Shown here piece by piece: positions 1-64,000 of a DNA stretch of 64,000 bases (positions within the stretch are counted from its first letter, which is position 1; each line of letters begins with the position of its first letter). The notes below the pieces were generated by a model, which made no database searches, was not told where the DNA came from, and saw only the letters and a program-made list of their open reading frames with translations. The position numbers and the translations under genes were made by a program. Location: assembly GCF_002150685.1 (NCBI RefSeq), contig NZ_MSSW01000007.1, forward strand, positions 1-64,000, read 5' to 3'. The stretch comes from Algoriphagus antarcticus (GTDB taxonomy: Bacteria; Bacteroidota; Bacteroidia; Cytophagales; Cyclobacteriaceae).

Positions 1-2
1 GA

Positions 3-164
3 AAAACAGAGCAAAAAAAAACCGAAAAATCGGAGATGATTTACAAGGATGCTTTTTTGCAACGGTCTCAAACTATACCTGATCCTTTTCATGGGGCCAA
101 GGAAGTAAAGAAAGGAGTGTTAAATGCAATCCTAAAGCCAGCGAAAATCGAAACTAAAAAATGA
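3..164 (+). pseudogene. HicA-like toxin remnant (3' part)
   Basis: The open frame starts upstream of the window and ends at TGA 162-164. Its C-terminal half reads PDPFHGAKEVKKGVLNAIL, which resembles the conserved C-terminus of HicA mRNA-interferase toxins (a P-x-P-x-HG-x-KE-x-x-KG core). The part before it (EQKKNRKSEMIYKDAF and so on) is a poor match to the usual RQRGSH-type segment, where the catalytic His should lie, and no such His is visible. The stop overlaps the next ATG (ATGA), the usual hicA-hicB arrangement. The neighbouring HicB is clearly broken, so this is most likely a relic. The 5' end lies outside the window, so intactness cannot be judged fully. Confidence 0.5.
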
Positions 165-552
165 TGAAAATGCCAAAAATAAGCATCGCAGTGATCAAAG
201 AAGACTTGGGCTATAGTGCGATTACCAATGTGGAAGAAAAGTTAATTGCTACCTAAGGGGATAGCTTCGATGAATTAAAAGCCATGATATTAGACGTAAT
301 CAACTTATCATTTGAAGAAGAAGGCTTCGATTATTCAATTGAGAAGATAAAAATTGAAATGGCGAGCTTTTTTTGATTTTTATAAGGTAATCAACGCTAA
401 TGCTATATCAGAAAGAATCGGAATGAATCAAAGTTTGCTGGCAGTATATCAAGGGAAACAAAAAACCATCAGCTACCCAGACCAAAAGAATTCTCAAAGG
501 AGTGAATCAAATTGACAAAGAGTTGAGCGAAGTGAAATTTTTACTTTCTTAA
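164..552 (+). pseudogene. HicB-like antitoxin, disrupted by a stop and frameshifts
   Basis: The frame begins ATG 164 (MKMPKISIAVIKEDLGYSA), a HicB-type N-terminus. It hits an in-frame TAA at 254-256, where the family normally continues into a G-D-S/T-x-x-E-A/L helix; that continuation (GDSFDELKAMILDVINLSFEE) is still present after the stop. A T-run near 369-376 shifts the frame. The shifted frame encodes an HTH-like segment (SERIGMNQSLLAVYQGKQK). A further shift before about 481 restores a frame ending GVNQIDKELSEVKFLLS at TAA 550-552. One stop and two frameshifts with the domain order intact indicate recent decay of a HicB antitoxin with a C-terminal DNA-binding domain. Confidence 0.65.
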
Positions 553-606
553 AAACTAAATTAAAGATCTTCCAATCATGAGGGAGAACGAGATTTAAAC
601 TAAAAA

Positions 607-650
607 GAACCTGGACTCAATCTATAGAGAAAGTCCAGGTTCATTTTTAG
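607..650. terminator. Bidirectional intrinsic terminator
   Basis: An 11-bp perfect stem GAACCTGGACT (607-617) / AGTCCAGGTTC (632-642) is flanked by ATTTTTAG on the plus side and by a T-rich stretch (from AAAAA before the stem) on the minus side. It lies between the HicB remnant (plus) and the OmpA-family gene (minus), so it can terminate both. Confidence 0.75.
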
Positions 651-669
651 TTGGAGCTGTATGTTCAGC

Positions 670-2601
670 TTACTCTCTTATCTCAATTACTTTAAACTCA
701 GTTCTTCTGTTCGTCTGATGTTCTTCTTCTGTAGTTGCACTCTTGACGATCAACTGACTTTCGCCATAACCTTTAGCTACCAATCTATCTGTTGCTATAC
801 CTTGAGAAACCATGTAATCAACTGCCGACTGTGCTCTTCGCTGAGATAAGTCTTGGTTGTATTGATCGGATGATCTGTCATCAGTATGCGAGCTCAACTC
901 GATTCTGATCGCTGGATTGTCTTTCAGAATCTGAACCAATTTACCCAGTTCTACCGCTGCATCAGTTCTAATATCAGCTTTATCCAAATCGTAATAGATA
1001 TTTTCCAATACAATAGAACGATCCAGAACCAGCTGATCCAACACTATCGTGGTATCCAAGGTAATATTGGTCACGTCCTGTATCAGTGTGGAAACATCAG
1101 GAGTCTTGCCTTTAGTAGTATAAGGCATAGACTTGGAGAAGTAGCCACTCTTAGAAGCGATGATTGTAAAGTCCGCATCTGGCGTCAAGGTAAATCTTAC
1201 ACGACCATTCGTATTGGAGAAATCTCCGCCTGCTTGCTTGCTGAGACTATCATATAACACCACTCTCGTTTGCTCGAGTACTGCATCATCAGCACCAGCA
1301 ACACGCTGCTTCGTATAGACATTCAGTAATACGTTAATGATTTTTGGCTTTGGAGTCTTGTCTTCAAAGAAATATATATCGTCATCCCCTACGCCACCTT
1401 CACGATTTGAGGAGATGAAACCAGCTTTAGGATATTCTGTGAAGAAAAGTGAAAAATCATCATCAATACTGTTGAAATTCTCTCCTAGATTTTTGATCAC
1501 TTGAGCACTAGAGGCGTCTTTTTCAGCTACGAAAAGGTCAAGTTTACCATAGCCAGGATGTCCATCTGATGAAAAGAAGAATTTACCATCTCCCATTGGT
1601 CTTGGGAAAAGCTCATTTCCGGGTGTATTCACGTTGGGACCAAGGTTGACCGGATTTCCAAAATCGCTATTAGCTAATTTGGTTGCTTTGTAGAGATCAA
1701 TTCCTCCAAAACCTCCTGGTCTATTTGAAGAAAAATACAGTTCAGAGCCATCTTCTGAGAAGGCAGGAGTGGAATTCCACCAAGTTTCATCCTCATTTAT
1801 GGGCATCCAAATCGGCTGCGTAAAGCCACCGCCTCTGAAATAAGATACAAAAAGTGCTGTTTCCGGTAGATCTTTATCTGAAGTAGAATTTCCTCTGGCG
1901 TAGATGATCGTATTTCCATCAGGACTGATCGTGATTGCTGCCTGATTTAGACCTTCTTCATTTTTGAATTCAGGAAGGGCTTGAGTTCCACTTACATCAA
2001 CTCGAATTCCTTCAGCTCTTGCTCTGAATAATTTAGTATATGGTGAGCCATCAGCAGGATAAAGTCCACTTGCCTGACGGCCAGAGGTGAAGTAAATAAA
2101 ATCTTCACTGATGACCGGCGCATAATCGGGGCCAGCCGTATTGAGGTCTTTGTAATTAACCAAGACATGGTAAGGCCAGTAATTCTCTATCCCTTCAGAT
2201 AATTTGATGGTTTCAAGTTGACGCTGAGTCTCTGCCAAATAGACTTCATCCTGTGTGAGTCCCTTTGCTTTTTCGAATGCTTCCTTTGCCTCCTCATCTT
2301 TATCTTGTGCTTTTAAGCTCAATCCTAGACGGTAATAGCTATCGAAAGTAGGATCTTCTTCCGTTAACTTTTGGTAATACGGAGCCGCATCTTCAATTCT
2401 ATTAGATAGCCTGTAGCTCTCCGCGATTACCTGATTGGCTTCTTGGTTTTCGGGGTCATCTGCCAAGATTTGTGAAAAAGAATTAATGGCATATTGGTAC
2501 TGACCAGAAAGAAACTGGTCATTTCCTTTTTCCTGAAGGCTTTTGCATGAGCTTACTCCTACGAGGAGTAAAAGACAAATCCAAAAAAAATGGTTTTTCA
2601 T
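670..2601 (-). CDS. PorE-like OmpA-family lipoprotein (TPR, beta-propeller, OmpA)
   Basis: A 643-residue outer-membrane/periplasmic lipoprotein. A lipoprotein signal ends at Cys19 (VGVSSC). TPR-like repeats follow at about 25-135, then a PD40/WD40-like propeller at about 160-420 with repeated ISPDG, FSEDGSELYFSSNRPGG and FFFSSDGH blades, a carboxypeptidase-regulatory-like fold at about 430-515, and a C-terminal OmpA peptidoglycan-binding domain at about 530-640 (YYDLDKADIR, SSHTDDR, LSQRRAQSAVDY). This is the domain order of PorE, which is thought to anchor the type IX secretion system to peptidoglycan. Many Bacteroidota paralogues share it, so the T9SS role is an inference; the gldKLMN locus in the same window supports it. 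A copy of a dispersed leader element ends at its ATG. Confidence 0.8.
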   Translation of the reverse strand: MKNHFFWICLLLLVGVSSCKSLQEKGNDQFLSGQYQYAINSFSQILADDPENQEANQVIAESYRLSNRIEDAAPYYQKLTEEDPTFDSYYRLGLSLKAQDKDEEAKEAFEKAKGLTQDEVYLAETQRQLETIKLSEGIENYWPYHVLVNYKDLNTAGPDYAPVISEDFIYFTSGRQASGLYPADGSPYTKLFRARAEGIRVDVSGTQALPEFKNEEGLNQAAITISPDGNTIIYARGNSTSDKDLPETALFVSYFRGGGFTQPIWMPINEDETWWNSTPAFSEDGSELYFSSNRPGGFGGIDLYKATKLANSDFGNPVNLGPNVNTPGNELFPRPMGDGKFFFSSDGHPGYGKLDLFVAEKDASSAQVIKNLGENFNSIDDDFSLFFTEYPKAGFISSNREGGVGDDDIYFFEDKTPKPKIINVLLNVYTKQRVAGADDAVLEQTRVVLYDSLSKQAGGDFSNTNGRVRFTLTPDADFTIIASKSGYFSKSMPYTTKGKTPDVSTLIQDVTNITLDTTIVLDQLVLDRSIVLENIYYDLDKADIRTDAAVELGKLVQILKDNPAIRIELSSHTDDRSSDQYNQDLSQRRAQSAVDYMVSQGIATDRLVAKGYGESQLIVKSATTEEEHQTNRRTEFKVIEIRE

Positions 2602-2722
2602 CTGTTTATAATTTGATTTTATTTGGCCACACCTGCCTGCCGCCAGGTGGAATCTTAAATGGTTATCCCGATAGTTATCGGGACATCCAAGTATGTGACG
2701 CTTGAGTCATGCTCGATTTCAT
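2602..2722 (-). repeat. Leader element copy A (with micro-ORF 2675-2722)
   Basis: Read on the minus strand, this element starts ATGAAATCGAGCA at 2722, contains GCGTCACA, a CCCGATA/TATCGGG palindrome, GATTCCACC and a GC-rich palindrome (GGCGGCAGGCAGG), and runs to the ATG of the OmpA-family gene. It is nearly colinear with copy B at 7488-7610, including the last 20 or so bases before the start codon (AAATCAAATTATAAACA). The micro-ORF encodes MKSSMTQASHTWMSR. Related copies: 7488-7610, 12302-12407, 14028-14143, 21828-21918. Confidence 0.75.
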
Positions 2723-2762
2723 CTGAAAGGGCGATTGATGATCTATTCTGAATATTACTAAA

Positions 2763-3251
2763 TTAATTTGGAAAGTATCGGTTCAGCCAGCTATTCCCTG
2801 CCAAAATCCATACACTTTCGAGGTCTTTTTTGCTTTGAACTTGTGGGTTGATTACCAAGGTTTGAGAATCGATCTCTCCAGACGTGACTTTTGACTTGAT
2901 TCCCAGCGCAGGAGCTACGGTGATTTCACCTGATCTGGATTTGAAAGTCACCTTGCCCTGATCGGTAATGTTGTTTTGAAGTTCATTTTCCAGCTCACGC
3001 AAAGTCCTGACAGAACTATCAATGGAGCAACCGCTTGCTCCCAAGCCTGACTCATCTACTGCCAACACCAATATCTGCTCTTCCAAAATCTGAAATGAGG
3101 TCGGCATTCTGTTGCCGTGCGTATTCCAGCCATCACAAAAGATGGATAATTTGGAGGTGATCAACTCTTTTTCCTGCTCAGAAAATTGACGTGTGGCCTG
3201 GTAAACCCAAACCCGTGAATCTTCTGACATATCTTTAAATTCAACGTACAT
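2763..3251 (-). CDS. Conserved hypothetical protein (often mislabelled ABC transporter ATPase)
   Basis: A 162-residue soluble protein with no signal peptide or membrane segment. It contains a WNTHGNRMPTSFQI segment and a GLGASGCSIDSS motif, then a C-terminal LAGNSWLNRYF. This resembles a Bacteroidota family frequently named ABC transporter ATPase, but no Walker A, Walker B or LSGGQ motif is present, so that name is not supported. It is part of the minus-strand group with the Fe-S proteins upstream of it and the OmpA gene downstream. Function unknown. Confidence 0.7.
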   Translation of the reverse strand: MYVEFKDMSEDSRVWVYQATRQFSEQEKELITSKLSIFCDGWNTHGNRMPTSFQILEEQILVLAVDESGLGASGCSIDSSVRTLRELENELQNNITDQGKVTFKSRSGEITVAPALGIKSKVTSGEIDSQTLVINPQVQSKKDLESVWILAGNSWLNRYFPN

Positions 3252-3291
3252 AATTGCTTGTTTCTTATTGGTAAAGAAAAACCCTTTCTAC

Positions 3292-3612
3292 CTAACGGCC
3301 AAAAGGGTCAAATTGATTCATTGAAAAACTTACTTGGTTATCCGCAATTCCCTCTACTTTGATAAAGTTGACTTCGTAAGCTAACGGGTCTAATTTAGCT
3401 GATGTTTTTTTGCTAATTTTCAAGACTCTCTGCAAGGCCGTTGTATGAATTGTCGCTCCTGGAATCACCAGCAAGCACGTGCGGGATTCTGGTTGGGATG
3501 CTTGCGATGACATCAGTGGCGGTACCGAACTATGGTAACCCGGTTCAGAATATTTTCTTGCCAAAAGCACGTCCTCTGAGATAGCTATCGGGAGACGGAA
3601 GACCGAAGTCAC
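3292..3612 (-). CDS. Hypothetical protein, possibly with a repeat-derived N-terminus
   Basis: A 106-residue frame that I do not recognise. The second half (LDPLAYEVNFIKVEGIADNQVSF) has a protein-like composition and ends 40 bp before the next minus-strand gene. The first codons (MTSVFRLPIAI) lie within a dispersed intergenic repeat also seen near 4560 and 24260, so either the annotated start is too early or the repeat has been captured into the gene. A later Met at about 3513 is an alternative start. There is no signal peptide, motif or known domain. Confidence 0.45.
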   Translation of the reverse strand: MTSVFRLPIAISEDVLLARKYSEPGYHSSVPPLMSSQASQPESRTCLLVIPGATIHTTALQRVLKISKKTSAKLDPLAYEVNFIKVEGIADNQVSFSMNQFDPFGR

Positions 3613-3622
3613 CTTGATCGGT
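3588..3622 (-). repeat. Dispersed repeat family 2, copy 1 (degenerate)
   Basis: On the minus strand: GACTTCGGTCTTCCGTCTCC followed by CGATAGCTATC. It is similar to the CTTCGGTCATCCGTCA core of the copies at 4548-4580 and 24248-24280, and it covers the apparent start codon of the 3292-3612 frame. Confidence 0.5.
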
Positions 3623-3686
3623 GGGTTTACTTAATCTTTGGATGCTTTTAACTGCTTACTGGTAGAAAAGTGGATATACAATAAAC

Positions 3687-4478
3687 CTAAATTCCCATGT
3701 CTTTGGCGATCATTTCTGCCAAGTCATAGACTTTCACTTCAGTTTCTTTTTCCTTGTTCTTTACACCGTCTGTCATCATGGTAAGGCAGAAAGGACACCC
3801 AACCGCAATTGTGCTGGCTCCTGTTGCCAAAGCTTCCTCTGTTCGTTCGATGTTAATGTCTTTTTTTCCTGGCTCTGGTTCTTTGAACATTTGCGCTCCG
3901 CCTGCTCCGCAGCAAAGTCCTTTGGTTTTGCAACGCTTCATCTCCACTAATTCCACATCTAAAGCCCTGATGACATCTCTTGGCGCTTCATACACACCGT
4001 TTCCACGCCCTAAGAAGCATGAATCGTGAAAAGTGATTTTCTTTCCTTTAAATTCTCCTCCACCTTTTAATGCCACTTTGCCTTCATTGATCAGCTGTTG
4101 GAGAAATTGCGAGTGGTGAATCACTTCGTAATTTCCGCCCAAAGCCGGGTATTCGTTTTTGATGGTATTGAAGCAATGCGGGCAAGCAGTGACTACTTTT
4201 TTGATATCGTAACCATTCATCACTTGGATGTTTGCAACAGCCTGCATCTGGAAAAGAAATTCATTGCCGGCACGTCTTGCAGGATCGCCAGTACAAGCTT
4301 CCTCTGGCCCAAGTACGGCAAAACTCACTCCGACTTTATTCAAAATCTTCACAAAAGCCTGAGTCACGGCTTTATATCGGTCATCAAAAGATCCGGCACA
4401 TCCTACCCAAAAAAGTACTTCTGGACTTTCTCCTTTGCCGGCCATCTCGGCCATAGTTGGTACTTTATATGTTGACAT
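3687..4478 (-). CDS. CCG-domain (Fe-S)-binding oxidoreductase subunit
   Basis: A 263-residue cytoplasmic protein with two cysteine-rich CCG domains. The first has Cys27 (WVGCAGS), Cys62 and the CPHCFNT segment near residue 100. The second has HDSCFLGR, GLCCGAGGAQMF and GCPFCLTMM. Such domains occur in HdrB, GlpC, LldE and succinate:quinone reductase-type subunits and ligate an iron-sulfur cofactor that passes electrons to or from a membrane Fe-S partner. The gene directly upstream encodes such a partner (4648-5985), so the two probably form one complex. The electron donor is not evident locally. Confidence 0.85.
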   Translation of the reverse strand: MSTYKVPTMAEMAGKGESPEVLFWVGCAGSFDDRYKAVTQAFVKILNKVGVSFAVLGPEEACTGDPARRAGNEFLFQMQAVANIQVMNGYDIKKVVTACPHCFNTIKNEYPALGGNYEVIHHSQFLQQLINEGKVALKGGGEFKGKKITFHDSCFLGRGNGVYEAPRDVIRALDVELVEMKRCKTKGLCCGAGGAQMFKEPEPGKKDINIERTEEALATGASTIAVGCPFCLTMMTDGVKNKEKETEVKVYDLAEMIAKDMGI

Positions 4479-4545
4479 GGTGATTAGTTTATATGATTTG
4501 CCGCAATTATGACAGCATCCTTATTTCCTTGTTTGACAGGCTGGA

Positions 4546-4585
4546 TGACCGATGACGGATGACCGAAGTAGCCTCATTGCCAGTG
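4546..4585 (-). repeat. Dispersed repeat family 2, copy 2
   Basis: On the minus strand this reads GAGGCTACTTCGGTCATCCG and continues TCATCGGTCATCC. It shares a 21-bp exact match with the plus-strand copy at 24248-24268. It lies in the gap between the membrane Fe-S gene and the CCG gene, in the same orientation as transcription. Confidence 0.65.
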
Positions 4586-4647
4586 TTAAACAAACTCGTT
4601 GTTGCTTGTTTGTCAATGATTAAAACACCTGATAAATTTTTCAATTT

Positions 4648-5985
4648 CTAATCTGGAATCTCTTCATTTTTCACTTTCTCAGCCCAGTTAAAACGATCCT
4701 GAGGACTGAATTTCCATGGCGCAAAGCTGGTTTCCATGTTTTGGAACATCGCGTTCCACTGCGCCGGCGTTCCGGATTCCTCCATGGCCACGTAGCGCCG
4801 CATATCCAAAATGATTGCCAGCGGATCGATATTTATAGGACAAGCTTCCACACAGGCATTGCAACTTGTACAAGCATTTAATTCCTCTTTGGTAATATAA
4901 TCTCCCAATAGTGACTTTCCATCTTCAAGGCCTTTACCACCTGCATCCAAGCTTTTTCCTACTTCCTCAGCACGATCCCGCACATCCATCATGATTTTTC
5001 GGGGAGAAAGTTTCTTGCCTGTCAGATTTGCAGGACATTCTGCAGTACATCTACCACATTCGGTACATGAATAGGCATTCATCACATGGATCCAACTCAA
5101 GTCATTGATGTCTTTGGCTCCAAATCTGCCGATTTCAGCAGGTGGGTCAACAGGCGCATCCGTAGGAATTCCAAGCATCATGTTGACCTCGTTGGTCACT
5201 GCGGGCATATTTACCATTTCTCCCTTAGGCTTCAGATTCGAATACCACGTATTAGGGAAGGCTAGGAAAATGTGTAAATGCTTTGAATAAGTCACATAAA
5301 TGGCAAAAGCTAAAATTCCTACAATGTGAAACCACCAAGCGGCCCTCTCTACGAAAATCAGAAACTCTGTACTGAAATTTTCAAGAATTGGAGTTAGAAA
5401 ACTACTGAAAAATAGTCCTCCCACAGAGATGTAATGACCTACACCTCTCGAAGCCAAAATCTGATCAGCTGCATTCATTTTCAGAATAGCAACCATTAAT
5501 ACAATCTCGACAACCAAAATAATAGTAGCATCCATGGCTGGCCATCCCTTCATTTCAGGCTTCGTGAAACGTGGGACTTTCGTGACGTTTCTCCTAATCA
5601 GGAATATGACGCATGAAACGAGAACAGCGAATGCGAGAAATTCAAATACATTCATTGCCGCAGTATAAACTCCTCCTAAATAGGGAGCGAAGAGTCGGTG
5701 GGTTCCCAAAATTCCATCCAAAACAAATTCCAAGACTTCAAGATTGATCACCAGAAAGCCCACATATACGAAGAAGTGAAGAAAAGCAGGGATAAATCTC
5801 TTAAACATCTTTTGCTGTCCGAAAGCCACCAAAAGCATGGTCTTCCATCTCTTCTCAGGTTGATCATTTCTGATTTCTGATTTGCCCAAAAGAATATTTC
5901 TGCGGAGGAATTTAACTCGTTTGATCAGAAAGAAGCTAGCCGCTCCCAAAATGATCAAAAATATAAGTTGAGGTAAAAAGCTCAT
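4648..5985 (-). CDS. Membrane (Fe-S) electron-transfer protein, 2x[4Fe-4S]
   Basis: A 445-residue protein. An N-terminal membrane helix (2-21), a nitrate-reductase-gamma/HdrE-like group of membrane helices (about 60-235) and a cytoplasmic ferredoxin domain follow. Two clusters are explicit: Cys307-x2-Cys310-x2-Cys313-x3-Cys317 and Cys372-x2-Cys375-x2-Cys378-x3-Cys382, each followed by Pro. Membrane histidines that could bind haem b are present. With the CCG protein 169 bp downstream it resembles an HdrDE/GlpC-like quinone-linked module. No dehydrogenase subunit is adjacent, so the substrate is unknown. Confidence 0.85.
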   Translation of the reverse strand: MSFLPQLIFLIILGAASFFLIKRVKFLRRNILLGKSEIRNDQPEKRWKTMLLVAFGQQKMFKRFIPAFLHFFVYVGFLVINLEVLEFVLDGILGTHRLFAPYLGGVYTAAMNVFEFLAFAVLVSCVIFLIRRNVTKVPRFTKPEMKGWPAMDATIILVVEIVLMVAILKMNAADQILASRGVGHYISVGGLFFSSFLTPILENFSTEFLIFVERAAWWFHIVGILAFAIYVTYSKHLHIFLAFPNTWYSNLKPKGEMVNMPAVTNEVNMMLGIPTDAPVDPPAEIGRFGAKDINDLSWIHVMNAYSCTECGRCTAECPANLTGKKLSPRKIMMDVRDRAEEVGKSLDAGGKGLEDGKSLLGDYITKEELNACTSCNACVEACPINIDPLAIILDMRRYVAMEESGTPAQWNAMFQNMETSFAPWKFSPQDRFNWAEKVKNEEIPD

Positions 5986-6041
5986 AATGATGTTATTAGC
6001 GTGTTTCTAGGGTTTTAATCTATATTTTTTTATAAAATGAC

Positions 6042-6071
6042 TTGCTTCAAAAACTGAAATATCTACCTTTG
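6042..6071 (+). promoter_or_regulatory. Promoter of tRNA-Phe (Bacteroidota type)
   Basis: CTTG (TTG at 6042-6044), a 19-nt spacer, then TACCTTTG at 6064-6071. This matches the Bacteroidota -33 TTTG / -7 TANNTTTG consensus and sits 17 bp upstream of the mature tRNA 5' end. Confidence 0.75.
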
Positions 6072-6088
6072 CATCACTTTACAAACAA

Positions 6089-6161
6089 GGTGATATAGCT
6101 CAGTTGGTAGAGCATCGGACTGAAAATCCGTGAGTCGATGGTTCGAGTCCATTTATCACCA
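6089..6161 (+). tRNA. tRNA-Phe (GAA anticodon)
   Basis: A full cloverleaf can be folded. The acceptor is GGTGATA / TATCACC with discriminator A at 6161, and the D-arm is GCTC-AGTTGGTA-GAGC. The anticodon arm is TCGGA-CTGAAAA-TCCGT (anticodon GAA, with a T-T apposition at the base), and the T-arm is GATGG-TTCGAGT-CCATT. The CCA tail is not encoded. Confidence 0.95.
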
Positions 6162-6493
6162 CTAGCCATGAAGCAATTCATGGCTTTTTTTATGCATTTT
6201 TTCAACCACAAAGAGCATAAAGATTTCGCAGAGGGCACAGTTTCATATTTTGAACAGAAAATCGGATCAGTCACGCCTCTTTTTATCTCATATATGTAGC
6301 CCCTACTCATTATTGTTGCAATTGCTTTACCATAAGACTGAATCATTTTTTGGATACCCGAAAGGCAAATTAATAAATAGTAGGCATGCATACTATTTTC
6401 ATCTCTAATTTAGAAGCAATTTAGAATAGTTAGCCATCTCAGCCAAAAGCATAAATTACTGAGCTTCTTGAGGTCTCAGTTTTTCTAGTATAG
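6162..6493. other. Intergenic region with a dispersed repeat; no gene seen
   Basis: After the tRNA there is a short GCCATGAA/TTCATGGC stem followed by TTTTTT at about 6165-6190, probably the tRNA terminator. At 6203-6242 a family-3 repeat copy reads AACCACAAAGAGCATAAAG then ATTTCGCAGAGG. A minus-strand frame across the tRNA has no coding support. The rest shows nothing recognisable. Confidence 0.5.
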
Positions 6494-6501
6494 TATGTTT
6501 G
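6458..6501 (+). promoter_or_regulatory. Probable promoter of the ECF sigma operon with overlapping inverted repeat
   Basis: A -7 element TATGTTTG lies at 6494-6501 with a TTG at 6468-6470 (23-nt spacer, longer than usual). An ACTGAG (6458-6463) / CTCAGT (6475-6480) inverted repeat spans the -33 region and could be an operator. The spacing makes this tentative. Confidence 0.35.
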
Positions 6502-6567
6502 AAAAAACTTTTACTTTTTTTCCATTTCAACTGTAACATTCGCCATCTCCATGCATTACCATATTAA

Positions 6568-7059
6568 ATGAAGTCATTTTTTGAAGCACATATCTGGCCG
6601 CAAAGAGGCAGGCTCTACAGGCTGGGGTATCTCTGGGTGAGGGACCGATCCCTTGCAGAGGATCTGCTTCAGAATGTCTTCGAAAAATCTTTCGAACGGG
6701 AAGATGAACTTCGCAGTCATCCAAATCTTGCAGGTTGGCTGGTAAGAAGTCTGAAAAATGAAGTCTTGATGCACTTCCGTCAAACTAAGAAATTGGATTC
6801 TCTAGATGGCCTGGAAGAATTGAAAGTGGAAGAGTCAGTTTCTGAAGACATAAAAGACTCGGTGCGGCAAGTGATGAATCTTGTGAAAGGATTGCCTTTG
6901 CGCCAGCAAGAGATCTTTCATCTTAGAGAAGTGGAAGGATTGAGTTATGAGGAAATAACCGAGCACTTAGATATAAGTCTGGAACAGGTGAAAGTAAACC
7001 TTCACCGTGCCAGAAAAAGCATTCGAGAGCGGATGCTCAACCAAAAATCAATCAAATGA
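6568..7059 (+). CDS. RNA polymerase ECF-type sigma factor
   Basis: A 163-residue sigma-70 family protein with only regions 2 and 4. Region 2 (about 5-75) contains RDRSLAEDLLQNVFEKSFE, the DxAEDxxQ helix. Region 4 (about 105-155) contains LPLRQQEIFHLREVEGLSYEEI and an HTH ending VNLHRARKSI. It should direct transcription of envelope or stress genes. Its stop overlaps the next gene (7056), consistent with co-translation with its likely membrane regulator. Two DUF4252 genes follow, an arrangement common in Bacteroidota. Confidence 0.92.
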   Translation: MKSFFEAHIWPQRGRLYRLGYLWVRDRSLAEDLLQNVFEKSFEREDELRSHPNLAGWLVRSLKNEVLMHFRQTKKLDSLDGLEELKVEESVSEDIKDSVRQVMNLVKGLPLRQQEIFHLREVEGLSYEEITEHLDISLEQVKVNLHRARKSIRERMLNQKSIK

Positions 7060-7484
7060 ATCCGCGAATAGACGAATTACTCGATAAATACTGGGATGCT
7101 AAGAGCAGCCTAGCGGAGGAGCAGGAGTTAAAAGAGCTACTTCTGTCAGCAGAAGGATATGCCGATGAGAAAGCTTTGTTCTTAGGTATAAGTGACTTTT
7201 CTACTGAAGAGCCAGATCTAAAAATGCCAGCTAAAGTAGTACCGATGAAATCCAGGAGTTGGATGAGTTGGGCAGCATCAGTAGCAATTTTGATTGGAAC
7301 TGCTTGGGGATGGACAGTATATGAGCAAAAGCAAGCAGAACGAGAGGCTTACATGGAAGTGATGCAGGCCTTTGCACTGATACAAACCAACCTCTCCAGA
7401 GGACAGGAGGAGATGCATGTGATGAATGATTTAAAATATTTGAATACGACCAACCAGCTATTTGGCAACCCAACAATAAAATAA
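7056..7484 (+). CDS. Small membrane protein, probable anti-sigma partner
   Basis: A 142-residue protein with an acidic N-terminal half (MNPRIDELLDKYWDAKSSLAEEQEL), reminiscent of the helical start of FecR/anti-sigma proteins. One transmembrane segment lies at about 66-85 (WMSWAASVAILIGTAWGWTV), and a C-terminal helical tail is predicted outside. It overlaps the sigma-factor stop by 4 nt. No classical zinc anti-sigma motif is present, so the role is inferred from gene order and topology. Confidence 0.7.
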   Translation: MNPRIDELLDKYWDAKSSLAEEQELKELLLSAEGYADEKALFLGISDFSTEEPDLKMPAKVVPMKSRSWMSWAASVAILIGTAWGWTVYEQKQAEREAYMEVMQAFALIQTNLSRGQEEMHVMNDLKYLNTTNQLFGNPTIK

Positions 7485-7487
7485 GCC

Positions 7488-7610
7488 ATGAAATCGAACA
7501 TGCCCCAATCGTCACACACTGGGATGTCCCGATAGCTCGGGATAACCATTTAAGATTCCACCTCCCTGCCCGCACGCAGGTATGGCCAATTAAAATCAAA
7601 TTATAAACAC
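7488..7610 (+). repeat. Leader element copy B (with micro-ORF 7488-7535)
   Basis: The element begins ATGAAATCGAACATG 3 nt after the stop of the preceding gene. It contains TCGTCACACA, CCCGATAGCTCGGG, ATAACCATTTAAGATTCCACC and AAATCAAATTATAAACAC, and ends at the next ATG (7611). It is colinear with copy A. The micro-ORF encodes MKSNMPQSSHTGMSR. Confidence 0.75.
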
Positions 7611-8156
7611 ATGAAAAAATTCATACTAATTCCGCTAGTGCTATTTGCCTTTATTATAAAGGTACAGGCTCAGGATGATGCTATTCAGCGTTTTTTCTCC
7701 AAGTATATGGACGATGATAGATTTTCCAGGGTATATATCAGCCCAAAGATGATGCAGATGGCTGGAGGCTTTCTGAAAAGCAATGCCGGTACAGATAAAG
7801 ACTCTGAGGATTTGGGGGTATTGATTCAGAAAGTGAAAGGCATTCGGATTCTTTCCTCAGAAGAAGTCGATGGGATGGCCTTCTACAAGGAAGCAATGGG
7901 AACGCTAACTCGAAATAAATACGAGGATCTGATGGTCGTTGAAGACAAAGGAAGCAGTCTGAAGTTTATGGTGCGTGAAGAAGGAGGCTTGGTAAAAGAA
8001 CTTATGATGATCTCTGGAGAAGAAGGTGATTTCACACTTCTATCTATGCTCGGGAATTTCACCTACGAGGATCTAAACCTGCTTGCGGAGAAGACAGATA
8101 TCCCAGGAATGGATTTGTATGGGAAAGGAAGCAAGGGGCCAAAAGGGGTGAAATAA
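7611..8156 (+). CDS. DUF4252 domain-containing exported protein
   Basis: A 181-residue protein with a signal peptide (MKKFILIPLVLFAFIIKVQA, cleavage near 20). The mature part begins QDDAIQRFFSKYMDDDRFSRVYISPKM, typical of DUF4252 proteins, which are small periplasmic proteins of Bacteroidota with unknown function usually encoded behind an ECF sigma factor. It is one of two tandem paralogues (with 8270-8758). A 7-bp tandem repeat array begins at its stop codon. A leader-element copy ends at its start codon. Confidence 0.85.
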   Translation: MKKFILIPLVLFAFIIKVQAQDDAIQRFFSKYMDDDRFSRVYISPKMMQMAGGFLKSNAGTDKDSEDLGVLIQKVKGIRILSSEEVDGMAFYKEAMGTLTRNKYEDLMVVEDKGSSLKFMVREEGGLVKELMMISGEEGDFTLLSMLGNFTYEDLNLLAEKTDIPGMDLYGKGSKGPKGVK

Positions 8157-8196
8157 GTAGCAAGTAACAAGTAACAAGTAACAAGTAACAAGTAAC
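8155..8196 (+). repeat. Tandem heptamer repeat (AAGTAAC)6
   Basis: Six 7-bp units: AAGTAGC once, then AAGTAAC five times. It starts inside the stop codon of the preceding DUF4252 gene. It is too short and spacer-less to be a CRISPR; a slipped-strand microsatellite is likely. Confidence 0.9.
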
Positions 8197-8269
8197 GCGA
8201 AACTGTAAAACAGTAGCCTGGGTTTCGGAAATTAAAAAATCATTCAAACTAACCGTATTATATAATACT

Positions 8270-8758
8270 ATGAAAAAGCTAATTCTAACTATAGCACTGA
8301 TTGGATCAGTGATGGCTGCTCAGGCACAGAGCAAAAGCGTCAAAGCGCTGTATGAAAAATATAAGAGTGAAGATGACTTCTTCCATTTGGAGCTGGGAGG
8401 CAATTTCATGAATTTTGCCGAAGGCTTCAAAATCGATATAGACAAAAACGACATGGCTACCGTGGCCAAGTCTATCGAGAAGTTGAATTTCTTTACGCTA
8501 CCTGATCATGCAGATGATGCACGCCAAGAATACAAAGCGCTTCAGAAGGGCCTAGAGAGAGAAAGATATGAGGTTCTGATGGAAGCTTCCGAAGGAAAAA
8601 AAGGTGGGGTGATGGTTTATTCTAAAGGTGGCAATAAGATTTCCGATTTAGTCGTTCTTGTTGGTGGTGATGAGGGTGACTTGATGGTAGTGGAACTTAA
8701 GGGTTCCTTCGATCAAGAATTGATAGCCAAGGCCACAAACTATAAAAACAAGAATTAA
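8270..8758 (+). CDS. DUF4252 domain-containing exported protein (second copy)
   Basis: A 162-residue protein with a signal peptide (MKKLILTIALIGSVMAAQAQ). The mature part (SVKALYEKYKSEDDFFHLELGGNFMNFAEGF) aligns with the neighbouring DUF4252 protein. It is the last gene of the sigma operon and is followed by a strong terminator. Function unknown. The divergence between the two copies suggests they are not a recent duplication. Confidence 0.82.
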   Translation: MKKLILTIALIGSVMAAQAQSKSVKALYEKYKSEDDFFHLELGGNFMNFAEGFKIDIDKNDMATVAKSIEKLNFFTLPDHADDARQEYKALQKGLERERYEVLMEASEGKKGGVMVYSKGGNKISDLVVLVGGDEGDLMVVELKGSFDQELIAKATNYKNKN

Positions 8759-8777
8759 GTAACTATCATCTCTCATA

Positions 8778-8818
8778 GAAATGGCGGAAATCGAAAAGAT
8801 TTTCCGCCATTTCTTTTA
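8778..8818 (+). terminator. Intrinsic terminator of the ECF sigma/DUF4252 operon
   Basis: A 13-bp stem GAAATGGCGGAAA (8778-8790) / TTTCCGCCATTTC (8801-8813) with a 10-nt loop, followed by TTTT. Confidence 0.85.
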
Positions 8819-8838
8819 AAAGGATAGCCTTTTTGAAG

Positions 8839-9120
8839 CTATTTGGTGACTTCCACACCCTTCCAAAACGCTATATAATCCTTGATTTCACTAGCCGCTG
8901 GCTTAGGATCAGGATAATACCAAGCAGCATCTTTGTTTTCTTCACTGTTTACCTCAAGACTGAAGTAAGATGCTTTCCCTTTCCAAGGACATGAAGTGTG
9001 TGTATTCGATGATTTAAAAAAATCCCTATTTATTGACCCAGGTGGAAAATAGTGATTTCCTTCGATGATCTTAGTCTCATTGCTTTCTGCAAGCAGCTGA
9101 TTATTCCAAAATGCTTTCAT
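8839..9120 (-). CDS. DUF427 domain-containing protein
   Basis: A 93-residue cytoplasmic protein that is essentially one DUF427 domain. The characteristic core is visible: NHYFPPGSI, then SCPWKGKASYFS and AAWYYPDPKPAASEIKDYIAFW. The fold is a small beta-tent; the biochemical role is not established. Single-gene unit, convergent with the DUF4252 operon. Confidence 0.9.
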   Translation of the reverse strand: MKAFWNNQLLAESNETKIIEGNHYFPPGSINRDFFKSSNTHTSCPWKGKASYFSLEVNSEENKDAAWYYPDPKPAASEIKDYIAFWKGVEVTK

Positions 9121-9394
9121 AGTAGTTAGTGCTTTATACTGGTAACGGAGAGAAATTCAGTTGGTTAAATTTTTATTTTCAACAAAATATAAATCTGTTT
9201 TCGACTTTTATAATGAATTCATGTTGTGACATGATTTTGTAAAACTGATATTATTAGAATATTGTTTTAAATAACTTCCTTTTGCCAAAATAAATAAAGT
9301 TATGCGAACGATTGCGGAGTAATTTTACTAATAAATCAACAATTCAGTCTTTATATTACCAAATCATTAACATAAACATTTGTTTATTGTATTA
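9121..9394. other. AT-rich intergenic region
   Basis: Divergent upstream region between the DUF427 gene (minus) and the promoter of the 9549 gene (plus). It is AT-rich with no frame, repeat or hairpin that I can support. Confidence 0.5.
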
Positions 9395-9425
9395 TTTGCA
9401 ATTAAAACTCTTTTTCTTACCTTTG
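9395..9425 (+). promoter_or_regulatory. Strong Bacteroidota promoter for the 9549 gene
   Basis: TTTG at 9395-9398, a 19-nt spacer, and TACCTTTG at 9418-9425. This is a perfect match to the TTTG-N19-TANNTTTG consensus. Transcription would start near 9432, leaving an approximately 115-nt leader. Confidence 0.8.
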
Positions 9426-9439
9426 AATCATAATAACAA

Positions 9440-9510
9440 ACCAATCGGTTACCCCGATGGAAAGTGTGGCCCAAAATACCCCACCTAGAGACGGATCAGC
9501 CGTCTGGCGG
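9440..9510 (+). promoter_or_regulatory. Structured 5' leader with three short hairpins
   Basis: Three consecutive stems precede the 9549 gene: ATCGG/CCGAT (9444-9448, 9454-9458), GTGTGG/CCCCAC (about 9464-9469, 9479-9484, one mismatch) and AGACGG/CCGTCT (9489-9494, 9500-9505). No U-tract follows the last stem. This could be an mRNA-stabilising or regulatory leader; no known riboswitch is recognised. Confidence 0.4.
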
Positions 9511-9548
9511 TTACACAAATTTAGAACCTATTCAAACCAATTATTAAG

Positions 9549-10115
9549 ATGAAAAAATTATTCACATTGCTTTTTGTAGCGGGGATCGCTGCAGGAGCCT
9601 TTGCCAAAACAGAAGGTACATCAGTTCAAATCAGAAAAACTGAAACCACTAAGGTAGCCGTAGCCTTCAATGAAGCACCACAGGGTACAGTGATCGTAAG
9701 AATCACAGATTCAGATGATCGCTTGATCATGAGAGACAGAATCTCAAAGAATGAAGCTTTTGCTAAAAAATATGATCTTAAAGCTCTTCCCCAAGGAAAC
9801 TACACTATAGAAGTTAAAGACGACTCAGGCGTTTTGAGTACTGCCTCGTTTACCAACTTTGTAGCAGAAACTCCAACTGTATTCTCTAGAGTTTCTCAAT
9901 TGGGTGACAACCAGTATAGATTGCTTGTGAGCAACCTACAAGCTAAAGATGTAGAAGTGATGATCTATGACGGAGACAAATTGATCCATACTGAGAAAAT
10001 CGACAATCCTCAGGGACTTCACAAAATCTACACTATCGAAAACGTAAGTGGAGCAGGTATCAACTTTAAAGTAAAAACTGCATCAGGATTCGAAGGATAT
10101 GTGACTAGCCTATAA
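9549..10115 (+). CDS. Secreted beta-rich protein, possibly abundant
   Basis: A 188-residue exported protein. The signal peptide is MKKLFTLLFVAGIAAGAFA. The mature part contains two Ig/Fn3-like beta modules, each built around V-x-V-x-I-x-D-x-x-D (TVIVRITDSDDRLI, DVEVMIYDGDKLIH), similar to the repeat style of DUF3244-type or T9SS-associated secreted proteins of Bacteroidota. No catalytic motif and no Cys. Its own consensus promoter, structured leader and strong terminator suggest a highly expressed monocistronic gene. Role unknown. Confidence 0.8.
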   Translation: MKKLFTLLFVAGIAAGAFAKTEGTSVQIRKTETTKVAVAFNEAPQGTVIVRITDSDDRLIMRDRISKNEAFAKKYDLKALPQGNYTIEVKDDSGVLSTASFTNFVAETPTVFSRVSQLGDNQYRLLVSNLQAKDVEVMIYDGDKLIHTEKIDNPQGLHKIYTIENVSGAGINFKVKTASGFEGYVTSL

Positions 10116-10140
10116 ACTATACCAACTCTCTATAAACTAG

Positions 10141-10168
10141 CCCCGCTTGAGCAATCAGGCGGGGTTTT
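10141..10168 (+). terminator. Intrinsic terminator
   Basis: Stem CCCCGC (10141-10146) / GCGGGG (10159-10164), extended by TTGA/TCA, followed by TTTTG. Confidence 0.85.
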
Positions 10169-10199
10169 GTTGTTTACAAGCAATTCAGGGTGCTGCGAT

Positions 10200-10479
10200 T
10201 ATTTTCTCCAAATGTCAATTAACCACTGTGGTCACAGATGCAAATACGGAGAACACAACCTAAGATTCAATCCATTCTTCCCTGATGTCAAATCAATATT
10301 ACATCTCCTCTCTCACCAGTTGGGCTCCGGTTTTTCGGAAAGTAATAAAGACATTCAGAAAAAATATATCACAAGTGGATTTGAAAAAATACATAATAAT
10401 TCAGTTTATAGGTAAAATCAAAACTAGTGGCCTCTGTGCAAATCTCCGTGTCCCTGTGGTTACAAAAAACTCCTAAAAA
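10200..10479. repeat. Intergenic region with inverted pair of family-3 repeats
   Basis: AACCACTGTGGTCACAGATG and ATACGGAGAACACAA at about 10218-10259 (plus) face an inverted counterpart at about 10433-10462 (GTGCAAATCTCCGTGTCCCT then GTGGTTAC). The same CACAGAG/CACGGAG/GATTTCGC vocabulary recurs at 6203-6242, 17579-17612 and 17954-17992. Two plus frames here have no coding support. Confidence 0.5.
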
Positions 10480-10508
10480 AAATACGGAGCATCTCTGCCT
10501 CGTATTTT
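10480..10508. terminator. Probable bidirectional terminator
   Basis: AAATACGGAG (10480-10489) pairs with CTCGTATTT (to 10507) with one bulge. It has A-runs before and T-runs after, and is placed downstream of the minus-strand M14 gene. Confidence 0.5.
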
Positions 10509-10567
10509 ATTCATTTTACTAAAGTTCATTCACAGAACTACTGCGACTGATCACTTTGGACTGATTT

Positions 10568-12301
10568 TCATTTCTTCCAGCTTGCTTTTCCACCTTTGGC
10601 AGAATCCACAGTAATGGAATAGTTAGACCCTGAGGACACTATCCACTTCACTTTTACCCCGGTCATTCCAGGTACATTAGCTACAGAGATTTTCTCAGGA
10701 TTCAATTTTTGCTCAGTGAACTTGTTGAAGTCTTCATCCTCTATTACAAATCCCGCGACAACTTTAGCTCCAGAGATAGTTACATAGTCAGGTCTTTCGA
10801 TGTTGTATTTGAGATCCTGGCTTGCATGAGTTGGCATCAAACGCTCGTTGAAGATTGTAGCTGTGATTGCTTTTAAACCTCCACCGAGATCTTCTTCCTT
10901 CACATCCATCACTGATAGCTTTGGCGTGTGATAGGCATGATAAATCGTGAATGCAATATTTCTATGTGCATCCTGCTCTAGCAAGAAACCTGGATGAGCA
11001 CGGCCAAATGTTTTCTTAAACCCACCGATTTCCACTGTTCCAAACTGCGGGTGCTCAAATTCTTGCCACTTTACAAAAGCATCACCCATGGTCAATAGCT
11101 CATCCACCTTGAACATTTCGTCTTGTCCTCGTCCTTCAGATTCTTTGTGGAAATAGAGGTAGGAATTCATTAGCTCGTTGGAATAGGTAAATACGCCTCT
11201 TACTCCATAAAACCAATCCAGTTCTCCACCAAATACAGAATATAAGTCTTTATACACGGTCAAGTATCTGTAACCAGGAATCATTTCTTCACCTTTTTTT
11301 GCGATAGCATCATAGATTCTGATGTCTTCTCGGTTATAGGTGTCCACATCCTCTTCAGCACCCGGGCCGCGAAGGATCATTCCACCTGAATTGTGAAAGC
11401 TTTGAGCTCCGGCAATGTTTGGATGCTTCATCACAAACTCCATGATTGAGCGATTTTCAGGAAGAGTGAAAGGATATCTCAACGCCCCGCGCTGAATGTA
11501 ATCCGGCTGCCAGTTCCATCCCCAATCTCTATTGGGATCATAATAACCTACACCATCGTCATTCACACGACCATCGCCGTCGCCATCTGTACCTTCCTGA
11601 CCCAGCATTTCGTATTCTCCTACTTTATCCGCGCCTACCATTATTAGCTTACGCGAATCCTGCGGGTCTTTGATGTAGCGACCTGTCGGAGACTTTCTGA
11701 TCATCATCGTGATGTTGCCATCTCCATCGAGATCATCCATTCCATCCTCACCAGCTTCTCCATCTCCGTCATTATCCAGTATCATCATACCAGATCGTGG
11801 AGAGTTGGCCGTATTTGGTTCGAGGAAAAAATCATTTCGAGCATCAGGATTGATGGTCGGTGTGATGTAAAACACCTTATCCTTCAATAGCTGCTGGATA
11901 AATTCATTATCTGCAAACATTTCGGTCAAATACCAAGCCCCGTAAAGAGAGAATTCCCCTCCTTGAATTTCATTGGAGTGAATGTTACCATCGATCCACA
12001 TACCTGGCTTGTCTGTGTCTTTTCCTGTGGAAAAATCAGTAATCGTCAGCGTCCACATGTCGCGACCCTCGTAGGATTTTCCTATAGATTCGAGTTTGGC
12101 GATATCCGGATGTGCTGCCGCAATCTTTTTCATGTTATCCACCAGCCCTTCGTAGGTATAATATCGGTTGAAAGCGATCTCTACTTTAGGGTTGTGAGGG
12201 GTGCCGACTGCACGGAAAAATTTCTCCTGCGCATCTGCTTTATAACTCCCAAGGCTAAGTGCACCTACAGCCAAGGCAATGAGCAATTTTGCTATTTTCA
12301 T
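10568..12301 (-). CDS. Secreted M14-family zinc carboxypeptidase
   Basis: A 577-residue exported peptidase. I chose the MKIAKLLIALAVG start at 12301, not the in-frame ATG 30 bp upstream, because a signal peptide (to KADAQ, about 25) follows it directly. M14 zinc and catalytic residues are visible: His108-x-x-Glu111 (GNIHSNE), His303 (SFHNSGG) and a candidate general base Glu376 (FTYSNE). Between them is an aspartate-rich insertion with DNDGDG and DLDGDGNI loops (about 176-196) and DGDGDG (about 239-244) that look like calcium-binding loops. It probably acts in the periplasm or outside the cell. It lies downstream of an inactive paralogue (12420-14027). Confidence 0.9.
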   Translation of the reverse strand: MKIAKLLIALAVGALSLGSYKADAQEKFFRAVGTPHNPKVEIAFNRYYTYEGLVDNMKKIAAAHPDIAKLESIGKSYEGRDMWTLTITDFSTGKDTDKPGMWIDGNIHSNEIQGGEFSLYGAWYLTEMFADNEFIQQLLKDKVFYITPTINPDARNDFFLEPNTANSPRSGMMILDNDGDGEAGEDGMDDLDGDGNITMMIRKSPTGRYIKDPQDSRKLIMVGADKVGEYEMLGQEGTDGDGDGRVNDDGVGYYDPNRDWGWNWQPDYIQRGALRYPFTLPENRSIMEFVMKHPNIAGAQSFHNSGGMILRGPGAEEDVDTYNREDIRIYDAIAKKGEEMIPGYRYLTVYKDLYSVFGGELDWFYGVRGVFTYSNELMNSYLYFHKESEGRGQDEMFKVDELLTMGDAFVKWQEFEHPQFGTVEIGGFKKTFGRAHPGFLLEQDAHRNIAFTIYHAYHTPKLSVMDVKEEDLGGGLKAITATIFNERLMPTHASQDLKYNIERPDYVTISGAKVVAGFVIEDEDFNKFTEQKLNPEKISVANVPGMTGVKVKWIVSSGSNYSITVDSAKGGKASWKK

Positions 12302-12407
12302 ATGTTTAAATTTTTCTTCCAAAGGCCACACCTGCCGGCAAGCAGGTAGAATCTCGCATTGTAAATAATACTTTCTGTGTCACGCTCTGCGCCCTGCTCG
12401 ATTTCAT
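12302..12407 (-). repeat. Leader element copy C (with micro-ORF 12306-12407)
   Basis: On the minus strand the element starts ATGAAATCGAGCAGG at 12407, a few bases after the stop of the upstream gene. It contains AGCGTGACACAG, GCGAGATTCTACC and the CTTGCCGGCAGG palindrome, and ends at ATG 12301. The 33-codon micro-ORF (beginning MKSSRAQSVTQK) stops 4 nt before the M14 start codon, suggesting possible translational coupling. Confidence 0.7.
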
Positions 12408-12419
12408 CTTTTTCAAGGC

Positions 12420-14027
12420 TTAGAGTTTTAAAGTAGTAGAAGTGAATCCGGCATGAGAAGCACCGGCTTTTACAGTCACATTCCCATTACCACGGATGAT
12501 CCAGCTTAAACTTGCTTTCTCATAAGCCTCTAATGAATCCATCAACTCAATCTTATTTCCAGATACTATTTTCTCAGCATCTGCATCCATATCAATTCTG
12601 ATCTTGCGTAGCCATCGGGAGTTTTCACCCATTTCCGAATGCGTAGGAATAGCTGAATTATTGAAAAGATCCATCGTCACTCGGGTCAATCCGTTGCCAA
12701 GCGATTCGGCTTTTACGTTGTGAATCTCCAATTTAGGCTGCATCTCCGCCAGCTTCAAGATGAATTCTGTATGCTGATCTGCGATTTCAGCTACTTTATC
12801 AAAAGAAGGGTTTGTCATCACAAAAGGCTTGATTCCACCAACCTCCACTTTTTTCCCAGGGAAATCAGGATGCTGCACTTCTTTCCAAGGAACGAAAACG
12901 TCATTCATTCCAAGCGAATCTGCCCAAGCCAAGTAATTGACTTCTGCATTTGATTTGGCTTTACCTGTAGAATCTTTGTATTCAGGCACCCAATAACCAG
13001 GAGTACCAAAACTCAATCTACCAAAGTGGAAATACGCCCATTGAAAGAAATCACCATCTGTTCCTTGGTTGTCCTGTTGATAAGCTTTCTGCTCCACGAT
13101 CTCTTTGTAGAGATCCGACACCATAGTATTCAAAGCTTGATCTTTTTCCAAAATGGACGTCACAATTCGTTTTTTGGCGTTTCCAGCATTATACTTCAAT
13201 GGTGAAGACAGATTGTTAGCTGGGGAGAAAGTGACAAAAGCGAAAATATTCCACTGCTCAAACAAATAATCAAGTAGTGCTCTGGACTCTTTCTGCGTCA
13301 CTGGCATGTCACCTGCTAAGGGCTCAAATACGGGGAATTTGTAAGTCAATGATTTATTGAAAGCGATTCCTTCTTTCAAATCTTCCGCAAATTCACCGTC
13401 CTTGTCATCATCTTTAGATTCTTTGTATAGTGAGTATTTGCCCGCTTCACCCTTTGATTTATCTGCTTTTATGAGTACGCGCTCGTCTTCTTTTGAGATC
13501 ATATATTCACCCAAAGGGTCTTCTACACGCATCATGGTGATCATTCCATCACCATTCAGGTCCGTGTAGCCATTTTCCCCTGACGTACCATCTCGGTCAT
13601 GATCTACCGCGACAGCATTTCCTCTACGCTCGTATTTTAGCGAAGCGTGATACTGCTCGTAGGCATCGGGAGACATGTTTGGGAAAATGTAAAAGGTGGT
13701 AGCTTCAAGAGCATCTGCATGATCTGCTACTAGCTTTTCAGCAAACTGAACTGCCAGCTCCACGCTCAACACTTCATAGCCTTCCACTCCGCCAACTACG
13801 GCCATGGCTGGCTTTTGATCTAGTTGTCCGGTGCCTACTTTCAGCACCCAGATATCTTTGCCTCCTTCGGTTTTGGTAAGTGAGGTAAGTTCAGCAGAGG
13901 CATTGGAAGCCACGCGCTCCAATCGCTGGTTGAGTTGACTGAGTGTAGGATAATCAGACTGCGCAAATGCAGCTCCTGAAAGTCCCATCCCTCCGATCAA
14001 CAACCAACTGAGTAATGTTTTTTTCAT
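12420..14027 (-). CDS. Inactive M14 carboxypeptidase homologue (pseudo-peptidase)
   Basis: A 535-residue exported protein (signal peptide to about 22, AAFAQ) that aligns end to end with the M14 peptidase encoded next. All the metal and catalytic positions differ. The HxxE of the paralogue (GNIHSNE) reads GGVEGYE here, so the His ligand is Glu82. The second His (SFHNSGG) aligns with TFSPANN, and the catalytic-Glu region (FTYSNE) with LSFGTPG. The aspartate-rich DHDRDG/DLNGDG loops are retained (about 142-161). It should therefore fold but not hydrolyse. A regulatory, binding or chaperone role for the active neighbour is inferred. The frame is intact, so it is not decaying. Confidence 0.85.
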   Translation of the reverse strand: MKKTLLSWLLIGGMGLSGAAFAQSDYPTLSQLNQRLERVASNASAELTSLTKTEGGKDIWVLKVGTGQLDQKPAMAVVGGVEGYEVLSVELAVQFAEKLVADHADALEATTFYIFPNMSPDAYEQYHASLKYERRGNAVAVDHDRDGTSGENGYTDLNGDGMITMMRVEDPLGEYMISKEDERVLIKADKSKGEAGKYSLYKESKDDDKDGEFAEDLKEGIAFNKSLTYKFPVFEPLAGDMPVTQKESRALLDYLFEQWNIFAFVTFSPANNLSSPLKYNAGNAKKRIVTSILEKDQALNTMVSDLYKEIVEQKAYQQDNQGTDGDFFQWAYFHFGRLSFGTPGYWVPEYKDSTGKAKSNAEVNYLAWADSLGMNDVFVPWKEVQHPDFPGKKVEVGGIKPFVMTNPSFDKVAEIADQHTEFILKLAEMQPKLEIHNVKAESLGNGLTRVTMDLFNNSAIPTHSEMGENSRWLRKIRIDMDADAEKIVSGNKIELMDSLEAYEKASLSWIIRGNGNVTVKAGASHAGFTSTTLKL

Positions 14028-14143
14028 ATAATTATAATTGTTTTAAAATGGCAATATAGCCTGTCCCGCAATTGATTAGGGAGAATCTTGCTGGATCGAT
14101 AATCTTCACTCTGTGTGATTCTCTTCCTCATACTGAATTTCAA
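14028..14143 (-). repeat. Leader element copy E (divergent, with TTG micro-ORF 14024-14143)
   Basis: On the minus strand: TTGAAATTCAGTATGAGG, then AATCACACAGAGTGAAGATT and AGCAAGATTC. It aligns without gaps to the first roughly 60 bases of copy D at 21828. The TTG-initiated frame stays open for 39 codons and its TGA overlaps the ATG of the M14-like gene (ATGA). Confidence 0.55.
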
Positions 14144-14355
14144 AAATCTCTTGGGTTATAATCTCCTGTTTTGTCGATTCCCTTATGAAGATCGTTGCCT
14201 GAATTTTAGCAAAATTTAGTGATAAAATGCCTTTTCCTTTTTCTGTGTGCTGAAATAGCCCTTGAATGGATATTGCTCGGGATAAGTGGAGTTGCTATTT
14301 AATTATAGGACAGATGGGGAAAATTCGCTTATTTAATGGCCTTAGCTTTTTCAAA
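14144..14355. other. Divergent intergenic region, no gene seen
   Basis: Lies between leader copy E (minus) and the universal stress gene (plus). A plus-strand in-frame ATG at 14266 would add 30 residues of non-family sequence to the stress protein and is rejected as the start. No clear promoter match. Confidence 0.4.
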
Positions 14356-15186
14356 ATGTATAAAAAAGTAGCCCTTGCCATAGCTTTTTCTCCAAGGATG
14401 GAAGCTTTGATTTCTGAGACTAAACGACTTGTCCAGCTTTTTGGCTCTGACTTGATCTTGATTCATATTGGTAAAAAAACCGATGATCTCGAAGTCAAGC
14501 TCGACGAAATAATTACCAAAACTGGTTTGGACAAGCTCAAAACCAAACTTATATGGAAAGAGGGAAAGCCGGTGAAAAAGATTATCGAAGCATGCAAGGA
14601 GGAAAATGCTGATTTATTGGTGGCAGGAGCATTGAAGCGCGAAGGATTTCTGACCTACTACATGGGTTCGGTAGGTAGAAAAATCATAAGAAAAGCTCCG
14701 TGCTCTGTGCTGACACTGATCGAACCTAACATAGGATCCACCGCTTTCGAGAAAATTGTAATCAATGGCACCCAACTGGAAATCACCCGGCACGTGATCG
14801 AGGTAGGAATCAATTTTTCCAAACAACTAAATGCTGAGCAGGTTCATATTTTGAATGAAATCAAAATGTATGGCCTGCAGATGGGGACTGCCAGCGAAGA
14901 TTCAGAAGAAGAAGCTTCGCAAACTCGCCGGCAGCTGGTACAAAATGAAATGCAGTATGTGGAGGAGATTTTGAAAAACATCGATCAGGGAAATTTGAAG
15001 CTGAATATTAAAGTGACAGGAGGAAGATGGTCGGTAGAGCTAGCAAGATTCTGCGAAAAAATCGATGCTGATCTTCTCGTGGTAGGTGATGATTATAAAT
15101 TAAACTTCTTCGATAGGATTTTTCCTCATGACCTGGAAGATCTGTTGAGCACTTTGCCTTGTAATTTGTTAATCGTAAAGAATTAA
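14356..15186 (+). CDS. Universal stress protein, two-domain (UspA family)
   Basis: A 276-residue cytoplasmic protein from the start MYKKVALAIAFSPRMEA at 14356. Two Usp domains: residues 1-120 with the GSVGRKIIRKAPCSVL motif (nucleotide-binding loop variant), and about 125-276 with DADLLVVGDDY and LPCNLLIVKN. Usp proteins bind ATP and modulate stress responses. The gene is 6 bp upstream of a Na+/H+ antiporter, so the pair is probably co-transcribed and the Usp may regulate the transporter. Confidence 0.88.
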   Translation: MYKKVALAIAFSPRMEALISETKRLVQLFGSDLILIHIGKKTDDLEVKLDEIITKTGLDKLKTKLIWKEGKPVKKIIEACKEENADLLVAGALKREGFLTYYMGSVGRKIIRKAPCSVLTLIEPNIGSTAFEKIVINGTQLEITRHVIEVGINFSKQLNAEQVHILNEIKMYGLQMGTASEDSEEEASQTRRQLVQNEMQYVEEILKNIDQGNLKLNIKVTGGRWSVELARFCEKIDADLLVVGDDYKLNFFDRIFPHDLEDLLSTLPCNLLIVKN

Positions 15187-15192
15187 ACCTCC

Positions 15193-16428
15193 ATGGAAAC
15201 TTTAGACCATAAGGAGGTAATAAATCTGCTCCTCCAGCTCGCATCTATTCTTATTCTGGCAAGAGTCTTTGCTGAGATAGCAAGGAAATTCAAGCAACCC
15301 GCCGTAATAGGTGAAATATTTGCCGGGATTATTCTAGGCCCGACAATTCTCGGAAATTTCTTTCCAGGAGCCCATGAGTATTTATTCAGCTCGCATGAGA
15401 TGACCAATATAGCCTTTGATGGCTTTGTTCAGATCTCCGTGGTGCTGTTGCTCTTCATCGCTGGTCTGGAAGTAGAATTGCACATCGTGTGGAGTCAGGG
15501 CAAAAAAGCACTTTACATAGCTGTGGCTTCCATGATCTTACCGATCATTGCCGGTTTTGTAGTAGCCTACGCATTCCCTGAGTTTTTAGGTGTAAATATC
15601 AATGATAGAATAGTCGCCTCTACATTTTTCGGGCTGGCCATTTCCATTACCGGGCTGGCCATAGTTGCCAGGATTCTCATGGATTTGAATCTCTTCAAAA
15701 CATCCTCAGGACTGCTAATTATAGCAGGAGCCATGATCGTGGATGTATTAGGCTGGCTAATTTTCTCCGTGATTTTATCTCTTTCCGAGTCTGGAAGTGA
15801 AGGTTTGGGAGTATGGCCCACAATCGGATTAACACTACTTTTTACACTTGTCATGCTGACGGTGGGAAAAGGACTTATCAACAAGGTATTACCATGGATT
15901 AACAAAAAAATGGCATGGCCAGGAGGCTTACTTTCTCTTTCATTGGCAGTTTGTTTTTTGGCTGCGTCGTTCACAGAATTCATTGGAATTCACGCCATTT
16001 TTGGAGCGTTTATCATTGGCGTTGCATTGGGAGATTCGGAGTATTTGACGGAAAAAGCCAAGGAGATTTTACACCAGTTTATCAATAATATTTTCGCGCC
16101 TATCTTCTTTGTTTCTATCGGACTCAAAGTGAACTTCATCACAGGATTTGACCCGGGGATCGTCGGGGTGGTGATTATTGTAGGGTTGGTGACCAAATAT
16201 TATGGAGCCTATTTTGGAGGAAGACTCGCAGGAGTATCCCGCAAAGAATCCATCGTGGCGGGCTTTGGTATGAGTACACGGGGAAGTATGGATATAGTAC
16301 TGGGATTGATAGCTTTAGAGAACGGATTGGTGACCGAGCCGCTCTTTATTGGCTTGGTGATTTTAGCGATTATCGCCAGTATGAGTGCGGGGCCTTTGAT
16401 AGGTTGGGCAAGGAATCTGAAGATCTGA
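15193..16428 (+). CDS. Na+/H+ antiporter, CPA2 (Kef/NapA) family
   Basis: A 411-residue inner-membrane protein with about 12-13 hydrophobic segments. It shows the CPA2 signatures QPAVIGEIFAGIILGPTILG at about 35-55 and FLLFIAGLEVEL-like helix at about 95. A second repeat contains HAIFGAFIIGVALG and a C-terminal STRGSMDIVLGLIALENGLV helix. It exchanges monovalent cations for protons. It ends without the TrkA-N regulatory domain seen in KefB/C, and the upstream Usp protein may substitute for that input. Confidence 0.9.
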   Translation: METLDHKEVINLLLQLASILILARVFAEIARKFKQPAVIGEIFAGIILGPTILGNFFPGAHEYLFSSHEMTNIAFDGFVQISVVLLLFIAGLEVELHIVWSQGKKALYIAVASMILPIIAGFVVAYAFPEFLGVNINDRIVASTFFGLAISITGLAIVARILMDLNLFKTSSGLLIIAGAMIVDVLGWLIFSVILSLSESGSEGLGVWPTIGLTLLFTLVMLTVGKGLINKVLPWINKKMAWPGGLLSLSLAVCFLAASFTEFIGIHAIFGAFIIGVALGDSEYLTEKAKEILHQFINNIFAPIFFVSIGLKVNFITGFDPGIVGVVIIVGLVTKYYGAYFGGRLAGVSRKESIVAGFGMSTRGSMDIVLGLIALENGLVTEPLFIGLVILAIIASMSAGPLIGWARNLKI

Positions 16429-16528
16429 GTGCTTTTTACTATGGTTGATTTCCAGAATCAATTGGCTAAATCTAACAATCGGACGTATTTTTGGGTTTTC
16501 AATCAGAAATATTTACAAAAGAGCGCAC

Positions 16529-17587
16529 ATGACTAAAACCGGAAAAACCGGCGTTTTGCTGGTGAACCTGGGAACTCCAGACAGTACCGCTACCGGCGAT
16601 GTAAGAAAATACCTTCGCGAATTTCTAATGGACGGGCGAGTAATCGACATCCCGGTTGTTTTTAGATGGATGCTGATCAACTTGATCATTGCGCCTTTTC
16701 GAGCACCCAAATCCGCTCACGAATACCGAAAACTTTGGACAGATCGAGGTTCACCATTGCTATTTCATACAGTGGATCTCAAAGATAGGCTGATAGAAAA
16801 ACTTGATCCCAAGCAGTACAAAGTAGCTTTCGCAATGCGCTATCAAACTCCTTCAATTGAAGCCGGATTGGAAGAATTGAGAAAAGCACATGTATCCAAA
16901 ATCATCGTACTTCCACTTTTTCCTCAATACGCTTCCGCATCAACTGGCTCCGTTCAGGACAAAGTGATGGAGATTGTACGAGGCTGGCAGATCATTCCTG
17001 ACATTTCATTTATCAGCAATTTCATAGAGCAACCGTTGTTCTTGGAAGCTTGGGCAGAGCGGGGAAGAGCTATGCTGGAAGGGAAAGAATACGACAAAAT
17101 CCTTTTCTCCTACCACGGACTTCCTGAGCGGCACATCCTCAAAGGCTCTGTAGATGGGTATTGCCAGCTTGGTGCTTGCTGTAATAAATATGGTGCAAAA
17201 AACCATTATTGCTACCGGGCACAATGCTTTAAGACTACACGCTTGATATGCGAGAAACTCGGAATCCCAGAAGACAAGGCTGTGAACTGCTTCCAGTCCA
17301 GATTAGGCAATGACCCATGGGTGAAACCGTATACTGACGATGTGATCGACGATTTAACGAAACAGGGAGTCAAGAAAGTATTGGCTTTCTCTCCGGCTTT
17401 TGTTGCAGATTGCTTAGAAACTACCGTAGAAGTGGCGGAAGAATACAGAGACAAATTCATGGAAAAGGGAGGAGAAGAGTGGGATTTAGTTCCTAGTTTG
17501 AATTCTGAAAATACCTGGGTGGAATGCGTGAAAGAAATGGTGCTGGAGCAATCAGGTATGACTTCTCGGGAGACTATTAACCACTGA
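16529..17587 (+). CDS. hemH: Ferrochelatase
   Basis: A 352-residue enzyme inserting Fe2+ into protoporphyrin IX, the last step of protohaem synthesis. The start MTKTGKTGVLLVNLGTP at 16529 is preferred over the 84-bp longer frame because it gives the family N-terminus. Landmarks: VNLGTPDS, the catalytic His in SYHGLPERH (about 194), and a Cys-rich CQLGACCNKYG...CYRAQCF segment (about 208-232). A C-terminal FSPAFVADCLETTVEV carries the conserved Glu. hemD and hemW also occur in this window but are not linked to it. Confidence 0.95.
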   Translation: MTKTGKTGVLLVNLGTPDSTATGDVRKYLREFLMDGRVIDIPVVFRWMLINLIIAPFRAPKSAHEYRKLWTDRGSPLLFHTVDLKDRLIEKLDPKQYKVAFAMRYQTPSIEAGLEELRKAHVSKIIVLPLFPQYASASTGSVQDKVMEIVRGWQIIPDISFISNFIEQPLFLEAWAERGRAMLEGKEYDKILFSYHGLPERHILKGSVDGYCQLGACCNKYGAKNHYCYRAQCFKTTRLICEKLGIPEDKAVNCFQSRLGNDPWVKPYTDDVIDDLTKQGVKKVLAFSPAFVADCLETTVEVAEEYRDKFMEKGGEEWDLVPSLNSENTWVECVKEMVLEQSGMTSRETINH

Positions 17588-18081
17588 GAGCGCGGAGGAA
17601 AACACAGAGAGCGCAGCTTATGATTTTATCCTGCTTATAAAAAGACTGAAAGTCTTGAGAATGCCGTTTTCACGCTTCTCCAGAAGCAGCACTTAAGGCT
17701 CTCCAATCGAGCTTTGGGCTAAGAGTTTAGTAGGTGAAAATCAATTTCTAGGATTAGGACTGAAGGCCCTAAATAACCCAGCCCAGTTCTTTAGGGCTGG
17801 GTTAAAAAAGCAAACTAAACAAAGAACAACTCTTTTCTTCTTATTCGACGAACCATCCCCGTAGGAGGAAAGAATTTTTTCGATATTATTCATAGTGAAC
17901 GCAGTCTGGACACTGCATTGCGAGTCTGAAGACTTCGCACCAAGTAAGGAATTGTGAACTTTGCGAAATCTTTATGGGCGTTGCGGTTAAAATAGATTTT
18001 CACAAAAAACCTGCACCTCATACCTCTCATTAGGCGATTCAACTTTAACCTCCATATCTCCCCCTTTTACATAGAACCTAT
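17579..18081. repeat. Repeat-dense intergenic region (about 500 bp)
   Basis: No gene is supported. At 17579-17612 a family-3 repeat reads ACCACTGAGAGCGCGGAGG then AAAACACAGAGAGCGC. At 17775-17803 there is a 10-bp perfect stem AACCCAGCCC/GGGCTGGGTT. At 17925-17975 there is a TTGCGAG and CTTCGCACC pair and TTGCGAAATCTTTATGGGC, the inverse of the repeat at 6215-6235. It looks like an assemblage of REP-like elements. Confidence 0.55.
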
Positions 18082-18089
18082 TAACTTTG
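18082..18089 (+). promoter_or_regulatory. Possible -7 element for purM
   Basis: TAACTTTG matches TANNTTTG 29 bp upstream of the purM ATG. No well-spaced TTTG -33 element is visible, so this is tentative. Confidence 0.35.
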
Positions 18090-18117
18090 CAAGCATATCT
18101 GGTCAACCAAAATCGAC

Positions 18118-19281
18118 ATGAACGAACGATACATGCAAAGGGGAGTTTCCGCTTCCAAAGAAGATGTCCACAAGGCTATTTCCAATCTTGACAAAGGACT
18201 TTTCCCTCAGGCCTTTTGCAAAATCGTAGAAGATACCCTCGGCAACGATCCTGACTACTGCAACATCATGCATGCGGACGGTGCCGGCACCAAATCTTCC
18301 CTAGCCTATTCCTACTGGAAAGAAACAGGCGACCTGAGTGTGTGGAAAGGCATCGCTCAGGATGCGATCATCATGAATATAGATGATTTGCTTTGTGTAG
18401 GTGCGATCAATAATATCCTCGTATCGTCCACCATCGGAAGAAACAAAAATCTGATTCCAGGCGAAGTAATTTCCGCTATCATCCAAGGCACCGAAGAAGT
18501 ACTTCAGATGCTTCGTGACAATGGTGTAAATGCTGTTCTCACAGGTGGAGAAACTGCCGATGTGGGAGATTTGGTCCGCACGATTATCGTAGATAGCACG
18601 GTGACTTGCAGAATGAGACGCGATGAGGTGATCTCAAATGATCAGATTCAAGGTGGTGACGTGATTGTAGGTTTGGCTTCTTTTGGTCAGGCGAAATATG
18701 AAACATCATATAACGGCGGCATGGGAAGCAATGGCCTTACCTCAGCCCGTCATGATGTTTTCAATAAAGTTTTGAAGACAAAATACCCTGAGAGCTTTGA
18801 TCCAACTATTCCGGATGAGCTTGTTTACTCAGGAAAATATAACCTGACTGATCCAGCACCAGGTGCACAGGTAAATATTGGAAAGCTAGTTCTTTCCCCG
18901 ACCAGAACTTACGCGCCGATTATGGTGGATGTGCTGAATTACATGAGATCTAGAATCCATGGATTGGTTCATTGCAGCGGTGGAGCGCAGACGAAAGTGC
19001 TTCATTTTGTAAATGATGTGCATGTGATCAAAGACAATCTTTTTGAGACTCCTGCCCTTTTCAAAATCATCCAGGAAGAAAGTGGTACTGACTGGCAAGA
19101 GATGTATAAGGTCTTCAATATGGGCCACAGAATGGAAGTTTATCTCGACGAGCGCTATGCTGAAGAGATCATCGATATTGCCGAATCCTATGGTGTAGAG
19201 GCGCAGATTATCGGTCGTGTAGAACCTCATCAAGGCAAAAAAGTAACTATAAACAGCCCACACGGTAATTTTGAATATTAA
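18118..19281 (+). CDS. purM: Phosphoribosylformylglycinamidine cyclo-ligase (AIR synthase)
   Basis: A 387-residue purine-pathway enzyme that cyclises FGAM to AIR using ATP. It shows the PurM fold order: MHADGAGTKSSLAYSYW (about 53-68), QDAIIMNIDDLLCVGA (about 82-98), LTGGETADVGDLVRT (about 140-155), the SNGLTSARHDVF nucleotide/FGAM site (about 203-214) and a C-terminal FNMGHRMEVY. The length is that of the longer Bacteroidota form. It is separated from the next gene by only 5 bp (or 26 bp from the later start). Confidence 0.93.
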   Translation: MNERYMQRGVSASKEDVHKAISNLDKGLFPQAFCKIVEDTLGNDPDYCNIMHADGAGTKSSLAYSYWKETGDLSVWKGIAQDAIIMNIDDLLCVGAINNILVSSTIGRNKNLIPGEVISAIIQGTEEVLQMLRDNGVNAVLTGGETADVGDLVRTIIVDSTVTCRMRRDEVISNDQIQGGDVIVGLASFGQAKYETSYNGGMGSNGLTSARHDVFNKVLKTKYPESFDPTIPDELVYSGKYNLTDPAPGAQVNIGKLVLSPTRTYAPIMVDVLNYMRSRIHGLVHCSGGAQTKVLHFVNDVHVIKDNLFETPALFKIIQEESGTDWQEMYKVFNMGHRMEVYLDERYAEEIIDIAESYGVEAQIIGRVEPHQGKKVTINSPHGNFEY

Positions 19282-19307
19282 GCAAAATGGGCGCTAAAAG
19301 CATCGTC

Positions 19308-20627
19308 ATGAAAACAACAAAAGTCCTTTCCTGGACTTTTGTTGTTTTGGTAATAATTGGATTGATCGTATTAACAAAAGTAGATCGCTCACCGATTCAG
19401 GATCAGCCTTTTTACAAGGAGACTTTAGAGAGATTAGATCAAAGCACTTTTTCAACTTCCCAAGGTGAAACGTGGATTGCAGGTTGGTCTAGGGTCAACA
19501 TGACTCCAGCCGAGCCCGCGGATCTGGTGGGCTATGCACCTAGGGGAAAATACGAGTTCGTGCAGGACAGTAGCTATGTCAAAGCAATTGCGCTTTCGAA
19601 CGGAAAATCGCGAGTCGCTTGGCTCAATTATGAATTACTAATTGTTCATCCTAACCTTGCTGAGCAAATACATAAAGCTATAAAAGAAGCAAAACTACCA
19701 CTTGATCAGGTAATTTTCACCGCTACCCACACGCACTCTGGAATGGGTGGCTACATGCCTGGTCCTATGGGTGAAATTGCTTTTGGAGGGTACGATCAGA
19801 AAATCGTTGACCTGATGGTGAACAGCAGCATTTCAGCTTTGCAAAACGCGATAGCTAATCAGGATACAGTTTCCATTAACTATCGAAAAGCTGATGCAGG
19901 CGCTTTGGTTGCCAATAGATTCGTCAAAGACGGGCCGACAGATCCCTTTGTTCGTCAGCTTATTTTCACCAAAAAGTCTGGTAAAAAAGCCACTTTTCTA
20001 ACCTACTCGGCACATGCCACCACTTTGAGTCCCAAGTTTATGGGCTTGTCGGGAGATTACCCTTTTTACCTAGCTAAAGACTTGGAGGAAGGAGGATTTG
20101 AATTTGCGCTCTATGCAGCTGGGACAGTGGGGAGCCATAGTCCAGTTAGGTCCGGGAATACACCTGAAATGGTAAAATTATACGCTCATCGATTGGATTC
20201 AACGTTAAATCTTCGGATAACAAATTATTCTGCCATTGAGAACAATCAGATCCGAACTGGGTACTTGCCAATCTCCTTAAGAGAACCACACCTAAGAGTG
20301 TCTGATAATATACGCCTCCGCCCTTGGCTGTTCAATTACCTACTCGGCGACACGAATGCTCACCTCGACATCACTCAGATCGGCAATACGCTGATGATCG
20401 CATCAAGTGGAGAAATTTCAGGAGTTTTTTATGAGAAATGGGAGAAGCTGGCGCAAAGCAGAGACTTGAACCTGATCATAACTACATTCAACGGCGGCTA
20501 CATCGGCTACATTACTCCTGATGAGCTGTATGACGAAAACTTCCATGAAGTACGCGAGATGAATTGGTACGGTCCAGGAAACGGGAAATACTTTGATGAT
20601 TTAATTTTGAAGATCTTAGAAAAATAA
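19308..20627 (+). CDS. Neutral/alkaline ceramidase-family hydrolase
   Basis: A 439-residue exported or membrane-anchored protein. The hydrophobic segment LSWTFVVLVIIGLIVLT follows the ATG at 19308; an upstream ATG at 19287 is also possible. The neutral ceramidase N-terminal domain begins AGWSRVNMTPAEPADLVGYAPRGK. It has the zinc-site THTHSGMGG (about 140-150) and a second metal/active segment TYSAHATTLSP...SGDYP (about 232-252). The family splits the amide of N-acyl sphingosines. Bacteroidota make sphingolipids, so self-lipid turnover or host/environmental ceramide use are both possible. A striking 16-bp inverted repeat occupies its first codons. Confidence 0.85.
   Translation: MKTTKVLSWTFVVLVIIGLIVLTKVDRSPIQDQPFYKETLERLDQSTFSTSQGETWIAGWSRVNMTPAEPADLVGYAPRGKYEFVQDSSYVKAIALSNGKSRVAWLNYELLIVHPNLAEQIHKAIKEAKLPLDQVIFTATHTHSGMGGYMPGPMGEIAFGGYDQKIVDLMVNSSISALQNAIANQDTVSINYRKADAGALVANRFVKDGPTDPFVRQLIFTKKSGKKATFLTYSAHATTLSPKFMGLSGDYPFYLAKDLEEGGFEFALYAAGTVGSHSPVRSGNTPEMVKLYAHRLDSTLNLRITNYSAIENNQIRTGYLPISLREPHLRVSDNIRLRPWLFNYLLGDTNAHLDITQIGNTLMIASSGEISGVFYEKWEKLAQSRDLNLIITTFNGGYIGYITPDELYDENFHEVREMNWYGPGNGKYFDDLILKILEK
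19311..19350 (+). terminator. Perfect 16-bp inverted repeat inside the ceramidase start region
   Basis: AAAACAACAAAAGTCC (19311-19326), a 6-nt loop TTTCCT, then GGACTTTTGTTGTTTT (19333-19348). The 3' arm is T-rich, so the RNA resembles an intrinsic terminator immediately downstream of purM, but it begins directly after the ATG of the ceramidase and encodes part of its membrane segment. It may act as an attenuator between the two genes. Confidence 0.5.
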
Positions 20628-20720
20628 AGGAGTATTTTGTCTTTAATTGCCTATTTTTGACAAAATTGTCCGAATAAAGAAATCTGTCTTTAAGTCGGTA
20701 GTACCTTAATTGTAAATTCT

Positions 20721-21107
20721 ATGAAATCATCAACACTGAAAAGTATATATCACTGCAAATGTCCACGCTGCCATGAAGGAGACTTGTTTCTACGTGGTCA
20801 AATACTCAATCCAACCAAATTTTCGGATATGAATAAGGAGTGTTCGCATTGTGGACAATATTTTGAACCCGAGCCTGGTTTTTATTTAGGTGCTATGTTC
20901 GTTAGCTACGGCTTCAATACAGCTGTTTTTATAGCAATTTGGGTAGCTGTATCATTACTCAAACCTGATTATTCGCTTACCCTTTTGCTCACGTTAATAG
21001 GGGTAGCTATCCTGGTTTTAACTCCGTTTATTTATAGAATTAGTAGATCAATGTGGATTGCGTTTTTTGTCCCCTTTCGTGGCAAAGATCTACCAAGCTC
21101 CAACTGA
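20721..21107 (+). CDS. DUF983 family membrane protein with zinc-ribbon-like cysteines
   Basis: A 128-residue protein. An N-terminal CKCPRCHEGDLF and a CSHCG pair form a four-Cys ribbon (about 13-45), followed by EPGFYLGAMFVSYGFNT and two transmembrane helices (about 58-78 and 85-104), the DUF983 layout. Function is not established. A TATTTTTG motif at 20652-20659 could be its -7 element, but no paired -33 is visible. Confidence 0.88.
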   Translation: MKSSTLKSIYHCKCPRCHEGDLFLRGQILNPTKFSDMNKECSHCGQYFEPEPGFYLGAMFVSYGFNTAVFIAIWVAVSLLKPDYSLTLLLTLIGVAILVLTPFIYRISRSMWIAFFVPFRGKDLPSSN

Positions 21108-21176
21108 TTACTAACGCATTTCAGCAGGCTTTTCGAAAAAAAATCAACCGTAACTTCAGACCAATTCAGGAGTGAA

Positions 21177-21788
21177 TTAGCCGATATTTGCGTGTGATTT
21201 CCAAACCTGTGCTTTCATCCATCCACCCAAGAATTCCTTTTCTGCATTTTTTACCCAGTTTTGGGCAAGAAAAATCCCCTCATAATCAGGAAGATTTGTC
21301 CGCTTGTGATTCGCTGTTATCCTGAAGAAAAGAATCATACTCCGATTCATAAACCGTTGATAGGTGTTTTTGGGAGGAAAAAAATCAGCAAGATAAATCC
21401 TGCCTTGTGCGGTCATACTTTTTCTAATTTCTTCCAAAAAATCAACTATCTCCTCGTCCTCCATGGTATCCAATACAAAATGAAGCCAAACTTCATCAAA
21501 TAAATTTCCCTTTTCAGCTTGAAAAAAGTCCAAATGAAACGTCAGGTTGCTTTCTGCCAGATTTACTTTTGCCTTGCTGAGCATCGCATGGGAGATTTCC
21601 CAATATTCTCCTGATAGCTGACTTTGGAAATCTTGATAGTCGAGACCATCTCCACCACCGATAATTAAGAGCCTTTTCTTCGACAGATTTTCTACAAAAT
21701 AGCTTTTTGCCTGCATCAACTGATCGGCAAAAACCAGTTTGGAGAGGCGATTGTAAAATGGAGCGAGGAAATTGTAATGATCTTTCAC
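21177..21788 (-). CDS. Class I SAM-dependent methyltransferase
   Basis: About 203 residues from a GTG start at 21788 (then KDHYNFLAPFYNRLSKLVF, the UbiE-like entry helix). An in-frame ATG at 21899 would add 37 residues of non-family sequence and run through a leader-element copy, so I prefer the GTG. Motif I is LLIIGGGDGLDYQDF (about 40-52), a post-motif II VWLHFVLDTMEDEE matches acidic loops, and YLADFFPP follows. Substrate unknown. It is divergent from the acyl-CoA dehydrogenase gene. Confidence 0.75.
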   Translation of the reverse strand: MKDHYNFLAPFYNRLSKLVFADQLMQAKSYFVENLSKKRLLIIGGGDGLDYQDFQSQLSGEYWEISHAMLSKAKVNLAESNLTFHLDFFQAEKGNLFDEVWLHFVLDTMEDEEIVDFLEEIRKSMTAQGRIYLADFFPPKNTYQRFMNRSMILFFRITANHKRTNLPDYEGIFLAQNWVKNAEKEFLGGWMKAQVWKSHANIG

Positions 21789-21827
21789 TAGTTTAAAGGA
21801 ATGGAATAAACTCCAAAATACCTTTAT

Positions 21828-21918
21828 ATGAAATCGAGCATAATGAAAAAAGTCACACAGTGTGATGATTATCAGCCATGCGAGATTCCATATGGCCATT
21901 GAAAAACTACTATATCAT
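21828..21918 (+). repeat. Leader element copy D (with micro-ORF 21828-21902)
   Basis: It starts ATGAAATCGAGCATAATG, continues GTCACACAGTGTGATGATTA, then GCGAGATTCC and TATGGCC, and ends at the ATG of the acyl-CoA dehydrogenase. The first 13 bases are identical to copy C's and copy A's, and the next 45 align with copy E. The 24-codon micro-ORF begins MKSSIMKKVTQ, close to copy C's MKSSRAQSVTQ. Confidence 0.7.
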
Positions 21919-23277
21919 ATGAAGAACCTTTTCAAAAAAATCGGAGGGCTTCGACAGCTTTTGTCCTCGGTGGATCTGGACCAAATCTCCAAGCTTTCCC
22001 AAAAAGTAGACCTCTCAAAAATGGTTGGGCTTGTCTCCCAAATGAGTGAGGAAGATCTCTCCAAAATGATGGGAATGCTTAAAGGTGGAAGTAAACCCAA
22101 GGTGATTCCCCCGATTAATGGTGATTTTTATGAATTAGGGAAAACACTTCCGAATCATGAGCGTGAGATCCAGCTTCGTGTGCGCGAGTTTATGGAACGA
22201 GAAATCAAGCCTATTGCCAATGACTATTGGAATCGAGGGGAATTCCCCATGCAGATTATTCCAAAAATGGCCGAACTAGATATTGCCGGATTGACCTATC
22301 AAGGTTATGGCTGTCCGGGTCACTCCGCACTTCTGGAGGGATTCATAGCCATGGAAATGGCAAGAATCGACACGTCTATTTCTACTTTTTTTGGGGTACA
22401 AAGCGGTCTTGCCATGGGATCGATATACCTCTGTGGCTCAGAAGCTCAAAAACAAGAATGGCTTCCCCCAATGCAAAAGCTGGAAAAAATCGGAGCTTTT
22501 GGACTGACCGAACCGTTAGTAGGCTCAGGTGCGGCTGGCGGATTGAACACGACTTGCAAGCGTGAAGGCAACTCTTGGGTTCTCAATGGTCAAAAGAAAT
22601 GGATCGGCAACGCGACTTTTTCCGATATGACGATCATCTGGGCAAGGGATTTGGAAGATCAGCAGGTGAAAGGATTTATCGTTCGAAAGGGGAATCCTGG
22701 ATTTTTAGCAGAAAAGATGGAAGATAAAATGGCCCTCCGAACAGTCCAAAATGCCTTGATCACGCTGACGAATTGCGAAGTACCCGAGTCAGATCGACTT
22801 CAGGAAGCCAACTCTTTCCGGGATACCGCAAAAGTACTACGCATGACCAGAGCCGGAGTAGCTTGGCAAGCAGTAGGATGCTCAAGAGGAGCATATGAAT
22901 TGGCTTTGGCCTATACGAACGAGCGAATCCAATTTGGTCGTCCCATCGCATCCTTCCAACTCGTGCAAGACATGCTTGTGACGATGCTTGGCGACCTTAC
23001 CGCCATGCAGACGATGGTGTTTCGCCTATCGGAAATGCAAGATGATGATATGCTCAAGGATGAGCATGCCTCGCTCGCAAAAGTATTCTGTACACTTCGA
23101 ATGCGCTCTATAGTGGATCATGCCCGGGAATTATTCGGAGGCAATGGAATCTTGCTGCGCTACGATATCGCGAGATTCGTGGCTGATGCGGAGGCTGTTT
23201 ATAGCTATGAAGGGACCAAAGAAATCAATTCACTGATCGTAGGTCGGGCTATTACAGGTCACAGTGCATTCGTCTAG
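21919..23277 (+). CDS. Acyl-CoA dehydrogenase family protein with N-terminal helical extension
   Basis: A 452-residue flavoenzyme from ATG 21919 (MKNLFKKIGG). Residues about 1-60 form an unusual Met/Leu-rich extension with three repeats of a DL-x-x-hydrophobic pattern (VDLDQISKL, VDLSKMVGL, EDLSKMMGM). The ACAD core follows. It has the N-terminal helical domain, the FAD-contact GAFGLTEP and WVLNGQKKWIGNA segments, a C-terminal helical domain with RIQFGRPIASFQ, and GGNGILLRYDIARFVADAEAVYSYEGT carrying the catalytic Glu. Sequence style is closest to glutaryl-CoA dehydrogenase/ACX4-type enzymes. Its stop overlaps the convergent gene by 4 nt. Confidence 0.9.
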   Translation: MKNLFKKIGGLRQLLSSVDLDQISKLSQKVDLSKMVGLVSQMSEEDLSKMMGMLKGGSKPKVIPPINGDFYELGKTLPNHEREIQLRVREFMEREIKPIANDYWNRGEFPMQIIPKMAELDIAGLTYQGYGCPGHSALLEGFIAMEMARIDTSISTFFGVQSGLAMGSIYLCGSEAQKQEWLPPMQKLEKIGAFGLTEPLVGSGAAGGLNTTCKREGNSWVLNGQKKWIGNATFSDMTIIWARDLEDQQVKGFIVRKGNPGFLAEKMEDKMALRTVQNALITLTNCEVPESDRLQEANSFRDTAKVLRMTRAGVAWQAVGCSRGAYELALAYTNERIQFGRPIASFQLVQDMLVTMLGDLTAMQTMVFRLSEMQDDDMLKDEHASLAKVFCTLRMRSIVDHARELFGGNGILLRYDIARFVADAEAVYSYEGTKEINSLIVGRAITGHSAFV

Positions 23278-24113
23278 AGCAAAAGAGTAAGTGCCGGAAC
23301 CAAGAATGCAATTTCCATTCGCATTCTGATTTGTTCGGGTCCTAGTCCAGATTTGAAAAAGCTCAAGTAGTGCAAAAGCAGCATGATCAATAGTAAACTC
23401 GGGAATATTCTATAGAAAGACTCTACCAGTAGCAATCCAGTGAGAGCAAGAAGTATCAATAGAATTGCCAACTGACGGATTCTTAGATTGAGTCTTTCCT
23501 GAGGTATGGTCGTGGCAATAGATGAAAATCCAGCTTTTTTGTCGGATTCTGTATCTAAACTGGAAAGCATAATCAAATTCAAATAGGCCAAGCCCATGTA
23601 CAAAATCGTCAAGCTAAAAACCGTCCAGGTATAATCTATTTCAGGCGTTTCGTACCATGGAAGCCATGCAATACCAATCGCATATAATATCGCTGAGCTA
23701 AGTTCCTTCAAGTGAAACTGCTTTGATGCAAGTTTCCTGACAGCGAGCATGATCAATAAAATCAGTACTCCCAATCCAGCACCTAAAAACAGCTCACGCG
23801 AAAACCCAAAGAATAGTATCGCCCAAACTAGACCAACTGAGCCAACTATTCCTAGCATGACTAACAGGGACTTTTGGTAAAGAAGGTGAAAATGATGCCT
23901 GTCTTCTGCATGATCCGAAGCAAGTTTTCTGGCATCCATCAAATGATCAGCCGTATAAATACACCAAACGGCCATTCCCAGTAAGGCATATTCCTGCCAG
24001 TCTAACTCAGCTCTCAGTGCTTTCGCAAAAAACAGCATGCCAGCCATCGCGCCGAGAACTACATCAATTGAAAGCCAGGTAAATCGCTGATAGATTTTAA
24101 AAAGAAACTGCAC
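23274..24113 (-). CDS. UbiA-like polytopic membrane protein
   Basis: A 279-residue protein with about 8-9 hydrophobic helices. A DHLMDARKLASD segment (about 56-67) after a hydrophobic helix resembles the first Asp-rich motif of UbiA prenyltransferases (which is NDxxDxxxD), and LSSLDTESDKKAGFSSIA (about 187-204) resembles the second Asp-rich motif. The assignment as a prenyltransferase is plausible but the motifs are not canonical. Convergent with the acyl-CoA dehydrogenase gene. Confidence 0.6.
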   Translation of the reverse strand: MQFLFKIYQRFTWLSIDVVLGAMAGMLFFAKALRAELDWQEYALLGMAVWCIYTADHLMDARKLASDHAEDRHHFHLLYQKSLLVMLGIVGSVGLVWAILFFGFSRELFLGAGLGVLILLIMLAVRKLASKQFHLKELSSAILYAIGIAWLPWYETPEIDYTWTVFSLTILYMGLAYLNLIMLSSLDTESDKKAGFSSIATTIPQERLNLRIRQLAILLILLALTGLLLVESFYRIFPSLLLIMLLLHYLSFFKSGLGPEQIRMRMEIAFLVPALTLLL

Positions 24114-24378
24114 GGATTAAAGATAGGGGGAATAGGCAAAAGTGCCTAGTTGACACGAAGATGCTATTGTAATTCATTAAATCTTATATCTGCTTAATTA
24201 ACGCCAATATAATGTGGCCAATATAGAATGAGGAAAAGGATTTAAATTCGGCTACTTCGGTCATCCGTCACCTGACTTCCAACCTTTCAATCAAAGAGAT
24301 TAAGTTGAATGGCCTCATTGCGGACAATTATAAATAAGTAATTTACCAGCCAATTCTCAACCCAATAACCCTTTACTC
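24114..24378. repeat. Intergenic region with family-2 repeat copy 3
   Basis: At 24248-24280 the sequence GGCTACTTCGGTCATCCGTC continues ACCTGACTTCC, shared with 4546-4585. A GGCCTCATTGCGGAC follows at about 24310, echoing GCCTCATTGCC next to the 4570 copy. No gene or clear promoter is visible. Confidence 0.55.
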
Positions 24379-25017
24379 ATGCAAAAATTCAATTTACTTT
24401 TAGTCGCTTTTCTAGGATTCGCCACCGTTTCTTTGGCGCAAGCACCTATCAAAATCGCCTGCGTAGGCAATAGCATCACCCAAGGCCCGGGAAGAGACAA
24501 TCCTGACAGCTGGCCACTACAGATGCAGACAATTCTCGGTGATGCTTACGAAGTGGGTAATTTTGGAGTCAGTGGAAGAACATTGCTTCGCAAAGGAGAT
24601 AACCCATATTGGATTGAGCCGCAGTTTCAGCAAGTGAAAGACTTTCAAGCGGACATTCTGATCATAATGCTGGGAACGAACGATTCCAAACCACAGAACT
24701 GGCAATACGCTTCAGAATTCAGACAGGATTACCTCGACATGATCTATGAATTCAAAAAGACAATGCCTGTAGATGGGAAAGTATATGTGATCCTTCCTGT
24801 GCCCGTAACTCGCGTAAATTTTGGAATTACTCCAGACGTGATGAACAACGAGCAGCGACTCATGCTGATCGATATCGCCGATGAGAGCGGCTCTGAGCTA
24901 GTAGATCTTTATACTCCATTCATGGGACACGAGGATTTGCTTCCTGACGGAGTGCACCCTAATACGGAAGGGTTGGGAATTATGGCAAAGGTGGTGGCAA
25001 GGGCAATCCGATTGTAG
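24379..25017 (+). CDS. Secreted SGNH/GDSL hydrolase
   Basis: A 212-residue exported esterase-type enzyme. Signal peptide MQKFNLLLVAFLGFATVSLA. Block I is CVGNSITQG with nucleophile Ser32, block II is NFGVSGRTLL (Gly), block III GTNDSK (Asn) and block V LPDGVHPN with Asp190 and His193. All catalytic residues are present. The substrate (acyl or acetyl ester, perhaps on polysaccharide) cannot be deduced. Confidence 0.9.
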   Translation: MQKFNLLLVAFLGFATVSLAQAPIKIACVGNSITQGPGRDNPDSWPLQMQTILGDAYEVGNFGVSGRTLLRKGDNPYWIEPQFQQVKDFQADILIIMLGTNDSKPQNWQYASEFRQDYLDMIYEFKKTMPVDGKVYVILPVPVTRVNFGITPDVMNNEQRLMLIDIADESGSELVDLYTPFMGHEDLLPDGVHPNTEGLGIMAKVVARAIRL

Positions 25018-25020
25018 GGG

Positions 25021-25105
25021 CAAACGTCATTGCGAGCAGAGCGAAGCAATCTCTTTATAAACCACAAACCCTCCAAGTTTTTAGAAATCTGCAGGGTTTT
25101 GTTTT
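25021..25105. repeat. REP-like element and hairpin downstream of the SGNH gene
   Basis: CGTCATTGCGAGCAGAGCGA followed by AGCAATCTC is a repeat type seen in many bacterial intergenic regions. Next comes AAACCCT (25066-25072) / AGGGTTT (25093-25099) followed by TGTTTT, which could terminate the SGNH gene. Confidence 0.5.
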
Positions 25106-25181
25106 AATACATCAACACGCCGAAAATCAAAAACTCCTACGAAAAATTAGAGATCAGATTTTTAAAGGTGTTAATACGGAA

Positions 25182-26333
25182 TTATTCTAAATCAATGTTA
25201 AATCTTATCAAATCCCCTTTAATAAATCGCTCATCATCTTGATGCATAGAGTTATAGCTTATCCATAGTCCATCTGATGTAACAAAAGAAAAACCAACAT
25301 TATAAGTATTCTGTTTGGGCAAATAAACGTCTGAAATATGTTGAAAATTTTTATCTAAAATCGATATCAAGATTTTATTGTAATTAACATAGTGGAAGTC
25401 TTCCTCTATAGAATTAGGTCTTGGGGGGCTACTCAAGCGATAGTAAAGTTCGCTATTAGAGTCATAATGAATTTTATAGTAAAATGGATTATTTGCCATA
25501 TACAACTGCTTCTCCTCTCTAGATATTGATCCAAATGGAATTTCATCACCCTCCACTTTTTCAAAAGGAGGAGATGCTTCAGAAAAGGAGATTTCACCTG
25601 TCTCAAGATTGTATTTATATACATTGGGACTTCCCGAAAAAATAAAAGCGAAGCCATTCTCATTTTGTGTTGCTGAGGATAAAAAAAGTTTACTTAAATC
25701 CAACCTTTGTCCTAAATAAGCCTCAGGATAATAAATTGGTAGGGATCTAGATTTTCCCGTTTCAATAGAAAACGCTGAAAAAATACGTTTCTTTTCAGGC
25801 TGGTCAAAACTTTGAAAATACACTAATATTTCATCGGTGATGGGGCTAAATAAAAGCTGGGAAGAAAAATCAAGCGAAGGATTATTTTCGTATAGTTCTT
25901 CCCTATCACCATCATCAAAACTATCCGAAAAGTTATAATATCTATTAATCAATTCCCCTTTTATATTCATAAGTGAAACTCTTGAATCTCCCTCAGCCAA
26001 GAAAATAGAATCTGAATTGTGAAAATAAAAACCCCGTACTTGATCAACAGAGTTCATTCCATTCAACTCAAAGTTTATAGATTTAATTAGTCTATTTTCC
26101 TTTAAATCTACTATTTCCAAAGAATGATTGAGAACATTAAAAATAATTAAAGAATCATTCTTTACTTGATTGAAGTAGTAAAAATGCCCGAGCTCATCAT
26201 GTGTTTCAATAAATCTATCTTCGACAGTTACATTAAAATCTACTCTTTCAGCCTCCCTAGATGGGGAACACGAAAAGTTAAACAATAACGAACAAGCAAC
26301 AAAAATAGTCCTGTACAAATGAGAAAAATTCAT
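25182..26333 (-). CDS. DUF4221-type beta-propeller lipoprotein
   Basis: A 383-residue lipoprotein (signal peptide with Cys22: LLFNFSCSPS). The mature protein is a series of short beta-strand blades (for example HSLEIVDLKENRLIKSINF, NVYKYNLETGEISFSEA) consistent with a six-bladed propeller of the DUF4221 kind, found mostly in Bacteroidota. Such lipoproteins are often encoded beside small exported peptides, and one (26414-26674) lies directly upstream on the same strand. Function unknown. Base composition is more AT-rich than the neighbouring housekeeping genes. Confidence 0.75.
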   Translation of the reverse strand: MNFSHLYRTIFVACSLLFNFSCSPSREAERVDFNVTVEDRFIETHDELGHFYYFNQVKNDSLIIFNVLNHSLEIVDLKENRLIKSINFELNGMNSVDQVRGFYFHNSDSIFLAEGDSRVSLMNIKGELINRYYNFSDSFDDGDREELYENNPSLDFSSQLLFSPITDEILVYFQSFDQPEKKRIFSAFSIETGKSRSLPIYYPEAYLGQRLDLSKLFLSSATQNENGFAFIFSGSPNVYKYNLETGEISFSEASPPFEKVEGDEIPFGSISREEKQLYMANNPFYYKIHYDSNSELYYRLSSPPRPNSIEEDFHYVNYNKILISILDKNFQHISDVYLPKQNTYNVGFSFVTSDGLWISYNSMHQDDERFIKGDLIRFNIDLE

Positions 26334-26350
26334 TTTGATTTTTTATTAAA

Positions 26351-26393
26351 ATAGTTTAAAAACCTGTTCAGCCAAATATGGCAAAACAGGTTT
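26351..26393 (-). terminator. Hairpin between the exported peptide and propeller genes
   Basis: On the minus strand AAACCTGTT pairs with AACAGGTTT (plus positions 26360-26368 and 26385-26393), with an inner GCCA/TGGC extension, followed by TTTAAACTATT. It may terminate or attenuate transcription after the peptide gene. Confidence 0.55.
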
Positions 26394-26413
26394 AATCCAA
26401 AATTATTAATCAC

Positions 26414-26674
26414 TTAAAGGGGACAAGCACTGATAGGTGAATTCTTTGCCCTTCCACAAAATGAATCACTTTTGACTGTCTTACAATATTGCCCATTAGT
26501 ATACGGACAGTCAAAATAATACCAGTCTTTTTTTTCCCCTTCTTCTTCTAGGGCAAAAGTCTTAGTGAAAATCGAAGTAATCTCTGAGCCCCTTGGAGAA
26601 AAGATAGCGCTAGAAAAATCCAATACAATTGCAATAACAAACATGCCAAAGAAAGTTAAAATTTTTTTGTTCAT
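26414..26674 (-). CDS. Small exported cysteine-containing peptide (NVEALA-like position)
   Basis: An 86-residue product with an N-terminal hydrophobic signal (MNKKILTFFGMFVIAIVLDF), a spacer containing TKTFALEEEGE and a mature C-terminal part with four cysteines (DCPYTNGQYC, SFCGRAK, SACPL). The layout resembles NVEALA-type peptides of Bacteroidota, which are also encoded next to propeller lipoproteins. The exact NVEALA motif is absent, so this is a relation by architecture and context. Role unknown. Confidence 0.6.
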   Translation of the reverse strand: MNKKILTFFGMFVIAIVLDFSSAIFSPRGSEITSIFTKTFALEEEGEKKDWYYFDCPYTNGQYCKTVKSDSFCGRAKNSPISACPL

Positions 26675-27048
26675 AACTATTACGTTTAAAGTGAATCCAA
26701 TTATAAAAAAAAAAACTAAAACCCTAAATAAATTTATTATAATGGTTACCTCTGAGACTCGACTAAGAAATTCTCCCAGGAATTTGTAGAACCCTTGTTA
26801 TTCTAAGCATAGCCCAAGATAATGATCGGGAGTATCTACACTTCTGTATTTTTATGGATTTGCAATTCTGATTCCAAAAGTTCCACCTCTCCGGGGTTGC
26901 TCCACTAAGCGTAGATTGTATCTACGCTTTTCTATTTTCTGGAATTTGTAATTCCTCTGTAAAGAGTTCATCCTCAACTGGAGATCAAATATTGATGGTA
27001 GGTTTTGGAATGCAATCATGTATTATTGAGGTAGTATCATCTAAATGA
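26675..27048. repeat. Intergenic region with REP-like hairpin
   Basis: A perfect stem AAGCGTAGAT (26907-26916) / ATCTACGCTT (26920-26929) with a TGT loop is followed by TTCTATTTTC. It is flanked by similar blocks GGATTTGCAATTC (about 26859) and GGAATTTGTAATTCC (about 26941). A run of 12 A residues lies near 26706. No gene is supported. Confidence 0.55.
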
Positions 27049-27249
27049 TTGGATATGGAAATAACGATAAAAATAGATAGGCGTAGCGAACAGGCAAAGG
27101 CATTCTATGAATACCTTAAAACGCTGCCTTTTATTGAGATAGAAGAAGTTCGCTATAATAAAAACACTGAAGAAGCGATAAAAGAGGTTAAGTCAGGGAA
27201 AGCGACCAAAATTTCTCTGGAGGATTTCAGGAAGCAACTCTTTTCGTAA
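27049..27249 (+). CDS. Small antitoxin-like protein without a partner
   Basis: A 66-residue protein: an N-terminal beta strand and helix (EITIKIDRRSEQAKAFYEYLKTLPFIEI), then KNTEEAIKEVKSGKATKISLEDFRKQLF. The SGKATKISLEDFRKQL tail is the style of type II antitoxins that precede RelE/ParE-like toxins in Bacteroidota. No toxin frame follows; the next 137 bp are non-coding and then a convergent sulfatase gene ends. Function is inferred only from pattern. Confidence 0.6.
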   Translation: MDMEITIKIDRRSEQAKAFYEYLKTLPFIEIEEVRYNKNTEEAIKEVKSGKATKISLEDFRKQLFS

Positions 27250-27386
27250 TGTATCAGCCTTAAAACCCCAGACTCTTACCTCAAAATCACAAATTCAGAG
27301 TTCCTGGTAATACGTTGCGCCGCCGAGTCGTTGCGAAAAAATTACCGCTATCAAATCTTTCAATCCTCCACAAATCCAATCTGCTT

Positions 27387-28928
27387 TCACTCGCCCTCGA
27401 TCTTGTCATTCGATTGTGGGGCTCCAGGGGTACTTCTACCTTCTTTGATATACTTGGATAAAAGGGCTTTTAGCGATGCTACTTTATCAGCATTTTCGGC
27501 ATGGACATTCGTAGTCTCTCCTGGATCTGCGGATAGATTGTACAGTTGCACGTCTGGAAGATCTTCTTCGGCAGGATCATTTGGCTTAGGAAAGCTCCAG
27601 CCTCCAGAGCCTTTGGCCATAATCAGTTTCCAATCCCCTTCACGAATCGCAAAACTCCCGTTGATCGAATGATGAACTGTTGCTTCACGGAAACTTTCGA
27701 CTTTATGATCTGCATCAAACAACTTCAGTAAACTATAGCTGTCCTCTCCTTCATTATCCTTCAACTCATAGCCTGTAAGTTCTGCTCCTGTTGCCATCAG
27801 ATCTGTGAGGCAGATTGTCTCACTTCGTGAAGTCCCTTTCTGGATTTTAGCTGGCCACTTGGCTATAAAAGGAACGCGATGTCCTCCTTCAAATATATCC
27901 GCTTTATGACCTCGGTAGATGTAGTTGGATAAGTGTCCTGCTGCTTGCATCACATCTAGTCCTGCGGCTGGAGAACCTCCGTTGTCACTCGTGAAAATAA
28001 CGAGGGTATTTTCGGCTATCCCAGCTCTCTCAAGCGCTGCATTTACTTTTCCCACATAATCATCGATCATCATCATAAAGTCTCCATAAGGAGCTAATCC
28101 GCTTTTGCCTTGCCAGTATGCAGGAGGCAATATCGGAGTATGCGGAGAAGGTAGTGCTAGGTATAGGAAAAATGGCTTTTCGTCTTTTGCTTGGGCCTCT
28201 ATATATTGGATTGATTTTTCAAAGAAATTCGGCGTTACCTTCTCATGATCAAAGTCAGGAGATGTTGGGCCTTCACGCCACCAAGAATATTTTCCAGTAT
28301 TCACCGTGATTGTATCTGGAACGGCAGTCACTTTCCCATTTTCCACATAGACATAAGGGGCCATATCAAGTGACCCAGCATGCCCATAAGCATAGTCAAA
28401 ACCCAGATCATTTGGCGTGTGGGTCACTGGACTGGAGAAGTCAATCTGATCGAAATCATTTGGCCCCCAACCATCAGCGGTCAGCGGATCACCATCAGTT
28501 GTCGCCCAATCCCAACCCAAATGCCACTTGCCGATAAAAGCAGTGTGATATCCCTGCATTTTGAGCACTGAGGCAATTGTGCTACGATTATCAGGAATCA
28601 AGGCCTGAGAATTACCGGTGAGTACACCGCTCTTCAATGTGCTTCTCCAGTTATATCTGCCAGTCAAAAACCCATAGCGTGTAGGCGTGCAAACCGCTGA
28701 AGGCGTATGCGCATCGGTGAAAATCATTCCTTCCGAAGCCAATTGGTCGATATGAGGTGTTGGGATTTTGCTGTCTGAGTTAAAAGCTCCTATATCTCCA
28801 TAGCCTAGGTCATCTGCTAAAATAACCACAATATTTGGTAGGCGCGCTTGCGCTTTGGCTTTCTCAGCAGAAGAGATAACTCCAAAAAAGGTGAAAACAA
28901 CTACAAGAATGTTGATGAGGAATTTCAT
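27387..28928 (-). CDS. Exported arylsulfatase (S1 family)
   Basis: A 513-residue sulfatase. Signal peptide to about 27. Metal site Asp39-Asp40 (ILADDLGYGD), formylglycine signature Cys80-Thr-Pro-Thr-Arg (AVCTPTRYGFLTGR, about 79-90), GKWHLG, and a second metal pair in FTSDNGGS. The Cys-type signature needs conversion by a formylglycine-generating or anaerobic maturase enzyme; none is linked here (GldK resembles that enzyme's fold but is structural). The substrate is probably a sulfated glycan or small ester. Confidence 0.92.
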   Translation of the reverse strand: MKFLINILVVVFTFFGVISSAEKAKAQARLPNIVVILADDLGYGDIGAFNSDSKIPTPHIDQLASEGMIFTDAHTPSAVCTPTRYGFLTGRYNWRSTLKSGVLTGNSQALIPDNRSTIASVLKMQGYHTAFIGKWHLGWDWATTDGDPLTADGWGPNDFDQIDFSSPVTHTPNDLGFDYAYGHAGSLDMAPYVYVENGKVTAVPDTITVNTGKYSWWREGPTSPDFDHEKVTPNFFEKSIQYIEAQAKDEKPFFLYLALPSPHTPILPPAYWQGKSGLAPYGDFMMMIDDYVGKVNAALERAGIAENTLVIFTSDNGGSPAAGLDVMQAAGHLSNYIYRGHKADIFEGGHRVPFIAKWPAKIQKGTSRSETICLTDLMATGAELTGYELKDNEGEDSYSLLKLFDADHKVESFREATVHHSINGSFAIREGDWKLIMAKGSGGWSFPKPNDPAEEDLPDVQLYNLSADPGETTNVHAENADKVASLKALLSKYIKEGRSTPGAPQSNDKIEGE

Positions 28929-29084
28929 GGGATTTCAGCTAAGACAATTGGCTTCAATCTAGGCCTAAGGCTCCACTTATAAAAACCAATAGAGGGCAGC
29001 GCTATCAAATCAGAATAATTAGAAGGAGATAGATTTACTTTTGGAAATTTACAAAAGGTAAATTACTCTTATTAAATCAATTCA

Positions 29085-30226
29085 ATGAAACCAAGAAATT
29101 TCAAACTCCAAGCAATCCATTTCCTACAACTAGCTATTATGGTTCGGACTACTTCTGCGACCGGGAGGACGAAAGTTCACATATCCTAAAGCTTCTTGAA
29201 AACGGGCAATCCTGTCTTTTAGTGGGTAATAGAAGGCTAGGGAAAACTGCATTGATCCAACATATCAAATATTTATTACCGTATGAGTATGGATTCATAT
29301 ATCTGGATATTCTAGCTACGGAAAATGAGCAGCAATTTCTTGATGCACTTGGTTCCGCTTTGGTCCAATCATTTCCTGAAAAAAGCTCAATTGGAAAGCG
29401 CGTTTGGGAATTTATAAAAGGTTTACGACCAATTATCAGTTTTGACCAGCTTAGTGGCACTCCACAGGTTTCCTTTCAAGTGCAACAATATGAGAAGCTT
29501 GTGCAGGATATTTTGATTTTTCTATCAAAACTTGATCAGCCGAACATAGTGGCTATTGACGAGTTACAGCAGATCCATTCCTACCCCGAAAAGAATACAG
29601 ACGCTTGGCTACGCAGTACTATCCAGCAACTCCATAGTGTAACGTTCCTGTTTTCCGGAAGCAGACAAACAATACTTTCTGAACTATTTTCGAATCCGAA
29701 AAGACCTTTTTATAAAAGTACAAATTCATTCAAACTGAAAAAAATACCTCAAGAGAAATACAGGGAGTTTATCGTCATGACATTTGCAAAACATGGGAGA
29801 ATATTAACAGATGCTCTAGCAGATGAAATTTTGATTTGGACGAAATGTCGTACTTATTATGTCCAGCATCTCTGCAACAGATTATTTCAGTTGATCAAGA
29901 AAATCTATGGACAGGGTGATTGGCAGGATTGCGCACAAAAAATTTTAAAGGAACAAGAAGTGTTCTTTTTCCACTTCAGATCGCTGTTGAGCAAACAGCA
30001 ATGGAGGCTTTTAGTAGCCATCGCAAAAACAGGTGTAGTTTTCGCCCCCACTTCCAAGGATTTTATTAGCAAAAACAAGCTAGGAAGTGCAGCTACGGTA
30101 TTCAAATCCATCGATTCTTTATTGGAAAAAGAGATGATATTTAAAGAAATTGATCAGAGAGGCGCACCTTTTTACCAATCGTATGATGTATTCTTTGAGC
30201 GATGGATACAAGGAAGGGACTTTTGA
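29085..30226 (+). pseudogene. Orphan AAA-type ATP-binding protein; start codon out of frame
   Basis: The protein frame is open from 29033 and reads ETKKFQTPSNPFPTTSYYG from 29087, the family-typical N-terminus, then Walker A (LVGNRRLGKTALI, GTG at 29222 inside it). A Walker B-like VAIDELQQI follows, with sensor region FSGSRQTI and a C-terminal winged-helix-like domain to TGA 30226. The only ATG at the right place (29085, ATGAAACC) is in another frame: one base appears missing compared with an expected ATG-GAA-ACC. A non-ATG start (ATT 29033) or the GTG at 29222, which would cut the P-loop, are alternatives. The family is archaeal/prokaryotic STAND-like ATPases of unknown role. Confidence 0.65.
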
Positions 30227-30289
30227 AAAGGAACCCATTGCAACTGGATAGTAAGGGCGATAAATCTTTCGCCGCTACCACTCTGCAAT

Positions 30290-30328
30290 AGAAAAACAAA
30301 AAACCACAACCCTTGCGAGCCGTGGTTT
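30290..30328 (-). terminator. Probable terminator of the atp operon
   Basis: On the minus strand AAACCAC...GTGGTTT (plus 30301-30307 / 30322-30328) is followed by TTTGTTTTTC. It lies 20-60 bp after the atpG stop. Confidence 0.6.
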
Positions 30329-30350
30329 CGGAAATTAGGTCTATCGTTTA

Positions 30351-31223
30351 TTACTTGCCTTCAAGTGCATTAGCACCGGAGACTATTTCTAGAATTTCGT
30401 TGGTAATAGCAGCCTGGCGACTTCTGTTGTACATCAATCGAAGCTCCTTCAGCAATTCACCGGCATTTTCAGTAGCCTTATCCATCGCTGTCATTCTTGC
30501 GCCATGCTCAGAAGCATTACTTTCTAATACAGCTTTATAAAACTGGATCTTCAATGAAGTCGGCACCAATTCTTCGATAATGTATTTTCTGGATGGTTCC
30601 AAAAGGTATTCAGTTTCAGTAGTTTTCTCTTCAGTAGAATCATCTTTTGCCATAGGCAAGAATTGCTCCACCTGCACTTCTTGAGTAGCTACATTTTTGA
30701 ATTCGTTGTATACCAACACTACCTGATCGTATTCACCGGCAATAAATGAATTCATCGCATATTCGGCAGCATTTCTCACATTTTCAAAAGTAAGATCCTG
30801 AAATAACTGATAATAATCAGTCACCATGTTGAACTCACGCTTTTTGAAGGCTTCAAATGACTTTTTGCCTATCGGAAGAATTGTGATGTTCTTTCCAGCA
30901 AACTGCCTAGCTATCGTCTGATTCCCTGCTTTGATAATATTTGAATTGAAAGCACCACAAAGGCCTTTATCTGAAGTAACGGGAATGATCAGTACATTTC
31001 TCACTTCTCTTTTTTCAGCAAAAACGACATCCGAAGCTCCGTCAGAAGCAGCTGATACGTTATTCAGGATATGGGTCAACTTCTGAGAGTAAGGACGCAT
31101 CTGTACGATCTTGTCCTGAGCTCTTCTAAGTTTGGAGGCGGATACCATTTTCATAGCCTTAGTGATCTGCTGGGTAGAGACTACTGAGGTGATCCGTTCC
31201 TTTACTTCCTTAAGGTTAGCCAT
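30351..31223 (-). CDS. atpG: F1F0 ATP synthase subunit gamma
   Basis: A 290-residue central-stalk subunit. The N-terminal coiled coil (MANLKEVKERITSVVSTQQITKAMKMVS) and the C-terminal MYNRSRQAAITNEILEIVSGANAL match the AtpG signature. It couples rotor rotation to catalysis in the alpha/beta hexamer. Last gene of the minus-strand cluster, 64 bp after atpA. A mid-protein insertion (about 190-205, KDDSTEEKTTETEY) is acidic and may be lineage-specific. Confidence 0.97.
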   Translation of the reverse strand: MANLKEVKERITSVVSTQQITKAMKMVSASKLRRAQDKIVQMRPYSQKLTHILNNVSAASDGASDVVFAEKREVRNVLIIPVTSDKGLCGAFNSNIIKAGNQTIARQFAGKNITILPIGKKSFEAFKKREFNMVTDYYQLFQDLTFENVRNAAEYAMNSFIAGEYDQVVLVYNEFKNVATQEVQVEQFLPMAKDDSTEEKTTETEYLLEPSRKYIIEELVPTSLKIQFYKAVLESNASEHGARMTAMDKATENAGELLKELRLMYNRSRQAAITNEILEIVSGANALEGK

Positions 31224-31287
31224 TTTGGTTACGTTGTGCTAGGGTATAAATAACCGGAAGACTCACGCCTTCCGGAATTCAAATCAA

Positions 31288-32865
31288 TTATTTCGAGAAT
31301 TTAGGAGCTAATTCAGCAGCCGCCTTAGTAAGAATTTTTCCAGCTGCATCTACGTCACCTTTCAGGATGAATTGTAGCGCTTCAGGATAAGTAGTATCCA
31401 AAAGTGTGTAGAATTCTTTCTCAAATGCTCTAGCTTTTTCCACTGGAACTGTATCCATCAAGCCTCTAGTAGAAGCATAGATAATAGCTACCTGGTGCTC
31501 TACAGATACTGGAGAGTACTGTGCTTGTTTCAAGATCTCTTGGTTTCTTCTACCTCTTTCGATCGTACGCTTGGTAGTCGCATCTAGATCAGAGCCAAAC
31601 TTAGAGAATGCTTCCAATTCACGGAAAGCCGCTTGATCCAATTTCAATGTACCGGCGATTTTCTTCATAGACTTGATCTGTGCGTTACCACCTACTCTAG
31701 ATACCGAGATACCTACGTTGATCGCAGGACGGATACCAGAGTTGAAAAGGTTGGTCTCTAGGAAGATCTGACCGTCAGTAATAGAGATTACGTTAGTCGG
31801 GATATAGGCAGAGACGTCACCAGCTTGAGTTTCGATAATTGGAAGTGCTGTCAAAGACCCGCCACCTTTTACCAAATGCCTGATAGAATCTGGCAAATCG
31901 TTCATTGATTGAGCGATTTTATCGGACTTATTGATTTTTGCAGCTCTCTCTAGCAATCTAGAGTGAAGGTAGAACACGTCTCCAGGATATGCTTCACGTC
32001 CCGGAGGTCTTCTCAATAGTAGGGAAACTTCACGGTAAGCTACGGCTTGCTTAGAAAGATCATCATAAACCACCAAAGCAGGACGACCTGTATCTCTGAA
32101 AAATTCACCGATCGATGCACCGGCAAAAGGTGCAAAGAACTGCATTGGAGCTGGCTCAGATGCAGGAGCTGCAACTATAACTGTATAAGAAAGTGCGCCA
32201 AATTTTTCCAAAGTTGCTACTACACCAGCAACGGTAGATGCTTTCTGACCGATTGCAACGTAGATACAGAAAACTGGCTCACCTTTGTCGTAAAATTCTT
32301 TTTGGTTGAGAATAGCATCGATAACTACCGCAGTTTTACCGGTCTGACGGTCACCAATTACTAATTCTCTTTGTCCTCTACCGATTGGAATCATCGCATC
32401 GATAGATTTGATACCTGTCTGAAGCGGCTCGGTAACTGGCTGACGGAAGATTACACCAGGAGCTTTACGCTCCAAAGGCATCTCATACAAATCACCAGTA
32501 ATAGGACCTTTACCGTCAATAGGATTACCCAAGGTATCCACTACACGGCCAAGCATTCCTTCACCTACTTGAAGCGAGGCAATTCTCTTAGTTCTCTTTA
32601 CTGTATCTCCTTCTTTCACTCCTTTGGAGTCACCGAAAAGCACAGCGCCGACATTGTCTTCTTCAAGGTTCAGTACCATTGCTTTCAGACCGTTGTCAAA
32701 TTCCAGCAATTCACCAGACTGAGCCTTAGAAAGTCCATAGATACGAGCTACACCATCCCCCACTTGAAGGACTGTACCCACTTCTTCGAGTTCAGCTTCG
32801 GTTCTTGCACCAGAGAGTTGTTCTCTTAAAATTGCCGAAACTTCATCAGGTCTTACTTCTGCCAT
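31288..32865 (-). CDS. atpA: F1F0 ATP synthase subunit alpha
   Basis: A 525-residue non-catalytic nucleotide-binding subunit. Walker [11 protein letters not shown] at about 172 and the alpha/beta signature [14 protein letters not shown] at about 375. The N-terminus carries the delta-binding segment ([14 protein letters not shown]). Co-directional with atpH (23-bp gap) and atpG. Confidence 0.98.
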
Positions 32866-32888
32866 GATATATAGATTAATGCTTTTTG

Positions 32889-33449
32889 TTAGATTTTACT
32901 TTCGTAATGATTTTGGGTAAACTGAGTTTTCAACTGTCTCAGTTTGCTACTCAATGACTCGTCCAGCTGACGATCATTTACTTTCAAAATATATCCACCT
33001 ATCAAGTCTGGATTTATTTTCTCCACCAATTGTACTGTCTTCTTACCAGAAATTTCTTTCACTACTTCGGAAAACTCCTTTCGAAGCATATCATCGATCG
33101 GGAAGGTAGTAGTCACTTCAGCCACCTGAATAGATTTGTGAAGATTGTATTGGTTTTCAAATTCCTTTGCTACATCCAGAAGAATCTCTTCTCTGTTCTT
33201 ACCGGAAACAATAACGAAGAACGTCATGGTCAGTGGCTCTGCTCCTTTAGCAAAAAGTGCTTTCAGCACATTCAATTTTTTGTCGGAATTGATAACAGGA
33301 TTCTTAAGAACCAATGCCAATTCACGATTGCTAGCTGCCAACGCGGTAAGACGTAGGAAATCTGTATGCACCTCCTCTAGTCTTCCTTTTTCCAAAGAAA
33401 GTTCCATGATTGACTTCGCATAGCGGGATGCTACTCTCTGGTTTGACAT
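32889..33449 (-). CDS. atpH: F1F0 ATP synthase subunit delta
   Basis: A 186-residue peripheral-stalk protein of usual length. The N-terminal six-helix domain begins [19 protein letters not shown]. The C-terminal part contains [25 protein letters not shown], the classical AtpH signature. It joins the b-subunit to the top of F1. Confidence 0.96.
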
Positions 33450-33458
33450 GGAGGTGTA

Positions 33459-33953
33459 TTAGTTAAGCTTAAGTTCTTTGAGGAATCCATCAACCAACTC
33501 TTTTTGAGACTTGTCATCTGATAGATTTTTCCTCAATAATTTATCTGTAATGTCTAAAGAAAGAGCAGCGACTTGAGCTTTCACATCTGCCAAAGCAGCT
33601 TTCTTCTCAGTTTCAATAACTGCTTTTGCATTCTCGATCATTAGAGCACCTGCTTTTACAGCTTCGCCCTTAGCATCATCGATCATTTTCACAGAAGCAT
33701 CTTGTGCTTTCTTCAAAATAATATCTCTTTCCAGTCTGGCTTCAGCAAGAAGTTTCTCATTCTCAGCTTTCAAGTTTGCCATTTCATTCCTGGCAGTCTC
33801 AGCAGCTTTCAACGCATTGTTAATGCTGCTTTCTCTTTCATCCAATGCCGCTAGCATAGGCTTCCATGCGAACTTGATTAGAATGAAAAGTAGGCCTAAA
33901 AAGCCAAATAATTGCCAGAAAATAAGACCGGTACCTGGTGTGATTAAATCCAT
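33459..33953 (-). CDS. atpF: F1F0 ATP synthase subunit b
   Basis: A 164-residue peripheral-stalk subunit. One N-terminal transmembrane helix (GLIFWQLFGFLGLLFILIKFAW, about 9-30), then a long charged coiled coil with Ala-rich heptads. The delta-binding tail is at the C-terminus. It is 9 bp upstream of atpH. Confidence 0.96.
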   Translation of the reverse strand: MDLITPGTGLIFWQLFGFLGLLFILIKFAWKPMLAALDERESSINNALKAAETARNEMANLKAENEKLLAEARLERDIILKKAQDASVKMIDDAKGEAVKAGALMIENAKAVIETEKKAALADVKAQVAALSLDITDKLLRKNLSDDKSQKELVDGFLKELKLN

Positions 33954-34032
33954 GGGGTATGTGTTATTTCAGATTGTTCAATAGAATAAAGAAAAGGGAA
34001 AGGCCTAGCGCCAATCCCTTCTCAAATTTTGA

Positions 34033-34290
34033 TTAGCTGATCCCCGCGATGTTAAGAGCGATCAACAAACAGATAACTGCTGCAAATAGAGAAACAACCT
34101 CAATCAAGGCTGCAATAATCAACATTGCACCCTGGATTTTACCAGCAGCCTCAGGCTGACGAGCAATAGCTTCCATAGCTTGACCACCAATACGACCGAT
34201 ACCTAGGCCTGCGCCAATCGCGACAATACCTGCACCGATACCAGCTCCCATTAGAGCGTAACCAGCAGTCAACAAGATAATAGTTAACAT
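34033..34290 (-). CDS. atpE: F1F0 ATP synthase subunit c
   Basis: An 85-residue hairpin of two membrane helices joined by the polar loop ARQPEA (43-48). The ion-binding carboxylate is Glu64 (AALIEVVSLF). The residues that make Na+ sites in sodium-type c-subunits (a Gln in helix 1, Ser after the Glu) are absent, pointing to a proton-driven enzyme. Gly-rich helix 1 (GAGIGAGIVAIGAGLGIGRIGG) permits tight ring packing. Confidence 0.97.
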   Translation of the reverse strand: MLTIILLTAGYALMGAGIGAGIVAIGAGLGIGRIGGQAMEAIARQPEAAGKIQGAMLIIAALIEVVSLFAAVICLLIALNIAGIS

Positions 34291-34329
34291 AAGTTTGAAT
34301 TTATAAATTGAACAAAGAAATTACTAAAA

Positions 34330-35355
34330 TTAATGATCTGCATCAGCATGCTCAGCTACCGCAGAGCCAATGTACATCGCTGTGAACAACGTGAACACAT
34401 AAGCCTGAATAGTGGCAACCAACAACTCAATTAGATTTATAAAGGTAACCATCAGTGTGCTTGCAACACCGATAGTGTACGATTCGAAGATAAAAGCCAA
34501 AGCTATAAAGCCGAGGATTACAATGTGACCTGCAGTGATCGCTACAAAAAGTCGAACCATCAATGCGAAAGGCTTGGTAAATAAACCAATAATCTCAACA
34601 GGCACGATGATCAACAACATCAACGGAGGGACACCTGGAGTCATGAATACATGTTTCCAGTAATCCTTATTTCCATTCACATTCGTAATGATGAAAGTCA
34701 ATACAGCCAAAACCATAGTAACTGCAATATTTCCGGTCATGTTGGCGGCACCCGGGATCAGCCCAAGCAAATTACCAAACCACACAAAAAGGAAAAGTGT
34801 AATCAAATAAGGAACGAAACGCTTGTATTGCGGGCCAATTGCCTCCTTAGCTATGTCATCTCTAACGAAAATAACAATTGGCTCAATGATCGCAGCAGCA
34901 CCTTTTGGAGCTACAGCACCATTCTTGTTATAGAAAGCGGCTGCAGAAAGTGCCAACCATCCAACAACGATCAATACTATAAATAGCATAACCACGTTTT
35001 TGGTAATCGAGAATTCTACGAAGCTTGCTCCATCTACTCTACCTAAATGGTCGTGCTCATCTATAAAGTAACCTTCGTGAGCATATTCTTCGCCAAATGC
35101 ATGAGTCTCGTGATTTTGAAAATCCGAAGAGTTAAAAAACTCCAATCCTCTATCGCCAGAATAGACGATAACGGGAAGCGGCAAGGTAATATGCGTGTGC
35201 TCAAGAGTCAGAAAATGCCACTCATGGGAATCCTTCACGTGATGCATAATGAAGCTCGTCTTGTCTTCTTCTTGCTCTGCGGCGAAGGTGGTGCTATTAA
35301 AAACAAGCAGAAATGCTGAAATTAAAAGACTTAGGACCAGTATTTTACGCTTCAT
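34330..35355 (-). CDS. atpB: F1F0 ATP synthase subunit a, with long histidine-rich N-terminal extension
   Basis: A 341-residue membrane subunit from ATG 35355 (MKRKILVLSLLIS), chosen because it gives a clean signal peptide; an in-frame ATG 66 bp upstream adds implausible sequence. The region between the signal and the first core helix (about 23-120) is periplasmic and rich in His (HHVKDSHEW, EHTHITL, EHDHLG). The core has five to six helices with LMVRLFVAITAGHIVILG carrying the essential Arg. It forms the proton half-channels next to the c-ring. Confidence 0.95.
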   Translation of the reverse strand: MKRKILVLSLLISAFLLVFNSTTFAAEQEEDKTSFIMHHVKDSHEWHFLTLEHTHITLPLPVIVYSGDRGLEFFNSSDFQNHETHAFGEEYAHEGYFIDEHDHLGRVDGASFVEFSITKNVVMLFIVLIVVGWLALSAAAFYNKNGAVAPKGAAAIIEPIVIFVRDDIAKEAIGPQYKRFVPYLITLFLFVWFGNLLGLIPGAANMTGNIAVTMVLAVLTFIITNVNGNKDYWKHVFMTPGVPPLMLLIIVPVEIIGLFTKPFALMVRLFVAITAGHIVILGFIALAFIFESYTIGVASTLMVTFINLIELLVATIQAYVFTLFTAMYIGSAVAEHADADH

Positions 35356-35374
35356 TAACTCTTTTTTTTGAGGG

Positions 35375-35770
35375 CTACTTTGAAATCGGGCGCAAGTTAG
35401 ACAGAAAGGCGTAGATATCAAAAACTAAGTAGAACAAAAAAACAACGAAGAAATCCGCTATAAACAGAAGAATATTTTCCATTTCTGGCCAAACGGATAA
35501 TCCGATAAACGCTATTGAACCTATAAATCTGAGAATCATAGCTAAAACAATGATATTGAAGAAATTTTCAGCGAAGGATTTCAGTAAAAACGCATTCAGT
35601 AAACTGATCAAAAAGGACAAAATCAACATGAAAAAATAAATGTTCCAGATCTTTTCATGTATGATAATTGGCAATAAAACACAAAATAAACCGATCAACC
35701 CTGCAACAGCTACCGAGAAAAGTAGGAATTGGACGTGCATATTTTTAGGCAAACTCATAGTTTTTGACAT
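35375..35770 (-). CDS. Hypothetical membrane protein of the atp operon
   Basis: A 131-residue protein with four predicted transmembrane helices (about 13-33, 38-62, 68-88, 97-118). It lies between atpZ and atpB, where other bacteria have AtpI-type assembly proteins. It has no clear AtpI signature, so a role in c-ring assembly or ion handling is only inferred from position and topology. Confidence 0.7.
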   Translation of the reverse strand: MSKTMSLPKNMHVQFLLFSVAVAGLIGLFCVLLPIIIHEKIWNIYFFMLILSFLISLLNAFLLKSFAENFFNIIVLAMILRFIGSIAFIGLSVWPEMENILLFIADFFVVFLFYLVFDIYAFLSNLRPISK

Positions 35771-35801
35771 TTGTCCACAAAATTACCCCATTTTTCTTAA
35801 C

Positions 35802-36032
35802 TCACTTATTATCCTGCTTCATGGACATCCAAAGCTGGTAGAATGCGAGAATAATCGACAGGAAACAGAAAAGTAGCAACCAAACAGGGAACTTCATGTC
35901 GCTTTTCTGTTGTAGCCACCAGCCAAACCAAGTTCCTGCGCCGATAATCCCAAAAAGCTGAAATGATAGGCCAATATATTTCACATAAACTGGGGTACTG
36001 TTTGGTTTGGTATCTTTGCGATCTTGGCTCAT
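35802..36032 (-). CDS. atpZ: AtpZ/AtpI-family ATP synthase accessory protein
   Basis: A 76-residue protein with two transmembrane helices (about 19-40 and 48-68) and GLSFQLFGIIGAGTWFGWWLQQ, typical of AtpZ. It is thought to help c-ring assembly and/or Mg2+/Ca2+ passage. First gene of the atp cluster, divergent from porW. Confidence 0.85.
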   Translation of the reverse strand: MSQDRKDTKPNSTPVYVKYIGLSFQLFGIIGAGTWFGWWLQQKSDMKFPVWLLLFCFLSIILAFYQLWMSMKQDNK

Positions 36033-36177
36033 AATTGCTGTAGTACAAGCTTTTAATTAATAAAAATCGGAAATTAAATGACACTGACTCGATCCAGTAC
36101 AAATAATAGACCATTGAATTCGTTCACTAAGTAAGCCAAAAAACCTATTTTGCTGCTTTAATTGAGCAAAACAACTT

Positions 36178-38805
36178 ATGAGGATATCTTCCAGATTAAC
36201 TTTAGTCATTTTAATTTTTAGCGGAGCGTGCTCTTCAGAGCGCAACACCTTTACTAACAGGACATTCCACAATGTAACTGCTCATTTCAATGCTTACTAC
36301 CTCGCGGATGTCAAATTAAAAGAGGTGGAATCAGAAGTTTTTCAGAATTACAAAGAAGATTTCACCCAGATCCTTCCTGTTTTTATTCCATTTGATTCGA
36401 CGACGATTCAAGCTAATGCGGAGAAACTTCAATCCTCCAGAGAATTGGCCTCCAAAGCAATCGAATGGCATAAAATCAGTAATTGGGTAGATGACAGCTA
36501 TTACATTCTTGGAAAGCTTGATTATTATCAATCCCAGTTTGACGACGCGCAGAATACTTTCAAGTATGTCAACGTAAATTCAAAAAGTGCTGACTTAAGG
36601 CATCAGACCCTGATCACACTACTTCGACTCTATATCGATCAGGGGGAATTTGAAAATGCGAATTTTACGATTGACTACCTCTCAAAGGAAAACGGTGTGT
36701 CAGATGAAAATCGCTATGAACTCTACAGGACACTTGCTTATTATTATGAAAAAAGAGGAGATAGAAGTGGAGTAATCGGTGCTTTGGACAAGGCTATCGA
36801 ATACTCTCAAGATAATAAAGAAGCATCTAGAATAAACTTTATACTCGCTCAGCGCTATCAGCGAGAAGGCTTCGATGCATTGGCCCATGAATATTATGAA
36901 AAGTCTCTTATAGGAAATCCTCCTTATGAGCGAAGCTTTTACGCACAACTCTACGCACAGCAGGTAGCAGAACTGAATGCTTCAAAAGACCTGCGGAAAG
37001 TCCGAAAGTACTATGATGATCTTTACAATGATCCAAAAAACAGCGATTTAAAAGATGTGGTTATTTACGAGCGGGCACTTTTTGAGGAAAAACAGGGAGA
37101 TACTGAACTTACCTTAGCTTTACTGCATCAGTCAGCAAAAGAACCTGGCAGCAATCCACGATTGAAAGGCTATATCTATCAGAAACTTGCGGAAATAAAT
37201 CTTTCCGAGTTCAAAGATTACCGGGCTACTAAGTATTACCTGGATTCTGCCCTCACATTTATTAACGAAGGTGACCCTGCAGCTATCGAAATCACGAGTC
37301 AGAAAGAATCTTTGGATCAGTATGTATTCCACTTTGAGCGAATCCATGGCAATGACAGCTTACTGACCTTAGCAAAATTGACTCCAGATGAGCAAAAATT
37401 GGTGGCTGAAACTTATATCAAATCGGAAGAGGAACGGCTTATTAGAAAAGCAGAAGCTCTTCAAAAACCGCAAAGCACAAGCATTTTTGACAACCTTTTA
37501 GCTTTCAGTGACAGAGGTTCAGGTTCATCATTTTATTTTGACAACAGTGTTGCGATGCAACAAGGGGCGATAGATTTCATTCGTACTTGGGGGAATCGAC
37601 CTCTGCAAGATAACTGGAGGAGAAGCGCAATTAGCTTTCAGAGCGCTGCTCCCACTATTCCCGACCCTTTTGAAAATGACTCTATAGCAACTGAACCAGA
37701 AAATCCTGTCAGTCAATTACCAGCTATAGATGATCTACTGGCAGGGATTCCTAATTCCCCGGAGCAGATCCAAACTCTGAACATAGAGCTGGAGGAGTCC
37801 TACTTCGAATTAGGCAAACTACTATATTTTGATCTGAAAGAAACTGAGCTAAGTATTGGTAACCTAGAAACCTTGGTTCGTGAATACCCTTCCTCTTCGA
37901 GGAAGCCTGAGGCTTATTATTTATTGTATTTGGCACAAAAAGATTTGAGTGGCAATTCACAACAATATGTTAGTCGGCTGAACGGAGAATTCCCTGATTC
38001 GCAGTACACTTTCTCAGTAAATAATCCCGATGCCGCCTCTGGCAATTTGGCCTATGTGGAATCTTCAAAAAGATACGAACAAGCATACAATGCCTATTAT
38101 GACGGACAATACCAGTCCAGTAAAACCCTTATAAAATCTGCCCTAGAAGAATATCCTCTTACTCGAAATACAGAGCGACTTCTACTCTTGGATATCATGG
38201 TTACTGGCAAAACTGAAAGCCGTGCTAGATACCGCGAACGACTGGAAAATTATATTCAGAATACTCAAGATCAGAATTTGGTAGATTTGGCAAGGAATAT
38301 GCTAAAACCTATGCTATCTCTGGCAGAGCTGGCAGAACTTAATCCTAAAGAAATTGAAGCAGGTGATTCCACCCAGGTTGATAACAAAGAGTTAGCTGGT
38401 AATGGCGAAAATGAGGCATTGGCTGAGTCACCGTATAAATACAGCGAAAGCGCTACGCACATCTTTGTGATCGTAATGGAACAGAGCCAGGCAGACGCTG
38501 CAAAAAATCTTTTAGCGGATTTGGAGAATTTTCATTCATCAAATTTCTCAAAGGAAAGACTCAGAACAGGAAATATGAATAAGTGGGAGAATGCGATTTT
38601 CATCATTAGCCCTTTTTCAAATGCAGAAAAAGCGAAAGAGTATTACAGTAAGTTTCAAAAAGAATTTAAATCCGATGAACTTCCTGAAGAAGTAAAGTCA
38701 AACTCATTCGTCATAACGATTGAAAACTTTCAGGTTCTGAGCAAAAGCAAAAATTTAGAAGAATTAGAAGAATATAGGACTTTCTTTAAGTCCGCTTATA
38801 AGTAA
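36178..38805 (+). CDS. porW: Type IX secretion lipoprotein PorW/SprE (TPR-rich)
   Basis: An 875-residue lipoprotein. A short signal ends at Cys18 (LIFSGACSSE), followed by the family-diagnostic NRTFHNVTAHFNAYYLA (about 27-43). TPR repeats span most of the chain (for example DDSYYILGKLDYYQSQFDDAQNTFKYV). A C-terminal domain from about 755 (YKYSESATHIFVIVMEQ) resembles the PorW end domain. PorW/SprE links the T9SS translocon to the PorLM motor and is needed for gliding and secretion. The other core genes (gldKLMN) lie at 42997-47452. porW is followed 3 bp later by a penicillin-binding protein gene. Confidence 0.88.
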   Translation: MRISSRLTLVILIFSGACSSERNTFTNRTFHNVTAHFNAYYLADVKLKEVESEVFQNYKEDFTQILPVFIPFDSTTIQANAEKLQSSRELASKAIEWHKISNWVDDSYYILGKLDYYQSQFDDAQNTFKYVNVNSKSADLRHQTLITLLRLYIDQGEFENANFTIDYLSKENGVSDENRYELYRTLAYYYEKRGDRSGVIGALDKAIEYSQDNKEASRINFILAQRYQREGFDALAHEYYEKSLIGNPPYERSFYAQLYAQQVAELNASKDLRKVRKYYDDLYNDPKNSDLKDVVIYERALFEEKQGDTELTLALLHQSAKEPGSNPRLKGYIYQKLAEINLSEFKDYRATKYYLDSALTFINEGDPAAIEITSQKESLDQYVFHFERIHGNDSLLTLAKLTPDEQKLVAETYIKSEEERLIRKAEALQKPQSTSIFDNLLAFSDRGSGSSFYFDNSVAMQQGAIDFIRTWGNRPLQDNWRRSAISFQSAAPTIPDPFENDSIATEPENPVSQLPAIDDLLAGIPNSPEQIQTLNIELEESYFELGKLLYFDLKETELSIGNLETLVREYPSSSRKPEAYYLLYLAQKDLSGNSQQYVSRLNGEFPDSQYTFSVNNPDAASGNLAYVESSKRYEQAYNAYYDGQYQSSKTLIKSALEEYPLTRNTERLLLLDIMVTGKTESRARYRERLENYIQNTQDQNLVDLARNMLKPMLSLAELAELNPKEIEAGDSTQVDNKELAGNGENEALAESPYKYSESATHIFVIVMEQSQADAAKNLLADLENFHSSNFSKERLRTGNMNKWENAIFIISPFSNAEKAKEYYSKFQKEFKSDELPEEVKSNSFVITIENFQVLSKSKNLEELEEYRTFFKSAYK

Positions 38806-38808
38806 ACT

Positions 38809-41115
38809 ATGAGTAACAAAGCAAAACCCCAAACTTCCACTTGGGTGGCCAAGACCATAAAAATTCTTTGGATCGCCTTTATAGCCGGATTTTTTGGTTT
38901 CATTCTATTTGTCTGGATGATCAGTATCAATTTCCTTGGGCTATTCGGATCACTTCCTGACTTCAAAGCATTGGAAAATCCTGACTCTGAGATCGCATCC
39001 GAACTATATTCTACTGACGGGGTATTGCTTGGCCAATATTTCAGGGAAAATAGAAGCCCGGTGAAATATGAAGAACTATCTCCTAATCTGGTCAAAGCAC
39101 TGATCTCTACAGAAGATGTGCGATTCGAGGATCACTCAGGCATAGATATGAAGGCAATGATGCGGGTTTTTGTCAAATCAATTTTACTTGGACAAAATGC
39201 CGGAGGTGGATCTACACTCAGTCAGCAGACTGCCAAAAACCTTTTCAAGACAAGAACGGATGCTAGCAATGGTTTGCTTAGTTCCGTTCCTGGACTTCGC
39301 ATGCTTATCATTAAGACTAAAGAATGGATTGTAGCTACTCAATTAGAAAAATCTTACACCAAAAATGAGATTCTAACTCTTTATCTCAATACCTCAGATT
39401 TCGGATCCAATGCGTTTGGAATCAAAACTGCCGCTAAGACTTTCTTCAATAAGACTCCTGCTGATCTAGCAATTCAAGAATCCGCAGTTCTTGTAGGTCT
39501 CTTCAAAGCTCCTTCCTATTACAGCCCGGTCTATAATCCTGAGAATTCCCTCCGCAGAAGAAATACTGTGTTGGGACAAATGAGGAATAATGATGTGCTG
39601 ACAGATGCAGAATTTGATTCTTTAGCCAGTTTACCGATCGAGTTGAACTACAGTGTTGCAAATCAAAATAAAGGTTTGGCCACTTATTTCCGTGAAATTG
39701 TAAAGGCAGACTTAATTAAATGGACGAAGGAAAATCTAAAATCAGATGGAAGTGCCTATGATCTGTATGGCGACGGACTGAGGGTCTTTGCGACTATCGA
39801 CAGCCGCATGCAGCGCTATGCTGAAGAAGCTGTAAGTGATCACATGAAAACTTTACAAGCAGCTTTCTATAAGGAAATGGGCACTAGAGAGCCTTGGGTA
39901 GATGGGGAGAATCGTATCATTCCGAATTTCATCGAAGACGCTGTAAGGAGAACGGAAGCCTATCGATTGCTTAAAGTTCGGTTTGGTAACGACACGGACT
40001 CTATCAATCTGAAATTGAATGAGAAGAAACAAATGAAGGTTTTCTCTTGGGAAAAAGGAGAAATAGACACACTCATGAGTTCTATGGATTCCATGAGATA
40101 CTACAAGAAATTCCTTCAGACAGGTTTTATGAGTATGGATCCACATACTGGACAAATAAAAGCATGGGTGGGTGGATTAGATCACAAATACTTCAAGTTT
40201 GACCACGTATCAAGAGGCAAGAGGCAGCCGGGTTCTACGTTCAAGCCTTTCGTATATGCTGCAGCGATTGAAAACGGCTATAGCCCATGCTATAGCGTCA
40301 TCGATCAGCCGGTGGAAGTTTATATTCCAGGGCAGCCTGCATGGAGTCCTTCCAATGCTAATGGGAAGTTCACCTATGAGAAATTAACTATTCGTCAGGC
40401 CATGGCTGAATCCGTCAACTCCATCACTGCCTATATGATGAAGAAATTGAGTCCAAAAATAGTGGTGGAAACAGCCCGGAGATTAGGAATAACCAGTGAT
40501 CTGGAAGAAGTACCTGCTTTGGCACTTGGTGTAAATGATGTCTCTATTTTCGAAATGGTAGGAGCTTTCGGGACTTTTGTCAATAAAGGCGAACATACTA
40601 CACCATTCTATATAGACCGAATTGAAGATAAAAACGGTAATGTGATCCAGCAGTTCACCGCCAAAAAGAGACCTGCAATGAGTGAAGAACATGCCTACTT
40701 AATGACTTATATGTTGAGAGGAGGCTTTGAGGAGCGTGGTGGAACCAGTCAGGGTGTACCATATTCATTACGTGAAGGGAATGAATTGGGAGGTAAGACA
40801 GGAACTACTCAAAACGCATCTGACGGATGGTATATGGGAATCAGCAAAGATCTAGTCAGTGGTACATGGGTAGGTGGAGATGATCGTGCCATTCACTTCA
40901 GAAGCTGGGTTGCGGGACAAGGCGGTAGAACAGCAAGACCAATATGGGTGGATTATATGGCAAAAGTATATGCAGATCAAAGCTTAGGCTACACCAAGGG
41001 ACCATTCCCTAGACCAGATCGCCCGCTGAGCATAGAGATAGATTGTGATGTCTATGAAAAAGAAAGCCAGCGATTTGCTGATTTTGATTACGACGCGAAG
41101 AAAAACGATTTTTAG
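38809..41115 (+). CDS. Class A penicillin-binding protein (PBP1A-type)
   Basis: A 768-residue bifunctional peptidoglycan synthase. One N-terminal transmembrane helix (about 19-45). Glycosyltransferase domain (about 75-250) with EDVRFEDHSGID (catalytic Glu) and GGSTLSQQTAKNL. Transpeptidase domain (about 410-740) with the SxxK box in PGSTFKPFVYA (about 474), a SVN motif, and KTGTTQNASDGW. It builds the cell wall in the periplasm. Sits 3 bp after porW, so the T9SS lipoprotein and the wall synthase appear to be co-transcribed. Confidence 0.95.
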   Translation: MSNKAKPQTSTWVAKTIKILWIAFIAGFFGFILFVWMISINFLGLFGSLPDFKALENPDSEIASELYSTDGVLLGQYFRENRSPVKYEELSPNLVKALISTEDVRFEDHSGIDMKAMMRVFVKSILLGQNAGGGSTLSQQTAKNLFKTRTDASNGLLSSVPGLRMLIIKTKEWIVATQLEKSYTKNEILTLYLNTSDFGSNAFGIKTAAKTFFNKTPADLAIQESAVLVGLFKAPSYYSPVYNPENSLRRRNTVLGQMRNNDVLTDAEFDSLASLPIELNYSVANQNKGLATYFREIVKADLIKWTKENLKSDGSAYDLYGDGLRVFATIDSRMQRYAEEAVSDHMKTLQAAFYKEMGTREPWVDGENRIIPNFIEDAVRRTEAYRLLKVRFGNDTDSINLKLNEKKQMKVFSWEKGEIDTLMSSMDSMRYYKKFLQTGFMSMDPHTGQIKAWVGGLDHKYFKFDHVSRGKRQPGSTFKPFVYAAAIENGYSPCYSVIDQPVEVYIPGQPAWSPSNANGKFTYEKLTIRQAMAESVNSITAYMMKKLSPKIVVETARRLGITSDLEEVPALALGVNDVSIFEMVGAFGTFVNKGEHTTPFYIDRIEDKNGNVIQQFTAKKRPAMSEEHAYLMTYMLRGGFEERGGTSQGVPYSLREGNELGGKTGTTQNASDGWYMGISKDLVSGTWVGGDDRAIHFRSWVAGQGGRTARPIWVDYMAKVYADQSLGYTKGPFPRPDRPLSIEIDCDVYEKESQRFADFDYDAKKNDF

Positions 41116-41137
41116 AAAAACATAAATCCTCTTTCAA

Positions 41138-41166
41138 AACAGCCTTAATCCAAGGCTGTTTTTTTA
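41138..41166 (+). terminator. Intrinsic terminator after the PBP gene
   Basis: Perfect 9-bp stem AACAGCCTT (41138-41146) / AAGGCTGTT (41152-41160), 5-nt loop, then TTTTT. Confidence 0.88.
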
Positions 41167-41176
41167 ATTTTAGACC

Positions 41177-42982
41177 ATGCAGTCATCCTCCTTTTTACCT
41201 ACTGATCATCTTACCCTGCCCGATCATCCAGGCGTATATAAGTATTTCAATGAGGATAATGAATTAATCTACGTGGGCAAAGCCAAAAGCCTCAAAAAGC
41301 GCGTAAGTAGTTACTTCAATAAAAATACTGGTGTGAATCTCAAGACCAGAAAAATGGTCAAAGAGATAAGAAGAATTGAAATAACGCTAGTGGATAGCGA
41401 ATTTGATGCGCTTCTACTAGAGAATAACCTCATAAAAAAGTCTCACCCCAAATACAATATTCTTCTTAGGGACGACAAGACCTATCCCTATCTGCTGCTG
41501 ACAAAGGAGAATTTTCCCAGAATTTTCCCGACTAGGAAAATGATCCCTAGAAAAGGCACTTACTATGGCCCTTTCGCAAGCGTGAAGGCAATGAACACGG
41601 TACTCGATTTGATCCGAGATTTATTTACCATCAGAACATGCAAGCTGGATTTATCTCCGCATAAAGTAGCTGAGGGAAAATATAAAGTATGCTTGGAATA
41701 CCACATCGGGAACTGTCAAGGCCCATGTGTTGGTCTTCAAAATGAAGAAAACTACCATAAAGACGTGGAACAGGCTAAGCATATTTTGAAGGGCAATCTA
41801 GGTGTGGCAAAGTCTTATTTCAAGCAGGAAATGCAAATGCACGCTGAAAACCTGGAATTTGAAAAAGCCCATAAGATGAAGGGGAAGCTTGAATCCTTGG
41901 AAAAATATCAAGCAAAATCACTTGTAGCAAGTCCTTCGATCAACAACCTTGATGTATGTACAATAGTCTCCGATGAGAAAAGTGCTTACGTGAATTTCAT
42001 GCGTGTGAAAAATGGATCGCTGATCACATCTAAGAATGTAGAGCTTAAAAAGAAATTGGACGAATCAGACGAACAATTACTTTTAACCGCCCTGATCCAA
42101 CTTCAGGATCAGTTCCAAAGTGATGCAGAGGAGGTTTTGTTAAATATTGAATTGACAGAGCCTATTGAAGGTTTGAATGTATTTATGCCTAAAATTGGAG
42201 ATAAGAAAAAGCTAATCGAACTCTCGCTGAAAAACGCGCTTTACTATAAAAAGGAAAAAGCTTTATTAGTTGGTCTAAATCAAGACAAGAAAGATCGCGT
42301 GATTCGACAGCTTCAGCAAGATTTGAGTTTAACAGAAATCCCAGATCATATCGAATGTTTTGACAACTCAAATATCCAAGGCACAAATCCCGTGGCAAGT
42401 ATGGTATGCTTCCTAAATGGCAAGCCCGCTATAAAAGAATATCGACACTATCATATCAAAACAGTGGTAGGTCCAGACGATTTCGCCAGTATGAAAGAGG
42501 TCGTAGGCAGGAGATACAAGCGCCTATTGGATGAAAGCAAGCCAATGCCAAAGCTGATAGTAATTGATGGGGGTAAGGGACAGCTATCGTCGGCTGTAGA
42601 TGCGCTGAAAGAGTTGGGAGTTTATGGTCAGATGCCTATTATCGGTATTGCTAAGCGACTGGAGGAAATCTACTTTCCCGGAGATTCTTATCCTGTTCAC
42701 ATAGACAAGAAATCTGAAAGCCTAAGGCTATTACAAAGAATCCGTGATGAAGCACACCGATTTGCAATTACATTCCACAGAAATGTGCGAAGCAAAAATG
42801 CTTTTGGGACTCAGCTGACTTCTATTCCTGGAATTGGGAAAAGTACAGCTGATAACTTATTGAGCCACTTTAAATCAGTGAAGAAAATAAGCGAAGCTAG
42901 TGAAGAAGAAATAGCTGGAGTGATTGGATCTAGTCGTGCAAGGACTTTGATAGAATGGAAAGAAAAAAATAAAGGAGCTTAA
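41177..42982 (+). CDS. uvrC: Excinuclease ABC subunit C
   Basis: A 601-residue DNA-repair endonuclease that makes the dual incision in nucleotide excision repair with UvrAB. An N-terminal GIY-YIG domain (PGVYKYFNEDNELIYVGKAKSLKKRV, about 18-45) and a central Cys-containing segment (CLEYHIGNCQGPC, about 173-186) come first. A UvrB-interacting helix pair (about 205-245), RNase H-like nuclease core (ECFDNSNIQGTNPVASMV, VIDGGKGQL) and a C-terminal helix-hairpin-helix (SIPGIGKSTADNLLSHF) follow. Confidence 0.97.
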   Translation: MQSSSFLPTDHLTLPDHPGVYKYFNEDNELIYVGKAKSLKKRVSSYFNKNTGVNLKTRKMVKEIRRIEITLVDSEFDALLLENNLIKKSHPKYNILLRDDKTYPYLLLTKENFPRIFPTRKMIPRKGTYYGPFASVKAMNTVLDLIRDLFTIRTCKLDLSPHKVAEGKYKVCLEYHIGNCQGPCVGLQNEENYHKDVEQAKHILKGNLGVAKSYFKQEMQMHAENLEFEKAHKMKGKLESLEKYQAKSLVASPSINNLDVCTIVSDEKSAYVNFMRVKNGSLITSKNVELKKKLDESDEQLLLTALIQLQDQFQSDAEEVLLNIELTEPIEGLNVFMPKIGDKKKLIELSLKNALYYKKEKALLVGLNQDKKDRVIRQLQQDLSLTEIPDHIECFDNSNIQGTNPVASMVCFLNGKPAIKEYRHYHIKTVVGPDDFASMKEVVGRRYKRLLDESKPMPKLIVIDGGKGQLSSAVDALKELGVYGQMPIIGIAKRLEEIYFPGDSYPVHIDKKSESLRLLQRIRDEAHRFAITFHRNVRSKNAFGTQLTSIPGIGKSTADNLLSHFKSVKKISEASEEEIAGVIGSSRARTLIEWKEKNKGA

Positions 42983-42995
42983 AGCCCCTTTATTT
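42967..42995. terminator. Bidirectional terminator overlapping the uvrC stop
   Basis: Stem AAATAAAGG (42967-42975) / CCTTTATTT (42987-42995); the uvrC TAA lies in the loop. It serves the convergent uvrC and gldN genes. Confidence 0.55.
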
Positions 42996-42996
42996 A

Positions 42997-43815
42997 TTAC
43001 CACTCCCAGAGGGAGTTTTCGTATTCTAATAAGTTGTACTCAAATTCGAGTGCATTTATATAAGCTTGCATTTCGGGATTAGGATTATCGGCGGCAACAA
43101 GGTCAACAATCAAGGCTTCTTCTGAGTTTGTAAACTTTCTAACCACAGATCTAAATAACCTAGTCTCGAAAGCTTCGGCATAAGTCAAGCTCTTAGATAC
43201 GTTTTGGAAATTAATCCATCTTGCTTCAGGATGATCTTTGAAGTAATTATAGAAGTCTTTGTACCTAATGAAACCAATAGTTTTCTGTCCGGCATTGGAA
43301 TTCGTTTCAGAAGGCATGACTAATTCAAGATACTTGATATCAAATACTATATCAGAATGATGCTTGTCAAAAACAAAATCCTCTTTGAAGTCAAGGTAGT
43401 AGAGCTGCTTGGAGAAGATACTATCTCCAGTAGCATTTAACCAGAAATTATCTTGAAACTCGGCAATAGAAAGTGGCTGTGTAAATTCCTCATCGCCAAA
43501 AACTTCCAATGCGTTCTCTTCAACTATCGCCTTATAAATCTGATTTATAATCCCAGTGGACTTAGTGTCTCCAGATCCGTAAAGCGGCTTATTGTATTTT
43601 TCGCGAAGGTCAATTCTCCTCCACACACCAATTTGGTACATTTTATCATCTTCTCTGATTCTTTTGACAGAGTAGATAGTGTCCATATCAAACTGACGAT
43701 CCCCAAACCCTGAAGGATTGACGCTTGTAGCAGCTATCTGCGCCTCACTTGCAAGCGGTGCGAGGCCTGCTGCTATCAGCAGGGACAAGATTAATTTTGG
43801 AAGTAACTTTTTCAT
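42997..43815 (-). CDS. gldN: T9SS/gliding protein GldN (PorN)
   Basis: A 272-residue periplasmic protein. Start at ATG 43815 (MKKLLPKLILSLLIAAGLAPLASEAQ signal); an in-frame ATG 6 bp upstream is also possible. The mature part contains DTIYSVKRIREDDKMYQIGVWRRIDLREKYNKPLY-type sequence conserved in GldN/PorN. It forms a ring with GldK at the outer membrane of the type IX secretion system. Last gene of the porP-gldKLMN set. Confidence 0.93.
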   Translation of the reverse strand: MKKLLPKLILSLLIAAGLAPLASEAQIAATSVNPSGFGDRQFDMDTIYSVKRIREDDKMYQIGVWRRIDLREKYNKPLYGSGDTKSTGIINQIYKAIVEENALEVFGDEEFTQPLSIAEFQDNFWLNATGDSIFSKQLYYLDFKEDFVFDKHHSDIVFDIKYLELVMPSETNSNAGQKTIGFIRYKDFYNYFKDHPEARWINFQNVSKSLTYAEAFETRLFRSVVRKFTNSEEALIVDLVAADNPNPEMQAYINALEFEYNLLEYENSLWEW

Positions 43816-43848
43816 AATCATTCGTTTATCTTAATCCCTAATTACGTT

Positions 43849-45462
43849 TTACTTAACTCGTATCGGGACAACTTGTCTTAATTCTGAAGGAATCTTATTT
43901 CCTCTGAAGTTTGTTCTGGTCACTTGTCTGATTTCAAAAACCACAACATCACCAGCTCTAGCACTTTCAAGCAATGAACGCATCGCCAGACTGCTACCAC
44001 TTGAGATCTGAACGGTTTGTCTTGGAACCTCATTTCTCAATAATCTCATTTCTCCTCCCGTCACTTCGAAGTTGGCATCTTTAGCCATTGTTCTTGCGAA
44101 AGTAGGCTCTGCTTTAGCTAACATCTTTAACCCCATCAAAGAACTGATCGCCTGAGCTTGGCTCAAATCAAGTTCTGATCCATTAGATGTAACAGGAATT
44201 AGAGAAGGAGCTGGAACTGGCTTGATATCATAATCAACCGTGCCTATTTTATTTCCCCCACTGCTCACTCCTATGTTTACCTTACCAGAAGCTGCTGGAA
44301 TTACGGTTAATTGACCAGGCTTATTCCCTTTGATAGACTGACCATTGCTAACGGAAAACTCTGGTGAATAGGTATTACCCAAAGCAGGTACTTCTATCAA
44401 AAGCTCATTGGCACAGTCTGCATAAAGCTGCTGAACTACCTCTGAAGAAACCTTAATAACTGGCTGAGCTACGAAATATTCATACTCTACTGGAAGTACT
44501 TTATCTTCCCCACCAACATTTGTTACGATCTCCCCATTAATAACTCTTCTAGCCAATCCTCGATCATCATAATCTGTAGCCGGAGTTACGTTAAATTCTA
44601 TTTTACCAAATCCGTAAGCGTCAACTGGAACAGTTCTGCCATCAATAGTCATGGTAGGTACTGATGAAGTGGAGCTAGAAGCGATAAACATATCTGCTTC
44701 GAACTTAGTACCTGCTGCCACTACATTTGATAACGCTGCAATTCTTGCTTCCGTCACATCAGCCTTAAAATAGAATGTACCGATTGTATTGGCTACTGCT
44801 GTCAAAGACTCGCTTTCAATGTTCAAAACTTCATTCTGAAACTGAGAAATCAATGCCATGACAGCTCCTACTGGTGACTTTATAAATGTAAGTGCAACGA
44901 AATCCTTTTTCCGTACCTCCCTGTCATTTGCAAATAACTCAATGTCAGCTGCATCCTTAGCAATCGCATCGAATTTCATATCTGTTAAGCCTATACCTGA
45001 TAGTATCTCGGAGATTTTTTCAGGATAAGCATTTAACATAGTTTTCATCTCTTCTCCTTTTCCATTATTTGCAAAAAGGTTACCTGTGATTTCTGTGTTC
45101 TTCAGGTTAGCATTCACAAAATTACCTTCGTCATTCTTAGCTCTTGATTGTACAATCAAATCTTGCTTCAAATTCTCTAAATACCTGTAAATTTCTGCAG
45201 TTGCCTCTCTGATTTCTTGTGATGCCACCACTTTAGGCACATCTACTTCTTTATTACCCTGTTGCTCTACTGTATATTCGATAGACTCAACAGTTGATTG
45301 ATTTTTATTGATAAAATTTCGTGATGTTCTTTCCATCCCGTCGTTTATCAATACAAATTTCTGGAGGATTTGGTTGCTTACCTGGAGGGCCAACAAGGCC
45401 GTCAATACCAGATACATCATACCAATCATCCGCTGTCTAGGTGTCTCTTTAGATCCTGCCAT
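43849..45462 (-). CDS. gldM: T9SS motor protein GldM (PorM)
   Basis: A 537-residue inner-membrane protein. A short cytoplasmic start MAGSKETPRQRMIGMMYLVLTALLALQVSNQIL contains the single transmembrane helix of the motor. A long periplasmic region of four Ig-like domains follows, ending in EIRQVTRTNFRGNKIPSELRQVVPIRVK. GldM dimers form the rotating shaft that couples proton flow through GldL to the outer-membrane ring. 39 bp after gldL. Confidence 0.95.
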   Translation of the reverse strand: MAGSKETPRQRMIGMMYLVLTALLALQVSNQILQKFVLINDGMERTSRNFINKNQSTVESIEYTVEQQGNKEVDVPKVVASQEIREATAEIYRYLENLKQDLIVQSRAKNDEGNFVNANLKNTEITGNLFANNGKGEEMKTMLNAYPEKISEILSGIGLTDMKFDAIAKDAADIELFANDREVRKKDFVALTFIKSPVGAVMALISQFQNEVLNIESESLTAVANTIGTFYFKADVTEARIAALSNVVAAGTKFEADMFIASSSTSSVPTMTIDGRTVPVDAYGFGKIEFNVTPATDYDDRGLARRVINGEIVTNVGGEDKVLPVEYEYFVAQPVIKVSSEVVQQLYADCANELLIEVPALGNTYSPEFSVSNGQSIKGNKPGQLTVIPAASGKVNIGVSSGGNKIGTVDYDIKPVPAPSLIPVTSNGSELDLSQAQAISSLMGLKMLAKAEPTFARTMAKDANFEVTGGEMRLLRNEVPRQTVQISSGSSLAMRSLLESARAGDVVVFEIRQVTRTNFRGNKIPSELRQVVPIRVK

Positions 45463-45501
45463 TTTTAAGTTTTAATGGATTTTAAATGAATTGAAGAGAA
45501 A

Positions 45502-46305
45502 TTAACCTTTCATAGCGGAAAGCATTCCACCATAGATTTTATTCAATGAACTAACGTTCTGATTCAATTTTGATAATTCTGTTTTAAATGCTTGGGTTTC
45601 TTTACCTGCTTCAGTCAGGCCTTCCATAGCAGCAGTCATATTAGCGTAGAATTTATTCAATGTCTTCACATGACTATTTGCATCTTGAAGCTCCATCTCA
45701 TAGACAGAATTTAAGGCAGAAAGATTTTTAGTGACAGTCACCACTTGATTGTGATATGCTTTAGCATCCTGAGATGCAGAAGACATTTCTGTAAGTGCTG
45801 CTGCAGTTTTGCTATAAGAGGCATTCATGTCCACCAGGGTTTTAGCAGCAGATTTTACATTGATAGCATATTCGTTGGTGGCTAATGCTGCATCAGAAAG
45901 GTTACCCATCTTCTGCGCTGAGGTAGCTAAGTTTTGCATTCCTTTGCCCAGGCTTTCAATCAATTCTGGTCCTACTTTAGCGTTAGCGAGCATTTCATCA
46001 AGCTTCTGAGAAACCTGATCTCCGCCAGCTACTACTCTTTGTGCTCTTGGAGCTCCCGGTGCATCACCTGCGAGCTCAGGATAAACTTTGGACCAGTCCA
46101 CTTCCTCTGAACGTGGCTCAAATGCTGAAAGGAAAAATATCAATGCCTCAGTACTAAGTCCTACTCCAATCATGAGATTAGCAAACTGCCAATCCAAGAT
46201 TTTGAACATTGCACCAAGAATAACTACAGCAGCACCAATACCATAAACCTTTGGCATAATGCTGGAATAAAATTTTGCTGAAAATGAATTGCTGTTACTA
46301 GTCAT
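45502..46305 (-). CDS. gldL: T9SS motor protein GldL (PorL)
   Basis: A 267-residue inner-membrane protein with two N-terminal helices (about 17-38 and 44-62: VYGIGAAVVILGAMFKILDW and ANLMIGVGLSTEALIFFLSAF) with buried Lys and Glu residues typical of the proton channel. The cytoplasmic part is helical with coiled-coil repeats (TKNLSALNSVYEMELQDANSH). With GldM it is the proton-driven rotary motor for type IX secretion and gliding. Confidence 0.95.
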   Translation of the reverse strand: MTSNSNSFSAKFYSSIMPKVYGIGAAVVILGAMFKILDWQFANLMIGVGLSTEALIFFLSAFEPRSEEVDWSKVYPELAGDAPGAPRAQRVVAGGDQVSQKLDEMLANAKVGPELIESLGKGMQNLATSAQKMGNLSDAALATNEYAINVKSAAKTLVDMNASYSKTAAALTEMSSASQDAKAYHNQVVTVTKNLSALNSVYEMELQDANSHVKTLNKFYANMTAAMEGLTEAGKETQAFKTELSKLNQNVSSLNKIYGGMLSAMKG

Positions 46306-46357
46306 GTAAAATGATATAATAAGATGTTAGGTAGTTGATATTGCTTTTTGAAAAAGA

Positions 46358-47452
46358 TTATCTTCTTCTTCTTGTTGAACTCTTCACGTCCATTGAGCCT
46401 GAACGGCCAATAAACGTCATCTTGGTTCTAAATCCGATGTGAGCTTGAGCTACATCTTCGTACTCATATGTTCTGGTACTAGTCTCTAGAAAATGAGCTA
46501 TATCTTTCCAGCTTCCGCCTCTTACGACTTTTCTTGGTTCATTAGGATCCTCATAAACTGGATTCAAATCCCACATAATAGAACTGGATGTAGTAGCATA
46601 GGCATCAAGTACCCATTCCGCAACATTCCCGGCCATGTTGTAGAGTCCATAACCATTTGGAGCAAATACATCTACAGGTGCAGTGTATGCAAACCCATCA
46701 TCGATATAATTACCTCTTCCAGGTTTAAAGTTTGCCATCAAGCAACCTCTCTTATTCTTCAAGTAAGGACCACCCCATGGATACTTCGCCACTTCTTTAC
46801 CTCCTTTGGCAGCATACTCCCACTCTGCCTCCGATGGAAGTTCAAATGCTGGACCATCAAAAACCATTTCATCGTTTGCTCTCATATGATAAGTTTTCCA
46901 CTCGCAATATTGCTTAGCCTGATCCCAAGAAACACCTACCACAGGATAGTTGTCAAATGCTGGATGATCAAAATAAAATTCCATCAATGGATCTCCATAG
47001 TGGTAAGCGAAACTAGTAGACCAGACAGTGGTATCTGGCTTAAGTTCGTCAATGTTAAATTGAGGAGGGTCCTTCAATGTGGTTGGTGTACCAGTCTCTA
47101 AGGTTCCACTTTTTACAGCTTCTAAAAATTGACGGTATTTATTATTGGACACTTCGTATTTGTCCATGAAAAATTCCGAAATGGTGATTTGCTTGTTCAG
47201 AGCCGATTGCGTGTATGCTATATCTTCATCAGCTTGCCCCATCCAAAAAGTCCCTGCTTTAACAGGCACCATGTCATAAGGAAGATTCTGCTGCCAGCTT
47301 TCACGCTTCGGAACTCCGGTCACTTCTCCTCTTCTATTCATCTTTTCGCTTGCTGAACCTTTCTTATTAAAAAGACCGCAACTTGGCAAAAGCGTCACTA
47401 ATGCCAAACCTAAGGTAATGGGCAATAAGCGAACATTAATTTTTCTATACAT
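46358..47452 (-). CDS. gldK: T9SS lipoprotein GldK (PorK)
   Basis: A 364-residue outer-membrane lipoprotein. Start MYRKINVRLLPITLGLALV at 47452 (an ATG 24 bp earlier is not favoured) with the lipobox Cys25 (LLPSCGLF). The mature domain is a SUMF1/FGE-like fold (AGTFWMGQ, FELPSEAEWEYAAKGG, GNVAEWVLDAY, VVRGGSW). In GldK this fold is structural; it forms the ring with GldN. The catalytic Cys pair of true formylglycine enzymes is not evident. Confidence 0.94.
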   Translation of the reverse strand: MYRKINVRLLPITLGLALVTLLPSCGLFNKKGSASEKMNRRGEVTGVPKRESWQQNLPYDMVPVKAGTFWMGQADEDIAYTQSALNKQITISEFFMDKYEVSNNKYRQFLEAVKSGTLETGTPTTLKDPPQFNIDELKPDTTVWSTSFAYHYGDPLMEFYFDHPAFDNYPVVGVSWDQAKQYCEWKTYHMRANDEMVFDGPAFELPSEAEWEYAAKGGKEVAKYPWGGPYLKNKRGCLMANFKPGRGNYIDDGFAYTAPVDVFAPNGYGLYNMAGNVAEWVLDAYATTSSSIMWDLNPVYEDPNEPRKVVRGGSWKDIAHFLETSTRTYEYEDVAQAHIGFRTKMTFIGRSGSMDVKSSTRRRR

Positions 47453-47620
47453 AAATGACGTTTTTTCGTGCATCAAATAATTACGTTTTGTAATGTATTT
47501 TCAGGATTCGAAATGTAGCTGAATTTGGCACAATAATGCAAATAACCAGCCAAAATATGGGACTATCATAACATCTAGGTAAACCCCATTTTTTACAAAA
47601 CCCCACTCTTTCAGATAATT

Positions 47621-48601
47621 TCAAAACCTAAACCTAGGAGTTCTTTGAATTACTCGTTGTACTTCCTTACTCACATCTAACAGTGTATAACGAAGCATAA
47701 GTTCATGACTAGTCGGTGATTTAGCCTCAACTCCACTAATTACTAAATCAAAGGCATACCCTAATTTGAGAGAATTGTCTTTTAACAGACTATAACCCAG
47801 AATTAAGGAAACCGATTCCTCACCTCGAAAACCTATCCCGCCACTTATCTTATTCTGATACGTAGCGATAACGCTCGCTTCATAAGAAAAATTATTATAA
47901 GACACTGTTTTTAATAGCAAACTAGGTTCTATAGCAAGCTGCCCCACTGGTCTGAACCTATATCCCAGCAACAAATAAGAATGATTTTTCAATTGATTTT
48001 CATAAGAACCATCCCCAAAATCAAAATTTGGCTCGTTTATATGTCTGCTACTTAGACCTATATAATAGTCACCAGCATCTAATAGCAGTCCAGCGCCTAC
48101 GTTGAAATTGATTTGGCTCTCCTTTCCAGAATTCGGAAGGTTTGGTTCTGGATTCACCAAGATAAGTTCATCGTAATCTATCGAACTGGAATACATCCCT
48201 ACATACGCACCAAAACTCAACGTAGATCTATTAAGTTTCTTATGATATGCACCTTGGAGGTTAATCTCCAAATTACTTGATGCTCCTATTTGATCATTGA
48301 CAAGCGTAAGTCCGTAGCCTATATTTTTACCTTCAAGCCTTCCTTGGGCTGTCACTAGTTGGGTGACCGGCGCTCCTCCTTGGCCGGAATTAGTAGTATA
48401 ATTCAACCATTGTGAGCGATGTAAAGCTGAGAATCTATATCCTCCGTCCTTACCAGCAAACGCAGGATTATAATATGTGCCATTATACATATACTGTGTA
48501 AATTGAGGATCCTGCTGGGCCATGAGCGAAGAAATCTCAAAAAAGAATAATAAGAGAATCGAATATCTCAAAAAGCATTTAGAATGGCCTTTTTGAATCA
48601 T
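47621..48601 (-). CDS. PorP/SprF family T9SS outer-membrane protein
   Basis: A 326-residue outer-membrane beta-barrel-type protein. Signal peptide to about 28 (LMAQ), then DPQFTQYMYNGTYYNPAFAGKDGGYRFSALHRSQW, the PorP/SprF signature. The rest alternates beta strands (GIGFRGEESVSLILGYSLL) and ends LMLRYTLLDVSK. It is the first gene of the porP-gldKLMN set and likely attaches the GldKN ring to a partner in the outer membrane. Several paralogues usually exist, so PorP versus SprF is not resolved. Confidence 0.9.
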   Translation of the reverse strand: MIQKGHSKCFLRYSILLLFFFEISSLMAQQDPQFTQYMYNGTYYNPAFAGKDGGYRFSALHRSQWLNYTTNSGQGGAPVTQLVTAQGRLEGKNIGYGLTLVNDQIGASSNLEINLQGAYHKKLNRSTLSFGAYVGMYSSSIDYDELILVNPEPNLPNSGKESQINFNVGAGLLLDAGDYYIGLSSRHINEPNFDFGDGSYENQLKNHSYLLLGYRFRPVGQLAIEPSLLLKTVSYNNFSYEASVIATYQNKISGGIGFRGEESVSLILGYSLLKDNSLKLGYAFDLVISGVEAKSPTSHELMLRYTLLDVSKEVQRVIQRTPRFRF

Positions 48602-48677
48602 TGTATTATGGTTTCGTTCAAAGTAATAACTATTGTAAGAATTTAAACTGAAAAACCACAGATTTAGATTCTATGTT

Positions 48678-49451
48678 TTACAAATTATTCACCTTTTTAA
48701 TATAAAGCTCTAATGCGCCTGTCATGCTTGGGGCATTTGGCATAGGAGCTTCAATATCCAAAATCAAATCCAAATCTCTAACTGCTTGGGCAGTGGTAGG
48801 CCCAAATGCTGCTATTCTGGTGTATCCTTGCTCAAACTCAGGGAAATTGATTTTCAAAGATTTAATCCCAGAAGGACTGAAAAAGGCAAGGATATCATAT
48901 TTCACATCAGCCAAATCAGATAAATCTGCCTCCAGCGTGTGGTAAATTATAGCTTCTGTGATTGCAATCCCATTCTTTTCCATGTATTCTGGAATATCAT
49001 CCTTACGAATATCTGAGCACGGAAATAAATACTTCTCGGATTTATGCTTTTTAAAATAATCAAATAAATCCTGTGCGGTCTTTTGACCTACGAATAATTT
49101 ACGCTTTCGGATTACTATATACTTCTGGAGATAATGTGCCGTTTGGTCTGAAATACAAAAATATTTCATATCTGCCGGCATCTCTATTTTGAAATCCTTG
49201 CAGATCGCAAAGAAATGATCAATTGCATTACGGCTTGTGAAAATCACAGCAGTATGCTTCAAGATATCAACCTTCTGCTTACGGAATTCCTTTGGCACAA
49301 CTGGCTCAACTTTTATAAACTGACGAAAATCAATCTTCAGATTATATTTTTCAGCCAACTGCAAGTAGGGAGAATTTGCAGCCGATGGGGCTGGTTGAGA
49401 TACTAGAATACTTTTTACTGGTTTGAACCTGTCTTTGGTAACTGCGCTCAT
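48678..49451 (-). CDS. hemD: Uroporphyrinogen-III synthase
   Basis: A 257-residue cytoplasmic enzyme closing hydroxymethylbilane into uroporphyrinogen III. The family's two-lobed fold is suggested by VKSILVSQPAP at the start, HTAVIFTSRNAIDHFF (about 85-100), FSPSGIKSLKINF (about 197-209) and AFGPTTAQAVRDL near the C-terminus. Between the DUF4271 and PorP genes; hemH and hemW are also in this window. The family is poorly conserved, so confidence is moderate to high. Confidence 0.85.
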   Translation of the reverse strand: MSAVTKDRFKPVKSILVSQPAPSAANSPYLQLAEKYNLKIDFRQFIKVEPVVPKEFRKQKVDILKHTAVIFTSRNAIDHFFAICKDFKIEMPADMKYFCISDQTAHYLQKYIVIRKRKLFVGQKTAQDLFDYFKKHKSEKYLFPCSDIRKDDIPEYMEKNGIAITEAIIYHTLEADLSDLADVKYDILAFFSPSGIKSLKINFPEFEQGYTRIAAFGPTTAQAVRDLDLILDIEAPMPNAPSMTGALELYIKKVNNL

Positions 49452-49484
49452 GCTTCTATTATTCCTTTTTGGTGATTGCTTAGA

Positions 49485-50612
49485 TTAATGACCCAAATCA
49501 AGCACCAATTTGGCCAAGATTAAAAAGGGCACTAATTCCGCGATGCAAAGGTAAGTAAATAAATGGTATTTCTTAAAGCCGAGTCTATTCACCATTATTA
49601 GGAACAACGCTAGAATACCTAAAATATATATCCAGAAAAAACCTGTAAAGGAGAGCTCTAACGCCATTTTAATTGAAGAAAATTCATTGAGTAAAAAAAA
49701 TGCACATACCAATATCAAGCCGATGGTAGAGATAACAACTAAACGCAATAGATAAAAGAAATGGGGAAATTCCAATTTTCCCAAATCAAATAAATAAGAC
49801 AGGATTCTGATAGCTGTAAACTTGAGAATGGTAAGTATCAAAAGAAAAAATGCGCCTCCTAACCAGATAATGATTAGTGAAGTAAAGCTCAGTTCTATTC
49901 TCGCTTCTAGCCATTCCTGGCGAAAAGCAACTAAACCAGTTACCATCGCCAGTGACAAAAGCATATTCACTAGAAACACATAAAACAGAATATCTATGGA
50001 GAAAAACTTCTGCAAACTCCCACTTTCAGAAAAATCTTCTGCGTTCAGCAATGATATTGGCTTTACCATCATTGCAAAAATGAATGGATAAGCCAACTTA
50101 TAAAGTGTTATCAAAAGCAAGGAAATGAGTAATCCAACAACAAAAAAATCACGAATACTTTGCCTGTCAAAATTCCTCTTATCTGAAAGCAATCCCACTT
50201 CAGTTATACTGGATTCTAAGGTTTCAGATTTCAAAATTTTCTTTACACTGGCCTGATCTGAAGAAATCCCATTCTTGAAAACAGTGAGGTTTACTCTTTC
50301 ACTGGAAACTTCTTTCTTGAAATCTGCCACTTGCTCTGTGAATACAGTATCCTGATCGGTGAAAAACCAAAGTTTCTCCCCCACAAAAACCACTGAATGA
50401 TCTGGAAACTCAAATGAGAAGGAAGCCAATGGAAAAGTCTCTAGATCCAAATCTAGGATCAATCGATCATTTGAACTAAACCATTTCTCACGCTCTCCTT
50501 CCTGCCACTTTGGATTGTAATCTTCCAAAACTTGGGCTATAGCATGTTGCCCCACTATGAACATTAGTGAAAGTATAAGCAGTGACTTGCTGATCAATTT
50601 TTTCATACTCAA
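49485..50612 (-). CDS. DUF4271 membrane protein
   Basis: A 375-residue protein: signal peptide (to about 26, AIAQ), a periplasmic segment of about 130 residues, then six or so transmembrane helices (from about 155 to the C-terminus: FVVGLLISLLLITLYKLAYPF, FYVFLVNMLLSLAMVTG, IIWLGGAFFLLILTILKF). DUF4271 is found beside hemD in many Bacteroidota and has no assigned function. It overlaps the Omp85 gene by 4 nt, indicating an operon. Confidence 0.82.
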   Translation of the reverse strand: MSMKKLISKSLLILSLMFIVGQHAIAQVLEDYNPKWQEGEREKWFSSNDRLILDLDLETFPLASFSFEFPDHSVVFVGEKLWFFTDQDTVFTEQVADFKKEVSSERVNLTVFKNGISSDQASVKKILKSETLESSITEVGLLSDKRNFDRQSIRDFFVVGLLISLLLITLYKLAYPFIFAMMVKPISLLNAEDFSESGSLQKFFSIDILFYVFLVNMLLSLAMVTGLVAFRQEWLEARIELSFTSLIIIWLGGAFFLLILTILKFTAIRILSYLFDLGKLEFPHFFYLLRLVVISTIGLILVCAFFLLNEFSSIKMALELSFTGFFWIYILGILALFLIMVNRLGFKKYHLFTYLCIAELVPFLILAKLVLDLGH

Positions 50613-52312
50613 AATCTGGCTAAGTAGCCAAAATGTATCCTGGAATAGGAAAATTGTAAGGGTTGTAAATTTGACTTCCCGACTCCGTAAATAAACCGAA
50701 AGACTCCAGAGCCGGTATCCAGATTGATTCCAGCACCAAAAGAGATAGGTTTGTCAATCGAGGGTGCAAAGTACGGGTTTTCCAGAATCCCGAAGTCAGC
50801 AAAAACCATGAGAAATGAATTTTCTCCAAAAAAAAGTCGCTGCTCCACATTTATATAGCCAAAAGATCTGGCAAAAAAGTAGTTCTCATTAAAACCACGG
50901 ATACTTTTCAAACCTCCAAGACGAAACAAATCATTCAAGAGCAAGTTTTCATTTTGGGTGAATCCTCCACTTCCTTTCAACCAAATCCCCCAGCTTGGTC
51001 TGATAAAAATGTGCTTTTCTATTTCTGCCTTCCCCAAGTACTGCGGACTGTTCAAATCCAAATTCACATAAACCTCTGGCGGAAAACCTGTATTTTCTAA
51101 AATCCTCTTATTCCCCAAAGCAAATTCACTCCTAATCAAAAAACCTCTTCTGGGAAAATAAGGAGAATCCAACTTATCCCAATTCCAACCCAATCCAAAT
51201 TGATTCCAGCGGTAATCCGCTACGTCTGGAAGTTCTGTCACATCCCCATAAGGTTCAGTACTTAGCACATTGCTGGATTGTCGCCGAGTGAAAAACCGCA
51301 GATAACTATCCATAGTCAGGTGATAGCCAAAATCCAAACTCAAGTACCTATTTAAAAAAGTGGAATCTTGCTTGAGCAAATTGAATCCCACACTGACATC
51401 CAGTGGAGAATTAAATAGAAAAGACTCTTTTGCAGAAATATCCAGAGACTGCGTTTGCACATTCAAACGCTGCCAATGAACAGCCACGTCTCTTCCTTGG
51501 CCTCCCAAATGATACAATTCCAAGTCTAGCTGACCTGTGATGAGCATCTTCCCAGGTTCATTTGCATTGGGCAGCAATCCTATTATCCCATCCAGCACAT
51601 TGGTATTTCTATCCCTTAATGTAAATGTAGGCTGCGCCTTTTTTATCTGAAAATCGATCTCGGGAGACTGCATCTGCACAAAATAAGGAGAACGGCTCAG
51701 CACTTGATTGGCATCATCCAGTTGCTTTTGGGAAAAAGGCATACCTGGCCGAATCCCAGTAATATTCTGAATATACTTTTCCTGAGTTTTGGTATCTCCA
51801 GCTAATTTCACACTATCCCAAAGTATCAGTGGACCAGAGTCATAGTTAAAAACAGCAGAAAGCTCATTGCCCTTCCTCTGAATGCTATCTAGTTTTATTT
51901 GAGCAAAAGGAAAGCCGTTGTTCTCTGCTTCTTTGATCATATTCTGCATCCACCGCGAAGCTGAGGCATATTCCTGAGTCAATGGATCAATATCCTTGGA
52001 AAACTCACTAGGTACATTTCCTTGAGAAATTGACTCCCAAAAATATTTCTCTCCAAGCACAAAACTAACTCGAAGGGAATCCTTGGCTATTTCTTCCTCC
52101 ATTACAAAAACCTCAAGGTAACCCTCATTCTGAAAAGAATTCTCAATAGAATCGACGTATTTCTCTCCTTCAGCTTTGGAAGTAAATGCCGTCCAATCCG
52201 CTAATTGCTGTGGATCATCGCTAGACCATTTCACCCAATAGCCATTTTGAGCTTGGCAAGTCAGTCCTCCAGCAAGGAAAAAAAGGATGGATACCAAAAA
52301 GGAGGTTTTCAA
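50609..52312 (-). CDS. Omp85/BamA-like outer-membrane protein
   Basis: A 567-residue outer-membrane protein. Signal peptide to about 21 (CQAQ), POTRA-like periplasmic repeats (about 30-225), then a 16-strand-type barrel (about 235-567) ending in aromatic SRIHFGYLARF, the C-terminal Phe typical of barrels assembled by BAM. FRLGGLKSIRGFNENYFFARSFGYINVEQRL contains the RGF motif of Omp85 proteins. It is shorter than BamA, so it is a TamA/FhaC-like or auxiliary homologue. Operonic with DUF4271. Confidence 0.88.
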   Translation of the reverse strand: MKTSFLVSILFFLAGGLTCQAQNGYWVKWSSDDPQQLADWTAFTSKAEGEKYVDSIENSFQNEGYLEVFVMEEEIAKDSLRVSFVLGEKYFWESISQGNVPSEFSKDIDPLTQEYASASRWMQNMIKEAENNGFPFAQIKLDSIQRKGNELSAVFNYDSGPLILWDSVKLAGDTKTQEKYIQNITGIRPGMPFSQKQLDDANQVLSRSPYFVQMQSPEIDFQIKKAQPTFTLRDRNTNVLDGIIGLLPNANEPGKMLITGQLDLELYHLGGQGRDVAVHWQRLNVQTQSLDISAKESFLFNSPLDVSVGFNLLKQDSTFLNRYLSLDFGYHLTMDSYLRFFTRRQSSNVLSTEPYGDVTELPDVADYRWNQFGLGWNWDKLDSPYFPRRGFLIRSEFALGNKRILENTGFPPEVYVNLDLNSPQYLGKAEIEKHIFIRPSWGIWLKGSGGFTQNENLLLNDLFRLGGLKSIRGFNENYFFARSFGYINVEQRLFFGENSFLMVFADFGILENPYFAPSIDKPISFGAGINLDTGSGVFRFIYGVGKSNLQPLQFSYSRIHFGYLARF

Positions 52313-52358
52313 AGGGCTGGCTGGGATTGATTATATTCGCAAAATAATAGAATTCACA

Positions 52359-53480
52359 TTGGCGGGCATATACATACACATTCCTTTTTGCAAGCAGGCT
52401 TGCCATTATTGCGACTTTCACTTCAGCACCAATCTGGAAAGAATGGATCAGATGACCGAAATGATTTGTCATGAATTGGAATTAAGAGCCGATTACCTCA
52501 AAAACAAAAACTTAGAAACCGTCTATTTTGGTGGAGGAACGCCATCACTTCTTAAGCCAAAACTGATTGAAAAAATTCTAAGCCAGATTGCCAAGACTTA
52601 TAATTCGGGGTGGAAAGAAGTAACGCTTGAAGCAAATCCTGATGATCTAAGTGTGGAAAATTTAAGCACTTGGAAAAACCTGGGAATAGATCGTCTGAGT
52701 CTGGGAATTCAGAGTTTCGATGAGGATGTATTAAAATTCTACAATCGGGCACACACTTCGGAAGAATCCAAATCCGCAATAGCAAAGGCGAGAAAGATAG
52801 GATTTGAAAAATTCAGTCTGGATTTGATATATGGTTATCCACAGCCAGATCACACCCTATGGAACCAGGATCTATCTGAAGCTCTCGCCCAGAACCCAGG
52901 ACATATTTCCAGCTATGCATTGACTGTAGAGCCCAAAACTGCACTTGGTAACTGGGCAAAAAAAGGAGCTTTCCAGCCAGCGGATGAGGATTTTGTAGCT
53001 GAGCAATTTGAAATGCTTCAAGAGCAAACCGACAAAGCTGGATATATTCAATACGAAGTTTCCAACTTTGGAAAACCCGATCAATTTGCGCTTCACAATA
53101 CAAATTACTGGAAAGGCGTACCCTACTTAGGAGTAGGACCAAGTGCTCATTCTTTTGATGGGAAAAATAGGGGTGCAAATCCCTCCAATAATTCCCTTTA
53201 TCTGAAAAGCATGGAGAGACAGACCATTCCATTTGCTGTGGACAACCTGACAGATGAGGAGCGATTAAACGAATATATCCTTACAGGACTGCGCACACTT
53301 TGGGGAATTGATTTTGGAGTTATCCATAAGGATTTTGATCATGATCTTTTGTCTTCCAAAAAATCCATTTTGGCCCAAATGGATTCTGAAGGCTGGCTCG
53401 AATGGAAGGATAAAAACCTATCTTTGAGCAAAAGCGGAAAACTGCTCGCAGACAGTATTGCAGCTGCACTTTTCGTTTAA
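52359..53480 (+). CDS. hemW: Radical SAM haem chaperone HemW
   Basis: About 374 residues from a TTG start at 52359 that gives MAGIYIHIPFCKQACHYCDF, the family N-terminus. An ATG at 52287 would overlap the divergent Omp85 start and adds foreign sequence. The [4Fe-4S] cysteines are Cys11, Cys15 and Cys18 (CxxxCxxC). YFGGGTPSLL (SAM-binding GGGTP), RLSLGIQSFD and LDLIYGYPQ follow. HemW transfers haem to respiratory enzymes rather than oxidising coproporphyrinogen (HemN activity is not expected because of the shortened cofactor motif). Confidence 0.92.
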   Translation: MAGIYIHIPFCKQACHYCDFHFSTNLERMDQMTEMICHELELRADYLKNKNLETVYFGGGTPSLLKPKLIEKILSQIAKTYNSGWKEVTLEANPDDLSVENLSTWKNLGIDRLSLGIQSFDEDVLKFYNRAHTSEESKSAIAKARKIGFEKFSLDLIYGYPQPDHTLWNQDLSEALAQNPGHISSYALTVEPKTALGNWAKKGAFQPADEDFVAEQFEMLQEQTDKAGYIQYEVSNFGKPDQFALHNTNYWKGVPYLGVGPSAHSFDGKNRGANPSNNSLYLKSMERQTIPFAVDNLTDEERLNEYILTGLRTLWGIDFGVIHKDFDHDLLSSKKSILAQMDSEGWLEWKDKNLSLSKSGKLLADSIAAALFV

Positions 53481-53493
53481 GATTCACTTCAAT

Positions 53494-53805
53494 ATGAGCA
53501 AAGACGGATATTTCAGTAGAAAAAAGGAAGTGGCACCACTCGAGTCAGCTTTCAATGATCTGCTCAAAGCATACCGATTGGAAGGTAAATTCAGAGAAAA
53601 ATCTTTGGTGCACGACTGGCCAGATCTTGTAGGTAAAACCATCGCAGATCGAACCACTTCTGTATTTATTAAAGACAAAAAACTTTTTGTGAAGCTAAGT
53701 TCAGGGCCTATCAAGAAAGAATTATTGATGAACAAAAGTAAAGTACTCACGCTGATCGCAGAGAAGTATGGTGCTGGAGTGATCGATGATTTGGTTTGTA
53801 TATAA
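53494..53805 (+). CDS. DUF721 protein (DciA-like)
   Basis: A 103-residue protein from ATG 53494 (MSKDGYFSRKKEVAPLESAF). It has the DUF721 core HDWPDLVGKTIADRTTSVFIKDKKLFVKLSSGPIKKELLMNK. In other bacteria DUF721 proteins (DciA) load the replicative helicase DnaB. The gene begins 13 bp after the hemW stop. The longer frame from 53458 overlaps the hemW end and is not favoured. Confidence 0.87.
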   Translation: MSKDGYFSRKKEVAPLESAFNDLLKAYRLEGKFREKSLVHDWPDLVGKTIADRTTSVFIKDKKLFVKLSSGPIKKELLMNKSKVLTLIAEKYGAGVIDDLVCI

Positions 53806-53916
53806 ATACAAGCTGTTTATCTTTAATTTAGGCTTTTTAACATTCGACTCCATTCACTAACTTATCCTCCATCACCATTTCCCAATCCCAATGAGTAATA
53901 TTGTGGAAGCACATCC

Positions 53917-55995
53917 ATGATCAAACTACCACCTATCCATATCGGAAAGCTAAGCTTATTGCTCGCCATCTTGGTATGGCTCGCCTTGCTATTTGTGAAT
54001 TTGGTAAGACTGGTTGGAAGCCTCAATCAAATGGATTCTGGTATTGCAATCGAATTCACATGGATCTTGCAAACGCTGTTCTATTTGACCGTATATGGTT
54101 TTTATAATTATTCAATTTCAAAAAGTACTCAAAGCGATTTCCTCAATTTAATATGGAGAGGAGTTTCTACCGGCATCTTTGCCGTTGCGGTCTATATTAT
54201 CATTGATTTATTCATTGGCTCGCTAGGCGAAAGTAAACTTGCCTCAGATCCATTTCTTGAAACATTCTTCTATCATGTACGCTTCGGGTTACTAACTATT
54301 TTTTTGATTTCTACTGCACTTTTGTGGCAGCACCTTATTCTTTATCAAAAAACCAAGGGAGTAGTAAAACAATGGCAGGCTTATGAAATAGCTATGCTAA
54401 TCGCAATGTTTTTAGTGTTTTTTGATAGAGGTGTAAGTGATTATCCCTTCTTCTTTGGCATGGTTCTACTGGGAATATTAGCAGTAATCCTCTCAACTAA
54501 TTTGAAATGGATTCCTTACTTGACTTATAAAGAAAAATGGAAATCCTTACTCTTTCTTGCCATCATTATTTCCTCTGTATCTTATTTCGTTTGGTACACT
54601 TTTTCCATTGAGGTCGAAAGGAATTATCCAGTCAATCTAACTTATAATTTATTCCTGATTTCTCTTTTTTGGTTTGTTTTAGTTTATGCTGTTCTCAGCT
54701 TTTTAGTCACATTATTCAATCTCCCCACTTCTTCAGTTTTTGAGCAAAAGCTGACAGAAGCGATCAATTTCCAGCGCCTAAGTCAGTCCATACAGCCCGA
54801 AGAAAACGAGGAACAAGTGCTGGACATTCTAATGGATTCCTGTATGAGTGCGGCATATGCTGATGCTGCTTGGCTGTCGATGACTAGTGAAGAATTTCCC
54901 GATGGTTTTTTTCAAGAGCATTTTATTGATCGAAAGACTAGGGAAGAAATCGCCGATTTGATCGAGCAGCAAAAACCTGCACAAGAATGGTCTACTGAAA
55001 AGCGTCTAGACAAACTCAACCCAATCACCCTCAGACTGAATCATCCAAAATTCGAATCGGTGCTCTTGGTTCCTTTGGTAATCAACAAATCGGTAATTGG
55101 AAAAATCGTGCTCTGCAAAGAGGTTCGTGATGGCTTCAACAAAGAAATGTTGAACATCATCAGCACTTTTGGAAGCCAAGCCTGCATCGCAGTAGAAAAC
55201 CATCGATTGCTAAATCAAGCAATTTTGAACGAACGCTATCAAGAGGAATTGAAAATCGCACAGCGAGTGCAAAAATCCCTACTTCCTACCAAACTGGATC
55301 ATAATCATACTTTTGATATTTGCGCCTATTCCAATGCTGCGGATGAAGTGGGGGGTGATTATTACGACACTTACAAACTCGACGAAGACAGATATGTATT
55401 GATTATCGGGGACGTATCTGGCAAGGGAACTTCGGCAGCTTTTCACATGGCTCAGATGAAGGGTATTTTCCAAAGTCTCATTCAGTTGAATCTCAGTCCC
55501 TCTGATTTTATGATCAAAGCCAACGCCGCTTTAAGTAACTGCTTGGAAAGAAACCATTTCATCACTGCCTCTATTTTCATCATCAATACTGCTCAACAAA
55601 CCGTGTGTCATTCACGTGCTGGTCATGTCCCTACCCTTTTTCATCAGAAAAAACTGAACAATTCTACCTATTTAGAGATTGATGGTTTGGGTTTGGGAAT
55701 TTTAAGAAACATGCAATATGAAAATCACGTTGTGGAGAAGACATTCACCTATCAGTCAGGAGATATATTAGTCCTATTCACAGATGGCATAGTAGAAGCA
55801 AAAAATCAAAAGTCCCATCAATTCGGTTATGAACGCATCAGAACCTTATTAGAAGTTTCTCACGAACTTAATCCTCTAGAAATTCAGACTAAAATAATTG
55901 ATTCTCTGCATGCATTTGTAGGTGGAGATGGATTGATAGATGATGATTATTCTATTATGGTAGTGAAATTTACCCATTCAAATAAAGAAAGCTAG
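53917..55995 (+). CDS. Membrane GAF-SpoIIE (PP2C) phosphatase, RsbU-like
   Basis: A 692-residue protein. About seven N-terminal transmembrane helices (to about 275), a GAF-like domain (about 285-435), then a PP2C-SpoIIE catalytic domain (about 440-690) with AADEVGGDYYD (about 475), IIGDVSGKGTSAAFHMAQM and LVLFTDGIVEAKN, the metal-binding aspartates. It should dephosphorylate the STAS protein encoded 3 bp downstream. The membrane/GAF part is the likely signal input. This resembles a partner-switching sensor. Confidence 0.92.
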   Translation: MIKLPPIHIGKLSLLLAILVWLALLFVNLVRLVGSLNQMDSGIAIEFTWILQTLFYLTVYGFYNYSISKSTQSDFLNLIWRGVSTGIFAVAVYIIIDLFIGSLGESKLASDPFLETFFYHVRFGLLTIFLISTALLWQHLILYQKTKGVVKQWQAYEIAMLIAMFLVFFDRGVSDYPFFFGMVLLGILAVILSTNLKWIPYLTYKEKWKSLLFLAIIISSVSYFVWYTFSIEVERNYPVNLTYNLFLISLFWFVLVYAVLSFLVTLFNLPTSSVFEQKLTEAINFQRLSQSIQPEENEEQVLDILMDSCMSAAYADAAWLSMTSEEFPDGFFQEHFIDRKTREEIADLIEQQKPAQEWSTEKRLDKLNPITLRLNHPKFESVLLVPLVINKSVIGKIVLCKEVRDGFNKEMLNIISTFGSQACIAVENHRLLNQAILNERYQEELKIAQRVQKSLLPTKLDHNHTFDICAYSNAADEVGGDYYDTYKLDEDRYVLIIGDVSGKGTSAAFHMAQMKGIFQSLIQLNLSPSDFMIKANAALSNCLERNHFITASIFIINTAQQTVCHSRAGHVPTLFHQKKLNNSTYLEIDGLGLGILRNMQYENHVVEKTFTYQSGDILVLFTDGIVEAKNQKSHQFGYERIRTLLEVSHELNPLEIQTKIIDSLHAFVGGDGLIDDDYSIMVVKFTHSNKES

Positions 55996-55998
55996 AAG

Positions 55999-56331
55999 AT
56001 GCTAACAATAGAAACCCAACACGAAAACGGACACGACATTTTACTGCTCAGAGGAGAAGTGGATGCCAGCAATTCGGTGATACTGGATGAGGCGATCACC
56101 AAGGCAGTTGCCGATGGAAGCAGTTCCATTCTAGTAGATGGGGCTGGTCTGGAATACATTTCTTCGGCAGGATTGGGAGTATTCATGTCTTATTTGGAGG
56201 ATTTTCAGGAAAAAGAAATTGATCTCAAAATCTATTCGCTTTCCGATCGCGTATTTGAAGTGTTTAAAATATTGGGCTTAGACCAATTGATGCGTATTTA
56301 TCCTGATAAAAAAACTGCCCTGCTTAGCTGA
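55999..56331 (+). CDS. STAS anti-sigma factor antagonist (RsbV/SpoIIAA-like)
   Basis: A 110-residue single-domain STAS protein. The phosphoacceptor motif is LEYISSAGLGVFMSYL with the Ser before AGLG (about 57-60), and VDASNSVILDEAI and DGAGLE are conserved. It would bind the RsbW-like kinase when unphosphorylated. Sits between the phosphatase and the kinase. Confidence 0.93.
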   Translation: MLTIETQHENGHDILLLRGEVDASNSVILDEAITKAVADGSSSILVDGAGLEYISSAGLGVFMSYLEDFQEKEIDLKIYSLSDRVFEVFKILGLDQLMRIYPDKKTALLS

Positions 56332-56332
56332 A

Positions 56333-56746
56333 ATGGAACATCAGTTGAAAATATCCTGTCAGACTACAGCACTCGCTGAGTTGCGTGTCTTTTTGAAAAA
56401 GACGCTCGGAGAGTTGCATCTGTCTGACATCGACCAACTCCAGATCACGCTGGCAGTGGAAGAGGTATGTGCCAATCTGATCATCCACTCGCATCAGTGC
56501 AATCCGCTAGATTATATCCAACTCAAAATCAAACAAAATCCCGGCAAATTGATTTTTGAAATCACCGACAAAGGCAAGGCCTTCAATATGCTCGATTATG
56601 AGGTTCCCGCCTTAGATAAAGTAAAAATTGAAAAGAGAAAAGGAGGTTTAGGCATAATTTTGGTCAAGAAGATAATGGATGAAATAGAGTTTGAGTCTAG
56701 CAAAGGCACAAATACCTGCCGCCTGATCAAATGGTTTCAATCCTAA
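56333..56746 (+). CDS. Anti-sigma factor / serine kinase (RsbW-like HATPase)
   Basis: A 137-residue GHKL protein with the N box EEVCANLIIHSHQ, G1 DKGKAF and G2 GGLGIILVKKIMDEI. It should phosphorylate the STAS partner and bind an unknown target. No sigma-B-type sigma factor is adjacent. Confidence 0.93.
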   Translation: MEHQLKISCQTTALAELRVFLKKTLGELHLSDIDQLQITLAVEEVCANLIIHSHQCNPLDYIQLKIKQNPGKLIFEITDKGKAFNMLDYEVPALDKVKIEKRKGGLGIILVKKIMDEIEFESSKGTNTCRLIKWFQS

Positions 56747-56793
56747 TTCTTGTTAAATGCTTAGTATTCGGGACATTTGACTTGAAATCCTAA

Positions 56794-56801
56794 TAAATTT
56801 G
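56794..56801 (+). promoter_or_regulatory. Possible -7 element for the PpiC-type gene
   Basis: TAAATTTG matches TANNTTTG 33 bp upstream of the chosen ATG at 56834. TTTG at 56776-56779 is only 14 nt away, shorter than usual. Confidence 0.3.
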
Positions 56802-56833
56802 TAAAATTGCATTCCAATTCTGCCATTTCATAC

Positions 56834-58834
56834 ATGACAAACCGAACCATTTCGGCACTTCTATTTACCCTCCTCCTAATATTTGAGTCTTCTGTAGCAA
56901 CGATGGCTTTTGTTCAAGCAACGGGGCAGGATGACCCCTTATTGACCATAGGAGGTAAGACTGTGGATAAGGATGAGTTGATTTACTTACTTTCAAAAGG
57001 AAATAAGTCTGAACCTGGCACTCCAGGAATGTCCAGAGACGAGTTTGATGAGAATCTTGATCTATTCATCAATTACAAACTAAAAGTAAGAGAAGCTGAA
57101 GCCAAAGGGCTTGATCAGTCTGAGGAGTTTCTCAAAGAGTTCGAATCCTTCAGAGAGAATATCAAAGCTCCGTTCCTTATCCGAAATTCATTGGAAGAAG
57201 GCGAATTGAGAAAAGCCTATTCCAGAATGCAGGAGATCATACGAGCCAGTCATATTCTCCTCCAATTTCCTGCAAATGCAAGCGAGGAAGACAGTATGAT
57301 AGTCCTTCGTATGGCAATGAAGATTGAAGATGAAATAAAAAACGGCGGAAGTATCAATGATCTTGCGGTAGAATATTCAGATGATCCATCTGCGCAAATC
57401 AATAAAGGAGACCTAGGGTATTTCACCGCCCTTCAAATGGTTCAGCCATTCGAAGACGCTGCATTCTCTCTTCAGCCAGGGCAAGTTTCAGACCCAGTTT
57501 TGACCAACTTTGGCTACCATATCATCAATGTAAAGGATCGTCAACCTAATCCTGGTCAAGTCCGCGTTTCGCATATTTTAATAAGAATAGATGAAAATGC
57601 GCCAAATGGCGAAGATCTGGCTAAGCGCAAGGTGGCTGATATATATAATGAGATCCAGAAGGTAAGCACCATCTGGGACGACATCGTAAAAAATTATTCT
57701 GAAGACCCATCAAGTAGCTTAAAAGGTGGAATATTGCCATGGTTTAGCGTTGGATCTATGATTCCAGAATTTGAAATGGCTGCATTTTCATTGACCGAAA
57801 CGGGTGAAGTGTCCCCTCCTATCAGAACTCGATATGGTTATCATATTTTGAGATTAGAGGAAAAAAGACCTGTAGAAAGCTTTGAATCAATGGAAGAGAG
57901 TATCCGCTCCAGAATTTTAAGAGATTCGCGCTCTACAATGATTCAGTCGCAGGTGATGTCCATTCAGAAATCCCGATACAATTTCGACGAAAACGAAGGG
58001 AATGTTGCAAAATTGAGAGCAGAATTAAATACTACCACCAAATCTGGATTTGCTCAGTATTTGACCGAAAAAGACCTAGCAGCTGATCAACTCTTTTCCC
58101 TCCAGGGCAAAAGCTACATCGCTCAGGATCTTGCAGATTATATGGCAGAAGAAGAAATTAGTCTAAAGATTAAGACCGGAACTTTCGATGCTTGGTATGA
58201 GCGTTTTGCGGCATCAGAATTAAATAAGGCTGAAGAGGCAGATTTGGCAGCGAACAATAAAGAATATCGCATGCTGCTGAAAGAGTACCGAGACGGTATT
58301 TTGCTATTTTCACTTATGAATGAAGAAGTCTGGCAAAAAGGCCTCATGGATTCTGTGGCGCAAAAAGCTTTTTACCAGAAAAACATTCAGGAATATCAGT
58401 GGAAAGGCCGAGTGAATGCCTACATCGTTAAAGTCCTTGATATGACTCAACTGGATGCTGCGAGGAAAATTCTCCAAGGCAATCCACTTTCGGATGAGCT
58501 GATCGCTTCCTTCGAGAGTAGCTACGAAAGCACCAATTCACTGGCTTTCCAAACAGAATCCGGTAACATCGAATACAGTGAGCACCCGGTTCTATCCAAA
58601 GCAAATATGAATGAAAGCTATCAAGAGCTGGAAGCAAACGGTCATTTGCATATCGTGCTTCTAGGCGAAAAGACGAATGCAGAGCCTAAAAAATTCGATG
58701 AAACGCGCGGATTTGTCATACGGGATTATCAGGAGTATTTGGACAAAAATCTCATAGAGACTTTACGGAAAAAATATCCTGTTAAAATCAACCCAAAAGC
58801 TAAAGAAGAGACTTTCATTGCTTTGAATCAATAA
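56834..58834 (+). CDS. Periplasmic PpiC-type peptidyl-prolyl isomerase (two rotamase domains)
   Basis: A 666-residue exported protein from ATG 56834 (MTNRTISALLFTLLLIFESSVAT). Two parvulin domains: about 155-245 (RASHILLQFP...FGYHIINVKDRQ) and about 265-355 (RVSHILIRID...YGYHILRLEEKR). An N-terminal helical chaperone part and a long C-terminal helical region follow. It resembles SurA/PpiD-type outer-membrane protein chaperones. It lies 43 bp before a second SurA-like gene. Confidence 0.9.
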   Translation: MTNRTISALLFTLLLIFESSVATMAFVQATGQDDPLLTIGGKTVDKDELIYLLSKGNKSEPGTPGMSRDEFDENLDLFINYKLKVREAEAKGLDQSEEFLKEFESFRENIKAPFLIRNSLEEGELRKAYSRMQEIIRASHILLQFPANASEEDSMIVLRMAMKIEDEIKNGGSINDLAVEYSDDPSAQINKGDLGYFTALQMVQPFEDAAFSLQPGQVSDPVLTNFGYHIINVKDRQPNPGQVRVSHILIRIDENAPNGEDLAKRKVADIYNEIQKVSTIWDDIVKNYSEDPSSSLKGGILPWFSVGSMIPEFEMAAFSLTETGEVSPPIRTRYGYHILRLEEKRPVESFESMEESIRSRILRDSRSTMIQSQVMSIQKSRYNFDENEGNVAKLRAELNTTTKSGFAQYLTEKDLAADQLFSLQGKSYIAQDLADYMAEEEISLKIKTGTFDAWYERFAASELNKAEEADLAANNKEYRMLLKEYRDGILLFSLMNEEVWQKGLMDSVAQKAFYQKNIQEYQWKGRVNAYIVKVLDMTQLDAARKILQGNPLSDELIASFESSYESTNSLAFQTESGNIEYSEHPVLSKANMNESYQELEANGHLHIVLLGEKTNAEPKKFDETRGFVIRDYQEYLDKNLIETLRKKYPVKINPKAKEETFIALNQ

Positions 58835-58886
58835 TAATTCACAAAAGAAAACCGTCTCCCAAAAATAAAGAGATGGCAAAACATCC

Positions 58887-60254
58887 ATGAAATTGCTAAA
58901 CCGACTTACATTCACTTTAATTGCCAGCTTGCTAATTACCGCATCATTTGCTCAAGAAGCACCTCCAACAGGACAGGTTCTTGACAAAATCGTGGCTAAG
59001 GTGGACAATTATATTTTGCTGGAATCAGATGTGCAGAAAGCGTATTTGGAAGCTTTGTCCCAAAATCAGCAGGGGCAAGAAGCTCCATCTAGATGCCAAA
59101 TTTTTGAATCATTGATGATCAATAAACTGATGGTCGCCAAAGCAGAAGTAGATTCGGTGATAGTCACTGACGCAGAAGTAATGCTACAGACAGAGCAGCG
59201 ATTCAGCATGGTCATGCAGCAGTTTGGAGGAGATGAAAATACACTTGTAGAAGCCTATGGCAAAACCTCGGAGCAGCTGAAGGCTGAAATCGAGGACGTG
59301 ATCAGAGAACAACTGATCGTACAACGTATGAGAAGTCAGATCACCGAAGGATTGACAGTTTCTCCGAATGATGTGAGACAATTTTACAACAGTATTCCTG
59401 CCGATTCTTTGCCTCTATTCACTTCAGAAGCTACTGTAGGCCAAATCGTGATCAAACCTGAAGTAAATCTTCAGACTAAAGATGATATTTTCAAACAATT
59501 GAATCAATTCAAAAATGATATTGGGGAAGGAAAAGCGGAATTTGCAGACCTAGCCAGACAGTATTCAGAAGATCCCGGATCTGGAGCTCAAGGCGGAGAT
59601 TTAGGCTTTTTCCGAAGAGGCGAATTAGCCCCAGAGTTTGAATCAACAGCATTAGCACTGAAGCCAGGCGAATTAAGTGACCCTGTAGAAACAGCTTTTG
59701 GAGTTCACTTAATTCAATTACTTGAGAGACGCGATGACGGGACATTTAACACAAGGCATATTTTGAGAATCCCGAAGGCTACTACTGCTGATATAGAAAA
59801 AGCAGAAAGGTACCTTGACAGCTTAAAAACGGAGATAGAGGCTGGAAGAATGGATTTTGCTAAAACAGCTAAAGACTTATCTGACGATAGAAGCACATCT
59901 GATAATGGAGGCTTCTTTACAGATCCTTCCAACAATTCAAGTCGACTATCCTTGCGTACGCTTGAGGATCCACTTTTATTCTTTATGATAGATACTATGC
60001 AGGTTGGCGATATTACTATGCCTATGCAGTTTGATGATCCTAGAGAAGGAAAGAAAGTGCGGATACTTTACTATAAAGCAAAGTATCCTGCTCACCGAGC
60101 TAATATGGAGGATGACTACGAAAAGCTAAAAGCAGCTGCTCTGCGCAAAAAGGAAGATGATCTTCTTGGAAAATGGTTTATTACAGCAAAAGAGGATATT
60201 TTCATTGACCTCGATCCAGCCTATGATCGATGTAATGCACTCGCAGAGAAATAA
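58887..60254 (+). CDS. SurA-like periplasmic peptidyl-prolyl isomerase
   Basis: A 455-residue exported chaperone. Signal peptide to about 22 (SFAQ). SurA-type N-terminal domain (VLDKIVAKVDNYILLESDVQKAYLEAL, about 31-57), then parvulin domains at about 185-280 (ATVGQIVIKPEVN...AFGVHLIQLLERR) and about 285-390 (NTRHILRIPKA...FMIDTMQVGDI). It aids folding of outer-membrane and secreted proteins. Directly downstream of the two-rotamase gene. Confidence 0.9.
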   Translation: MKLLNRLTFTLIASLLITASFAQEAPPTGQVLDKIVAKVDNYILLESDVQKAYLEALSQNQQGQEAPSRCQIFESLMINKLMVAKAEVDSVIVTDAEVMLQTEQRFSMVMQQFGGDENTLVEAYGKTSEQLKAEIEDVIREQLIVQRMRSQITEGLTVSPNDVRQFYNSIPADSLPLFTSEATVGQIVIKPEVNLQTKDDIFKQLNQFKNDIGEGKAEFADLARQYSEDPGSGAQGGDLGFFRRGELAPEFESTALALKPGELSDPVETAFGVHLIQLLERRDDGTFNTRHILRIPKATTADIEKAERYLDSLKTEIEAGRMDFAKTAKDLSDDRSTSDNGGFFTDPSNNSSRLSLRTLEDPLLFFMIDTMQVGDITMPMQFDDPREGKKVRILYYKAKYPAHRANMEDDYEKLKAAALRKKEDDLLGKWFITAKEDIFIDLDPAYDRCNALAEK

Positions 60255-60260
60255 CAAAAA

Positions 60261-60292
60261 AATGCCCGCGAAAATTCTCGGGCATTTTTATT
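60261..60292. terminator. Bidirectional intrinsic terminator
   Basis: Stem AATGCCCG (60261-60268) / CGGGCATT (60279-60286) between poly-A and TTTTTAT runs, separating the SurA-like gene from the convergent coiled-coil gene. Confidence 0.85.
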
Positions 60293-60317
60293 TCTAGAGA
60301 GTTTCAATCTCTAATTT

Positions 60318-60638
60318 CTACTTCTTTTTAGCAAATAGCGCTTTAAACGCCAGCCCTATTTGTTTCAATCCTTCTTTAAATAAGCCTTTTGACTCTTCCA
60401 ATTTTGGCTTGAAATCGTCAGATCTTTCCTTAAACTCCCGCTCTAGAATATCCTTGCCTTTTTTAAACTCCGCTTCTAGCGTAGTCTTGTTCTCTTTCAA
60501 TTCCTTGATCTTCTTTTCGATCTCGTCCTTAGCATCCGATCCCGCCTCGGCGCCTTTCTTGACCAGTTCTTCAATTTTATCACCAATTTCCTTGAGTACT
60601 TTTTCCATGTCTTGTGTGGCGGATTTCTTTTCTTCCAT
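60318..60638 (-). CDS. Small charged coiled-coil protein
   Basis: A 106-residue protein made almost entirely of Lys/Glu heptads (DMEKVLKEIGDKIEELVKKG, EKKIKELKENKTTLEAEF), ending in a basic FKALFAKKK. No signal, membrane helix or catalytic motif. It is of the same style as YtxH-like or apolipoprotein-like helical stress proteins. The function is unknown. Confidence 0.7.
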   Translation of the reverse strand: MEEKKSATQDMEKVLKEIGDKIEELVKKGAEAGSDAKDEIEKKIKELKENKTTLEAEFKKGKDILEREFKERSDDFKPKLEESKGLFKEGLKQIGLAFKALFAKKK

Positions 60639-60729
60639 GACTAAAAATATTTAGATGAACTGATATGCGTTAAGTTAAATACTTTTTCGTAAATGCTACT
60701 TTTCTTTAACAGAATATGAATTGAAATCT

Positions 60730-62523
60730 CTAATTATCAACAGATTCCCCAGCTTGAGTCTGCTTTTCGTACAGCTCAGCATACACTCCTTTCTGCTTCA
60801 TCAGCGACTTATGATTTCCGCGCTCGATGATTTTACCATCGTCCAGTACGATGATCTGATCTGCTAGCTTAGCTGAAGACACCCTATGGGAAATAATGAT
60901 GGAAGTACGATTTAGCATGATATTCTTCAGCGCTGTCAAGATCACATTTTCTGTCTTGGTATCTACTGCCGAAAGACAATCGTCAAGAATAAGAATCTTA
61001 GGCTCCTTAGCAATCGCTCTTGCAATGGAGACACGCTGCTTCTGCCCACCGGAGAGCGTGATTCCCCGCTCACCTAACATGGTTTCAAATCCCTTAGGGA
61101 AATCCACGATATTTTGATAGACATCAGCATCTTTAGCCGCCTGCTCGATGATCTTCGGATCTGATTCTTCTATCCCGAATGCAATGTTATTACCAATGCT
61201 ATCAGAAAATAAAAACACATCCTGCGGCACATAACCTATTTGCCTGCGTAGATCAGAGATAGAGAACGCATCAATTGGTTTACCATCAATCTTAATCACT
61301 CCGCTATCAGGATCATACATGCGCATCAATAAATTGGCAATCGTAGATTTACCAGAGCCTGTGGTACCGATGATCCCCAGTGTTTGTCCTTCTTTAATCT
61401 GGAAGCTGACATCTTTCAGCGCATTTATTCCCGAATCAGGATATACGAAAGAGACATTCTCCACTTCTACTGTTCCGCGGATGTCTGCTTTGATTTCATC
61501 TGTACTCAGCAGGTCATTCTTTTCATCCATGAATTCGTTAATCCGAGTCTGAGAAGCTGCTGCTCGCTGCACAATACTGGTGACCCAGCCTAAGGAAGTA
61601 ACTGGCCAAGTGAGCATATTTACATAAAGTATAAACTCCGCTATCACTCCATAGCCAATCTCGCCGCTGATTACCTGCAACCCGCCTGCATAGACTGTAA
61701 TGATCGTAGAAATACCCACCAAGGCCATGATGATCGGGAAAAACAGTGAATTGACTCTAGTTAGACGTATGGATTTCACTTTGTAATCTTCACTTGCTGT
61801 CGCAAAATCATTGGCACTATCACTTTCTCTGACGAAAGCCTTTAGCACTCGAATTCCTGAAAAAGCCTCCTGAACAAATGTGCTTAACTCGCTCAAACTT
61901 CGCTGAATCTTTTCCGACCGCTCATTGATCATATTATTCACATAATATATACTCAAAGAAAGCACCGGAAGTGGCAAAAGTGCATAGAGCGTCAGCATAG
62001 GATTGACGGTGATCATATAAGTAATCACCAAAGGAAAGAGGATCAGCAGGTTCAAGCCATACATAATAGCTGGTCCGAGATACATCCGGACACGGCTTAC
62101 ATCTTCCGTAATCCTAGCCATCAAATCTCCCGTGCTATTCTTTCTATAGAAGCTCAACGGAAGTTTTTGGTAGTGATCATAGATCTCATTCTTCATGTCA
62201 TATTCCACTCTTCTGGACATGATGATGAGTGTCTGCCGAATGAAAAACAAGAAAATTCCTCGTAGCAAAGCCATCACTAGGATCAAAACTCCGAAGACCA
62301 GGACGAATTTTAGAAAAATATCCTGTGCCTGCTCACCCATTCCACCCTGCTCCAAAGGGCGATAAATGGACAAACTTTCAACCACATAATCTATTGCAAG
62401 CCGGACTAGTTGCGCAGGGATAATTACGAAAATGTTAGAAATCACCGTAAAAACTATCCCCAAAAGGATCAAGCCCTTGTATTTGTACAAATACTTATTA
62501 AGTCGCCAAAGTGGTTTCACCAA
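60730..62523 (-). CDS. ABC transporter, fused permease/ATPase (MsbA/LmrA type)
   Basis: A 597-residue half-transporter. Six transmembrane helices (about 15-310), then an ATPase with Walker A GTTGSGKSTI at about 385, signature LSGGQKQRVSIARAIA and Walker B ILILDDCLSAVD, and a switch His in ISHRVSS. It should act as a homo- or heterodimer exporting lipids or drugs. A partner half-transporter is not visible here. The substrate cannot be deduced. Confidence 0.93.
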   Translation of the reverse strand: MVKPLWRLNKYLYKYKGLILLGIVFTVISNIFVIIPAQLVRLAIDYVVESLSIYRPLEQGGMGEQAQDIFLKFVLVFGVLILVMALLRGIFLFFIRQTLIIMSRRVEYDMKNEIYDHYQKLPLSFYRKNSTGDLMARITEDVSRVRMYLGPAIMYGLNLLILFPLVITYMITVNPMLTLYALLPLPVLSLSIYYVNNMINERSEKIQRSLSELSTFVQEAFSGIRVLKAFVRESDSANDFATASEDYKVKSIRLTRVNSLFFPIIMALVGISTIITVYAGGLQVISGEIGYGVIAEFILYVNMLTWPVTSLGWVTSIVQRAAASQTRINEFMDEKNDLLSTDEIKADIRGTVEVENVSFVYPDSGINALKDVSFQIKEGQTLGIIGTTGSGKSTIANLLMRMYDPDSGVIKIDGKPIDAFSISDLRRQIGYVPQDVFLFSDSIGNNIAFGIEESDPKIIEQAAKDADVYQNIVDFPKGFETMLGERGITLSGGQKQRVSIARAIAKEPKILILDDCLSAVDTKTENVILTALKNIMLNRTSIIISHRVSSAKLADQIIVLDDGKIIERGNHKSLMKQKGVYAELYEKQTQAGESVDN

Positions 62524-62576
62524 ATAAAAATTTTAAAATGAAGGAAATAGATTAGTAAAACTGGGTACATTAATCC

Positions 62577-62606
62577 TTTGAAGGCCAATAAAAGTATTTA
62601 ATTTTG
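62577..62606 (+). promoter_or_regulatory. Promoter of the amino-acid dehydrogenase
   Basis: TTTG at 62577-62580, an 18-nt spacer and TAATTTTG at 62599-62606. Close to the Bacteroidota consensus; about 60 bp upstream of the ATG. Confidence 0.6.
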
Positions 62607-62666
62607 TATCGGCTATTATTCGTCAGGATTACCCAAATATAACACATTCTAAAAAGCTAAGTTCAC

Positions 62667-63767
62667 ATGTTAGAGATTAAAGCAACCGAAACAGTACGTG
62701 AAGGTTCAATCTTTGGCCAAATCACCACGATGGATCACGAGCAACTAGTGATCTGTCATGATGAAGCAACCGGCCTAAAGGCATTGATCGCAATTCACAA
62801 CACCACCTTGGGGCCTGCATTGGGTGGGACCCGCATGTGGCCTTATGCTTCTGAAGAAGAAGCGATTACGGATGTTCTTCGGCTTTCCAGAGGAATGACA
62901 TTCAAAAACGCTTTAGCCGGACTTAATCTCGGCGGTGGTAAAGCCGTGATTTTGGGTGATCCAAAATTAAAAAATGAAGCTTTCCTCAGACGTTTCGGGA
63001 GATTTGTTCAGAGTCTTGGCGGAAGATATGTCACAGCTGAAGACGTCAACATGAACACTTCTGACATGGAGCTGATTGGATTGGAAACGCGCCATGTGAC
63101 TGGACTTCCTGAGATCAAAGGCGGCGGTGGAGATCCTTCGCCAGTGACAGCCTATGGCGTGTATATGGGCATGAAGGCCGCTGCAAAGAAAGCATTTGGC
63201 TTAGAGTCTTTGGAAGGGAAAATAATCGGTGTCCAAGGGGTGGGCCAAGTAGGCAAATACTTGATAGAGCATTTGGTGAAAGAAGGTGCCAATGTGTTGG
63301 TGACTGATATTTTCGAAGACAAACTAAAGGCTGTCGCAAAAGCTACAGGCGCTCAGGTAGTCGATGCAAATGTGATCTATGATCTGGAAATGGACATCTT
63401 TTCTCCATGTGCGCTAGGTGCTACTATCAATGATCAGACCATAGACCGTTTGAAATGTGCTGTGATCGCTGGAGGTGCTAACAACCAATTGAAAGACGAA
63501 GCTAAGCATGGTAGAATATTGGTAAAAAAAGGAATCGTGTATGCACCAGACTTCCTGATCAATGCTGGTGGCGTCATCAATGTAGGTGCTGAGTACTTAG
63601 GCGGCTACAATAGAGAGACCGTTTACAAGCAAACAGAGAAAATCTACGACACCTGTTTGGGTATTTTGAATAAATCTGAAAAGGAAAATATCCCGGCTCA
63701 GCAAGCTGCTATCGAGACAGCAAAAGCTAGAATTGAAGCTATCGGAAGAGTGAAGCTTTCTTTCTAA
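62667..63767 (+). CDS. Leucine/valine/phenylalanine-type amino-acid dehydrogenase
   Basis: A 366-residue NAD-dependent enzyme of the Glu/Leu/Phe/Val dehydrogenase family. The catalytic Lys lies in NLGGGKAVILGDP (about 90), the substrate Asp in AEDVNMNTSDM (about 127), and the Rossmann motif in GVQGVGQVGKYL (about 187). It has the shorter length of leucine/valine dehydrogenases rather than glutamate dehydrogenases. It oxidatively deaminates branched-chain amino acids to 2-oxo acids, feeding branched fatty-acid synthesis. Exact substrate unresolved. Confidence 0.9.
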   Translation: MLEIKATETVREGSIFGQITTMDHEQLVICHDEATGLKALIAIHNTTLGPALGGTRMWPYASEEEAITDVLRLSRGMTFKNALAGLNLGGGKAVILGDPKLKNEAFLRRFGRFVQSLGGRYVTAEDVNMNTSDMELIGLETRHVTGLPEIKGGGGDPSPVTAYGVYMGMKAAAKKAFGLESLEGKIIGVQGVGQVGKYLIEHLVKEGANVLVTDIFEDKLKAVAKATGAQVVDANVIYDLEMDIFSPCALGATINDQTIDRLKCAVIAGGANNQLKDEAKHGRILVKKGIVYAPDFLINAGGVINVGAEYLGGYNRETVYKQTEKIYDTCLGILNKSEKENIPAQQAAIETAKARIEAIGRVKLSF

Positions 63768-63788
63768 TCAATCAAACATCCTCATCAA

Positions 63789-63820
63789 AACCACCGCGAA
63801 AGGCTTCCGGTGGTTTTTTT
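63789..63820 (+). terminator. Intrinsic terminator
   Basis: Stem AACCACCG (63789-63796) / CGGTGGTT (63808-63815) followed by TTTTT. Confidence 0.87.
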
Positions 63821-63857
63821 GTCTAACACCACTAGGTAATAGCCCCATCAAATTACC

Positions 63858-63865
63858 TATATTTG
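63858..63865 (+). promoter_or_regulatory. Possible -7 element for nusB
   Basis: TATATTTG matches TANNTTTG 17 bp upstream of the nusB ATG. No TTTG at the right distance. Confidence 0.4.
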
Positions 63866-63882
63866 CAACTCATTTCGAAGAC

Positions 63883-64000
63883 ATGCTAAACAGAAGAATA
63901 CTAAGAGTAAAGGCTTTTCAAAACCTATATGCATACGAGCAGTGCAAAGGGTCCAACCTCAACCTTTCGAAAGATTTTATCCGCGCGTCATTTTTACCGG
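63883..64000 (+). CDS. nusB: Transcription antitermination protein NusB (5' part)
   Basis: The first 39 codons are present (MLNRRILRVKAFQNLYAYEQ and following), the NusB N-terminal helix with RRILRVKAFQNLYA. NusB with NusE binds boxA RNA in rRNA antitermination. The rest of the gene lies beyond the window. Confidence 0.9.
   Translation, partial: MLNRRILRVKAFQNLYAYEQCKGSNLNLSKDFIRASFLP

Follow-up and report, generated by a model that had tools for sequence, protein, structure and literature searches.

Short mobile elements tied to start codons in Algoriphagus antarcticus and other Cyclobacteriaceae

Classical MITEs of DDE transposons have terminal inverted repeats and a variable target-site duplication. 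The attC site of integrons is a folded single-stranded recombination site with fixed unpaired positions. REP elements of the RAYT (TnpAREP) system carry a GT[AG]G tetranucleotide at the foot of their hairpin, as described in PMC6006769. Their copies lie on both sides of the cognate tnpA gene. Here we describe a family of short, probably non-autonomous mobile elements found in Cyclobacteriaceae. The element is real and mobile, it is strongly tied to start codons, and it has a self-contained pairing that links its two ends. We found no earlier description of such elements in the literature, judged by titles and the openings of abstracts.

The DNA analyzed (the window) is a stretch of 64,000 nucleotides from Algoriphagus antarcticus. 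A sequence-only reading had proposed that it contains five leader elements, and all five copies are present, as follows.

2602..2722, minus strand: copy 1, 121 bp, with palindromic inserts; ends at the ATG of an OmpA/PD40/TPR gene, 670-2601(-)
7488..7610, plus strand: copy 2, 123 bp, with palindromic inserts; ends at the ATG of a DUF4252 gene, 7611-8156(+)
12302..12407, minus strand: copy 3, 106 bp; ends at the ATG of a Peptidase_M14 gene, 10568-12301(-)
14028..14143, minus strand: copy 4, 116 bp, diverged, starting with TTGAAATTCA; ends at the ATG of a Peptidase_M14 gene, 12420-14027(-)
21828..21918, plus strand: copy 5, 91 bp, the core form; ends at the ATG of an acyl-CoA dehydrogenase gene, 21919-23277(+)
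21828..21842, plus strand: left arm of the conserved hairpin of copy 5, which opens with the upstream ATG of the element
21877..21891, plus strand: right hairpin arm of copy 5, CATGCGAGATTCCAT
21884..21894, plus strand: internal guide-like segment of copy 5, GATTCCATATG
21899..21918, plus strand: A-rich last 20 bases of copy 5, where the native translation-start region of the gene would be

Each window copy stops at the ATG that opens a same-strand ORF, and the ATG-to-ATG distances for copies 1 to 5 are 121, 123, 106, 116 and 91 bp. In the mechanical list of ORFs, the genes behind copies 3 and 5 are given in a longer version that starts at a GTG within the element. Copies 1, 2, 3 and 5 start with ATGAAATCGA and copy 4 with TTGAAATTCA, and both TCACA/TGACA and GATTC can be aligned in all five. 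When up to 3 mismatches are allowed, the motif ATGAAATCGAGCATG has 9 matches in the window versus 3.3 expected (9 or more in 0 of 100 shuffles), and the four matches with 0 or 1 mismatch are copies 1, 2, 3 and 5. The downstream genes had been called unrelated in function. Their Pfam assignments (an OmpA/PD40/TPR protein, DUF4252, two Peptidase_M14 and an acyl-CoA dehydrogenase) mostly agree with this, except that the two Peptidase_M14 genes are same-strand neighbors. Copy 2 starts 3 bases past the stop of ORF 7056-7484, and copy 3 starts 12 bases past the stop of the upstream M14 gene. In copy 5, the segment GATTCCATATG is complementary to both the left end ATGAAATC (with one mismatch) and the right end CATATG. 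The variable position of this segment (21892, A) is the one that covaries with the final position of the element (21918, T). Directly past the DUF4252 gene, the heptamer AAGTAAC forms a head-to-tail run (8156-8197).

A genome-wide profile search revealed that the family is far larger than the five copies visible in the window. With a 33-copy profile and E up to 1, there were 112 matches in the assembly, and those in the window were the same five and no others. The two lowest-scoring of these matches are fragments of decayed tails, and a second method, applied to fetched regions of the same genome, gave 110 copies. Seven other genomes of the genus have at least 99 to 109 copies each among the matches scored. 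Among the matches listed, copies are found in Algoriphagus, Cyclobacterium, Lunatimonas, Lunatibacter, Pleomorphovibrio, Pararhodonellum and Aquiflexum, and identity is high to the loci from named Algoriphagus. With strict filters, 43 of 148 genomes and 28 of 84 genera in a sample of Cyclobacteriaceae had matches, and the 14 genomes from other families gave two matches (best E 1.8e-7), both in one genome. Rfam reports only a tRNA in the window and no match up to E 1 at four copy-bearing loci. There was no match to the exact pattern in IMG/VR, and no match to the element in plasmid and phage collections.

The core unit is about 91 bases long and consists of ATGAAATCGAGCATG, a variable middle, CATGCGAGATTCCATNTG, ACC or GCC, an A-rich run and CAN, followed by ATGAAA. 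Of the 242 copies with an intact ATGAAAT head and a terminal ATG, 147 are 88-93 bases long, and unit length is not restricted to multiples of three. In longer copies, palindromes are inserted at a small number of fixed positions. Examples are TCCCGATAGCTATCGGGA and CCTGCCTGCCGGCAGGCAGG, which are nested in this way in the window (2640-2690 and 7520-7580) and in many other copies, as if another repeat family favors the loops of the element. There is also a sister subfamily that starts with ATGAAATCGACACGATTAAAATCATC (at loci L050, L055, L071, L121 and L195); its upper stem is longer and different, and its ends are similar. At one further locus (L076:4345-5004, plus strand), a shortened copy lies inside an ORF, in frame with a lipoprotein-like gene, as if the head of the element had turned into coding sequence.

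The sequence-only reading had raised the possibility of a mobile 5' leader, and both the copies across the genome and the empty homologous sites back this idea. Empty sites differ from occupied ones by a clean insertion of a 91-125 bp unit between the native leader and the ATG. The flanks match closely up to the ATG in L029/L103, L174/L203, L114/L119, L007/L140 and L152/L049, indicating that the element is a clean insertion. Among the 170 genes located behind copies, there are 44 homologue pairs (at least 45% identity) in fetched sequence, 18 occupied and 26 empty, with some pairs counted in both directions and some possibly paralogues. The L007 gene lacks the element in 13 of 13 relatives. 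Of four close orthologues at the copy 5 site (91-94% identity), those in genomes G009 and G010 are empty and those in G001 and G014 are occupied, by copies whose sequence is clearly different from that of copy 5. Different copies at one start codon suggest repeated insertion there. Alternatively, the three copies could derive from one old insertion that was lost in G009 and G010.

The boundaries of the unit point to a defined target. In the A. antarcticus genome, ATGAAA is at the right boundary in 97 of 110 copies and ATGAAATCG is at the left boundary in 85 of 110. The empty sites of L140 and L049 have ATGCAA in the sister versus ATGAAA in the occupied gene, and thus the right end of the unit is approximate. 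One copy (C105) splits, at ATGAAA, a frame that is open on both flanks. Because the unit itself begins with ATGAAA, units would become arrayed head to tail if one inserted into another. Such arrays are frequent, and most neighboring units in them are not near-identical: the 83 adjacent pairs in all genomes have a median identity of 0.84, with 18% above 0.9, compared to an identity of 0.80 for 300 random pairs from the A. antarcticus genome. The best within-genome identity is greater than 0.95 for just 6 of 107 copies in A. antarcticus. With so few near-identical copies, the insertions are not very recent, and activity at present would be conjectural.

Most copies are at start codons. The claim that the element is constrained to leaders holds for 84 of 91 non-array copies in the A. 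antarcticus genome and 15 of 16 copies in unbiased samples (49 stretches of 20 kb from two relatives, 980 kb), the ORF that begins behind each of these 15 being longer than 100 aa. It does not hold for some intergenic copies and one copy inside a gene. Among the 110 copies in A. antarcticus, 84 open an ORF of at least 60 aa at the exact ATG, 15 are followed by another copy, and 11 are neither; when read by eye, the 11 comprise 4 array-internal copies with a changed ATG and 7 that are off starts. An automatic count of 107 copies gave 82 at starts, 18 in arrays and 7 in neither class. The named genomes, a set selected with the head pattern, have 115 copies that are uncut and outside arrays. Of these, 81 are at starts and 34 are not at an ORF of at least 60 aa, some of the 34 being array ends before a degenerate or variant unit. 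For comparison, 177 of the 382 non-genic ATGAAA sites (46%) in the 980 kb are starts according to a simple ORF caller, and 1021 more ATGAAA sites are in genes. Relative to the 46% share, binomial p values are 1e-20 (84/91), 9e-5 (15/16) and 1.5e-7 (81/115). In 27 of the 84 start copies, an ORF on the same strand stops no more than 30 bases before the element begins, so many copies appear to be located within operons, between two genes. The proteins encoded downstream are diverse: 170 of them form 147 sequence clusters.

The position at starts could come mainly from selection. The element might hit any ATGAAA, with copies inside genes purged, copies at starts kept in the leader, and the others left to decay. 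We give this explanation slightly less than an even chance. The non-start copies, both in intergenic arrays and inside the one gene, and the lower fraction of start copies in the named genomes are consistent with it. However, the share of non-genic ATGAAA sites that are starts (about 46%) is far below the 92 to 94% found for copies in the A. antarcticus genome and the unbiased samples. In addition, high-scoring copies in the named genomes are not visibly less start-biased than low-scoring ones (31 at starts and 15 not at 70 bits or more; 25 and 14 below 60 bits). Selection of this kind concerns the cause of the start bias and leaves the mobility of the element untouched.

The two ends of the unit are connected through its internal segment. 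The internal GATTCCATNTG is complementary to the left end ATGAAATC, with one fixed mismatch, and to the right end CAN-ATG. Alignment columns 64 (the N of CATNTG) and 92 (the last base before the ATG) share 0.97 bits of mutual information, and the next best pair of columns has 0.31. In a plain count over 141 distinct core copies, without tree weighting, the combinations at these columns are GC 52, CG 41, AT 27, AG 9, GT 4 and AC 4. Where neighbors in arrays differ at base 64, the end pairs with the segment of its own unit in 36 of 44 cases and with that of the next unit in 3 of 44. The covariation suggests a folded structure that joins the two ends of the unit. When folded as DNA, the joined ends of 70 copies have a free energy of -9.0 kcal/mol (z of -2.3 relative to mononucleotide shuffles), compared to -5.5 kcal/mol (z of -0.6) for the unjoined head. 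A second subfamily with a quite different upper stem has kept the pairing and the ends, as seen by eye in five copies.

The head pairs with CATGCGAGATTCCAT, with a tandem G.A step in the middle of the stem, in five of six single-copy RNA folds, none of which was clearly better than shuffles (z from -1.67 to +1.42). RNAalifold predicted no pairs for the 33-copy alignment that included the gapped palindromic inserts, and these inserts are perhaps the cause.

Structural control had been one of the suggested roles for the leaders. In its favor, the pairing with the start codon of the gene covaries. However, the pairing is kept about equally in copies that are inside arrays or away from starts: among the 256 of 302 copies in which the internal segment could be located, columns 64 and 92 are a Watson-Crick pair in 113 of 141 start copies, 67 of 78 array-internal copies and 27 of 33 non-start copies. 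Thus, the pairing more likely serves mobility, and it may affect translation as well. We read the pairing as reflecting selection on the mobile form of the element. The simplest such form would be a circle or some other molecule in which the ends are joined.

The end of the element appears to supply a translation start. Bacteroidetes lack Shine-Dalgarno sequences, and their starts depend on nearby bases and structure, according to PMC6847099, making it plausible that an A-rich start region is portable. On a matrix built from 130 native starts, the final 20 bases of the element reach a score of 5.62, which is higher than that of most native start regions. The native starts themselves have 2.26 (sd 2.70), and the leaders displaced by the element have 3.15. 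These native starts are the first ATG of long ORFs and may understate native scores. The consensus of the element does not have A at -3, a base named as favorable in PMC6847099. The predicted chance that the AUG is unpaired averages 0.30 behind the element and 0.43 in native genes, for folded stretches that differ in length. The lower accessibility speaks against a purely helpful start region. Part of it comes from the ability of the AUG to form pairs with the internal CAU: for the 44 of 84 start copies in A. antarcticus in which the segment was located, the predicted pairing with this CAU is 0.51 for the AUG of the gene and 0.19 for the upstream AUG. Judging by these predictions, an effect on expression, in either direction, is likely.

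The element could also be a regulatory mRNA leader, in which the internal CAU pairs with either the upstream AUG or the AUG of the gene to make a translation switch that spread because it is useful. Several observations fit this idea, including the predicted preference of the CAU for the AUG of the gene, the predicted drop in AUG accessibility relative to native genes, the strong start bias, and the covarying base that adjoins the AUG. We nonetheless think a regulatory leader improbable: array-internal and non-start copies have about the same pairing, no shared regulon is apparent among the 147 clusters of downstream proteins, homologues have the element only in part (26 of 44 pairs are empty), and Rfam has no match. 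The sequence-only reading had also proposed control by an upstream ORF, and this did not hold up. In 98 copies, the synonymous fraction in the micro-ORF frame is 0.31 observed versus 0.23 expected, an excess no larger than that in the unread frame (0.35 versus 0.25); the third frame has 0.18 and 0.18. Stops in the micro-ORF frame fall in many places, and they come before GATTC in 50 of 230 copies, fewer than the 93 of 230 in frame 2. We rejected a regulatory uORF, as there is no codon-level constraint on the micro-ORF.

The explanation that we favor, and consider probable, is that the family is a non-autonomous mobile element that is aimed at ATGAAA and carries a portable translation start. 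A unit that extends from ATGAAATCG to CAN inserts at ATGAAA and leaves ATGAAA, or a near variant, at both boundaries, as the empty sites show. Most of the insertions that survive are at start codons and run in the direction of the gene. The A-rich end may then act as a spare translation start, so that the gene keeps an ATG with a favorable upstream context, and the native leader would feed the upstream ATG of the element. In a circle or at a head-to-tail junction, GATTCCATNTG would let the joined ends fold into one longer hairpin, through the pairing that the covariation shows. The hairpin would contain one A.C mismatch, which is fixed, and a tandem G.A step. We postulate that this hairpin is used as a site of recombination or cleavage, and that a recombinase or transposase provided in trans recognizes the structure and joins it to ATGAAA targets.

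A bolder form of this proposal is that the family represents a new kind of mobile element, in which a single internal guide base-pairs with both of its own ends and with the ATGAAA target. The insertions would thereby be aimed at start codons and made tolerable by the portable start, and the enzyme would be of an unrecognized type or put to an unrecognized use. We hold this version to be possible and rather doubtful. A replacement translation start is a way in which a genomic parasite may stay tolerable. If the proposal is true, then a mobile element has taken the place of the leader and start region in at least about 80 genes of this genome, and the annotation of the affected 5' ends, upstream ORFs and start codons would change. 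For Bacteroidetes, the element would moreover offer a naturally occurring, portable cassette for starting translation. It would also point to a recombination system whose 6-base target is defined and whose guide is built in.

The search for a mobilizing enzyme covered the Y1 transposases as recombinase family, and no such enzyme was found. There was no longer, autonomous copy with a gene inside among the pieces inspected. The 1.85 Mb of fetched sequence contains 28 lone heads or tails; about half of these were inspected, and those are decayed, rearranged or variant copies and not an autonomous version. The C60 cluster was rejected as an autonomous unit because, by eye, it encloses no recombinase-like gene. 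A search with PF13700, a family ill-suited to the purpose, returned nothing.

One candidate explanation within the Y1 family is that the element is REP-like and moved by a RAYT (TnpAREP), such as Bacteroidetes subclass 2.6. There are 11 Y1 transposase matches in the A. antarcticus genome and at least one in 8 of 9 further genomes of the genus, and relatives encode Y1 proteins that are about 180 aa long and contain NHLH and YIHQNP-like motifs. According to PMC6006769, genes of subclass 2.6 lie between atypical structures that are also found in other parts of the genome. However, none of the 11 matches in A. antarcticus is within 4 kb of a copy, and genome G014 has 103 scored copies without a Y1 match. 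Only 2 of 60 fetched Y1 loci (1 of 30 in each of two sets) have a copy within 1.5 kb, many of these loci being from copy-poor or copy-free genomes, and one of the two nearby copies (in G009) lies within the Y1 ORF. The repeats beside several Y1 genes belong to other families. There is also no preference for a replication strand: 37 copies are leading and 28 lagging in G021, and 23 and 32 in G009, counted from 78 of 128 and 72 of 98 matches in these two single-contig genomes with the strand switch zones left out. We therefore regard a RAYT-driven REP as unlikely.

Some of the Y1 loci have features of their own. At L253, L254 and L262, in relatives, Y1 matches of about 185-200 aa are beside several GGGATTTGCAATCCC-like palindromes, and these loci resemble the Bacteroidetes RAYT subclass with atypical repeats. 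At the related Y1 loci L241, L242, L249 and L251, sequence of about 100 bp from each end of the Y1 unit is found again close by, a pattern like that of a transposon and its miniature derivatives.

Comparison with described systems places the element near several of them. Like MITEs, it is small, non-autonomous and present in high copy number. Unlike MITEs, its aligned ends are not inverted repeats of each other, and its repeated boundary is nearly always ATGAAA rather than variable. With attC it would share a folded single-stranded site that has fixed unpaired positions, whereas the gene-cassette layout of integrons was not noted. REP and REPIN sequences are similar to the element in that they are short and non-coding, reach about a hundred or more copies per genome, fold as a single strand and are mostly outside of coding sequence. 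In contrast to REPs, the element has no GT[AG]G foot and instead has the conserved head ATGAAATCGAGCATG, with a hairpin that starts at the ATG; its start copies are always in the orientation of the gene and at a fixed position; and the Y1 genes of these genomes are not associated with it. Members of the IS200/IS605 family and their miniatures share with it a subterminal hairpin, a guide-like pairing between an internal segment and the ends, and a constant target. Insertion of IS200/IS605 is tied to the lagging-strand template, whereas the element has no replication-strand bias in two genomes and is not tied to a transposase of that type. Furthermore, IS200/IS605 elements have one guide per hairpin, a tetranucleotide immediately 5' of the hairpin foot that pairs with the cleavage site at that end, whereas here one segment is complementary to both ends. 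This segment is the 3' side of the one conserved hairpin of the element, and its pairing with the right end is supported by covariation.
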